Positions 1-34,928 of a DNA stretch of 34,928 bases are shown in pieces. The notes beneath the pieces are model-generated. The model saw only the letters and a program-made list of their open reading frames with translations. It was not told the DNA's origin and made no database searches. How positions within the stretch are numbered: position 1 is the stretch's first letter; each line of letters begins with the position of its first letter. A program made the translations under genes and the position numbers. This DNA is from Acidimicrobiia bacterium. GTDB taxonomy: Bacteria; Actinomycetota; Acidimicrobiia; Acidimicrobiales; AC-14. Where the stretch lies: assembly GCA_023265025.1 (NCBI GenBank), contig JAHFUP010000056.1:1-34928 (forward strand). Reading direction: 5' to 3'.

Positions 1-106
1 CAAGGTCGTTTCGGTCGTTGGTCGTTCCGGCGTCTCCCAAGGAAGACGAACGACCTGTCAAACAGAGAGGCAATCCCCCCGCTCTCGACTCAACATTTGG
101 TTTTAG

Positions 107-469
107 TTCAGAGAATGCGGTGACGGCGTCGACTTCGAACGCTGGGCCGAGCAGTTCCAGACCGAGCTCGCCGCACTGGCACCGGTCGTCACCCGCTTTC
201 GGATCGGGATCGGCCGTTGCCGGGCCTGCCGACGACGTATCCAGGGACGCCACCCCGAGCAGGTCTCCGACGCCCTGGGCGCAGCCGCATCCCAGGTCGG
301 GCCCAGGGCCATGGCCTGGGGCGTGTGGCTGCACTACTACCTGGGACTGAGCTTCGGAAAGTGGTCGGCGCTACTGGGCCGGCTGGGGATCAGCGTCACC
401 GCCGGGGCCATCGCATCGGCGGCCGCGTGTGGATCGTGGTTCCGGGGTCCAGGGACTCTGCCGCTGTGA
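107..469 (+). pseudogene. IS66-family transposase, N-terminal fragment
   Basis: This frame is open from just after a TAG at 104 to a TGA at 467-469. It carries the IS66 region that follows the zinc-binding segment: an FERWAEQF-like start, then GRCRACRRRIQGRHPEQ, SDALGAAASQVGPRA and a GLSFGKWSALLGRLGISVTAG stretch. Homology seems to stop after AGAIASAA at about 424, where the DDE catalytic core should begin. The N-terminus is also missing and there is no plausible start codon. The matching C-terminal half lies at 1318-2012, so this is one half of a transposase gene split by a truncated group II intron. Family assignment is by remembered IS66 motifs and is fairly secure. The exact ends of homology are not. 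Confidence 0.7.
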
Positions 470-816
470 ACGCGGCATGCGGCGGCTGGAGAACCAGTGC
501 CAGCCGTGGCGGGCACCGCAGTCCCCGGGGCAAAGAGGGTACCCAACCCGGCCACATCTCATGCGTGCGAAACGTGACAACCCCGTTGGGGTCCGGCCCG
601 TGATGACTCGGGCCGGTAAGCCGACCGCAAGGAAGGTCCAGCTCCCCAGCGGGCAAAGGATGACCAAGAAGCCAATGCCGGCGGCCGAAAGGCAGCGGGA
701 AACCGGGACACGATGGCCGGCCCTCCGCCGGTCGTCCCGCACAACTGGCCGGATACGGGCGCTCGCCCGGACCCGAAAGGGTGCTGACGTGGTCAGGTGG
801 GCCTGTGGAGACAACG
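427..816 (+). other. Probable 5' RNA part of a truncated group II intron
   Basis: This stretch has no convincing gene. It lies between the IS66 fragment and the intron-type reverse transcriptase, where domain I and later ribozyme domains of a group II intron are expected. Two matches to the 5' consensus GTGYG occur, GTGTG at 427 and GTGCG at 565. The first leaves a more usual length before the ORF and coincides with the loss of IS66 homology. Compact hairpins support a structured RNA: CCCC-GTT-GGGG at 581-591 and an 8-bp stem, CCGGCCCG/CGGGCCGG, at 593-600 and 609-616. Domain V was not found, and the boundaries are inferred. Confidence 0.4.
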
Positions 817-1293
817 ATGACCGACGACTCTGGAACCGAGGGACAAGTTGGACGCCACGGCACCGCCGTGGTGAACGGACCCGAGGACGACGACCTCGAC
901 TGGCTGTCGATCGACTGGCAGCAGGTGGAGGACGACGTACAGCGCCTGCGGCGACGCATCTACACGGCATCACGGGACGGGGACCTGAGCAGGGTCCGCA
1001 ACCTGCAGAAGCTCATGCTCCGGTCTCGCGCCAATGCGCTCGTGAGCGTGCGACGGGTGACCGAGCTTAACGCTGGCCGCAAGACGGCGGGCGTCGACGG
1101 CCGCGTCGTGGTGACCCCACCGGGGAAGGCCCTCCTGGCCCACTCGGTGCAACGCCGCGCCGCGCCGTGGGAGCCCAAGCCCGTCAAGCGGGTGTACGTA
1201 CCAAAGGCCAACGGGAAACGGCGCCCGCTCGGGATACCCGTGATCGTCGACAGGGTGATGCAAGCCCAGGTCGTCAACGCGCTGGAGGCCCCG
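817..1293 (+). pseudogene. ltrA-like: Group II intron reverse transcriptase/maturase, N-terminal fragment
   Basis: An ATG at 817 behind GGAG (807-810) opens a frame matching the N-terminal part of bacterial group II intron reverse transcriptases. Visible features are a basic helix with RLRRRIYTA, the strongly conserved LQKLMLRSRANALVSVRRVT segment, NAGRKTAGVDG, and the RT block PKANGKRRPLGIPVIVDRVM followed by QAQVVNALE. Homology ends there. The next block of the family (a YGFRPGR-type segment), the YADD catalytic box, the maturase X domain and any HNH domain are absent, and the frame runs out of register to a stop at 1548. The protein cannot be an active RT, so mobility could only come from enzymes supplied elsewhere. 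It is inserted within an IS66 transposase gene. Confidence 0.75.
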
Positions 1294-1321
1294 GCGCAGC
1301 AATGCGCCGGGGCTACCCGAC
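1288..1321 (+). other. Possible 3' end of the truncated group II intron
   Basis: A perfect 10-bp stem (1288-1297 with 1304-1313, loop AGCAAT) is followed by CTACCCGAC, after which IS66 transposase coding resumes. A terminal helix, an A seven bases from the end (1315) and an AY end resemble a group II intron 3' end. However, CCCGAC has no pairing partner in what remains, and domain V is missing. The assignment is tentative; the hairpin itself is directly visible. Confidence 0.3.
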
Positions 1322-2012
1322 TGGCGGATCGGCGGTCGGGGGGCGTGGCTGTGGGCGGCGGCCACCGACAGACGACGCCACGCTCTACGACGTGGCTCAC
1401 GACCGTGACTTCGCCGCCGCCACCAACCTCGTGCCCGCCGACTTCGCCGGCACCGTCGTGCGGGACGGGTGGGTCGTCTACAACAGCTACAAGGACGCGA
1501 GCCACCAGACCTGCATCGCCCATCTCCTGCGGCGTTGCCACGAGATGATCGAGGACTCCCCGGCCTGGGCCCGGGGCACGCCCCGCCAGGTCCGTGACCT
1601 CCTGCTGGAGGCCCTCGCCGCCCGAGAACTCGACGCAGCCGCCCGGGCACGAGCCGTCGCCGACATCGGCGAGCGCTTCGACCTGCTCTTCGAACAGGCC
1701 CATCCCCACGACGCCAACCGCCGCCTGATCAAGCACCTGCGCCACGAACGAGGCGACCTGCTCACCTTCCTCACCACCGACGGCGTCGATGCCACCAACT
1801 GGCGGGGCGAGCAGGCAATCAGGCCCGCGGTCGTCAACCGCAAGGTGTGGGGCGGCAACCGCAGCGATGCCGGAGCCGAGACCCAGGGCCGGCTCATGAC
1901 GTTCCTGCGCACCGCACATCAGCAAGGTACGGACGCCATCGCCGTGCTCGTCGACCTTGCCCGGGCACCGAACCCCGGCGTCGTCGCCGGGCTCACACTG
2001 CGGTCCGGCTGA
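1318..2012 (+). pseudogene. IS66-family transposase, C-terminal fragment with frameshift
   Basis: IS66 coding resumes as DWRIGGRGAWLWAAATD. It is then broken by what looks like a 4-base insertion (AGAC, about 1370-1373) that shifts into the frame running to TGA at 2010-2012. After the shift the protein continues with DDATLYDVAHDRDF, the second catalytic Asp region (VRDGWVVYNSY), a long helical insertion and the catalytic Glu block NWRGEQAIRPAVVNRK, then GGNRSDAGAETQGRL. The first catalytic Asp lies in the part lost between the two fragments. Together with 107-469 this is one decayed IS66 transposase that the intron entered. No terminal inverted repeats could be identified. Confidence 0.75.
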
Positions 2013-2055
2013 ACCACTCCCAAATCGGCGGTGGAGAACGAGTCATTTACTCAAT

Positions 2056-2404
2056 TCACTCGACGCGCCCCGGTATCCATGTACGCTTGACCGGGTAGCC
2101 GTCGTACCGAGCGTCCACCCCACCCAGTCCCAGGAGCGATTCGACTCGAGAGGCGTGTATGACGACGCGCAGGTGAGCGTACCGGGCTCGCCGCGCACCT
2201 CGGCGAGCCTCTCCCAGCCTTTGCCACCGGCCATCTCGACATCCACAAGCACAATGTCGGGCGCAATGGGCCTGGCGCAGTGCCACTGCTGCCTTGGCCG
2301 GGCACGCAGCCAGCGTGACTTCGAAGCGGCGGTCGAGAGCATCCGCGCCATGAGCACATGCAGGTGACATGGCTGTCATCGTGCACGAGCACGTGCGGAC
2401 GCAT
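2056..2404 (-). pseudogene. Decayed response-regulator receiver domain
   Basis: On the minus strand an ATG at 2404, 7 nt after the M50 protease stop, opens with MRPHVLVHDDSH, a degenerate version of the acidic pocket of CheY-like receivers. The rest of the fold is spread over three frames: MLMARML, then DRRFEVTLAACPAKAAVALRQ, then APDIVLVDVEMAGGKGWERL with the phospho-acceptor Asp region. After that come VVIHASRVESLLGLG and VDARYDGYPVKR, the switch Ser/Thr and conserved Lys regions. At least four frame changes are needed within 350 bp, while the neighbouring M50 gene is clean, so this is decay rather than sequencing error. It was probably the last gene of the protease operon. No output domain is visible; the sequence ends against the IS66 remnant. 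Confidence 0.6.
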
Positions 2405-2411
2405 CCGAAGC

Positions 2412-3695
2412 TCACCCACGGTCGGGCCGTCCTGCGTACGACGAGCTCTTGCGCGCCGCGGCCCGCACGAGGACGACGGCGAGCCCTGCGAACGGGACCA
2501 TGAGCAGAGTCAGTTGCAGGCCACTGCCGAGGGCCGGCCCGGGGGCACCAGCACGCAGCGCCGCGGCCAGCACGTCGCCTTGTCGCATGGACGAGGCCCA
2601 GACGGTCGCCAGCAGGTGTGGCAGGCGCACGACGAGCAAGGTCAGAGCGACACCGAGTAGGGGAACAGTCACCATTACCCATGCGGTTACCACCGCACGT
2701 GGGCCTGGGCGCAGGGCGGTCAGCGCCCGGGGCGTTCGCCTCCATGGGACAAGGCTCCCGAGCACCGGGCGGACGTACCGGAAGAGGTCCGGGACACCAG
2801 CCAAGTCGCTCACGAGGTAATAGCCGTCGAGGCGGACGAAGGGGACAAACTGCTGGAGGATGAGCAAGTGGTGGAGCATGATCAGCACGGCCAGCGGCTC
2901 GAACCCTGTGACCAGGTAGGCCGCCGCGAGCAAGAGGACGAAAAGCACGTTGAAGTAGACGCCGCCAAGGTCGGCGCGGATACGCCCAGATCGGCTCAGC
3001 CGATACGAGTCGTTCATGTCGTTGAAGAACACCGGCCAGATGAGGTAGATGCCCGCGCCGATCGCGCCGGGCACGGCTCCTCCATAGCGAGATGCCGTCG
3101 CATGTCCAAACTCGTGGAACACGGCAGCGGCGACCGTGATCGCGAGGGCCATGACAAGCAGCGTCGGCCGGTGGAAGAAGTCGTCCAGACCGGCTGGCAC
3201 GCCGTGCCCGACGAACAGCCATACGTCGACGATCGCGAGCAGGACCAGGGAAGGTACGACGACTGCGGGCAGGAAAAGAGGCCGGAGCCAAGTGGCCACC
3301 TTCATGACGAGGCCCGCGGGGATCATGGCGGCCCGTACCGGCAGCGGGCCGGCACCCCGAGCTGAAGCTGCCGGCCGGACTCTGCGGTCGTCTTCAACGA
3401 CGCCCAGTGGCCGAAGTTTCCGCTCGATGAGGTAGTGAATATCGGCCCTACTGATACGCTTCCCCACGTGGGCGGTCATCGATGTGGCAATCTCATCGAC
3501 ATGGCGGCTTTCGGCGAGCGACGATGCGAGCAGGTAGAGCACCGGCGATACCTCGATGACGACCCCGTCAGCGCGCCGGATCAGGAACGGGGCCTCCACG
3601 GCGCCCGAACTCTGGTACCGCCCGAGGAACTCGGCGCCCTCGACAAGTCGGATCGTTCGCGGCGCCTGCGGCTGGGGGCTGGAAGGGACTGTCAT
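2412..3695 (-). CDS. PqqD-like domain/M50-family membrane zinc metalloprotease
   Basis: This 427-aa protein has a small N-terminal domain (residues about 25-100) of the PqqD/RiPP-recognition type, including a GVVIEVSPVLYLLASSL segment and a following winged-helix-like stretch. Next come membrane segments from about 135 and the zinc site HEFGH at 194-198 inside a helix, with the supporting motif RLDGYYLVSDLAG near 288-300 supplying the likely third ligand Asp. More hydrophobic helices reach the C-terminus. This is the architecture of putative peptide zinc metalloproteases (YydH-like) found next to RiPP precursors. It lies 63 nt after the 63-aa candidate precursor on the same strand, so it probably cleaves or exports that peptide. 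GGAG is 11 nt before the chosen ATG. Another ATG five bases upstream reads only two codons. Substrate and function are inferred from context. Confidence 0.8.
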   Translation of the reverse strand: MTVPSSPQPQAPRTIRLVEGAEFLGRYQSSGAVEAPFLIRRADGVVIEVSPVLYLLASSLAESRHVDEIATSMTAHVGKRISRADIHYLIERKLRPLGVVEDDRRVRPAASARGAGPLPVRAAMIPAGLVMKVATWLRPLFLPAVVVPSLVLLAIVDVWLFVGHGVPAGLDDFFHRPTLLVMALAITVAAAVFHEFGHATASRYGGAVPGAIGAGIYLIWPVFFNDMNDSYRLSRSGRIRADLGGVYFNVLFVLLLAAAYLVTGFEPLAVLIMLHHLLILQQFVPFVRLDGYYLVSDLAGVPDLFRYVRPVLGSLVPWRRTPRALTALRPGPRAVVTAWVMVTVPLLGVALTLLVVRLPHLLATVWASSMRQGDVLAAALRAGAPGPALGSGLQLTLLMVPFAGLAVVLVRAAARKSSSYAGRPDRG

Positions 3696-3712
3696 CGCAT
3701 GTCTGTCTCCAA

Positions 3713-3745
3713 GGCCCGGGCAGGGGGGAGCGGCCTGCCCGGGCC
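3713..3745 (-). terminator. 12-bp hairpin between precursor and protease genes
   Basis: A perfect 12-bp inverted repeat (3713-3724 with 3734-3745; 9-nt loop) fills most of the 63-nt gap between the precursor stop and the protease start. The stem is almost all G/C and there is no U-tract after it, so it could act as an attenuator or an mRNA 3' stabiliser rather than a classical terminator. Partial termination here would give more precursor than protease mRNA, as is common in RiPP operons. Confidence 0.5.
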
Positions 3746-3758
3746 CGCAGGAGGCGTC

Positions 3759-3950
3759 CTAGAGGCTGCCGATGGAGCCGAAGAGCCAGTTCGGCCCGCT
3801 CGTGTTCACGTTGACCGCGAGCCCGTCGAGGCCCGCCAACGGAATCCCCAGAAGAGATATGCCAATGAGAAGATCGCGCGCCGGCAGCACGGCGGCGTGC
3901 TGACCCTCGAGTTCCTCAATGGTGAAGTCGCTGGTGTTGGTAGAAGTCAT
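3759..3950 (-). CDS. Candidate RiPP precursor peptide (63 aa)
   Basis: A small peptide starts at ATG 3950 behind an excellent ribosome site (AAGGAG, 5-nt spacer) and ends at TAG 3761-3759. The N-terminal third is polar and acidic (FTIEELEGQHAAVLPARDLL), which looks like a leader with an amphipathic recognition helix. The rest is hydrophobic and Gly/Asn/Ser rich: a LIGISLLGIPLAGLDG stretch, VNVNTSG, then PNWLFGSIGSL at the end. It has no Cys and few Ser/Thr, so lanthipeptide-type chemistry is unlikely. Its codons (ATT, TCT, ATA) are less GC-biased than those of the surrounding genome. Leader-like peptides with an LPxR(E/D) element are, as I recall, common but uncharacterised in actinobacteria. 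The PqqD/M50 gene immediately follows. Precursor status is inferred from size, leader/core layout and context. Confidence 0.6.
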   Translation of the reverse strand: MTSTNTSDFTIEELEGQHAAVLPARDLLIGISLLGIPLAGLDGLAVNVNTSGPNWLFGSIGSL

Positions 3951-4026
3951 GGAAGCTCCTTATCCTGTAGAAGAGGGAGTCCGGGATCGGGCTCCAAGTC
4001 CGCCGTCGTTGTCGCGGTAATTCAGA

Positions 4027-4164
4027 TCAGTACCCGCACATCGGAAAGGCTGCGGCCGCCGAGGCCATCACCGCGATGGTGGCGAGCGACGTCGCGCAGG
4101 CGATGGCCAGCCGAAAGCACAGGCCTCGCCAGGATCCCTTCCGTACACTGCGAGTCACTTCCAT
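4027..4164 (-). CDS. Small 45-aa hydrophobic peptide upstream of the precursor
   Basis: An unlisted short frame starts at ATG 4164 with GGAG 12 nt upstream and stops at TGA 4029-4027, 76 nt before the precursor start on the same strand. It encodes a basic N-terminus (RSVRKGSWRG), a hydrophobic stretch LCFRLAIACATSLATIAVM, small residues ASAAAA and a short tail FPMCGY. That is the shape of a Sec-type signal peptide with cleavage near the Ala run, or of a single-span membrane peptide. It has three Cys (16, 23, 43). It could be a second precursor, a secreted signal peptide or a small membrane partner. There is no homology evidence, and it may not be translated. Confidence 0.4.
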   Translation of the reverse strand: MEVTRSVRKGSWRGLCFRLAIACATSLATIAVMASAAAAFPMCGY

Positions 4165-4224
4165 TTGCTTCTGCGTCTCCAATCTGTGGTCAATGGCGTG
4201 ACGCGTTTCGACGGGCGTCAGCTC

Positions 4225-4241
4225 ATTGCTCGTGCAATTGC
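4225..4241. promoter_or_regulatory. Dyad in the divergent regulator/precursor region
   Basis: ATTGC-TCGT-GCAAT (4225-4238) overlaps the palindrome GCAATTGC (4234-4241). It lies between the divergent regulator (ATG 4373) and the small-peptide operon (ATG 4164), in a region that otherwise shows no gene. It is a reasonable operator candidate for the XRE domain of the neighbouring regulator. No clear -10/-35 pair was assigned here. Confidence 0.3.
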
Positions 4242-4372
4242 GCTCCGAATCGCACCTCGCCGACCTGCTGCGCCACGAGGAGCTATCTCGGTCGCATCAG
4301 CACGAACCCGCCGTCACGTTCCAATGGGAACAATTCGCCGGTAGAACCAGAAGGGACAAACCGGGACAACTG

Positions 4373-6826
4373 ATGCCGAGCCTGTCTGCACCGTCCCCTT
4401 CACTCGACGGGTTGGGTCCGTGGGTCCGACACTGGCGGCATGACAATCGATGGTCGCAGGAGCGGCTCGCGGAAGCGCTGGCGTATGAGGTGTCCTATGT
4501 CGCCAAGATCGAGCGCGGCCGGCGTCGCCCCACGCGCCAGTTCCTCGCCCGGTTGGCAACGGTCGTCGACGTCGACGAGAGGGAGCTCATGCAGCTCTCC
4601 CGTCAACCAGGCGCGAGGCTACGGCTGCCGGCTTCGCGCGACGAGGTAGTGGGGCGGGACTGCGAGATCCAAGAGGTGATTGAGCTCCTACGCACCCAGA
4701 GGTGCGTGACTCTCGTTGGGGCTCCTGGAATCGGCAAGACGACCATGGCCCTCGAGGCTGCGTGGCGCATCGGGGACGACCATCGCCACGGCGCCTGCTT
4801 CGTGTCCTTGGTCGACGTATCCGCAGCCGCCGCGGTTCCGTCCGCATTGGTACATCATCTCGGGCTTATGGAGACTGGGATTGCCGCGCTGGATGCGTTG
4901 CTAATTTCAGCTCTTCGCCACCGGGACATTCTCCTTGTCCTCGACAACTTCGAGCATGTACTTCCTGCGCGCACGCTGGTGTCAAGCTTACTCAGCGGCA
5001 CGAGCCACGTGCGGGCTTTGGTCACAAGTCGCGAACCGTTGGGGATCGATGGGGAAACAACGTACCCGGTGCTCCCGCTTACATATCCCGACCCGGATGG
5101 CGGAACACCCAGCGATTTGGACCAGTATTCCGCCGTGAGGGTGTTCGTAGCACGGTCGCGCCTGGAGCGCCAAGACTTCGCCTTGGATGCAGCCAATGCT
5201 GGCCCGATCATGGAAATATGCGCCCGATTGGCCGGCCTGCCACTCGCCATCACGCTCACGGCAAAATCGAGCCGGATCATGTCACCCTCAGACATCGCCA
5301 GGACCCTCCGCGCTCGCCTCGAGCTGTCACCCGGCGAACCCGGAGAGTCGTCGGCTCACCGCAGCATCGCCGCCGCCCTCGACTGGAGTTGGTCGTTGCT
5401 CTCTCCGGGGCACCGAGCCCTGCTGGCGAGCCTGAGCATCTTCAGCGGAGGATGCTCGCTTGCCGCGGTCGAGTCGGTCTGTTCAGAGGACGGCGACGAT
5501 ATCCCGACTGCCCTCGCCGCCCTCGAGAGGAAGAGCCTGATCGGCGTGACTCCGTTCACCAACGGTGCTTCCCGGTTCGTCCTGCTTGAGCCCATACGCC
5601 GATATGCCCTCGAGAAGCTGAGCGAAAGGAGGATCCTCGATGATCTCCGGGCGCGGCATTGCGCTCATTTCCTGACCTTCGCCGAGGCATCCGAGTTGAA
5701 AATGACATCAGGCGAGGGCCAGAACCAGGCCCTCAAGGAGCTCGAGACGGAGCATTCCAACCTGGCCGCCGCCTTCGAGTGGGCGATCGAATCGTTACCC
5801 GAGAGCGCGCTGCGGCTCGGTGCCGCTCTCTGGCGGTTCTATTCGATGCGACGAATATCCGAGGGTCGCCGGTGGTTGACACTGGCCCTGGAAGGGGCTT
5901 CGGGTGCACCGGTGATGCGAGCCCGAGCGCTCAATGGCTTGGCGATTCTCGCTCGCGCCCAGGGTGACCTCCACGTCGCCGACGCCGCTTTAGCAGAAGC
6001 GCGCCAGCTCGCCGTGGAAGGTGCCGGCAGGAACGAGCTCGCATTCGCAACGCTGACCGAGGGCATCGTCGCCGAGGACCGGTCGATCTACGAGGTGGCA
6101 GAGCTTCGATTCACCGAGGCCGAATATCTGTATCGCAAGATCGGCGACGAACGCGGTGTCGGCCACGCACTGAACTGTCTCGGCGTGATCGGCCTACGCC
6201 GAGGGGACTTCGCGGGCGCAGCCGCGAAGTTGCATGCCGCCCTGGCTGCGTTCCGCTCGCTCGACGACCGGTGGAGTATTGCTGTTTCCGCCACGAACCT
6301 CGGATGGATCGCGGAGCAGGCCGGTGACCTCGCCGAGGCCGCCACTTGGTACGAGGAGACCCATGAGATCTGGAAGGCCGCCGGTGACGATCGCGGGCTC
6401 GGACGATCCCTCATGAGCCTCGGCCGGATCGCGCGCAAGCAGAGGAGGTTCAGCCAGGCTCGCAGCCTGGTTGAGGAGGCGCTGGTGACCTTCCACCGTC
6501 TCGGTGACCGACGGCTCGCCGCCGCGTGCCTGGGGCAGCTGGCCGAGCCTGCCTACGAGCGCCAGAGCTGTGATGTCGGCGCTCGGCTGCTTGGTGCCGC
6601 GGAGGCGCTGCGGGCGGCCCTCGGTACTCCGGCGTGGGAGGAGGAGGCCGCACTGGAGGAACTTGTTCTCCGCGCGTTGCGCGCTCACATGGGTGCGGAC
6701 GCGGCGAACAGGGCCTACACAACAGGCCGGGGACTCACCCTCGAAGACGTGGTGGACATGGTTCGAGCTGATGCGTGGCCACCGCGGGGCCGGCGGAGGA
6801 CCGCTCCATCAGTGGGCACGGCATAG
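4373..6826 (+). CDS. XRE HTH/NB-ARC ATPase/TPR transcriptional regulator
   Basis: From ATG 4373 the protein is 817 aa. The frame is open from 4226, but the first 49 codons show no family features and the HTH follows at once from 4373. Residues 14-75 are an XRE-type helix-turn-helix (WSQERLAEAL, YVAKIERGRRRP). An NB-ARC/STAND ATPase follows, with P-loop GAPGIGKTT at 116-124, Walker B LLVLDNFEH at 187-195, TSREPLG at 218-224 and GLPLAIT at 288-294. A winged helix (SIFSGGCSL, LEPIRRYALEKL) and then TPR-like helical repeats fill the C-terminal half. STAND regulators use nucleotide-driven oligomerisation triggered by a ligand bound to the repeats. The gene diverges from the peptide/protease operon, so it is the likely local switch. 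The ligand is unknown, possibly the peptide product. Confidence 0.85.
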   Translation: MPSLSAPSPSLDGLGPWVRHWRHDNRWSQERLAEALAYEVSYVAKIERGRRRPTRQFLARLATVVDVDERELMQLSRQPGARLRLPASRDEVVGRDCEIQEVIELLRTQRCVTLVGAPGIGKTTMALEAAWRIGDDHRHGACFVSLVDVSAAAAVPSALVHHLGLMETGIAALDALLISALRHRDILLVLDNFEHVLPARTLVSSLLSGTSHVRALVTSREPLGIDGETTYPVLPLTYPDPDGGTPSDLDQYSAVRVFVARSRLERQDFALDAANAGPIMEICARLAGLPLAITLTAKSSRIMSPSDIARTLRARLELSPGEPGESSAHRSIAAALDWSWSLLSPGHRALLASLSIFSGGCSLAAVESVCSEDGDDIPTALAALERKSLIGVTPFTNGASRFVLLEPIRRYALEKLSERRILDDLRARHCAHFLTFAEASELKMTSGEGQNQALKELETEHSNLAAAFEWAIESLPESALRLGAALWRFYSMRRISEGRRWLTLALEGASGAPVMRARALNGLAILARAQGDLHVADAALAEARQLAVEGAGRNELAFATLTEGIVAEDRSIYEVAELRFTEAEYLYRKIGDERGVGHALNCLGVIGLRRGDFAGAAAKLHAALAAFRSLDDRWSIAVSATNLGWIAEQAGDLAEAATWYEETHEIWKAAGDDRGLGRSLMSLGRIARKQRRFSQARSLVEEALVTFHRLGDRRLAAACLGQLAEPAYERQSCDVGARLLGAAEALRAALGTPAWEEEAALEELVLRALRAHMGADAANRAYTTGRGLTLEDVVDMVRADAWPPRGRRRTAPSVGTA

Positions 6827-6957
6827 GCGTCGCACAGCCTGACCAGTCGCTCCGCCGCCCGCGTGCGGGAGGAACCTTGCTCCGGGCTGTGCCGTCAAAT
6901 CTCAGTAGTGCACTACGTAGGACGTCGGGGCGACCGCGACGTAGAACGCACCACTGA

Positions 6958-7213
6958 CCCCGCCAGTCGAGTGGGTCGCCCTCGACGGTCTGCCGGGACG
7001 AGACACCGCGAGCATCACCGCCGAGCAGGTCGAAGGGCTCCTACGCAAAGGGCTGCCGCGATGTCGCCGAACAGCTGGGTGCCAGCCTCCAGCATGTCCC
7101 GCTGGTCATCCGTCAACATCCGCCCCACCTCCGACTGCGATCGACCGGCCGCCGCCCGACGGTGCGAACCACATTCCCGGCCGAACTCACCCCCCGGCGA
7201 CTCCGGCAGCCCC
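6958..7213 (+). pseudogene. Fragment of a helix-turn-helix protein with a frameshift
   Basis: No intact gene spans 6827-7583. Here one frame reads EWVALDGLPGRDTASITAEQ and VEGLLRKGL. After a frame change near 7050 another frame reads RDVAEQLGASLQHV, then LVIRQHPP and RTTFPAELTPRRLRQPLIED. The pieces read well in sequence as an HTH-type DNA-binding protein (AEQLGASLQHV is helix-turn-helix like) of the kind carried by mobile elements. The similarity ends where the DUF2079 fragment begins on the other strand. Family not identified. Confidence 0.3.
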
Positions 7214-7359
7214 TGATCGAAGATTCCGAAGTCGTAGCCGAGCGTCCCGACGCCGTCGTGGTTGCGGACGGCCCACCGTCCGGTGAGCACGATGTAGGCC
7301 GTGGTGCCGGCGAGCAGCAGGAGCCAGGCGGCGTTCGTTCCGGACGACCGGCGCATCAT
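7213..7359 (-). pseudogene. DUF2079 membrane protein, N-terminal fragment
   Basis: From ATG 7359 (or 7356) the minus strand encodes an N-terminal membrane segment (NAAWLLLLAGTTAYIVLTG). It is followed by a match to the start of DUF2079 proteins, RNHDGVGTLGYDFGIFDQGL, which normally reads like FGTYGYDLGIFDQG. Homology stops right after this motif, where a full protein would continue for several hundred residues with many membrane spans. The break coincides with the end of the HTH fragment on the opposite strand, marking a recombination junction. It is a remnant with no expected function. Confidence 0.5.
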
Positions 7360-7492
7360 CCTCCGCTCGCGAGGCGGCGAGGACGGTTGTCCGCTCGGTG
7401 CCGTCACGGCCCACGACACCGAAGTATGCCTTGGACGTGCGGCCGTCGCCGGCCAGCGGAATGGCGTCGCCGAATGGTGCGCCGCACCCCGA

Positions 7493-7565
7493 TCAGCTAG
7501 GTGGAGGTGCGCCCTGGCGGTCGAAGATGGTCAGCACGTGGACCGGCGCGCCCTCGACGAGTAGC
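7493..7565 (-). pseudogene. 3' end of an XRE-cupin gene
   Basis: The last 23 codons before TGA at 7495-7493 read LVEGAPVHVLTIFDRQGAPPPS. This closely matches the C-terminus of the intact XRE-cupin protein in this window (12274-12840), which ends GRPVDVLTIFDRHGERAHLH. Only this tail is recognisable; upstream the frame merges into the end of the PPOX gene. It is a leftover of a paralogous or duplicated gene. Confidence 0.5.
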
Positions 7566-7583
7566 CGGCCGACTGCGCGTCGG

Positions 7584-8027
7584 TCAGCCGCTGCCGTATG
7601 CCCGCTCCGGGTGGACGAGCACAGCCACGCGGCGCTCGTCGGCCATGACGCGGTCGTACTCGTCCCAGTTGTCGTGCGTGCCGCCGGCGGCAGTGAAGAT
7701 GCTACGGAGGAGCATGGGCAGGCCTTCGCCGTCGAAGCCTGCGAGACCATCGTCAGGACCAGCCAGCTCGGTGGGTCCTTCCACCGCGGCCCAGCGCCAT
7801 CCGGCGCGTAGCACGACGGTGGCTCGCGGCCGGGCTCGGAGGTTGGCCAACCGCCTGGCGGAACCGATGGCCACCAGCCCGACGACCGGCTGACCGGTGA
7901 CGGGATGATCGAGCACGCCGGCGTTCACCACAGACGACTGAATCGATCCGTCGGCTCGCGACGTCGAGAGGACGACGAGCCCGTGATCGAGCGGAACCAA
8001 TGCGGTGAACGCAGCGAGATCGACCAT
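7584..8027 (-). CDS. PPOX-class (probably F420-dependent) oxidoreductase
   Basis: This 147-aa protein has the flavin/F420-binding split-barrel pattern of the pyridoxamine-phosphate-oxidase-like family: GLVVLSTSRADGSIQSSVVNAG, then VTGQPVVGLVAIGSARRLANL, then a central strand RPRATVVLRAGWRWAAVEGP. The C-terminal EYDRVMADERRVAVLVHPERAYG is typical of the actinobacterial F420-dependent PPOX subfamily. Length is normal. These enzymes reduce small substrates with F420H2 or bind FMN; the substrate cannot be read from sequence. The start at ATG 8027 has a -10-like TAGAAC six bases upstream and no ribosome site, suggesting a leaderless mRNA. It is followed directly by the decayed cupin tail, at the edge of the scarred region. 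Confidence 0.8.
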   Translation of the reverse strand: MVDLAAFTALVPLDHGLVVLSTSRADGSIQSSVVNAGVLDHPVTGQPVVGLVAIGSARRLANLRARPRATVVLRAGWRWAAVEGPTELAGPDDGLAGFDGEGLPMLLRSIFTAAGGTHDNWDEYDRVMADERRVAVLVHPERAYGSG

Positions 8028-8078
8028 GGTGCAGTTCTAGCCCGCGCAACCCGCGGTGTCGCCGGATGGGTTCTCCCT

Positions 8079-8816
8079 CTAGACGGGGTCGTGGGGCGCC
8101 ACCGCCGGCGGCTGGAACAGCCGGCGCTGTGTCGCGGTGAGGACGCGGGACAGCCGATGCGGCGGGTCACGGTACGGTCCCCACCCCAGGTGGCCCGGGG
8201 CGTACTTGTAGAGCACCGCCCGCCGCTCGTGGGGCGCTCGCCACGGCAGCGTGCAGTGGGTCAGCGCCTCGGTGAAGATCAGCACCGCGCCGGCGGGGAC
8301 AGGGACCTCCTTGACCCACTCGGCGGGCACGCCATCGGGGAGCGCCTCGGCCGCCCGGTGGCTTCCCGGTATGCATCCGAAGCCGCCGTGGCCGGCGCCG
8401 GCGTCGACCAGCGCCCAGGTGACCGTGGTGAGGCCGTTGTACATGTGGCCGCCCCGGTGGACGTAGTACTGCGACGGGTCCCACGGCGTGCCCCCACCAT
8501 GGAGGCCCAGTCCCGACGTCCCGGGCGCCATCACGATCCCGTAGGCGTGGTCGAGTCGGAGGTAGTCGCCCACCAGGTCGCGCAGGCGGGGCAGCACCGC
8601 CGGGTGGTCGAGGAGGTCACGGAAGCCCTGGTCCCAGAGGAGGAAGTCGGCATCGAACCGCTGGCTGGCCACCGAGTCGCCCGCCGGCGGCAGGCGCCGG
8701 GCGGTGACGACATCGTTCAACCGAGATGCCTCGTCGGGAGCGAGCACCCCGTCGATGACCAGGTAGCCGTTGACGTCGAAGAAGTAGCGCTCGTGCGCGG
8801 TCAGGCCGGCGGGCAT
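8079..8816 (-). CDS. Phytanoyl-CoA dioxygenase (PhyH)-family protein
   Basis: A 245-aa Fe(II)/2-oxoglutarate oxygenase-like protein. The start region is typical (HERYFFDVNGYLVIDGVL). The proximal metal site is at H106 in LGLHGGGTPWDPSQYY, followed by MYNGLTTVTWALVDAGAG and CIPGSHR at 148-154. The distal His is at about 187 (ALTHCTLPW), and ERRAVLYKYAPGH carries the likely 2-oxoglutarate Arg. The usual HxD/E is HxG here. In Fe/2OG halogenases a Gly or Ala at that place opens a halide site, but many PhyH-like sequences share LHGGGTP, so a hydroxylase role remains possible. The start overlaps the end of the upstream enzyme I-like gene by 16 nt, indicating co-translation. Substrate unknown. Confidence 0.75.
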   Translation of the reverse strand: MPAGLTAHERYFFDVNGYLVIDGVLAPDEASRLNDVVTARRLPPAGDSVASQRFDADFLLWDQGFRDLLDHPAVLPRLRDLVGDYLRLDHAYGIVMAPGTSGLGLHGGGTPWDPSQYYVHRGGHMYNGLTTVTWALVDAGAGHGGFGCIPGSHRAAEALPDGVPAEWVKEVPVPAGAVLIFTEALTHCTLPWRAPHERRAVLYKYAPGHLGWGPYRDPPHRLSRVLTATQRRLFQPPAVAPHDPV

Positions 8817-10117
8817 GCCAGCGTCCTCACCGCGCTCGCCGACTCCGCGCCGAGCGCGGCCCCAGCCAACGCTCGAGCATCGTCGAGCCGGACCCCACGG
8901 ATCACCTGCTTGACCCGGGCGACCGCATTGGGGCGAACGGACAGGCTCGTGACCCCCAGACCGAGCAGCACCGGGATGGCGACCGGGTCGGTGCCGAGCT
9001 CGCCGACGACGCAGACCGGCCGCTGATGGGCGCCGGCGGCCTTGGTGACCTCGGCGATCATCCGCAGGACGGCGGGGTGCAGGCCGTCGGCCAGGGCGGC
9101 GACCGCGGCGTTGGCCCGGTCGGCAGCCAGGGTGTACTGGGTGAGGTCGTTTGTCCCGATGGCGAAGAAGTCGACGACCGGCGCGAACACCTCGGCGGTG
9201 ATCGCCGCGGCCGGGACCTCGACGGTGATACCGATCTCGATGGCCACGCCGCCGGCGACCTCGACGAGGCAGGCTCGGGCCGACCGCAGCTCGTCGATCG
9301 TCGTGACCATCGGGAACATGAGCTGGATCGGGCGGTCGCGTGCCAGCCGGGCCACCGCGGCCAACTGAGGGACGAGGAGCTCCCGCCGGGCAAGGGCCAG
9401 GCGGAGCCCCCGATTGCCGAGGGCCGGGTTCGGCTCGGGCTGGGGATCCCACGCGGGGACGTCGGCGCCCAGATCGAGCGTCCGGACCACCAACGGGCGG
9501 TCGCCGACGGCGTCGGCGATGCCGCGGTAGGCCCGGTACTGCTCGTCCTCGCCCGGCGGCTCCGACCGGTGGAGAAAGGCGAACTCGGTCCGCAGCATCC
9601 CGACGCCGTCGGCGCCCTCGCGCACCGCGAGCCGGGCTTCTTCGGCGCTGCCGACGTTGGCGACCACCGGGATGACCTCGCCGTCACGGGTGACCGCCGG
9701 CTCGGCGGCACGACTGCGAGCGTCGTCCAGCCGCTCCGTCATCGCCAGTTGGCGGGTGTGGACGGGCTGCAGCTCGGCGACCGTCGGCGCCACGCACACG
9801 GTCCCCGCGTCGCCGTCGACGAGCACGACGGTGCCCGGCGCCACCGCGAGGATCGCCGGCCCCATCCCGGTCACCGCGGGAACCCCGAGCGAGCGGATGA
9901 GGATCGACGCGTGTGACAGCGGAGCGCCGGCCGCGGTGACCACGGCGACGACCGACGCGGGGTCGAGGGCGGCTACGTCGCCGGGCGCCAGCTCGGCGGC
10001 GACCACCACACCGGGCCCGGGGTCGCCCGGCGCCATCACCGGGCCGGCGGCTACGCCCGGCGACGAGGGGACTCCGGCGAAGTGACGACTCGCCGCGGCC
10101 GGCCTGTCCTCGTGCAT
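8801..10117 (-). CDS. PEP-utilizing enzyme, enzyme I-like, lacking the HPr-binding domain
   Basis: This 438-aa protein aligns with PTS enzyme I but starts at the swivelling phospho-His domain: TAAGAPLSHASILIRSLGVP puts the active His at 69. The PEP-binding barrel follows with GVGMLRTEF (172-180), RTLDLGADVP, NPALGNRGLRLAL, LMFPMVTTIDEL, EVPAAAITAEVF and DFFAIGTNDLTQYTL (316-330), LHPAVLRMI and VGELGTDPVAIPVLLGLGV. Standard enzyme I is about 570 aa and has an extra helical HPr-binding part inserted in its N-terminal half; no such segment is present. The barrel Cys of enzyme I (MCGE) is Val here (VVGE, 371-373). It may therefore act on another partner or be a divergent phosphotransferase. No HPr or EII gene is nearby. 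A -10-like GATACT is 5 nt before ATG. Confidence 0.75.
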   Translation of the reverse strand: MHEDRPAAASRHFAGVPSSPGVAAGPVMAPGDPGPGVVVAAELAPGDVAALDPASVVAVVTAAGAPLSHASILIRSLGVPAVTGMGPAILAVAPGTVVLVDGDAGTVCVAPTVAELQPVHTRQLAMTERLDDARSRAAEPAVTRDGEVIPVVANVGSAEEARLAVREGADGVGMLRTEFAFLHRSEPPGEDEQYRAYRGIADAVGDRPLVVRTLDLGADVPAWDPQPEPNPALGNRGLRLALARRELLVPQLAAVARLARDRPIQLMFPMVTTIDELRSARACLVEVAGGVAIEIGITVEVPAAAITAEVFAPVVDFFAIGTNDLTQYTLAADRANAAVAALADGLHPAVLRMIAEVTKAAGAHQRPVCVVGELGTDPVAIPVLLGLGVTSLSVRPNAVARVKQVIRGVRLDDARALAGAALGAESASAVRTLACPPA

Positions 10118-10136
10118 GACGCAGTATCGCCTCGGC

Positions 10137-11585
10137 TCAGCGGGTCAGGTCCATCCGCCAGTAGAGGAGGCCGTGGGACGGGCCGACGGCGAGCCGGCAC
10201 GTGGCGAGGCACGACGGCTGCGTGAAGGCGTCGAGACTGGCGATGCCGGACACACCAGTGAGGCCACGCTGGGCGTCGTAGCCCAGGTCGACCGGCCTGC
10301 TGTTGAAGTGGACGGCAAACCCGGTCATCCACCCGCTGGCCTGGGGGTTGCCGACACCCCAGCCCGGCGTCACCGTCACCGCCACCCGCCCGTCGTTGTA
10401 GCGGAGCGTGAACGGGCTGGCGTCGTTGTGCTGGTTGACGAACCGGTCCTCCTGGGGGTCCATGGCCTGGAATTGCGGAGCGAACGCGTCCGCCTTGTTC
10501 CCGTCGACGACGATGCGCTCACTGCTGGCGATGGCCCTCCCGGTGGCGATCGACGGCCCCTCGACCTGGTGGAGCGAACGCTCGGTGACCTGGGCCGGTT
10601 CGCAGTTCCGGAAGTGGGGATCACCGGGGTAGGCGTTCCGCGCCATGGCCCGGCAGCCAGGGTTGAGCAGCAGGAGCAGGCCGCCGGCGGCGCCGGTGAA
10701 CTCGACGTCCGCGGTGGCGCCCAGCGCAGTGCCGATGCTGAACGTGTCCGGCGTCAGGATGTAGTTCACGAACCACACCAGCTGCGCACTGACGCCGTTC
10801 AGGCCGACGAACGAGGTGGTGCCGCACGACGGGCAGGCCGGCGTCGGTGGGAGCAGGTTGACGAGCGCCGTGGAATAGCTGGCGCCGACGTGGGTGGCGG
10901 TCGTCCGCACGGTCTCCGGTGTCTCCAGGAACCCGACGCCGTTGGGGACCGTGTAGACGCAGTTCGCCGGCGCGCACTCATCCGCGAGCGGCAGGGTCCG
11001 TTCCAGGGTCTTCCATATCTCGACGTGGAGGCCCTTGTACCCGAACGGGGCGTCGGTGCTGGGGAAGCCCCGAGTAATGGCCAATACGCTCTTGGCCGCG
11101 TCCGGGGCGATCTCGGGCTCTGTGATCCCGACGAAGTTGGCGTCGGCATCGACGCCCCACAGGCCGCGCACGATCCCCGGGGAGTCCTGGGTGTCGATCC
11201 AGGCGACCCACTGGTTATTGGCCATCAGCCGGTCACCGGGGCGGATCAGACCTTCGTAGGCGGCGTCGGTGCGCCGGACGAACGCGGCGATCCGAGACGT
11301 CGGGCTGGCGGAGCAGTTGGACAGCAGCGTCGTGATGGTCACGAGGTCGGCGACCGTGTCGCGGCAGGTCGGAGAAGGTGGCGGCGGCGTGGAGAGCCGA
11401 GCCGCCGGCACCGACGGGAGGAGGAGGACCGAGGTCGATGTCGGGGCCGGCGGCGTGGAGCGGGCCACTGAGGTGGGGGACTCGGGCCGGAGGAGAGGCA
11501 CGATGCCGGCGGATGCCACGGCGAGCGCGAACACGGCCAGCCCCGACCGCCGGCGCCGGCTCGCTCGGGCTGGGGGTCGGCTCAT
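10137..11585 (-). CDS. Secreted or membrane-anchored protein of unknown function
   Basis: From ATG 11585 the protein is 482 aa (the longer frame upstream runs into the next gene). It has a twin-basic N-terminus (SRRRRSGL), one hydrophobic segment AVFALAVASAGIVPLL (about 15-30) and a Pro/Ser/Thr-rich linker to about residue 65. A large extracellular domain follows. It contains paired Cys (CRDTVADLV, LSNCSASP, CAPANCVYTV, CPSCGTTSF, CRAMARNAY, CLATCRLA) and Trp/Asn-rich stretches such as NNQWVAWIDTQDSPGIVRG and GLWGVDADANFVG. I recognise no family. The linker suggests the domain is held away from the membrane. It is read in the same direction as the Septum_form-like gene upstream, with a 59-nt gap. 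Confidence 0.6.
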   Translation of the reverse strand: MSRPPARASRRRRSGLAVFALAVASAGIVPLLRPESPTSVARSTPPAPTSTSVLLLPSVPAARLSTPPPPSPTCRDTVADLVTITTLLSNCSASPTSRIAAFVRRTDAAYEGLIRPGDRLMANNQWVAWIDTQDSPGIVRGLWGVDADANFVGITEPEIAPDAAKSVLAITRGFPSTDAPFGYKGLHVEIWKTLERTLPLADECAPANCVYTVPNGVGFLETPETVRTTATHVGASYSTALVNLLPPTPACPSCGTTSFVGLNGVSAQLVWFVNYILTPDTFSIGTALGATADVEFTGAAGGLLLLLNPGCRAMARNAYPGDPHFRNCEPAQVTERSLHQVEGPSIATGRAIASSERIVVDGNKADAFAPQFQAMDPQEDRFVNQHNDASPFTLRYNDGRVAVTVTPGWGVGNPQASGWMTGFAVHFNSRPVDLGYDAQRGLTGVSGIASLDAFTQPSCLATCRLAVGPSHGLLYWRMDLTR

Positions 11586-11644
11586 CGGCTCCGCTCTTGC
11601 GTCGGGTACTGCCTGGTCTGGAGATGATAGAGACCACGGCCCAG

Positions 11645-12190
11645 CTACGGCCGCGGCGCCCGGACGGACGTCGTGAGCTCCGCCGCGCTTCGGCTGCCGG
11701 CGAAGCACACGAAGGTCCGCATACCGGCCCTCCAATCGGTCGGGGAGGTACGGACCACGAAGAACCGTGCGGGGCTCTGGTCGGCAGCGGTCCCGACGTA
11801 TGCCTCGAAGGCCGCTTTGCAAAGCTCGAGCGCCCGGCCGTAGAACTCGGGCAGCGCCGGATAGGGGGCATCCGGCCGTGCCGGATAGGTCAGGTTGGCC
11901 ACGATCTCCGAGCCATGGCGTCCGGCGCAGGAGGTGGGAAAGACGTAGCCGTCGGGGAAGGGCTCGACAACGCAGGTACCTGGCGGGAGCGTGTTGGCAT
12001 AGCCGCCGATCCGGAATGTCGTCGGTGGCGCCGGCTGCGGGGCGTCAGGTTGGAGCGCGACCCGGAGTCCGATTCGAAGTGCGATCCAGACGATGGCGAG
12101 CGCGGTGAAACCGGCGGTGCGCAGCCGATGACGCCAGGGAGGACGCCGAGGTGGCGGGGGCGGCTCGCCGGGCCATGCCGCTTCGGTCAT
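11645..12190 (-). CDS. Membrane-anchored Septum_form-like protein
   Basis: A 181-aa protein starts at ATG 12190. It has a Pro/Arg-rich cytoplasmic tail (PPPPPRRPPWRHRL) and a single membrane segment (TAGFTALAIVWIALRIGL, about 26-44). The extracytoplasmic domain reads PPGTCVVEPFPDGYVFPTSC, AGRHGSEIVANLTYPA, then LELCKAAFEAYVG, ARFFVVRTSPTDW and RTFVCFAG. The paired Cys with a PTSCxxRHGSEI-type signature resembles the actinobacterial Septum_form domain, in which a Cys-xxPH-xEV motif recurs. That family is linked to the cell envelope or septum, mostly by annotation rather than experiment. Identification is moderate. Confidence 0.5.
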   Translation of the reverse strand: MTEAAWPGEPPPPPRRPPWRHRLRTAGFTALAIVWIALRIGLRVALQPDAPQPAPPTTFRIGGYANTLPPGTCVVEPFPDGYVFPTSCAGRHGSEIVANLTYPARPDAPYPALPEFYGRALELCKAAFEAYVGTAADQSPARFFVVRTSPTDWRAGMRTFVCFAGSRSAAELTTSVRAPRP

Positions 12191-12273
12191 CCCCAACCGA
12201 CGGTACCGAGAGGGACGGCCGCCGGCAACGCCGTCGGCACGACGCACCCGCCACCGAGAGAGTCGGCCGCCGA

Positions 12274-12840
12274 TCAGGTCGGATGGAGATGGGCCCGCTC
12301 GCCATGGCGGTCGAAGATGGTCAGCACGTCGACCGGCCTGCCCTCGCCGAGGATCCAGTGCGGGGTCATGGTGTCGAATTCCGCGGCCTGGCCGGCGGTC
12401 ACGATGTGATGGCGATCGCCGAGCAGGAGGTGGGCGACGCCGTCGAGGACGTAGAACCAGTCGCGGCCCGGATGGACTCGGGGCTCCGGCGCCCGCTTCA
12501 GTCGCGGTAGCCGCATCTTGGCGACGATGCGCCCGGAGGCGTCGTCGCCACGGCTCAGCATCCAGAGGGTCGCGCCCCGGACGACGTTGCGCGTGGGACG
12601 GATGATCACGTCCTCCGAGTCGTCCTCGGCGAGCAGGGCGTCGACGGTCGTCTCCAGGCCGCGGGCCAGGCTCACGAGCTGGTCGAGCGCGACGCGCCGG
12701 TGGCCGGTCTCGATGCGGCTGATCGTCGACGCCCCGATGTAGGACCGGCGGGCCAGCTCGTCGAGCGACCACCCCTTCGCCAACCGCAGGCTGCGCAGCC
12801 GGCGTCGGGCTGTGCTCTCGATGGTGCCCTCTTGCGTCAT
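12274..12840 (-). CDS. XRE-family regulator with C-terminal cupin
   Basis: From ATG 12840 (MTQEG), 188 aa. Residues 10-65 are an XRE helix-turn-helix (LRLAKGWSLDELARRSYIGA, STISRIETGHRR). Residues 75-188 are a cupin barrel: a first half with PEPRVHPGRDWFYVLDGVAH and LLLGDRHHIVTAGQAAEFD, and a second half with PHWILGEGRPVDVLTIFDR. The family senses small molecules through the cupin and usually controls a neighbouring or its own operon. The gene diverges from the methyltransferase at 12888 with only 47 nt between starts, so both are probably under this regulator. A paralogous 3' end persists at 7493-7565. The frame is open 30 nt further upstream, but that would overlap the methyltransferase promoter. 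Confidence 0.85.
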   Translation of the reverse strand: MTQEGTIESTARRRLRSLRLAKGWSLDELARRSYIGASTISRIETGHRRVALDQLVSLARGLETTVDALLAEDDSEDVIIRPTRNVVRGATLWMLSRGDDASGRIVAKMRLPRLKRAPEPRVHPGRDWFYVLDGVAHLLLGDRHHIVTAGQAAEFDTMTPHWILGEGRPVDVLTIFDRHGERAHLHPT

Positions 12841-12875
12841 TGGCAAGAGTCTATGCGCCAGGAGCCGCATGGGCG

Positions 12876-12881
12876 TAGCCT
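12876..12881 (+). promoter_or_regulatory. -10 box of the methyltransferase gene (leaderless)
   Basis: TAGCCT lies exactly six bases before ATG 12888 and no ribosome site is present, so transcription should begin at or next to the start codon. Confidence 0.5.
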
Positions 12882-12887
12882 CGGGAC

Positions 12888-13778
12888 ATGGAACACGCCC
12901 ACGGTCACGGTCACACGCATCGGGCCCACGACTTCGACTGGGCGGCGATGGTGTCCTTCGCCGAGGCCGACGCCGAGGTGCTCATGTCGTTCCTCGACGG
13001 GGCGACCTCGGCCCTGGCCGATCTCGCCGCCGAGGACGGGCTCGACGTTTTGCGCATCCTCGACGTCGGGAGCGGTCCCGGCGTCGCCGCCTGCGCGCTG
13101 GCCGAGCGGTTCGCCGGCGCCAGCGTCGTCGCCGCCGATGGCTCGGCCGAGATGCTCGCCAACGTCGAGACCCGGGCGGAGCGCCTCGGGCTGGCGGGGC
13201 GGGTGGAGACGCTCGTCGTCGACCTACCGCAGGGGATCGACGACCTCGGCCGGGCCGACCTGGTGTGGATGTCGATGGTGCTCCACCACGTCGGTGACGA
13301 GGGCGGCACCCTCCGCGCCCTGCGGTCGAAGCTCGACGCCGGCGGCCTGCTGGCGCTGGTGGAGTTCGGCGACCCGCTCCGGGTCGTGCCCGACGACGTC
13401 GAGCTCGGCCGGCCGGGCCTCTGGGCACGGATCGACACCGCCTACGCCGAGTGGATGGCCGGCATGCGCGCCGAGCTGCCCGGCGCCATCGTGTCGGCCG
13501 ACTATCCGACCATGCTGGCGGACGCCGGCTTCGACGTCGTCATCGACCGGATCGTGGCGGTGCGGCTCGACCCTCCGCTGGACGCCCAGGCCCGCCAGGT
13601 CGCCCTCGGGTACGTCGAGCGGATGCGCCGGCACGTCGAGCCGTACGCCGACGCCGCCGACCTGGCCGCCCTCGACACCCTGATCGACGCGGACAGCCCA
13701 GAGGGCGTCACCCGCCGGCCGGACGCGTTCCTGCACGTCTCCCGCCACCTGTTCGTCTGCCGGGCCGCCGACCGATGA
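12888..13778 (+). CDS. Class I SAM-dependent methyltransferase
   Basis: 296 aa from ATG 12888. The N-terminus is His-rich (HAHGHGHTHRAH), which could bind metal. The Rossmann methyltransferase core follows: motif I ILDVGSGPGVAACALAERF, motif II acidic VVAADGSAEML, VETLVVDLPQGIDDLGRADL, then motif IV LVWMSMVLHHVGDEGGTLRAL and LDAGGLLALVEFGDPL. The C-terminal half adds helices that may form the substrate lid. The HHV and LxALVEFG segments are typical of ubiE-like small-molecule methyltransferases. The acceptor cannot be told. It diverges from the XRE-cupin regulator, its likely controller. Its end converges on the MarR gene with 19 nt between stops. Confidence 0.85.
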   Translation: MEHAHGHGHTHRAHDFDWAAMVSFAEADAEVLMSFLDGATSALADLAAEDGLDVLRILDVGSGPGVAACALAERFAGASVVAADGSAEMLANVETRAERLGLAGRVETLVVDLPQGIDDLGRADLVWMSMVLHHVGDEGGTLRALRSKLDAGGLLALVEFGDPLRVVPDDVELGRPGLWARIDTAYAEWMAGMRAELPGAIVSADYPTMLADAGFDVVIDRIVAVRLDPPLDAQARQVALGYVERMRRHVEPYADAADLAALDTLIDADSPEGVTRRPDAFLHVSRHLFVCRAADR

Positions 13779-13797
13779 GTTGAGCGCCCGCCGGCCG

Positions 13798-14277
13798 TCA
13801 GACCGACGTGCGCCCTTCTCCCACGCTCCGCCGCAGCAGCACCGCCAGTTGCCGGCGGTCCTCGGGCGTCAGGTCGTGCAGCAGCGGGAGGTCGTTCGTG
13901 AACCCCTGCCGATGCTCCTCGCGAACTGCCCGCCCCGCCTCGGTGAGCACGATGTGCTTGACCCGACGGTCGCCGGCGACCGTGCGCCGCTCGACCAAGC
14001 CACGCGCCTCGAGGCGGTCGACGATGCCAGTGACGTTCGAGGCGTCGCAACAGAGGCGGTCGGCCAGATCGCGCATCGGGAGGGGATCGTCGAGCTCCCG
14101 GAGGGCCATGGCCTGGGCGAAGGAGAGGTCGAACAGGGCGGCGCGGTCGGTGAAGCGCTGGCGCAGATCGGCGGTGAGCAAGAAGAGCAGGCCGACGATG
14201 GCCTCCAAACTCGGATCGTCATCGGCGTCGCTCGAGTCGCTCGCCCGGAGCATCCACGAGCTCCCTGTCGTGACCAT
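13798..14277 (-). CDS. MarR-family transcriptional regulator
   Basis: 159 aa from ATG 14277. Upstream in-frame codons to 14313 overlap the promoter, so the shorter start is preferred. The winged HTH is clear: LSFAQAMALRELDDPLPMRD and LADRLCCDASNVTGIVDRLE for the recognition helix, then ARGLVERRTVAGDRRVKHIV and LTEAGRAV for the wing. Flanking helices give the dimer interface. MarR proteins are ligand-responsive repressors that commonly control a divergent efflux gene, and here an MmpL/RND transporter starts 96 nt away in the opposite direction. The mRNA looks leaderless (TATCAT six bases before ATG). Confidence 0.85.
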   Translation of the reverse strand: MVTTGSSWMLRASDSSDADDDPSLEAIVGLLFLLTADLRQRFTDRAALFDLSFAQAMALRELDDPLPMRDLADRLCCDASNVTGIVDRLEARGLVERRTVAGDRRVKHIVLTEAGRAVREEHRQGFTNDLPLLHDLTPEDRRQLAVLLRRSVGEGRTSV

Positions 14278-14283
14278 CAATGC

Positions 14284-14324
14284 ATGATAGTTGACAGAAA
14301 TTATGGTTGACAAGTACCACTATC
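14284..14324. promoter_or_regulatory. MarR/MmpL divergent promoter with operator-like repeats
   Basis: The minus strand carries TATCAT (14289-14284) six bases before the MarR ATG, with TTGTCA 18 bp upstream. The plus strand has TTGACA at 14291-14296 and again at 14307-14312. The second can pair with TGCATA at 14331-14336 (18-bp spacer) for the transporter. GATAGT (14286-14291) and ACTATC (14319-14324) form an outer dyad around both. A MarR dimer bound here would block both genes. The operator is inferred. Confidence 0.45.
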
Positions 14325-14372
14325 TGGACTTGCATAGATCGACAAGACCAACTGCCCACCTGGAGGCATCCT

Positions 14373-16559
14373 GTGGTTCGACTCGCTGACTTCTGCTACC
14401 GCCGGCGCCGGTACGTGCTCCTCGCATGGGTACTGGTGTTCGTGGCCGTGATGGCCGCCGGCGGGTCCCTGCCCGCCGAGCACCGGGCCAACTACCAGAC
14501 CCCCGGCGCGGAGTCGACGAAGGCCTACGACCTCCTCGCCGACCGGTTCCCGGCCCGCCAGGGCGACGCCGTGAAGATCGTCTTCGCCGGCAACATCGAC
14601 GCGCCGGCGTCGAGGACGACGATCGACGCCGTGGTCGCCACCGCCAAGGCGCAGCCGTTCGTGGCCGGCGTGGTCAGCCCATTCGCCCCGGAGGGCGCGA
14701 CCCAGGTCGCACGGGACCGCTCGGTGGCCTACGCCGAGGTCCAGTTCGACCGGCCACTCGACCAGCTGATCAACGCCGACGCCCAGGTCCAGAAGCACTT
14801 CCTCGACGCCATCGAACCCGGCCCGCGTGACGGGCTGCAGGTGGAGGTCAGCACCTTCGTCGCCGAAGCGCAGCTGGGCTCCGAGGCCATCGGCCTGATC
14901 TTCGCCGCCTTCATCCTGTTGCTGGCCTTCGGCTCGGCGCTGGCCATGGGGCTGCCAATCGTGACCGCCCTGTTCGGCCTGGGCATCGGCGCCACCCTCG
15001 GCGGCATCACGTCGCGGTTCATCGAAACGCCGGAGTGGGCGGCCACCGTCGCCACCATGATCGGGCTGGGCGTGGGCATCGACTACGCCCTGTTCATCAT
15101 CACGCGGTACCGGCAGTCGCTGGCCGACGGCCTGACTCCCCGCCAAGCCAACATCACCGCCATGGGGACGGCGGGCCGCGCCGTCCTGTTCGCCGGCGGC
15201 ACGGTGGTCATCTCGCTGCTCGGCATGCTGACGATGGGGCTGAGCTACCTCCACGGTGTGGCGGCGTCCTCGGTGCTGGCCGTGCTGATCATGCTGGCCG
15301 CCTCGCTCACCCTCCTGCCGGCCATCCTCGGGTTCGCCGGCAGGAACATCGACAAGCTGAAGGTGCCGTTCACAGGCCGGGCGTCGCACCAGGGCCAGAA
15401 GGCGTTCTGGTACCGCTGGAGCCGGGTGGTCCAGCACCGGCCGTGGACCGCCTTCGCCGGCGGCGCCCTCGTGCTGCTGATCATCACCCTGCCCCTCCTG
15501 TCGCTGCGGTTCGGCTTCCCCGACGAGGGCAACAACCCGTCGAAGGAGACCTCGCGGAAGGCCTACGACCTCCTGACCACCGGCTTCGGCGCCGGCTTCA
15601 ACGGCCCGCTGCTGCTGGTCGCCGACCTGCGCGGCGTCTCCAGCCCGAGCGGGGTGGTGACACAGCTCACGACGGCCGCCAGCGCGGCGGAGGGCGTCGC
15701 CTTCGTCGCCCCGGCGGCGATGAACCCCGCCGGCGACACTGCGATCATCACCGTCTTCCCCCAGAACAAGCCCCAGGACGAGGCGACGGACAAGCTGGTC
15801 AACCGTCTCCGCGGCAAGGTGATCCCACCCGTGATTGGCTCGACGAACACCAAGGTGCTCGTCGGGGGGTTCACCGCCATCTCCATCGACCAGAGCGAGT
15901 ACATCACCCGCCGGCTCCCCATCTTCATCGGCTCGGTCGTGCTGCTGTCGTTCGTCCTGCTGACGACGGTGTTCCGGTCCCCACTCGTGGCCCTGAAGGC
16001 CGGCGTCATGAACCTGCTGTCGATCGCCGCCGCCTACGGCGTCATGTCGTACGCGGTGCAGGGCTCGTGGCTGGGCGACCTCCTGAACATCCCCGAGACG
16101 CCGATCCCGGCGTTCGTGCCGATGATCATGTTCGCCATCCTCTTCGGCCTCTCGATGGACTATGAGGTGTTCCTGCTCAGCCGCATCCGGGAGGAGTACC
16201 TCCGCACCCGGGACAACGGACTGGCCGTGGCCGACGGGCTGGCGGCCACCGCGCGGGTGATCACCGCGGCGGCGGCCATCATGATCTTCGTCTTCGGCGT
16301 CTTCATCTTCGACCCCAACGTGTTCATCAAGCAGATCGGCCTCGGCCTGACCGCCGCTGTGCTGGTGGACGCCACCATCGTCCGCATGGTGCTCGTGCCC
16401 GCGACCATGGAGCTGCTCGGCGACATGAACTGGTGGATGCCGGCGTGGCTCGGCCGGATCCTGCCGGAGGTGCACATCGAAGGCGAGAGCTCGGTGCAGG
16501 CCGAGCTGGCCCACATCCTCGAGGAGGAGACGGGCGAGGAGAAGAAGGTCACCGTCTGA
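14373..16559 (+). CDS. MmpL/RND-family membrane transporter
   Basis: 728 aa from GTG 14373, chosen because GGAGG lies 7 nt upstream; the frame is open to 14307 but that part overlaps the promoter. The layout is two repeats, each with one membrane span, a large external domain and a bundle of five spans. The first span is RRRRYVLLAWVLVFVAVMAA. The proton-relay Asp-Tyr pairs typical of MmpL proteins are present in both halves: GLGVGIDYALFIITRYR and FGLSMDYEVFLLSRIREEY. Other family blocks are TAMGTAGRAVLFAGGTVVIS and SFVLLTTVFRSPLVALKAG. MmpL proteins move lipids, siderophores or drugs using the proton gradient. The divergent MarR gene favours a drug/efflux role, but the cargo is unknown. Confidence 0.9.
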   Translation: MVRLADFCYRRRRYVLLAWVLVFVAVMAAGGSLPAEHRANYQTPGAESTKAYDLLADRFPARQGDAVKIVFAGNIDAPASRTTIDAVVATAKAQPFVAGVVSPFAPEGATQVARDRSVAYAEVQFDRPLDQLINADAQVQKHFLDAIEPGPRDGLQVEVSTFVAEAQLGSEAIGLIFAAFILLLAFGSALAMGLPIVTALFGLGIGATLGGITSRFIETPEWAATVATMIGLGVGIDYALFIITRYRQSLADGLTPRQANITAMGTAGRAVLFAGGTVVISLLGMLTMGLSYLHGVAASSVLAVLIMLAASLTLLPAILGFAGRNIDKLKVPFTGRASHQGQKAFWYRWSRVVQHRPWTAFAGGALVLLIITLPLLSLRFGFPDEGNNPSKETSRKAYDLLTTGFGAGFNGPLLLVADLRGVSSPSGVVTQLTTAASAAEGVAFVAPAAMNPAGDTAIITVFPQNKPQDEATDKLVNRLRGKVIPPVIGSTNTKVLVGGFTAISIDQSEYITRRLPIFIGSVVLLSFVLLTTVFRSPLVALKAGVMNLLSIAAAYGVMSYAVQGSWLGDLLNIPETPIPAFVPMIMFAILFGLSMDYEVFLLSRIREEYLRTRDNGLAVADGLAATARVITAAAAIMIFVFGVFIFDPNVFIKQIGLGLTAAVLVDATIVRMVLVPATMELLGDMNWWMPAWLGRILPEVHIEGESSVQAELAHILEEETGEEKKVTV

Positions 16560-16576
16560 GAGGTCTTTCCTGCACG

Positions 16577-16610
16577 CCGGCCGCCCGATGCAACAGAATC
16601 GGGCGGTCGG
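16577..16610 (+). terminator. Hairpin after the transporter gene
   Basis: CCGGCCGCCCGAT (16577-16589) pairs with ATCGGGCGGTCGG (16598-16610), 13 bp with one G-U, around an 8-nt loop 17 nt after the transporter stop. It has no U-tract, as is usual for high-GC actinobacteria. The remaining 138 bp to the next gene hold no recognisable feature. Confidence 0.6.
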
Positions 16611-16747
16611 ACGTGGAGAGGAGTGTGGGGAGGACGGCGCAAGGCAACCACCTCCCGCGCGCCGCGAAGCCCTCGCCACGTGGGCCGGTGCGAGGACGGA
16701 CGCGGCCGTACCGACAACGACGGCGTCCGCTACCGACCGCCGGCGGC

Positions 16748-17080
16748 TTAGGGCTCGGCGCTGAGCTGGCGGCGTGCGTCCACGCCGACCGTCGCCGCCA
16801 AGGTCGAGCTCAGCGCGGGAATCGCCGCCGCCCACGTGTCGTCGTCCACGACCCCGTCGGCCTTCAGGCCGGCGAACTTCTGGAAGGCCTTCACCGCCTT
16901 CGTGGTCTTCGGCCCGAAGTGCTCGTCAATCGGGCCGGGCGTGGTCTCCCACTGACCGGGGGCGCCGTTTGTCAGCACGTTCTGCAGGCGGGCGACGACG
17001 AGCCCGCTGGCGCCCTGCTTCAGGGTCGGCATCTTGAGGGTGGCGCCGGCGGCAGTCGTCGGCTCGGTCTTCTTCGCCAT
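16748..17080 (-). CDS. Peptidoglycan-binding-like domain protein without signal peptide
   Basis: 110 aa from ATG 17080, one base after the stop of the monooxygenase gene. Residues 15-90 fit the PG_binding_1 fold: LKQGASGLVVARLQNVLTNG, a variable GQWETTPGPIDEHFG segment, then KTTKAVKAFQKFAGLKADG and VVDDDTWAAAIPAL. The three-helix repeat normally binds cell-wall peptidoglycan and occurs in secreted proteins, but this N-terminus (MAKKTEPTTAAG) is hydrophilic with no signal sequence. It may act in the cytoplasm on another ligand or leave the cell by a non-Sec route. It is the last gene of a three-gene minus-strand cluster. Confidence 0.7.
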   Translation of the reverse strand: MAKKTEPTTAAGATLKMPTLKQGASGLVVARLQNVLTNGAPGQWETTPGPIDEHFGPKTTKAVKAFQKFAGLKADGVVDDDTWAAAIPALSSTLAATVGVDARRQLSAEP

Positions 17081-17081
17081 G

Positions 17082-17384
17082 TCAGGTCCTCACGATCTCG
17101 TAGGCCGAGGCGTGGATCGGGAACGGCACCAGCCGCCCTGATGCGTCCCGGAAGTTTTGGCTCTGGGTGGCCGAGCGGAAGGCGTCGTCGCTCTCCCAGC
17201 AGCTCACGTTCACGAAGCGGAAGTCGGGGTTGGCCGACACGGCCCGGTGGAGGGCGGTGCTGACGAACCCCGGCTGCTTCCGCAGGAAGTCGTTGGCCTT
17301 CTCCCACGAGTCGAGGAAGCGCTCGGCGTCCTCGTGCGTCACCTCGTAGGACACGATCACGGTGCATTGTTTCTTCTCCGCCAA
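17082..17384 (-). CDS. Antibiotic-biosynthesis-monooxygenase (ABM)-like protein
   Basis: 100 aa. The start is TTG 17384, fixed by a strong ribosome site (AAAGGAG, 7-nt spacer). The sequence has the ABM dimeric alpha/beta-barrel pattern: VIVSYEVTHEDAERFLDSWE, then FLRKQPGFVSTALHRAV, then FRFVNVSCWESDDAFRSAT. Members act as small cofactor-free monooxygenases, heme-degrading enzymes or simple ligand binders; no decisive catalytic residue can be read here. It lies 15 nt after the beta-helix gene and 1 nt before the peptidoglycan-binding-like gene, so the three are surely co-transcribed. Confidence 0.75.
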   Translation of the reverse strand: MAEKKQCTVIVSYEVTHEDAERFLDSWEKANDFLRKQPGFVSTALHRAVSANPDFRFVNVSCWESDDAFRSATQSQNFRDASGRLVPFPIHASAYEIVRT

Positions 17385-17399
17385 CTGCGCGCTCCTTTC

Positions 17400-18377
17400 T
17401 CAGGTCTCGCCGCTGCGCCGGGAGACGCAGGGCTGGTTCACGGTGCCGAAGTCGTTGTCCTCCCACACGTTCCGGCTGCACGGCGGCATGAGCGTGCCGT
17501 CGGAGCCGTCGAACTCGCCGTTGCCGTGGGCCCGGTTGCCCACCGCCCGGTTGCCCGCCGCCCGCAGCGGGAGGCCGTCGAGCGCGATGCCGTAGGACGT
17601 GTTGCCGTCGGCGACGTTGTCACGGACGACGTTGTGCGCCGGCGGCATGGGTAGGGGCATGCTGAAGAGTCGCACGCCACAGCCCCTTCCACTCGTGCCG
17701 TTGTTGCTCGACGTGTTGCCGGTTATCTCGTTGTGCTCGTTGGGTGGGGTGCCGACGCACGGCGGCTCGTCGTCGGGGTTGTCACAGGTGGCCAGGACGA
17801 CGATGCCATCGCACCCGCTGCCGGTGACGGTGTTGCCGACGATGCGGTTGTGGCTGGCCTCCGGCCCCTCCACCCGGATGCCCATGGTCTGGCGACCCGC
17901 CTCGGGGAATCCCACGTGGGACATGTTGTTGTCGGCCACGGTGTTGTCGACGATCTCGTTGCCCGTCGCCCGTGGCCCGAGGGAGATGCCGCTGAACGGG
18001 CCGTTGCGGCGGACGACGTTGCCCCGCAGGGTGTTGTCTCGCGATTCGTTGACCACGATCCCGTCGCCGAAGTCGCTGTCGGGCGTGCCGATGTTGTCCT
18101 CGACCGTCACGCCCTCCACCAGGTTGCCGGCGCCGCCCTGAATGGCGACGCCGGCGTCGAACTTCGTGACCCTGCCGTTGCGGACGGTGCAGCCGCGTAC
18201 GTCGCGCAGCATGATGCCCGGCCCCTCGGTCACGCCCCCCGGTGCGCCGGAAATGGTGTGGCCGCCGAGGTCGAGGACGACGCCGTCGGCCACGATGACG
18301 AGCGCCGGCCCCTGGGCACAGGTCAGGTCGGCGTCGAGGACGGTGTCGGCACTGATCTCAACACCGCCATCGGCCAT
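17400..18377 (-). CDS. Right-handed beta-helix (NosD-like) repeat protein
   Basis: 325 aa from ATG 18377. Repeats of about 22-24 residues give a parallel beta-helix: VLDLGGHTISGAPGG, GCTVRNGRVTKFDAGVAIQG, NLVEGVTVEDN, NTLRGNVVRRNGPFSGISLG, NEIVDNTVADNN, HNRIVGNTVTGSGCDGIVV, HNVVRDNVADGNTSYGIAL. The N-x-I/V-x-x-N-x-V pattern is that of NosD/periplasmic copper-binding and pectate-lyase-like repeats. No signal peptide is visible (MADGGVEISADTVLDADL), unusual for such proteins. Catalytic residues cannot be assigned. It heads the cluster with the ABM and peptidoglycan-binding-like genes and is transcribed leaderless from TAGCAT six bases upstream. Confidence 0.8.
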   Translation of the reverse strand: MADGGVEISADTVLDADLTCAQGPALVIVADGVVLDLGGHTISGAPGGVTEGPGIMLRDVRGCTVRNGRVTKFDAGVAIQGGAGNLVEGVTVEDNIGTPDSDFGDGIVVNESRDNTLRGNVVRRNGPFSGISLGPRATGNEIVDNTVADNNMSHVGFPEAGRQTMGIRVEGPEASHNRIVGNTVTGSGCDGIVVLATCDNPDDEPPCVGTPPNEHNEITGNTSSNNGTSGRGCGVRLFSMPLPMPPAHNVVRDNVADGNTSYGIALDGLPLRAAGNRAVGNRAHGNGEFDGSDGTLMPPCSRNVWEDNDFGTVNQPCVSRRSGET

Positions 18378-18383
18378 CGGCCC

Positions 18384-18389
18384 ATGCTA
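18384..18389 (-). promoter_or_regulatory. -10 box of the beta-helix cluster (leaderless)
   Basis: On the minus strand TAGCAT is followed by six bases and then ATG 18377, with no ribosome site. Confidence 0.5.
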
Positions 18390-18437
18390 CGGCGCCCGCC
18401 GATTACCGTCGCGACGACGAGCGGTCAGGAGGCCCCG

Positions 18438-18794
18438 ATGAGCACTGTTTCGTTGACCATCGACTACAGCAACGGAAGCCGGAAGTCGTTCACGGCCATC
18501 CCGTGGACGAAGGACCTGACGATCCTCGAGGCGCTGGAGGCGGCGGCGGCTACGGCGCCCGGGATCGCCGTCGAGTACGGCTCCAGCCGCAACGGGTCGG
18601 TCATCAACCTCCGCTTGGACGGCGTGACGGGTGAGGGCACGAGCGGCGACTGGGCGGTCTGGGTCAACCAGCGGCTCGGTCCCGAGCGCCTGGGGACCGA
18701 CACGAGCTTCGGGTTCGACCCGGGCTCCCGGCCGGCCAACGAGGTGCAGGCCGGCGACGACATCCTGTTCAAGCGGGTGAACCCGCCGGCGTGA
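18438..18794 (+). CDS. DUF4430-like beta-grasp protein
   Basis: 118 aa from ATG 18438, with AGGAG 6 nt upstream. It reads VSLTIDYSNGSRKSFTAIPW, LTILEALEAAAA, then GIAVEYGSSRNGSVINLRLD, GTSGDWAVWVNQRLGPERLG and AGDDILFKRVNPP. This matches the DUF4430/transcobalamin-C-like pattern: a strand pair, a helix with LxALxAA, a GxW-(Q/A)xWVNG-like strand and a final GDxIxFR strand. These domains are usually secreted or surface-linked, but no signal sequence is seen. The stop overlaps the next start as GTGA, so the two proteins are made together. Confidence 0.65.
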   Translation: MSTVSLTIDYSNGSRKSFTAIPWTKDLTILEALEAAAATAPGIAVEYGSSRNGSVINLRLDGVTGEGTSGDWAVWVNQRLGPERLGTDTSFGFDPGSRPANEVQAGDDILFKRVNPPA

Positions 18795-19219
18795 CGCCGT
18801 GGGCCGACGGCCCTGGGGTGATCGAGCTCCCCGACGGCCGGCGTGTCCGCGGCCGGGGGCTGCGCAAGCCGCTCCCTGAAGGGCCGGCGCCGGAGTTCGG
18901 CGTGTACCTCCTCGGCCGCGACCCCGGCCCCTTCGACTGGGACCACCGCTGGATCGAGTGGCCGGACTTCCGCCTACCGCGCTCGACCGCGGCCGCCCTC
19001 GCCGCCCTGGCCGACGCCCATGCGCGCAGCGCCGGCACGCGGGTCGAGCTCGCGTGCGGGAGCGGTGTGGGCCGGGCGGGGACGGCGCTGGCGGCCATGG
19101 CGGTGCTGTCCGGCGTGCCGCCGGCTGAGGCCGTGTCGTGGGTCCGGGCCCGGTACGACCCCCGGGCGGCGGAGACGCCGTGGCAGCGGCGATGGGTCAG
19201 GCGCCTACCGGCGCGCTGA
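18791..19219 (+). CDS. Cys-based (CX5R) protein phosphatase-like protein
   Basis: 142 aa from GTG 18791, overlapping the previous stop by four bases. Residues 85-100 carry the signature VELACGSGVGRAGTALAAMA: Cys89, five residues, Arg95, with the usual following helix. Upstream WIEWPDFRLP may hold the general-acid Asp59 or a nearby acidic residue. The C-terminal AVSWVRARYDPRAAETPWQR resembles actinobacterial dual-specificity/tyrosine-phosphatase-like proteins in which EAVxxVRxxYxPxAVET follows the P-loop. It is likely active on a phosphoprotein or phosphosugar; substrate unknown. Coupling to the DUF4430-like gene suggests a joint task. Confidence 0.7.
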   Translation: MTPWADGPGVIELPDGRRVRGRGLRKPLPEGPAPEFGVYLLGRDPGPFDWDHRWIEWPDFRLPRSTAAALAALADAHARSAGTRVELACGSGVGRAGTALAAMAVLSGVPPAEAVSWVRARYDPRAAETPWQRRWVRRLPAR

Positions 19220-19433
19220 CCGCGGCGACGGCACGCGCCAGGGAGTCGTTGATCGTGTCCATGGCCGGCTCCACGCCGGCGAGCGCCGCCGGGAGCTGCG
19301 CGAGGGTGGCGTCGACGGTGGCCAGGGCGGCGCTGATCCGCCAGAGCTGCACGGCGATGACGGCCACACAGCTGGCGACGGCGAGGGCGGCCACGAGGCC
19401 GAGGACGATGGTGGTCACGCCGGCGAGAGGCAT
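19197..19433 (-). CDS. Small membrane protein, last gene of the truncated-hemoglobin operon
   Basis: 78 aa: one N-terminal membrane segment (VTTIVLGLVAALAVASCVAVIAV) followed by an Ala/Leu-rich amphipathic helix with spaced hydrophobics (RISAALATVDATLAQLPAAL, DTINDSLARAVAAV). Such a tail suggests a coiled coil or self-association in the cytoplasm or periplasm. AGGAG lies 7 nt before ATG 19433. Its end overlaps the 3' end of the CX5R phosphatase gene on the other strand by 23 bp. No family recognised. Confidence 0.6.
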   Translation of the reverse strand: MPLAGVTTIVLGLVAALAVASCVAVIAVQLWRISAALATVDATLAQLPAALAGVEPAMDTINDSLARAVAAVSAPVGA

Positions 19434-19446
19434 AGGGATCTCCTGG

Positions 19447-19671
19447 TCATTGGGACACGGCCGACTCGAGCCGGCGGCACTGGCCGGCGACGGTCGACAG
19501 CGTGGTCACGACGGGCGGGACGGACGCCGATACGGACTCGACCGAACCGGCGATGTCGCGGGCGGCTGCGTTCACAGCCCGTAGCGCGCCGATGATGCGG
19601 AACGCCAGGGCGAGGGCGATCGGGAGGGCGACGAAGGCGAGGACGGCGTTCGCTGCCCACCAAAGGATCAC
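19447..19671 (-). CDS. Small membrane protein in the truncated-hemoglobin operon
   Basis: 74 aa with a membrane segment (ANAVLAFVALPIALALAF) and a helical tail carrying AARDIAGSVESVSASVPPVV and TTLSTVAGQCRRLESAV. It has the same layout as the protein at 19197. Its ATG overlaps the hemoglobin stop by four bases (ATGA), so it is translated with the hemoglobin. Function unknown. Confidence 0.65.
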   Translation of the reverse strand: MILWWAANAVLAFVALPIALALAFRIIGALRAVNAAARDIAGSVESVSASVPPVVTTLSTVAGQCRRLESAVSQ

Positions 19672-20048
19672 CGGGCCACCGCCACCGACGACTGGACGAC
19701 ATCGGTCCGCAACGGCTGGAGTATGGCCAGGATCTTGGCGCAGGTCACGGGCGGCACGCCGGCACTGACCAGCACGGCGTGCAGGTGGTCGAGGACCTTG
19801 TCGAAGGCCATGTCGGTGATGGCCAGCCCGCGGTGGGCCGGTTGCATCATGCGGCCGGAGTACTCCTCCGAGGTCCCACCCAGCGCCACGGTGACCAGGG
19901 CCCGCTGGTGCGCCTTGAGCCGAGCCATGTCGCGGCCGGCGAAGTAGGCCATGAGGTCGGGGTCGGCGATCAGGCGCTCGTAGAACGCGTCGACCACGAC
20001 CGTCACGGCCGGTGCGCCGCCGATCTCGTCGTAGATGGTGCTTCGCAT
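19668..20048 (-). CDS. glbN-like: Group I-type truncated hemoglobin
   Basis: 126 aa from ATG 20048. The 2-on-2 globin signature is clear: STIYDEIGGAPAVTVVVDAF, YERLIADPDLMAYFAGRDMA with B10 Tyr in FYERL and CD1 Phe in YFAG, LKAHQRALVTVALGG, and the heme-ligand His in MQPAHRGLAITDMAFDKVL. The C-terminal helix carries LHAVLVSAGVPP. Such proteins bind O2, NO or CO and often detoxify NO. Here it is embedded among five one-span small proteins, three upstream and two downstream, suggesting a membrane-associated role. The gap to the upstream gene is 16 nt and contains AAGGAG. Confidence 0.9.
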   Translation of the reverse strand: MRSTIYDEIGGAPAVTVVVDAFYERLIADPDLMAYFAGRDMARLKAHQRALVTVALGGTSEEYSGRMMQPAHRGLAITDMAFDKVLDHLHAVLVSAGVPPVTCAKILAILQPLRTDVVQSSVAVAR

Positions 20049-20064
20049 GACGGTCTCCTTCTGC

Positions 20065-20286
20065 TCAGGGGCGCAGCGCGGCGTCGAGCTCGGTTTCCAG
20101 GGCGGTCGCGGCCTTCGACGTGGCGATCAGGTGGCCGGCGACGTCCCGGGCGCCCGGGGCGACCTTGTCGACGAGGGTTTCCTCGATCGCCCTCACCATC
20201 CCGCCGATGGCGTTGAGGTAGCCGACCAGGACGAGGAGGAGGGCGACGACGGCCGCCACCGTGAGGGCAGCCAACAATTCCGTCAT
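20065..20286 (-). CDS. Small membrane protein upstream of the truncated hemoglobin
   Basis: 73 aa. After MTELLAALTV a membrane span AAVVALLLVLVGYLNAIGG is followed by an amphipathic helix (VRAIEETLVDKVAPGARDVA, GHLIATSKAATALETELDAA). Its ATG overlaps the preceding stop by four bases. The long helical tail with regular heptads is shared by its neighbours. No family recognised. Confidence 0.65.
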   Translation of the reverse strand: MTELLAALTVAAVVALLLVLVGYLNAIGGMVRAIEETLVDKVAPGARDVAGHLIATSKAATALETELDAALRP

Positions 20287-20507
20287 GAGCGGAGCTCCCG
20301 GACGCGCTGGGCGGCGCGGTCGAGCTGGGGCGCGGCGGTGACCGTGTGGACGAAGACGCCGACCGCGGCCGACCAGACGCCGGCCACCTCGCCGCCGAGC
20401 ACCTTCACCGACTCGCGGAGGAGTCCGAGCAGCAGGATCACCACGCCCAGCACGGCGGCGCCGATCCCCAGGAACACGATCCAGAGCAACTGCGTCTCGT
20501 GCGCCAT
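20283..20507 (-). CDS. Small membrane protein in the truncated-hemoglobin operon
   Basis: 74 aa: hydrophobic TQLLWIVFLGIGAAVLGVVI then a tail with LRESVKVLGGEVAGVWSAAV and PQLDRAAQRVRELRS. It shares one base with the preceding stop (TGATG) and four with the next start (ATGA). Function unknown. Confidence 0.65.
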   Translation of the reverse strand: MAHETQLLWIVFLGIGAAVLGVVILLLGLLRESVKVLGGEVAGVWSAAVGVFVHTVTAAPQLDRAAQRVRELRS

Positions 20508-20746
20508 CAGCGCTCCCCGGTGAGGATGGCGTCGAGGTGGAAATTCGACTCGACGAGGTCGAGGAGCGGGCGGGTGCTGTCACCGCCGGCGATGAGGCTG
20601 TCCCGGATCGAAGCCGCCTGACCTTCGATCCGGTTGACGAGGGTGATGACGGTGACGACGAGGGCGGCGAGGACGGCGATGAGGACGGACGCGACGCAGA
20701 GCCCGACCCACCAACCTCCGGCGGCAAAGGCGACCATAGGAACCAT
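20507..20746 (-). CDS. Small membrane protein, first gene of the truncated-hemoglobin operon
   Basis: 79 aa from ATG 20746: a double hydrophobic stretch (WWVGLCVASVLIAVLAALVV) and a tail RIEGQAASIRDSLIAGGDST with LLDLVESNFHLDAIL. TGTACT stands six bases before the start, a likely -10 box of a leaderless operon mRNA. ATG 20737 is an alternative start. Function unknown. Confidence 0.6.
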   Translation of the reverse strand: MVPMVAFAAGGWWVGLCVASVLIAVLAALVVTVITLVNRIEGQAASIRDSLIAGGDSTRPLLDLVESNFHLDAILTGER

Positions 20747-20841
20747 GGGTTCAGTACACCCACGGTTCGTTTCGGTCGGGTTACCCGCGGGGGAACGTCA
20801 GGTCACGGGCTCCTCACCCAAGCCTCGCCTTCCAGGACGCG

Positions 20842-21681
20842 CTACGGGCGGCCGGGCCCGCTGTTCGAGCTCGCGGCCGCCGGCACCGTGTTGGTGGACC
20901 TCGCCGCCGCCGGCGTGGTGACGGGTGGCCCGCCGCCGTTCGAGCCCTGGGATCCGGGACCGGACGTTCCGCCGTTGCCGCGGCCGGGAACCGAGGTCGG
21001 AGTGTTGCCGGCGGCGGGCGTCTCGTTGGCCCGGTCGATGCCGGTGGCGCCGCTGCCGGAGCTGCCGGTGCCGTTGCTGGCGGCGCCGGCGTTGGTCGTG
21101 TCGCCGCTGGTAGTGCCGGCGTCCTGGCCCTTGTTCCTCGCCTCGTCGGAGACGGCCTTGCCGTCGACGCCGGCGACACCGTCGGACGCTCCCGTGGCGT
21201 CGCGACTGACCGTGGCGCCGGTGACGGCCTTGTCGCTCGCACGGTCCGGGAAGGTGAAGGGCGTGGTGGCGTCGACCACGGTTGCGACCGCATGCTGGGC
21301 CGGCGCCGGCAGCACGCCGGCCGCGCCGGCGGCGGTGGTGCTGGCCGCAGCCACGCCAACGCCCAGCGCGACCTTGGCCACCAGGCCCAGGCCGGCGAGC
21401 CGGCGGACGAGCCGGGCACGGGATGGTGTCGGAGCGGGGGCCGCCGGTACAACTGGCTGGTCGCCCCCGCTCGTGGAGAAGCCGTCGGCCAGGAGACGAG
21501 CGAGCGCCGCATGGACGACCGGCGCCGGCTCGGACGAGGCGACCCCGAGATCCTCGACGAAGGGAAGCAGCCAGTCGAAGCCGGCCTGCGGGGAGGGAGT
21601 TCCCCGCAGGAGGGCGTCGAGGGCACGATCGTCGAGCACGGGAGTGGGCATCTCGTCCGTGTCACCGTCGAAGGGGCTCAC
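20842..21681 (-). CDS. Membrane protein coupled to an ECF sigma factor, anti-sigma candidate
   Basis: 279 aa from GTG 21681, overlapping the sigma-factor stop as GTGA. The N-terminal ~90 residues form a small helical cytoplasmic region (ALDALLRGTPSPQAGFDWLL, VVHAALARLLADGF). It is followed by one membrane segment (LVRRLAGLGLVAKVALGVGV) and an Ala/Ser/Gly/Thr-rich external tail rich in low-complexity GTSG and GNGG runs, which should be disordered. A cytoplasmic helical part next to a span and coupling to a sigma gene are the usual features of an anti-sigma factor. I see no HxxxCxxC zinc motif, so the sigma-binding assignment is inference from position. Confidence 0.6.
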   Translation of the reverse strand: MSPFDGDTDEMPTPVLDDRALDALLRGTPSPQAGFDWLLPFVEDLGVASSEPAPVVHAALARLLADGFSTSGGDQPVVPAAPAPTPSRARLVRRLAGLGLVAKVALGVGVAAASTTAAGAAGVLPAPAQHAVATVVDATTPFTFPDRASDKAVTGATVSRDATGASDGVAGVDGKAVSDEARNKGQDAGTTSGDTTNAGAASNGTGSSGSGATGIDRANETPAAGNTPTSVPGRGNGGTSGPGSQGSNGGGPPVTTPAAARSTNTVPAAASSNSGPGRP

Positions 21682-22289
21682 AGGGGTACGGGGTCCCGTT
21701 CGAGAATCTTGCGCAGTTTGGCCAGACCGCGCCGCTGCAGGGCCTTGACCGCACCCTCGGACTTGCCCAGCGCCTCGGCGATGGCCTCGATGGTGAGGCC
21801 GGCCATGAGCCGCAGCAGCAGGACGTCGCGCTGGTCGGCCACCAACTGCTCGCACAGGGCCTGTACCCGCTGGCTGCCCAACCGCTGCAGGGCGTCGGCC
21901 TCGGCGTCGCCACCGGGGCGATCAAGGTCGCGGTCGAAGGCGTCGCCGCCGATCTGGGGCCGGCGGCTGGTCCGCCGGCGGTCGTCGATCAGCCGGGAGT
22001 GGGCGACGGTGAAGATCCAGGAGCGGAAGGCCTCCTCCGTGCCGGCGAAGGCGGCCAGCCCACGGAGGACGCCGAGGAACACCTCGTTGGTCAGGTCCTC
22101 TGGGTCGCCGGCGCCCTGGATCCGCAGGTAGCCCAGGACCGTCGGGGAGAAGACCTGGTAGAGGCGTTCGAGGGCCCAGGGGGCTCCGGATCGGGCGGCC
22201 TGAAGGACAGAGTCGAAGTCCGTACCGATCCGGGCGCGGCCCGCGACGCGGCGATCGCTCACCTGTGCTCGATCGACGTCGGGCTCCAC
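21678..22289 (-). CDS. ECF-type RNA polymerase sigma factor
   Basis: 203 aa. Region 2 reads WALERLYQVFSPTVLGYLRI, then GDPEDLTNEVFLGVLRGLA and FRSWIFTVAHSRLIDDRRR (the -10 recognition helix). Region 4 reads LVADQRDVLLLRLMAGLTIE, AIAEALGKSEGAVKALQRRG and LAKLRKIL for -35 recognition. The end overlaps the next gene by four bases. The start is uncertain: GTG 22289 lies directly on AAGGAGG, so a GTG further in (VSDRRVAG) may be used. The target promoters are unknown; the coupled membrane protein is its likely regulator. Confidence 0.85.
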   Translation of the reverse strand: MEPDVDRAQVSDRRVAGRARIGTDFDSVLQAARSGAPWALERLYQVFSPTVLGYLRIQGAGDPEDLTNEVFLGVLRGLAAFAGTEEAFRSWIFTVAHSRLIDDRRRTSRRPQIGGDAFDRDLDRPGGDAEADALQRLGSQRVQALCEQLVADQRDVLLLRLMAGLTIEAIAEALGKSEGAVKALQRRGLAKLRKILERDPVPL

Positions 22290-22491
22290 CTCCTTGAGTC
22301 ACCGTACGCCATCGGCGAAGGGGTACGGCCGGCGCTCGCCTACGACGTCGAGGACCAGTTGCCTCGGCCCCGCCTCTCGCACATCATCGTGTCCCCGACG
22401 TGGACCTTCGGTGCTCCCGCCGTGCGCCGGGCTTCGGGGTTGCTCCCACGTGGGTGCGCCGGGTACCGGACCGGATTTCTTCCTCCGTCGC

Positions 22492-22520
22492 TTGCTTTGA
22501 TCGCATCGACTCGCTACCAT
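22492..22520 (+). promoter_or_regulatory. Promoter of the DUF222/HNH gene
   Basis: TTGCTT (22492-22497) and TACCAT (22515-22520) are separated by 17 bp, placing the transcription start inside or just after the LexA-like box that follows. Confidence 0.45.
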
Positions 22521-22521
22521 G

Positions 22522-22535
22522 CGAACATACGTTCG
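22522..22535 (+). promoter_or_regulatory. LexA (SOS) box upstream of the DUF222/HNH gene
   Basis: CGAAC-ATAC-GTTCG is a perfect dyad matching the Gram-positive LexA consensus CGAAC-N4-GTTCG. It sits directly after the -10 box, where a bound repressor would block transcription. LexA sites in front of DUF222/HNH genes are known from mycobacterial 13E12-type repeats. Confidence 0.7.
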
Positions 22536-22552
22536 AAGGAGGTAGCTCCTTC
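22535..22552 (+). promoter_or_regulatory. Hairpin occluding a ribosome-binding site
   Basis: GAAGGAG (22535-22541) can pair with CTCCTTC (22546-22552) around GTAG. It would hide the only good ribosome site, which lies far (about 32 nt) from the ATG used at 22574. It may tune translation after SOS induction. Confidence 0.35.
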
Positions 22553-22573
22553 CCTGGTCAGGCCCTCCATGCA

Positions 22574-23788
22574 ATGGAGTTGGTCGCAATGTGCGAGCGG
22601 TTGGCGGAGTTGCGGGATGCGATTGGTCGCTACGCCGCGGCGTTCGACGCGTCGTTGTTGAGTGGCGAGCAGGCCGGCGTGGCCGTCATCGAGGCGGCGG
22701 CCATCGAGCGCATGGCGGCGACGGTGAAGGGGCTGGCCGCGGCCCGGGCGGCCGACGGCGGCGAGTGGAAGCGGGCCGGCGAGCGATCGCCGGCCCACCA
22801 TCTGGCCCGCTCGACGGGGACGTCGGTCGGCCAGGCGTCGGAGACGATCGCCACCGCCCGCCGGCTGGGGAAGTTGCCGGCGGTGGACGCTGCGGCTCGT
22901 GCTGGTTCCTTGTCGGCGCAGCAGGCGGCGGCGGTGGCCGATGCGGCGGCGATCGATGCTTCGGCCGCCGATCGGCTGCTGGAGAAGGCACGGACGTCGT
23001 CGCTGGCCGAGCTGCGGGAGGAGTGCGCCCGGACCAAGGCGGCGGCGCTGCCCGACCCCGAGGCCCGGCGGGCCAAGATCCACGACGAGCGGTTCCTGCG
23101 CACCTGGGGTGACGCCGAAGGGGGCTGGAATCTCCGTATGCGCGACAACCCTGAAGTCGGGGCCGCGATCATGGCCGCCCTGCTGCCCATTCGGGACCGG
23201 CTGTTCCGCAGGGCCCGCTCCGAAGGGCGCTCCGAGCCCTCCGAGGCCCATGCCGCCGATGCCCTGGCTGAGGCGGTGTGCGCGCCGGCGTCGCGGCCCG
23301 CGCGCTCGGGGGCCAAGACGATTGTCCGCATCGACCTGCCGGCGCTGCTGCGGGGCCGGGTGATCGAGGGCGAGGTGTGCGAGATCGCCGGCTTCGGGCC
23401 GGTGGCCGTCTCTGCGGTGCGGGAACTGCTCGACTCATGCGATCCGTTCCTCGCTGCGGTCGTGACCGACGGCGAGGCGGTGGTGGGCGTGGCCCACCTC
23501 GGCCGGCGGGCCACCGCACGACAGCAGACGGCACTGGAGTGGCTGTACCCGACGTGCGCCGTCGAGGGCTGCTCGGCTTCGACGTGGCTGGAGACCGACC
23601 ATCGGGTGGACTGGGCGGCGACGCACTTCACCGCGCTCGATCTACTGGACAGGTTGTGTCCCCATCACCACGACCTCAAGAGCCTCGATGGCTGGCGCCT
23701 CGTCGAGGGGCGGGGCAAGCGGGCTTTCGTGCCACCGGATGATCCCCGTCACCCTCGCCACGCCGACGCGCCGGCGAGCGCGGCATGA
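22574..23788 (+). CDS. DUF222 domain HNH endonuclease
   Basis: 404 aa from ATG 22574 (frame open from 22400, no other good start). Residues 1-290 are the Ala-rich helical DUF222 domain (CERLAELRDAIGRYAAAFD, TSVGQASETIATARRLGKL, AAVADAAAIDASAADRLLEK, RMRDNPEVGAAIMAALLPI). The C-terminus has an HNH/zinc site: CAVEGCSASTWLETDHRVDW, followed by LLDRLCPHHHDLKSLDGWRL. This is the 13E12-repeat type found in many copies in actinobacteria, thought to be selfish or DNA-processing genes. It stands behind a promoter with a LexA box. It is intact, which is less common than decayed copies. It converges on the ECF42 gene with 11 nt between stops. Confidence 0.9.
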   Translation: MELVAMCERLAELRDAIGRYAAAFDASLLSGEQAGVAVIEAAAIERMAATVKGLAAARAADGGEWKRAGERSPAHHLARSTGTSVGQASETIATARRLGKLPAVDAAARAGSLSAQQAAAVADAAAIDASAADRLLEKARTSSLAELREECARTKAAALPDPEARRAKIHDERFLRTWGDAEGGWNLRMRDNPEVGAAIMAALLPIRDRLFRRARSEGRSEPSEAHAADALAEAVCAPASRPARSGAKTIVRIDLPALLRGRVIEGEVCEIAGFGPVAVSAVRELLDSCDPFLAAVVTDGEAVVGVAHLGRRATARQQTALEWLYPTCAVEGCSASTWLETDHRVDWAATHFTALDLLDRLCPHHHDLKSLDGWRLVEGRGKRAFVPPDDPRHPRHADAPASAA

Positions 23789-23799
23789 GCGCGGGCCGG

Positions 23800-25026
23800 T
23801 CAGGCGGCGGGCAGGGAGCGCCGGCGGTCCTCGAGGAAGCGGCGCTCGGCCGCGTTCGCGGTGAGGGCGAGGGCGGCGTCGTAGGCGTCGGCGGCCTCGT
23901 CGGCGCGGCCGAGCCGGCGCAGGAGGTCGGCGCGGGTGGCGTGGAAGAGGTGGTAGGCGTCGAGGTCGAGGGTGTCGACCTCGAGCAGCGCCGCTTCGGG
24001 CCCGTGGACCTCGGCCACCGCCACCGCGCGGTTCAGAGCCACGACGGGCGTCGGCGAGACGGCGAGGAGCTGATCGTAGAGGGTGAGGATCTGGCCCCAG
24101 TCGGTGTCGGCTGCCGTCGGGGCGTCGCTGTGGACGGCGTTGATCGCCGCCTGGATCTGGTAGGCCCCGGGCTGGTTGCGCCGGATGCAGGCCTTCACCA
24201 GCGACTGGCCCTCGGCGATGAGGGCTGGGTCCCAGAGGCTGCGGTCCTGGTCGGGCAGAAGCACGAGCGACCCGTCGGCGGTCATGCGCGCGTGCCGGCG
24301 GGACTCGGTCAGGAGCAGGAGGGCGAGAAGGCCGGCGACCTCGGCCTCGTCGGGCATGAGGTCGGCCAGAAGGCGAGCCAGCCGGATGGCCTCGGCGCAC
24401 AGGTCGGCGCGTACCAGGTCGTCGCCGGCGCTGGCGGTGTAGCCCTCGTTGAACACCAGGTACACCACCGACAGCACCGGGCGGAGGCGGTCGGGCAGCT
24501 CGGCGTCGCCCGGCACGCGGTAGGGAATGCCGGCGGCGCTGATCTTGCGCTTGGCCCGGACAAGCCGCTGGGCCATCGTGGTCTCGGGCACCAGGAAGGC
24601 GCGCGCGATCTCGGCGGTCTCGAGGCCGCCGAGCAGGCGCAGGGTGAGCGCCACCTGGGCGGTGGGAGCCAGCGCCGGGTGGCAGCAGGTGAAGATCAGG
24701 CGGAGACGGTCGTCCTGCACGGGTCCCACCTCCCTCGGGGGCTCGTCGCGGTCATGGAGAAGGGCGGCCTGGGTGTGGCGGTCGTCGCGGGTGGACTCCC
24801 GCCGCAGGCGGTCGATGGCCCGGTTGCGGGCGGTGGTCACGATCCAGCCGCCGGGGTTGGGCGGCAGGCCGGTCTCCGGCCACTTCTGGAGTGCGACCAC
24901 GAAGGCGTCCTGGACCGCCTCCTCGGCGAGGTCGATGTTGCCGAGGAGGCGAACCAGGGTGGCGACGGCACGGCCGAACTCCCGCCGGAATGTCGCCTCG
25001 ACGTCGGGGACGCCGGCGGTCGGCAC
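23800..25026 (-). CDS. ECF42-type RNA polymerase sigma factor with C-terminal extension
   Basis: 408 aa. Region 2 and region 4 of an ECF sigma factor occupy the first ~185 residues ([60 protein letters not shown]; then [36 protein letters not shown]). A long C-terminal domain of TPR-like helices follows ([76 protein letters not shown]). This length and the DGPF-protein gene just upstream define ECF42. The family lacks an anti-sigma factor; the C-terminal part is thought to control activity. The stop of the DGPF gene is 6 nt before the ATG. Confidence 0.9.
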
Positions 25027-25032
25027 CCCGGC

Positions 25033-25386
25033 CTAGGCCTCGGGCTCGTCCTGGAAGGGGCGGACCTCGACGTGGCCGCGGCAGGCCGCGGAGGCCCGGC
25101 CGGCCCACTCGAGGGCGGCGTCAAGGTCATCGGCTTTGATGACCCAGAACCCGCCGAGCTGCTCCTTGGTCTCAGCGAACGGGCCGTCGGTCGTCACGAC
25201 GTCGCCGTCCTTGGCCTTCACGACCGTTGCGGTGTCGGCCGGGTGCAGGCCGCCGGCGAAGACCCAGGCGCCCTTGGCCTTGATCTCCTCGTTGATCACG
25301 TCGACGTCCTTGAAGATCTGCGGGTAGTCCTCGGCGGGGATTTCGTCGCCGTCGACCATGAACACAGAGAGCATGTACTGGGGCAT
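25033..25386 (-). CDS. DGPF/YCII-domain protein, partner of the ECF42 sigma factor
   Basis: 117 aa. MPQYMLSVFMVDGDEIPAED opens a YCII-type dimeric ferredoxin-like fold. DVDVINEEIKAKGAWVFAGG and the hallmark DGPFAETKEQLGGFWVIKAD (residues 67-86) follow. GGAG lies 7 nt before ATG 25386. In other actinobacteria ECF42 and DGPF genes are co-transcribed and the sigma factor activates the DGPF promoter. The biochemical role of DGPF proteins is not known. Confidence 0.9.
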   Translation of the reverse strand: MPQYMLSVFMVDGDEIPAEDYPQIFKDVDVINEEIKAKGAWVFAGGLHPADTATVVKAKDGDVVTTDGPFAETKEQLGGFWVIKADDLDAALEWAGRASAACRGHVEVRPFQDEPEA

Positions 25387-25507
25387 CGAAGGTCTCCTTC
25401 AGGGTACGGGGCCGGCGCCGTGCCGGGCCCTCACCATGTCTACGAACGACGATGGCCGGGATCGACACCGAGTCCTGAATTCTTTCGCGCCAGCCGGCGA
25501 CTGACGC

Positions 25508-27013
25508 CTACCGGGCGACCATGCGGCCGTAGTTCGACGCCGGCCCTTCTCCGGCGGCGTTCACGGCCCGGACCACGTAGTAGTACAGCGTGCCTGGCAC
25601 GGTGGCGGTGTCGCCATAGGTCAGCACCGTCCCCACACTCGCCACCTGGGTCATGGCGAACGGCGACGTGCCGCGGTAGACCCTGTAGCCCGTCACCGGG
25701 CCGGTGGCCGGCGCCTCCCACGCCAGCACCACGCCGGGGCCGCTGGCCGGCTGGGTGGCGAACAGGTTCACCGGCGCCGAGGGCGTGCCCGTCGGCAGGG
25801 CGGTCGTGGTCGTCGTGGTTGGGGCCACGGTTGTCGTGGTCGGGGCGACGGTCGTGGTCGTGGTCGCCGGCGGCTTGGTCGTGGTCGTCGTGGGCGCCAC
25901 GGTCGTGGTGGTGGTGGGCGGCACGGTCGTGGTCGTCGTCGACCCCCCGGCCGGCGCCGCTGACGTCAGGAAGGCGCTGTTGGCCGAGTTCCAGTGGGTG
26001 GCCAGGTAGCTGCCCACCGGCGGGCTGGTGCTGTAGTAGTCGTCGTGGTTGCAGTCGAACAGGGCCTCGTGGTCGGCCGCGCAGATCTGCTGGATTGCTG
26101 ACGCGGCCACCGACCCGTCGGCGTAACACATGCGGTCGGCGTTGTCGGTGCAGTGGCTGCCCGGCGTGGCGTGCGGGGCCGACCGCTGTACACCGCCGAG
26201 GTTGTGCATCAGCTCGTGGGCCTCGACGGAGTAGGTCAGGCCCCAGCAGCCGTTGTCGATCCGGGCGATCTCACCGGGCACCCACGGAGCGCCGTTGCTG
26301 GCGTTGCTGCCGGGCGCCCCACTGGGGGAGTCGTCGTAGTACACCTGTGCGATCCCGCAGTAGACGTTGGCGTCGGCCCACACGAGGTACTTCCGGTCGG
26401 TGCGGTTGTAGCCCTGCGACCGCAGCTCGGACACCATCGTGTTGAAGTTCCCAGCGCCGTTGGAGGTCAGGGTCACCCGGCTGATGACCGGGTTGCACGA
26501 GGCGTCGGTGAGGAACCGGACGTGGCGGGTGCCGCCGGTCTCCGCCGCGCTCATATTCACGACGTCTTCCACCTGCGCTGCCCACGTGACGAAGGACGCC
26601 GCGTAGGTGGGGAACCGGTCGGCCGAGCCGGCCGCCCGGGCGTAGACGAGCTGCACCCGGAAGCCGTCGCTGCCCGTCCCGTAGCAGGGCACTGGAGCAG
26701 GCGCGGCGGCCACGCCGGCGCTGGTATCCGCCGCGGCCGTGACCGGCCCCCGCGGCAGCCGGACGTCGACACCCTCGGGCGCCGGGTCGGGGCCGTGGGT
26801 GCAGAGCACCTGGCTGGCCCGGCCGGGCACCCGGTCGCGGTAAGCGAGCTCGAAGCCGCCGGGGCAGGCGGCGCCCCGGGCCAGGCCCCGGTAGTCGAGG
26901 CCGCGGGGGTCCTGACCCGCCGGCGCCTGGGCCACCGCCGGCGCGGCGGCGACGAGGGGGCCGGCTCCGAGGGCGGGGCTGAGGACGAGCAGGAGAGCGA
27001 GCAGGCGGCGCAC
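25508..27013 (-). CDS. Secreted metalloprotease-like protein with fibronectin type III C-terminus
   Basis: 501 aa from GTG 27013 with AAGGA upstream. A signal peptide covers about 1-29 (RRLLALLLVLSPALGAGPLV). The middle domain carries a zinc motif HELMHNLGG at 266-274, H281 as a possible third ligand, and many Cys likely in disulfides (CYADG, CAADHEALFDCNHDDYYST). Residues about 358-409 are almost pure Thr with Val/Pro, a wall-spanning linker. Residues 411-501 fit a fibronectin type III fold (PSAPVNLFATQPA, VVLAWEAPATGPVTGYRVYR, YYYVVRAVNAAGEGP). It is presumed to act outside the cell on proteins or peptides. The Thr-rich linker is of a type frequent in Acidimicrobiia. Confidence 0.8.
   Translation of the reverse strand: MRRLLALLLVLSPALGAGPLVAAAPAVAQAPAGQDPRGLDYRGLARGAACPGGFELAYRDRVPGRASQVLCTHGPDPAPEGVDVRLPRGPVTAAADTSAGVAAAPAPVPCYGTGSDGFRVQLVYARAAGSADRFPTYAASFVTWAAQVEDVVNMSAAETGGTRHVRFLTDASCNPVISRVTLTSNGAGNFNTMVSELRSQGYNRTDRKYLVWADANVYCGIAQVYYDDSPSGAPGSNASNGAPWVPGEIARIDNGCWGLTYSVEAHELMHNLGGVQRSAPHATPGSHCTDNADRMCYADGSVAASAIQQICAADHEALFDCNHDDYYSTSPPVGSYLATHWNSANSAFLTSAAPAGGSTTTTTVPPTTTTTVAPTTTTTKPPATTTTTVAPTTTTVAPTTTTTTALPTGTPSAPVNLFATQPASGPGVVLAWEAPATGPVTGYRVYRGTSPFAMTQVASVGTVLTYGDTATVPGTLYYYVVRAVNAAGEGPASNYGRMVAR
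25790..25945 (-). repeat. ACC-type trinucleotide-rich linker coding repeats
   Basis: Runs of ACC/ACG codons with regular GTG/GCC/CCC interruptions encode the TTTTT-VAP-TTTT linker of the secreted protein. The repeat is prone to length change between strains. Confidence 0.6.
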
Positions 27014-27089
27014 GGGCAGTTCCTTACAGGAGGGCTCGGCGGGTTGTCGACCTCCGGACTCCCGGACTTGAGCCGACCTCCGGCCCGGT

Positions 27090-27575
27090 TCAGGTGCGTG
27101 GCAGGAACCGGAACCGGGTGGCGTCCTCCGTCAGCGAGGTCCACGCCATGACCTTTACCGGCCGAAGGCGCCACACCCCTTCGACGTAGGCGTTCGGCGG
27201 CGGCGCGTACCCGTACTTTGCGGTCGACGCCCGCACCAGCCGGCCGGCGTGGGCCGCGTCGGGGCGGTAGACGTCGCACACCCCCTCGACGATGGTCGAG
27301 GCGGTGGCGTCGGGCAGGTGCAACGACGCCCGCCCGTCGGCGGTCAGGTTCCGGTGCTTGACCGTCCGGGGGCTGCCGCCGAACCAGAAGGCGTCGTCCA
27401 GCCACAGCCCGTCGGTCGGCACCGTGTGGGGCCGGCCGTCGGGGCGGGTCGTGGCCAGCCAGTACTGGGGGGCGTCCTCCAGCCGGGCCCGGACGTCGGC
27501 CCAGAGGACGACACGGGACGGGGAGCCGTACTCGGGCGGCACGTCGAGCAGCTCCCCACGGGGATCGGCGCTCAC
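27090..27575 (-). CDS. Pyridoxamine-phosphate-oxidase-like (PPOX) family protein
   Basis: 161 aa. The flavin/F420 split-barrel pattern is present: VRARLEDAPQYWLATTRPDG, RPHTVPTDGLWLDDAFWFGG, SPRTVKHRNLTADGRASLHL and a C-terminal strand RPVKVMAWTSLTEDATRFRF. It belongs to a different subfamily from the PPOX protein at 7584 and is also typical of actinobacteria. Substrate unknown. It starts at GTG 27575 with CACGAT six bases before it, a further weak leaderless signal. It is transcribed alone; its neighbour at 27614 diverges. Confidence 0.8.
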   Translation of the reverse strand: MSADPRGELLDVPPEYGSPSRVVLWADVRARLEDAPQYWLATTRPDGRPHTVPTDGLWLDDAFWFGGSPRTVKHRNLTADGRASLHLPDATASTIVEGVCDVYRPDAAHAGRLVRASTAKYGYAPPPNAYVEGVWRLRPVKVMAWTSLTEDATRFRFLPRT

Positions 27576-27613
27576 CGGCCCATCGTGCCAGGGTGCGCGA
27601 CCATGGAGCTTCC

Positions 27614-27901
27614 ATGGCCGCCGAGGACGACGTCGACCGCCTGCGGGCGGAGCTCGAGGAGTGGCGCCGGCGAGCCGAGGTGGCCGAGGCGGTCGCCGCC
27701 GAGCGTCTGGCCCGGGCCGAGACCGCCGAACGGGCCCTCCGTGCCGCCGAGGCCGCCCTGACGGGGGCGCCGCGGGGCGGCGGGCGTCCGGCGGACGAAG
27801 ACTTCGACCTGGCCGACCTGCCCCCGCCGACGACCAACCAGCCAGCCCGGCCGGCGACGCTGCGCGAGCGGTGGCGCCGCTACACCGAGACGATCAACTA
27901 A
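27614..27901 (+). CDS. Small coiled-coil protein
   Basis: 95 aa from ATG 27614 (an in-frame start at 27593 is less likely). Residues 5-55 are an Ala/Arg/Glu-rich heptad coil (VDRLRAELEEWRRRAEVAEA, VAAERLARAETAERALRAAE). A Gly/Pro/Asp-rich tail follows, ending LRERWRRYTETIN. No family recognised. Confidence 0.55.
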   Translation: MAAEDDVDRLRAELEEWRRRAEVAEAVAAERLARAETAERALRAAEAALTGAPRGGGRPADEDFDLADLPPPTTNQPARPATLRERWRRYTETIN

Positions 27902-27917
27902 GTCCGCGCCGTTCGTC

Positions 27918-28819
27918 ATGCGCGGCGCCTGCTCCCTCGGCGTGGTGTCGCGCTCGCCGGCCTTCGCCGCCCTGGCCGGCGCCCGGGCGGTGTCGCTGCT
28001 CGGCGACGGGATCGGGAGCCTGGCCCTCGTCGTCCATGCCCAGGCCGAGCGGGGCACGGGCACCGCGGTGGCCATGCTGCTGCTCGTGGCCTCGCTCCCC
28101 GGGCTGCTGAGCCCGCTGGCGGGGACGGTCGCCGACCGGATCGACCGGCGCCTGGTGTTGGCCGGCGGCGAGCTCGGTCAGGGGATCCTGCTGCTCGTCG
28201 CCGTCGTGTGGCTGCCGCCGCTTCCTGTACCGGCGCATGGGCCGACGCCCGGGCCGGCCTGCGGTACACGTTCCACACGTCGGCGGTCCGGGCGCTGGCC
28301 GCCGGCTTCTTCCTGGCCGGCCTGAGCGCCGGCGACGACGTGGCCCTGCCGTTCCTGGCCCGCGACCTCGGGGCGGGCGAGCGGGCCATCGGCGCCCTGT
28401 ACGCCGCGGTCGGCGCCGGCCTCATCGCCGGCTACGTCCTCCTGGCCCGCCGGCGCACTGCAACGAAAGCCGGCGCCGGCCTGGTCCTCGGCGCCGCGGT
28501 GGCCGGCGCCGGCAACGCTCTGACCGGTATGGCGCCGGCGGTCGCCCTGGCCGTGGCCTTCCAGATCGTCCGGGGCGCCGGCCTCGCCGTCTACGAGACG
28601 TTCCTGCAGACCACCCTCCAGCGCGAGGTCCCAGGCGAGCTGCTGGGACGGGTGGTGGCCAACGCCTACGGGGCGGTGAACGTCGGCGCCTGCGTCGGCC
28701 TGCTCGCCGCCGGCCCCCTGCTCGACACCACGTCGGCCCGCGTCGTGCTGATCGCCAGCGGCGGGATGGGGCTGCTGTCCGCCTGGGTCAGCAGCCGGGC
28801 GGGCAGGATGTCGGCATGA
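27918..28819 (+). pseudogene. MFS transporter with internal deletion and frameshift
   Basis: The first frame (27918 to about 28230) encodes the start of an MFS exporter: LAGARAVSLLGDGIGSLALV, LLVASLPGLLSPLAGTVADR, IDRRLVLAGGELGQGILLLV, then AVVWLPPLP. The second frame (28208-28819) continues with AWADARAGLRYTFHTSAVRA, FFLAGLSAGDDVALPFLARD, IVRGAGLAVYETFLQTTLQR and helices to the C-terminus. The N-terminal 4th-6th spans expected between TM3 and the central loop are missing, so about 100 residues are lost at an LPPLP-like junction and the frame changes. The second half could be made alone from GTG 28208 but would not form a transporter. Its stop overlaps the DUF445 start by four bases. Confidence 0.65.
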
Positions 28820-30069
28820 GCACGGCGCCGGCATCGGAGCAGTCCCGCCGGCGCCAGCTGGCCGTGACCAAGCGGCGAGCGACCGGGCTGCTGGCCGCCG
28901 TCACCGTCGTGTTCGTGGTCACGACGGTCTGGGGCGGCGATTCGACGTGGGCCGGCTACGTGGAGGCCACCGCGGCGGCGTCGATGGTGGGCGGCCTGGC
29001 CGACTGGTTCGCGGTCACCGCCCTCTTCCGGCGCCCGCTCGGGCTGCCGATCCCGCACACCGCCATCGTCGTCGAGCGCAAGGACCAGTTCGGCGCCACC
29101 CTCGCCGACTTCATGCGGGAGAGCTTCCTGACACCGGAGGTGCTGGTGGATCGGGTGCGGGCCGCCGGCGTCGTCGGGCGCCTCGGCGGCTGGCTGGCCA
29201 AGGAGGAGAACGCGGCCCGGGTGGCGGCCGAGGTCTCCGACGCGGCGGTCGCCGGCGCCGACCTCCTCCGCGACGACGACGTGCACCGGGTGATCGAGGG
29301 GCTGGTCCGGTCACGGGTCGAGTCCGTCCCGCTGGCCCCGCTCGCCGGCCGGGCCCTGCGGTTCTTCACCCAGGACGGCCGCCACGACGAGCTCCTCGAC
29401 GCCACCTTCGGCGGCCTCGACCGCTACCTGGCGGCCCACGGCCAGGAGCTGCGGGCCCAGCTCGGCGCCCGCTCGCCGTGGTGGTTGCCGGGCGCGGTGG
29501 AGGACCGCATCTTCGAACGGCTGCTCGACGGCGCCCGCAGCGTCCTCCGGGAGATGGCCGCCGACCGCAACCACGACCTCCGCCGGCAGTTCGACGCCCG
29601 GCTGCGGCTCCTGGCCGCCGAGCTGGAGACGTCGGTCGACCTCCTCGAGCGCGGCGAGCGGCTGAAGCACGACCTGATGGCCCAGCCCCAGGTCCGGGAC
29701 TGGGTGGCGTCGATATGGGCCGACGCCAAGGGCGAGCTTCGAGCCCAGGCCTGCGACCCGGAGTCCGACCTGCGCCGGCACCTCGTCAGCGGCATCGCCG
29801 CCGCCGGCCGGCGCCTCCAGGACGACCCCGGCCTGGCCGCCACCGTCCAGACCGCCCTCGAGCGGGGCGTGGCCTATCTGGCCGACCACTTCGACGGCGA
29901 CATCGCCGCCTTCATCAGCGGCACCATCGCCCGCTGGGACGCCGAGGAGACCGCGTCCCGCCTGGAGCTGCTCCTCGGCCCCGACCTCCAGTACGTGCGC
30001 ATGAACGGAACGGTGGTGGGCGCTATCGCCGGCCTGGCCCTCCACGCCGTCGCCGCCGCCCTTTCCTAG
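28816..30069 (+). CDS. DUF445 family membrane protein
   Basis: 417 aa. An N-terminal span (GLLAAVTVVFVVTTVWGG) and a second helix precede the family hallmark MVGGLADWFAVTALFRRPLG, LPIPHTAIVVERKDQFGATL and ADFMRESFLTPEVLVDRVRA. A long helical cytoplasmic body follows (WLAKEENAARVAAEVSDAAV, FDARLRLLAAELETSVDLLE, LKHDLMAQPQVRDWVASIW). A second span closes it (MNGTVVGAIAGLALHAVAAA). The family (PF04286, YjiN-like) has no established function. It is coupled to the broken MFS gene by ATGA. Confidence 0.9.
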   Translation: MSTAPASEQSRRRQLAVTKRRATGLLAAVTVVFVVTTVWGGDSTWAGYVEATAAASMVGGLADWFAVTALFRRPLGLPIPHTAIVVERKDQFGATLADFMRESFLTPEVLVDRVRAAGVVGRLGGWLAKEENAARVAAEVSDAAVAGADLLRDDDVHRVIEGLVRSRVESVPLAPLAGRALRFFTQDGRHDELLDATFGGLDRYLAAHGQELRAQLGARSPWWLPGAVEDRIFERLLDGARSVLREMAADRNHDLRRQFDARLRLLAAELETSVDLLERGERLKHDLMAQPQVRDWVASIWADAKGELRAQACDPESDLRRHLVSGIAAAGRRLQDDPGLAATVQTALERGVAYLADHFDGDIAAFISGTIARWDAEETASRLELLLGPDLQYVRMNGTVVGAIAGLALHAVAAALS

Positions 30070-30108
30070 GTGGCCCTCGCCCGCGCCGAGCGGCCATACT
30101 CGGCGCCG

Positions 30109-30402
30109 ATGACCTCCAAGTTCCGAACCGTCGCCCTGATCGAAGCCGTCTCGTTCCTGCTCCTGCTCGCGTGCTCCGTGGTCAAGCGCGGCCTCGACGG
30201 GCCCGACCTCGTCCCGGTCATGGGCCCGATCCACGGCATCCTGTTCCTCGCCTACGTCGGCCTGACCCTCGCGGTGCGCGAGGAGCAGGGCTGGAGCCTC
30301 GGCCAGACGCTCCTCGTGCTGATCGCCTCGGCGCTACCGTTCGGCGCCTTCGTGGTCAACAGCCGCATGGTCCACGAGCCGGCGCCGGCGGTGACCGCCT
30401 GA
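30109..30402 (+). CDS. DUF3817 family small membrane protein
   Basis: 97 aa from ATG 30109; the frame is open from GTG 30070 but the shorter start fits the family (FRTVALIEAVSFLLLLACSV). Three hydrophobic segments are seen: near 8-25, 38-56 (MGPIHGILFLAYVGLTLAVR) and 66-85 (LGQTLLVLIASALPFGAFVV). The HG and PFGxFxxxR motifs are typical of DUF3817. CATACT is 8 bases before ATG. Function unknown. Confidence 0.8.
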   Translation: MTSKFRTVALIEAVSFLLLLACSVVKRGLDGPDLVPVMGPIHGILFLAYVGLTLAVREEQGWSLGQTLLVLIASALPFGAFVVNSRMVHEPAPAVTA

Positions 30403-30477
30403 GCCGGCGGGCCACTGGCCCGGCTCGGTGCGAAGGCGTAGCTTCCGTGGAGACGAAAAGAATCCCAGGAGGCGACG

Positions 30478-30726
30478 GTGGCTGAAGGTCTCGAGGAGGC
30501 GCGGCGCAAGCTCGACGACGAGTACGGGCAGGTCAGGCGCCACCTGGACAAGGTCCACGCCGCCCTCGACCGGGTGGACGCCGCCGGGCCCGAGGACGAC
30601 CTCTACGACCTCCTCAAGGACCTGGAGGATGCCGTCAAGGAGGTCCGCAACGGCGGGCTGGTCGGCTCGGGGGCCAAGGGCCACAAGCGGGCCCTCGACG
30701 ACTACCGGAACCGCAAGGTCGAGTAG
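30478..30726 (+). CDS. Small charged helical protein of unknown function
   Basis: 82 aa from GTG 30478 with AGGAGG 5 nt upstream and TAGCTT further up as a -10 candidate. It is highly charged and helical (EGLEEARRKLDDEYGQVRRH, DDLYDLLKDLEDAVKEVRNG), ending GAKGHKRALDDYRNRKVE. No membrane segment or family is recognised. Its stop codon lies inside the inverted-repeat element that follows. Confidence 0.6.
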   Translation: MAEGLEEARRKLDDEYGQVRRHLDKVHAALDRVDAAGPEDDLYDLLKDLEDAVKEVRNGGLVGSGAKGHKRALDDYRNRKVE

Positions 30727-30840
30727 CTCGGACCGAGGGTTTGCCGACACCGACGACGGAGGCTGGGGGTTCTGCGCCGGTCGAGAAGCGCGGGAACTGC
30801 CTTTGGGAGGTCCGGCCTCTCCGTCGTCGGTGTCGAGCTA
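30724..30840. repeat. Element with 17-bp and 7-bp inverted repeats
   Basis: A 17-bp perfect inverted repeat (30745-30761 with 30819-30835) is enclosed by a second dyad, TAGCTCG (30724-30730) with CGAGCTA (30834-30840). The 57-nt centre contains no ORF. It could be a MITE-like insertion, a strong terminator or a structured RNA. The outer left arm includes the stop codon of the preceding gene. No target duplication was found. Confidence 0.55.
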
Positions 30841-30884
30841 CGCCTTCTGTCGTCGCCCCTCACCGGCAACTTGAGTCCGACGGC

Positions 30885-30890
30885 TAGTTT
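30885..30890 (+). promoter_or_regulatory. -10 box of the small membrane protein gene (leaderless)
   Basis: TAGTTT is six bases before GTG 30897, the same geometry as at 12876 and 14284. Confidence 0.5.
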
Positions 30891-30896
30891 CGTCCC

Positions 30897-31103
30897 GTGT
30901 TTCTCGGGGACGACCTCCTTCCCTACCTGGTCCTCGCCCTCGGCGCCGCCCTGGTGTTCGGCAACGGCATGGCGCTCGTCCGGCCGCCCAAGGACGCCAA
31001 GGACGACGAACTGGCCCGGGCCCCCGTCGGGCGCAGCGCAGTAATGATCGGCATCGGGCTCGTCGCCGCCATCTGGGCCCTCGCCAGCCTGGTCACTGGG
31101 TAG
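30897..31103 (+). CDS. Small two-span membrane protein
   Basis: 68 aa from GTG 30897. Two hydrophobic segments (LLPYLVLALGAALVFGNGMA; VMIGIGLVAAIWALASLVTG) flank a short charged loop (VRPPKDAKDDELARAPVGRS). It is a recurrent small actinobacterial form without known function. The DUF998 gene begins 19 nt after its stop. Confidence 0.65.
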   Translation: MFLGDDLLPYLVLALGAALVFGNGMALVRPPKDAKDDELARAPVGRSAVMIGIGLVAAIWALASLVTG

Positions 31104-31122
31104 GGCCCGCCGCCTGGCGGCC

Positions 31123-31689
31123 GTGGGCGCGGCCTGCGGACCGATCGCCTTCGCGACGGCCTGGGCGGTGCTCGGCGCCGGCGCCGGCGGGTACGACCCC
31201 ACCCGCGACGCCATCAGCCGGCTGGCCGAGCTCGGAGCGCCGACCCGCCCGGCCATGACCGCCGGCCTGCTCGCGCTGGCGGCCGGCATGGGCCTCTACG
31301 GGCTGGCCCGCCGGCCGGACCCGGTCTGGGCGGTCGCCGTCGCCAACGGGCTCACCGCCCTCGCCGTCGCCGGCCTGCCTCTCGGCGGACGGGTCGACAC
31401 CGCCCACGGCGTGGCTGCCGCCCTGGGGTACATCACCCTCGCCGCCATCCCGGTGGTCAGCGCCCGCCGGCTCCCGCCGGCGCAGGCCCGCGCCGCGGTG
31501 GCGGCCGGCGCCGTCTGCGCGCTGTGCCTGGTGGCCAGCGCGCTCGTCGAACGGAGCGGGTTGTTCCAGCGCCTGGGGCTGGCGGTGGCGCAGGGGTGGG
31601 TGGTCGTCAGCGCCGTGGGCCTGCTGCGATCCCCCACGTCGTCGTCCACGACTCCTCCGGATCGAGCACCCGCAGCCCCTCCCCGGTGA
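31123..31689 (+). CDS. DUF998 family membrane protein
   Basis: 188 aa from GTG 31123. The N-terminal GAACGPIAFATAWAVLGAGA and YDPTRDAISRLAELGAPTRP are the DUF998 signature; five or six spans follow (MTAGLLALAAGMGLYGLARR, VANGLTALAVAGLPLGGR, AAALGYITLAAIPVVSARRL, AVAAGAVCALCLVASALVER, LAVAQGWVVVSAVGLLRSP). The C-terminal tail (STTPPDRAPAAPPR) lies within an 83-bp antiparallel overlap with the epimerase gene. Role unknown; some relatives are annotated as integral membrane hypotheticals. Confidence 0.8.
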   Translation: MGAACGPIAFATAWAVLGAGAGGYDPTRDAISRLAELGAPTRPAMTAGLLALAAGMGLYGLARRPDPVWAVAVANGLTALAVAGLPLGGRVDTAHGVAAALGYITLAAIPVVSARRLPPAQARAAVAAGAVCALCLVASALVERSGLFQRLGLAVAQGWVVVSAVGLLRSPTSSSTTPPDRAPAAPPR

Positions 31690-32512
31690 CGAAGGCGTTC
31701 GGCGCGCACGTCATCGGCTCCACGGCCAGGCTGCGCCGGCGGCGGGCCGGGTCGAGGCCGTCACCGGTGAAGAGCATGAGCCAGCGGTAGGAGGCGTCCC
31801 ACCAGAGCGTGGTCCGGCGCAGGCCGTCGGGCGAGGCGAGGGTGGCCTCGGTGCCGAACAGGTCGGTGAAGGCGGTGTCGAGGGCCAGCGCGCCGATGGT
31901 CCGGGACCGCCGGAAGTTGTACGGCGTGCGGTCGACGGGCTCCATGCCCACGGGAATTTGTTGCTCGTCGTTCCGCAGCCATGTCCCGGCCGGCACTTCG
32001 AGGAGGGCCTCGTCGACCAGGTCGGTGCCGACGGTCAGGTACGGATGGGCGCCGGCGCCGTACGGGCAGGGCTGGTCGCCGAGGTTGGTGGCCGTGGTCG
32101 CCACCGACAAGCCGCCCGCGCCCAGGCGGTACTCGACCGAGACCCCGAGGGTGAAGGGGTACCCCGGTTGGGGGTGGACGACCAGCTCCATCACCACCCG
32201 GTCCGTCTCGTGGGCCGCGGCGGTCCAGTTGGCCCAGCGGACCAGCCCGTGGCTGGCGTTGTGGCGGGCCGGCTCGGTGACGGCCAGCTGGTGGTCGACG
32301 CCGGCGAAGGAATAGCGGCCGTCGCGGATCCGGTTGGGCCACGGGATGAGCAGCTGCCCCCGGCCGGCGTCGGCCATGTCCTCGACCCCGTAGCCGAGGA
32401 TCACGGGCTCGCCGGCGGCCGTGAACGTCCGCAGGCCGCCGCCCACCTCGACGACGACCGCCTCCTGGTCGCCCGAGGTGATCGGGTACTGCGCTCCCGA
32501 CGGGGGGATCAC
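31607..32512 (-). CDS. galM-like: Aldose 1-epimerase (mutarotase)-like protein
   Basis: 301 aa. The galactose-mutarotase fold is indicated by LIPWPNRIRDGRYSFAGVDH, HNASHGLVRWANWTA with the substrate-binding His, YPFTLGVSVEYRLG and the second His in YGAGAHPYLTVG. The C-terminal EPMTCAPNAFVTGEGLRVLD contains the catalytic-Glu region. It interconverts anomers of a sugar or acts on a sugar phosphate; the exact sugar is unclear. It starts 4 nt after the S9 peptidase stop, so the two form an operon. Confidence 0.85.
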   Translation of the reverse strand: MIPPSGAQYPITSGDQEAVVVEVGGGLRTFTAAGEPVILGYGVEDMADAGRGQLLIPWPNRIRDGRYSFAGVDHQLAVTEPARHNASHGLVRWANWTAAAHETDRVVMELVVHPQPGYPFTLGVSVEYRLGAGGLSVATTATNLGDQPCPYGAGAHPYLTVGTDLVDEALLEVPAGTWLRNDEQQIPVGMEPVDRTPYNFRRSRTIGALALDTAFTDLFGTEATLASPDGLRRTTLWWDASYRWLMLFTGDGLDPARRRRSLAVEPMTCAPNAFVTGEGLRVLDPEESWTTTWGIAAGPRR

Positions 32513-32516
32513 AGGA

Positions 32517-34355
32517 TCAAGCCTCGAACCGGCCGCCCAGGTGCTTGGCCAGGAAGCGCTCGGCGCCGGCGTAGAACGTCAGCCGGTTCTCGGGCTTGGC
32601 GAAGCCGTGGCCCTCGTCAGGGAAGAGCATGTACTCGTGGTCGATGCCCTTCTCGGTCAGGACGGCCACGATCTGCTCGGACTCGGCCTGCTTGACCCGG
32701 GGGTCGTTGGCGCCCTGGGCGATCAGCAGGGGGATGCGGATGTCGCCGGCCTTGGACAGTGGCGACCGCGCCCACAGAAAGTCCGGCTCGGTCTCGGGGT
32801 TGCCCACCCGGGTGTGGAACTGGGCGATCAGCGGCGCCCAGTACGGCGGGATCGACTCGATGAGCGTCTCGAGGTTCGACGGGCCGACGATGTCGACCGC
32901 GCAGGCGAACACGTCGGGCGTGAAGGCGGCGCCGGCCAGCGCCGCGTACCCGCCGTAGGAGCCGCCGTAGATGGCGACCTTGGTCCGGTCGGCGTAGCCC
33001 TGCGCCACGACCCAGTCGACGCCGTCGAGCAGGTCGTCGTGCATCTTGGCGCCCCACTCCTTGTCGCCGGCGTTGACGAAGTCCTTCCCGTAGCCGGTCG
33101 AGCCCCGGAAGTTGACCTGCACGCAGAGGTAGCCCCGGTTGGCCAGCCACTGGGCCTCGGAGTTGTAGCCCCATGTGTCGCGGGCCCACGGGCCCCCGTG
33201 GACGTTGAGCACCGTGGGCAGGTTCTCGCGGGACTCCCCCGGCGGGAACGTCAGGTAGCCGTGGATGGTGAGCCCGTCGCGGGCGGTGTAGGAGAACGGC
33301 TCCATCTTGGCCAGCTCGTACTGCGACAGCGCCGGCTGGTGCTCGAACAGGAACGTCGCCTGCTTGGCGTCGCGGTCGTAGGCGTAGTAACGGACGGGCC
33401 CGTCGTCGTTCATGAAGGCGGCCAGCCACGTGCGGTCGGTGTCGTCGTGACCGGTCAGGGTCAGGTCGCCGGGGTCGAGGGCCTGCAACCGTTCCACGTC
33501 GTCGCGGATTTCCGGGTCGAGGATCTCGTACGTCGCCCGCTCCTTGACGTAGGTGACGGCCTGCGGCTCGCGGGTGTCGGGGTGGAGCCGGACGCCGGCC
33601 ACGTCGTACTGCGGGTCCTCGGCGACGACGGTGGTCTCGCCGGTGGCGATGTCGAACTTCACCAGCCGGCCGGCGTTGGCGCCGACCGAGGACACCATCC
33701 AGATGCCGGCGCCATCCTGGGTGAAGGCGGCCGGCTCGGTGGTCAGGGAGTCGTCCTGGCCGTACTTCAGGAGCTCCCGCCACTCGTCGTCGACGGTGTC
33801 GCGCACCATCACGACCATGCCGCCGTCCGGCAGGGGCGCCAGGCCGGCCCGCACGTTGAAGTCGACGTCGGCGAGGAAGCCGATGAACCCGGGGTTCTCG
33901 ACGATCTTCTCCAGCTCGCCCGAAGGAAGGTCGAGACGGTAGACGTCGTGCAGCTGGGGGTTGTCCCGGTTGAGGCCGACGAGGATGGTGTCCGGGAAGC
34001 GCTTGTCACTGTCCTCCACCCGGGCCTGGACGCCCTCGTAGGGCGTGAGGTCGCGGGTGGCGCCGGTGTCGAGGTCGACGTCGATGAGGTGCCAGTCCTC
34101 GTCGCCGCCCACGTCCTGCACGTACAGCAGGTGGCGGTTGTCGTGGGCCCAGAAGTACGACCGGATGCCCCGGTCACGGTCCTTGGTGACGGCGGTTGCC
34201 ACCTCCAGCGCCGCCCCGACGTTCCCGACCCACACGTTGAGCACGCCTTCGTCGGGCGCGATCCATGCCAGGCGGGTGCCGTCCGGGGAGATGCGGGGGC
34301 TGATCCGCTCGGGGTTGCCGAACAGGACCTGGCGGGGGACGAGGGGCACGGTCAT
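32517..34355 (-). CDS. Prolyl-oligopeptidase (S9) family serine peptidase
   Basis: 612 aa from ATG 34355. The first ~350 residues form a beta-propeller (RISPDGTRLAWIAPDEGVLN, WAHDNRHLLYVQDVGGDEDW, TGATRDLTPYEG). The alpha/beta-hydrolase domain follows with the oxyanion motif HGGPW (386-390), nucleophile Ser466 in GGSYGG, Asp551 in GANDPR and His583 in EGHGF. NFRGSTGYGKDF is typical of acylaminoacyl-peptidase/S9C types. No signal peptide is present, so it is probably cytoplasmic and degrades short peptides or acyl-amino-acid peptides. It precedes the epimerase gene in one operon. Confidence 0.9.
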   Translation of the reverse strand: MTVPLVPRQVLFGNPERISPRISPDGTRLAWIAPDEGVLNVWVGNVGAALEVATAVTKDRDRGIRSYFWAHDNRHLLYVQDVGGDEDWHLIDVDLDTGATRDLTPYEGVQARVEDSDKRFPDTILVGLNRDNPQLHDVYRLDLPSGELEKIVENPGFIGFLADVDFNVRAGLAPLPDGGMVVMVRDTVDDEWRELLKYGQDDSLTTEPAAFTQDGAGIWMVSSVGANAGRLVKFDIATGETTVVAEDPQYDVAGVRLHPDTREPQAVTYVKERATYEILDPEIRDDVERLQALDPGDLTLTGHDDTDRTWLAAFMNDDGPVRYYAYDRDAKQATFLFEHQPALSQYELAKMEPFSYTARDGLTIHGYLTFPPGESRENLPTVLNVHGGPWARDTWGYNSEAQWLANRGYLCVQVNFRGSTGYGKDFVNAGDKEWGAKMHDDLLDGVDWVVAQGYADRTKVAIYGGSYGGYAALAGAAFTPDVFACAVDIVGPSNLETLIESIPPYWAPLIAQFHTRVGNPETEPDFLWARSPLSKAGDIRIPLLIAQGANDPRVKQAESEQIVAVLTEKGIDHEYMLFPDEGHGFAKPENRLTFYAGAERFLAKHLGGRFEA

Positions 34356-34417
34356 GCCTGGAAGCCTCGCAGATGGGCCCGTGGCCCGCCGACGTGCCGA
34401 GGAGGCGCCGCGACCCG

Positions 34418-34423
34418 TAGCTT
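34418..34423 (+). promoter_or_regulatory. -10 box of the last gene (leaderless)
   Basis: TAGCTT stands seven bases before GTG 34431, with no ribosome site. Confidence 0.45.
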
Positions 34424-34430
34424 TGGTGCC

Positions 34431-34811
34431 GTGAGCTCCCCTGCCATCGCCCAGAAGGCCGACTCCCCGCTCGACGCCTTCATGCGCCGGCTCCTCCGCC
34501 TCCCTGCCGGCGGAGACCCGGGTCGCGTCGCCGAGAAGGCGTTCGGCACGTCGCTCCTCATCTCGACCGTCCGGTGCCTGCTGACCTACGTGCTGCTACC
34601 CCTGCTGAAGCCGGTGATCGACCTGAGCGGCGGCGTCGGCCCCGTCCTCGGGCTCGTGATCGGCTCGGTCTCGGCCACCGCGATCATCTTCTCGATGCGC
34701 CGGTTCTGGCGGGCCGACCACCGACTGCGGTGGGCCTACACCGTCCTCGGCGGGGGCATCCTCGTGCTGCTCGCCATCCAAGCGGTGGGGGACATCGCCC
34801 CCCTCATCTAG
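34431..34811 (+). CDS. Small membrane protein of unknown function
   Basis: 126 aa from GTG 34431. After a hydrophilic, slightly basic N-terminus (DAFMRRLLRLPAGGDPGRVA) there are three hydrophobic segments: LISTVRCLLTYVLLPLLKPV, GPVLGLVIGSVSATAIIFSM and AYTVLGGGILVLLAIQAVG. It diverges from the S9 peptidase gene. I do not recognise the family. The remaining 117 nt of the window hold only a short GCCGCC-GAA-GGCGGC hairpin (34869-34883). Confidence 0.65.
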   Translation: MSSPAIAQKADSPLDAFMRRLLRLPAGGDPGRVAEKAFGTSLLISTVRCLLTYVLLPLLKPVIDLSGGVGPVLGLVIGSVSATAIIFSMRRFWRADHRLRWAYTVLGGGILVLLAIQAVGDIAPLI

Positions 34812-34928
34812 TGCCCTGACCACAAACGTTCGCCGCGTTCGTGGGGTTTCCCGTCCGTGGCCGCCGTCGCCGCCGAAGGCGGCCCCTCCGGCAGCGGACA
34901 CGAGGGAGGGACAGGGCGGAGGCGGCGC

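Follow-up and report, generated by a model that had tools for sequence, protein, structure and literature searches.

Within the 34,928-nt stretch of an Acidimicrobiia genome analysed here (the window), a gene for a 63-residue peptide adjoins a gene for a membrane protease, and a regulator is encoded divergently from the two. The locus raises the question of whether these three genes belong together and what becomes of the peptide. The first-pass annotation had read them as a compact three-gene unit in which a precursor is cleaved, released and perhaps sensed by the regulator. All three genes lie where it had placed them (Table 1).

Table 1 Features of the locus, with coordinates in the window
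Feature	Position	Strand	Basis
Precursor-like peptide gene, 63 aa	3759..3950	-	ORF; paralogues and relatives; purifying selection
Putative leader recognition element EELEGQHAAVLPAR	3876..3917	-	residues 12-25; invariant positions
Hydrophobic, membrane-segment-like stretch LLIGISLLGIPLAGLDGLAV	3813..3872	-	residues 27-46; Kyte-Doolittle
C-terminal part VNVNTSGPNWLFGSIGSL	3762..3815	-	residues 46-63; presumed released
RRE-M50 protease, 427 aa	2412..3695	-	profiles; invariant residues; predicted structure
N-terminal RRE/PqqD-like domain	3387..3656	-	residues 14-103; predicted fold
HEFGH zinc site	3102..3116	-	residues 194-198; H, E, G, H invariant in 44 sequences
LDGY motif, presumed third metal ligand	2820..2831	-	residues 289-292; D290 invariant in 44 sequences
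Divergent XRE/NB-ARC/TPR regulator; a neighbour, not a conserved part	4226..6826	+	HTH, NTPase and TPR matches
Possible response-regulator receiver remnant	2043..2357	-	by eye; directly downstream of the protease

The peptide gene starts with an ATG that has AAGGAG just upstream, as judged by eye. Its product carries LPAR at residues 22-25, at the end of the putative recognition element. L14, P23 and R25 are invariant across the six peptides encoded in the same genome, and L14, L22, P23 and R25 in an alignment of nine window-type rows. Among 39 hand-listed peptides, a leucine stands eight places before LPx[RK] in 32; the P and R/K of this set were fixed by the choice of motif. The hydrophobic stretch (19-residue Kyte-Doolittle mean 1.93) is the presumed place of intramembrane cleavage and the C-terminal part the portion presumed to be released. 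The frame, on whose conservation as protein the first-pass annotation had made its reading depend, is under purifying selection (dN/dS 0.08-0.41 for eight pairs of the window-type peptide). The C-terminal part is recognisable in seven of ten window-type rows (window, L015, L035, L077a, L093, L094 and L111). It is absent or dissimilar in four of the eleven window-type peptides (L016, L075, L077b and L129), a poor fit to one conserved pheromone. A small signal-peptide-like ORF at 4030-4164 (minus strand), ending in FPMCGY, was considered as a second peptide and rejected as a conserved part, since its best non-self match in ten genomes of the family had an E value of 0.0116.

The protease had been taken for an M50 enzyme with its own PqqD-like domain, which the predicted fold bears out, although profiles barely see the domain: the Pfam PqqD profile detects it in two of 44 relatives at E 0.01. 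The Pfam M50 profile is matched by eight of these 44 sequences, a set of 47 minus the distant or fragmentary L095, L096 and L097. In the predicted N-terminal domain the elements follow the order of RRE/PqqD, and the model matches the lasso RRE solved with its leader (5v1v, Z 9.4), PqqD (5sxy, Z 7.7) and 6jx3; these matches are based on probability and Z, as Foldseek at E 0.001 returned no match for the domain or the full protease model. After the lasso RREs, the structures matched by the protease are SpoIVFB and S2P (Z 7.3 to 8vjl and 7.0 to 3b4r, each weak by itself), the full model being moderately confident (pLDDT 66.6). A sequence search of solved structures gave just two mucin matches (E 0.5 and 0.9), and no protease relative was found in phage records. 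The HExxH motif and distant aspartate of site-2 proteases (M50) are invariant among the 44 relatives (H194, E195, G197, H198 and D290), D290 in LDGY being presumably the third metal ligand, as in site-2 proteases. These features support a protein in which a predicted RRE domain sits on a site-2-type protease.

Peptide and protease form a conserved pair. Four peptide-protease loci occur in the genome itself: a search with the peptide alone gave strong relatives on two contigs (C185 and C41) and a weak one on a third (C58, E 0.04), and a separate search with the protease led to the same three contigs plus its own. Since both searches reach the same contigs, the pairing is beyond chance. Protease relatives were found in at least 26 of 396 genomes of the phylum and at least 20 of 251 genomes of the Chloroflexi phylum, counts that may be low because only the best few candidates per genome were scored in the larger samples. 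A leader-like peptide ('..ELExQxxELPx[RK]..') lies within 1.5 kb of the protease in 40 of the 42 loci whose upstream sequence is long enough (this set leaves out L036 and L009, which sit at contig ends), on the same strand in 37 and on the opposite strand in three; L076 and L081 have none upstream. With a score chosen after examples had been seen, the leader-like motif gave 69 matches in 59.5 kb near proteases versus 10 in 385 kb elsewhere. An earlier count with a different motif, using all loci but L095, gave 32 of 44 loci versus 3 of 32 at 3-4.5 kb upstream. Within the Chloroflexi phylum, all 15 loci taken as the best 15 of 24 matches carry such a peptide, two of them repeating L008 and L010. 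Six of eight window-type proteases fall into one supported clade (98/94) of the protease tree. On two Streptomyces plasmids, both peptide and protease are annotated as hypothetical proteins.

A profile of the window-type peptide searched against 396 phylum and 397 order genomes gave 11 strong matches, none apart from an RRE-protease gene or its remnant except one at a contig end (G544). Of these, nine had served as rows of the profile and were originally found beside proteases, so this search was mostly rejected as an independent test of the pairing; new were G544 and G931, the latter next to an RRE that has lost its protease part. Two weak matches were not counted, namely G397 (E 1.4e-4; no LPxR ORF and no protease seen) and G520 (E 2.6e-4; adjoining a protease, but of another type). 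A further round of peptide searching in 24 genomes (G417) returned the known matches and nothing more.

The regulator is not part of this conservation. Its start is likely the ATG at 4373 and not the TTG at 4226 (by eye); the protein matches HTH, NTPase and TPR profiles, with the NB-ARC model itself below cut-off. No other locus compared encodes a relative at E 0.001, and the three-gene unit was therefore rejected: the expected co-occurrence of the peptide with its neighbours holds for the PqqD/M50 protease and fails for the XRE/NB-ARC protein. In the same genome such a regulator is absent beside the pairs on C41 and C58 (C185 ends too early to judge), and 14 further matches to the regulator lie on other stretches. 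Neighbouring regulators differ in kind, with a histidine kinase and a response regulator on C41 and LuxR-type regulators at L093, L094 and L111. This change of type from locus to locus counts against reading the peptide as a signal. A regulator divergent from the peptide is found in five of seven window-type loci with at least 1.5 kb before the peptide (window, L016, L093, L094 and L111, the last with 5.7 kb of sequence on the regulator side); L035, which has no divergent regulator, and the decayed L129 are the other two. The density of LuxR-type HTHs is higher in the neighbourhood of the pair than at greater distance, a result biased by a profile seeded from the near ones and by double counting of some domains, and 34 of the 44 protease loci have no such HTH within -3/+2 kb.

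In RRNPP quorum-sensing pairs an XRE-TPR receptor adjoins its propeptide; the window regulator has HTH and TPR but an NTPase between them, and no relative in the other loci compared. That the peptide is the signal sensed by this regulator stays a guess, since the regulator is not kept across loci. The receiver remnant downstream of the protease is likewise a weak reading, as it has no Pfam match at E 0.01. The region 3940-4400 holds three weak inverted repeats; no sigma-70-type promoter or terminator match was obtained in 2300-4500, and the window gave no Rfam match at gathering score and no tRNA.

How the pair may work can be proposed from these observations. The protease would hold the precursor peptide through its own RRE domain, which would bind the N-terminal leader, EELxxQxxxLPxR; being of the site-2 type, it would then cut the hydrophobic segment inside the membrane, and the C-terminal part, about VNVNTSGPNWLFGSIGSL in the window, would be released chemically unmodified. 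The freed peptide might signal to other cells or to the producing cell itself through whichever regulator adjoins the pair, in the window the XRE/NB-ARC/TPR protein, by analogy with SHP/Eep/Rgg. We give an even chance to RRE-guided intramembrane cleavage that releases an unmodified hydrophobic peptide, most likely a signal for the adjoining regulator. Confidence in this reading is reduced because the peptide search was seeded and the C-terminal part varies.

The absence of a modifying enzyme, noted at first pass, extends beyond the window: no such family is common to three or more of the 47 loci. MpaB/C/D/M genes were not seen by eye in the window and the other window-type loci read, some of them limited by short contigs; this neighbour check for daptide enzymes relied on inspection and a count of shared families. 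Neither was a radical-SAM epimerase seen by eye beside the peptide, or found to recur across loci. The lack of a recurring exporter or importer dedicated to the pair counts against the reading proposed above, and an enzyme gene elsewhere in the genome may yet provide a modification. In a rather unlikely alternative, the released product would be a membrane-active antimicrobial or self-toxic peptide, comparable to epipeptides and perhaps daptides and possibly modified by such an unlinked enzyme, and the regulators would merely control production. The nearest named protease families are the daptide and epipeptide ones, the segment behind the leader is hydrophobic, and in other peptide types a locus can encode a tandem series of cores that differ from one another; daptide precursors also contain a segment with many branched-chain residues (PMC10036551). 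Nonetheless, the pair has no recurrent neighbour among immunity genes, ABC exporters or modifying enzyme families, and an LGIPLxG segment is kept within the window type across bacteria of different families.

Site-2 proteases commonly carry out regulated intramembrane proteolysis, and the peptide could be a small membrane protein destroyed or trimmed in this way; what counts would then be the fragment on the leader side, or the disappearance of the whole peptide, and not a released core. The protease model has a middling similarity (Z 7.3) to SpoIVFB bound to pro-sigmaK, the peptide types have the leader side in common, and C-terminal parts differ in 4 of the 11 window-type peptides; yet C-terminal parts are alike in the other seven, and tandem precursors with different cores fit product release better, which makes this alternative distinctly improbable. 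A role as surface or matrix material instead of signals is hardly credible; in this view the N/Q/A-rich, repeat-like cores found in a common type would assemble outside the cell, with the window type as a hydrophobic cousin. Cores such as NANVAAPVNAAVAANVLSDNSVAYADATQDAAIDQ in a frequent type and a secreted-looking protein downstream at some loci would suit it, but the window-type core has no such composition and the window-type loci read showed no secreted-looking gene downstream.

The pair occurs in several bacterial groups and has the look of a family, so far unannotated, of peptides that are released and may signal. No family was found for the peptide in Pfam or NCBIfam (none of ten peptides tested reached a cut-off), and the open-access literature, subscription papers being mostly outside the search, gave no description of LPxR peptides with RRE-M50 proteases. 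RREs are used mainly for delivering precursors to modifying enzymes. An intramembrane protease that is dedicated to a peptide, reads its leader and works without such enzymes would, if true, depart from this role. The broader claim is possible though doubtful: ribosomal peptides that are only cleaved would form a widespread family, unannotated so far, in which the RRE serves proteolysis alone, and the window type would be a pheromone released by a site-2 protease that is dedicated to it and reads its leader, with interchangeable regulators as sensors. Should the window type indeed be a pheromone, peptide signalling could be put to a direct test in these little-known bacteria.

Among known systems, the SHP/Rgg/Eep pathway compares in its working. 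To our knowledge Eep has no RRE domain, and the window regulator differs from Rgg in being an NTPase with TPRs that is not conserved. SHP pheromones of streptococci are matured with the help of Eep and act on Rgg regulators (PMC3150281); a short, hydrophobic, apparently unmodified peptide, a site-2-type protease and a sensing transcription regulator are common to both, whereas Eep is a single-copy homologue serving several peptides. Pearlin TglG/TmoG are likewise membrane M50 proteases acting on a ribosomal peptide, but their action is to remove modified C-terminal residues from a scaffold peptide (PMC10885120), and such modification genes were not seen here. Like RRE-dependent RiPP loci, the pair has an RRE domain (predicted, against 5v1v, 6jx3 and 5sxy) and a conserved-leader, variable-core precursor beside the RRE gene; other RRE fusions are named in the RRE-Finder paper (PMC7470986).

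Epipeptide systems (EpeP/YydH/LiaK; PMC10885120, PMC7026026) share an M50 intramembrane protease adjoining the peptide gene. All 44 proteases match the epipeptide protease family NF058609 at E 0.001 or better, the window protease with 45.9 bits against a cut-off of 225; unlike those systems, ours shows no radical-SAM epimerase and no recurring ABC pair, and has an extra RRE domain. The first-pass annotation knew of no system like this one, which holds for the whole and not for the protease architecture: in daptide loci, an RRE is fused N-terminally to the intramembrane site-2 protease MpaP, and short, often multiple precursors with an ELE element in the leader adjoin it (PMC10036551, PMC12338566). 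The window protease, with its predicted RRE and invariant metalloprotease residues, has the same fusion, and against NCBIfam daptide_HExxH each of the 44 proteases reaches E 0.001 or better. Membership in the daptides nevertheless fails. The window protease reaches 70 bits where the cut-off is 300; the leader is ELxxQxxELPx[RK] (EELEGQHAAVLPAR in the window) and not the ELExMEAP of daptides; the C-terminal Thr of daptides is found in none of 11 window-type peptides, that of the window ending in Leu; and the decarboxylase/aminotransferase/methyltransferase set was not seen at the window-type loci read. Daptide MpaP and EpeP/YydH are the closest known proteases.

The window, which is the entire contig C9 of a 5.45-Mb genome in 185 contigs, carries the three genes reported in the first-pass annotation, namely a peptide, a PqqD/M50 protease and a divergent XRE/NB-ARC/TPR regulator. 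Their interpretation as a three-gene system stood in part: the pairing of peptide and protease is genuine and occurs widely, but the regulator is a local neighbour.

Features around the peptide-protease pair in the window
Feature	Position (nt)	Strand	Remarks
Broken mobile-element-like frames	781-2012		Contig end beside the pair; presumably an IS66 transposase and a group II intron protein
Possible receiver-domain remnant	2043-2357		After the protease gene; without Pfam confirmation
Protease gene (427 aa)	2412-3695	-	Downstream of the peptide gene
63-aa peptide gene	3759-3950	-	Precedes the protease gene
XRE/NB-ARC/TPR regulator gene	4226-6826	+	Likely start ATG 4373; divergent from the pair

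The window protease had no Pfam match near the cut-offs, and its NCBIfam matches, daptide_HExxH (70 bits against 300) and YydH/LiaK (45.9 against 225), both lay far below cut-off. The set of relatives comprised 44 of the 47 matches of a local search, with E values below 1e-60. Across this set H194, E195, G197, H198 and D290 are invariant; all 44 proteins match both NCBIfam models at E 0.001 or better, and at E 0.01 Pfam recognises M50 in eight and PqqD in two. The predicted structure of the whole protease was moderate (pLDDT 66.6, pTM 0.51). Residues 1-110 were modelled better separately (pLDDT 76.4), with a predicted order of four strands, three helices and a final strand. The top Foldseek matches of this N-terminal domain were the lasso RREs (leader-recognition domains) 5v1v/5v1u and 6jx3, whose structures include the leader peptide, and PqqD (5sxy), with probabilities of 0.98-1.00 and E values from 4.5e-3 to 4.7e-2; against the full model they gave Z 9.4, 9.1 and 7.7, respectively. 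The remainder of the model matched SpoIVFB:pro-sigmaK (8vjl, Z 7.3) and the M. jannaschii site-2 protease (3b4r, Z 7.0), each weak alone.

Searched alone against its own genome, the peptide found contigs C185 (E 1.3e-22), C41 (3e-8) and C58 (0.04), followed by two poorer places, and the protease alone found only C9 and these three. Peptides stand immediately upstream of the protease, one at C185, one at C41 and three in tandem at C58. Protease matches occurred in 6/10 genomes of the family, 5/296 of the class and 26/396 of the phylum, counts from overlapping samples that include the own genome, and in 20 of 251 genomes from the phylum of a Chloroflexi-titled record. The pair is also present in an Acidobacteria-titled record (L007) and in Chloroflexi-titled records (L008, L010); a fourth record, L009, begins too near the protease. 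Leader-like peptides were found at all 15 Chloroflexi-phylum loci given, of 24 matches, two repeating L008 and L010. Two Streptomyces plasmids, NZ_CP107797.1 and NZ_CP102333.1, encode pairs of other types, whose genes are listed there as hypothetical proteins.

At least 500 nt of upstream sequence was available for 42 of the 44 proteases in the fetched loci. A leader-like motif lay within 1.5 kb of the protease on the same strand in 37 of these 42 loci, and in three more it occurred solely on the opposite strand; by this score none was found within that distance at L076 and L081. The score, fixed after examples had been seen, gave 69 matches in 59.5 kb near proteases versus 10 in 385 kb elsewhere. 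A second motif scan returned 32/44 near the protease, 3/32 at 3-4.5 kb upstream, 7/44 on the opposite strand and 8/36 downstream. At L032, L070 and L074 the leader peptides and the protease lie on opposite strands.

L14, P23 and R25 are invariant in the six own-genome peptides. The leaders of 39 hand-listed peptides, drawn from many types, approximate L[TS]xEEL[ED]x[QE]x[AG]xELPxR[ED]x[ML], in which P and R/K are fixed by the motif used for listing; L stands eight places before LPx[RK] in 32, E nine before it in 29, and M/L three after the R/K in 37. Several dissimilar core types follow this common leader. Ten peptides of different types had no NCBIfam match at E 1 and only two stray Pfam matches under the cut-offs (E 0.14 and 0.7). 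A frequent type upstream of the protease (L069, L071, L073, L112-L115 and others), often present as tandem copies, bears N/A/Q-rich cores, for example NANVAAPVNAAVAANVLSDNSVAYADATQDAAIDQ, whose composition we take to be reminiscent of curli-like amyloid repeats. At L078-L080, L082-L084 and L039, LPxKE leaders open long reading frames instead of short peptides.

Peptides with a core like that of the window (consensus LLxGISLLGIPLxGLDGLxVNVNTSGPNWLxGS) occur at C9, C185 and C41 and in genomes G008 (L035), G432 (L075), G476 (L077, two copies), G534 (L093), G417 (L094), G544 (L111) and G931 (L129, decayed). Their C-terminal part is recognisable in 7 of 11 and absent or different in L016 (the C41 locus), L075, L077b and L129. 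A nine-row profile was searched against 396 genomes of the phylum and 397 of the order. Of its 11 strong matches (E 4.8e-15 or better), nine were the profile's own rows, each standing upstream of an intact RRE-M50 gene; the others were the G544 peptide, which lies 64 nt from the end of a contig, and the G931 peptide, which precedes an RRE domain without its protease part. No solitary peptide of this type appeared in that search, which does not test the pairing independently. One weak match (G520) lies beside a protease; another (G397) was judged to be chance. Eight pairs compared gave dN/dS ratios between 0.08 and 0.41; in seven of them dS exceeded 1. Behind the leader lies a stretch whose mean hydropathy over 19 residues is 1.3 to 1.95 and which, from its sequence, appears membrane-like with Gly and Pro inside; substrates of site-2 proteases often have Gly/Pro within the membrane segment. 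On the protease tree, six proteases of window-type loci form one clade (98/94), which L093 and L094 join weakly together with L041 (47/92); peptide type changes twice, versus 7.5 times in shuffles. The decayed locus (L129, 7504-8645) consists of the peptide frame, an in-frame upstream piece that is AAA-regulator-like by eye, and the truncated RRE protein, and adjoins a prepilin-peptidase-like gene. By eye, L035 and L015 have similar SMC/SbcC-like ATPase genes near the pair, and hence the G008 and C185 loci may be orthologous.

The window regulator had no relative at E 0.001 in any other locus compared. At C41 the genes divergent from the pair encode a histidine kinase and a LuxR-type response regulator, and LuxR-type regulators diverge from the pairs at L093, L094 and L111, with a second such gene downstream of the protease at L093 and L094. 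In three of these proteins scanned (two from L093, one from L111) the receiver part was under the Pfam cut-off or unmatched, and by eye its phosphorylated Asp seems absent. Since atypical receivers elsewhere can bind small ligands, these regulators may bind the peptide. L035 has no divergent regulator and a receiver-only protein downstream; L129 has no clear one, and at C185, L075 and L077 the upstream sequence is too short for an assessment. Of the 44 pairs, 10 have LuxR-type HTHs within -3/+2 kb, at a density of 0.86 versus 0.11 per 10 kb further off, as counted with a profile built from examples near the pairs and with some domains counted twice.

Clustering of 572 predicted genes from 47 loci, limited to families common to at least three, recovered, apart from the protease and the precursors, response-regulator-like proteins (17 loci, generic ones included), scattered ABC ATPases (8 loci), various small clusters and a protein of other types that looks secreted. 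No modifying-enzyme family was seen among these families; in a comparison by clustering, an enzyme confined to a single locus could escape. Window-type neighbours, read individually where sequence was available, included none resembling a RiPP-modifying enzyme; an AHSA1-type protein lies downstream at L077. In other types, the secreted-looking protein is encoded after the protease and contains Cys motifs, for example SCVDCQAVAAAFQIVLVTRD (copies read at L017 and L108, the latter without Pfam match), and same-position genes in L008, L032, L033, L037, L038, L073 and L074 cluster with it.

In the mechanism we propose, the RRE domain would bind the ELE..LPxR leader, the protease would cut the membrane segment behind it and free the core unmodified, and the core would act as a signal. 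Binding and cleavage would follow from the conserved pairing and from the known roles of RREs and site-2 proteases. Given the seeding of the peptide-only search and the variable C-terminal part, we have lowered our confidence in this mechanism from slightly favourable to evenly balanced, and the case for a novel system, doubtful before, has become a little more so. The released core could instead be an antimicrobial peptide. For a signalling core, the best working analogy is SHP/Rgg/Eep of streptococci, where Eep, of the site-2 protease family, contributes to maturation of SHP pheromones that Rgg proteins sense (PMC3150281). Daptide loci likewise encode a site-2 protease with a fused RRE, but their leader is ELExMEAP, their peptides end in Thr and they include a modifying-enzyme set (PMC10036551, PMC12338566). 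Since the window locus shares neither leader, C-terminus nor enzyme set with them and its protease scores below the daptide cut-off, the pair is not filed as a daptide; it appears to be a relative that shares the protease architecture.
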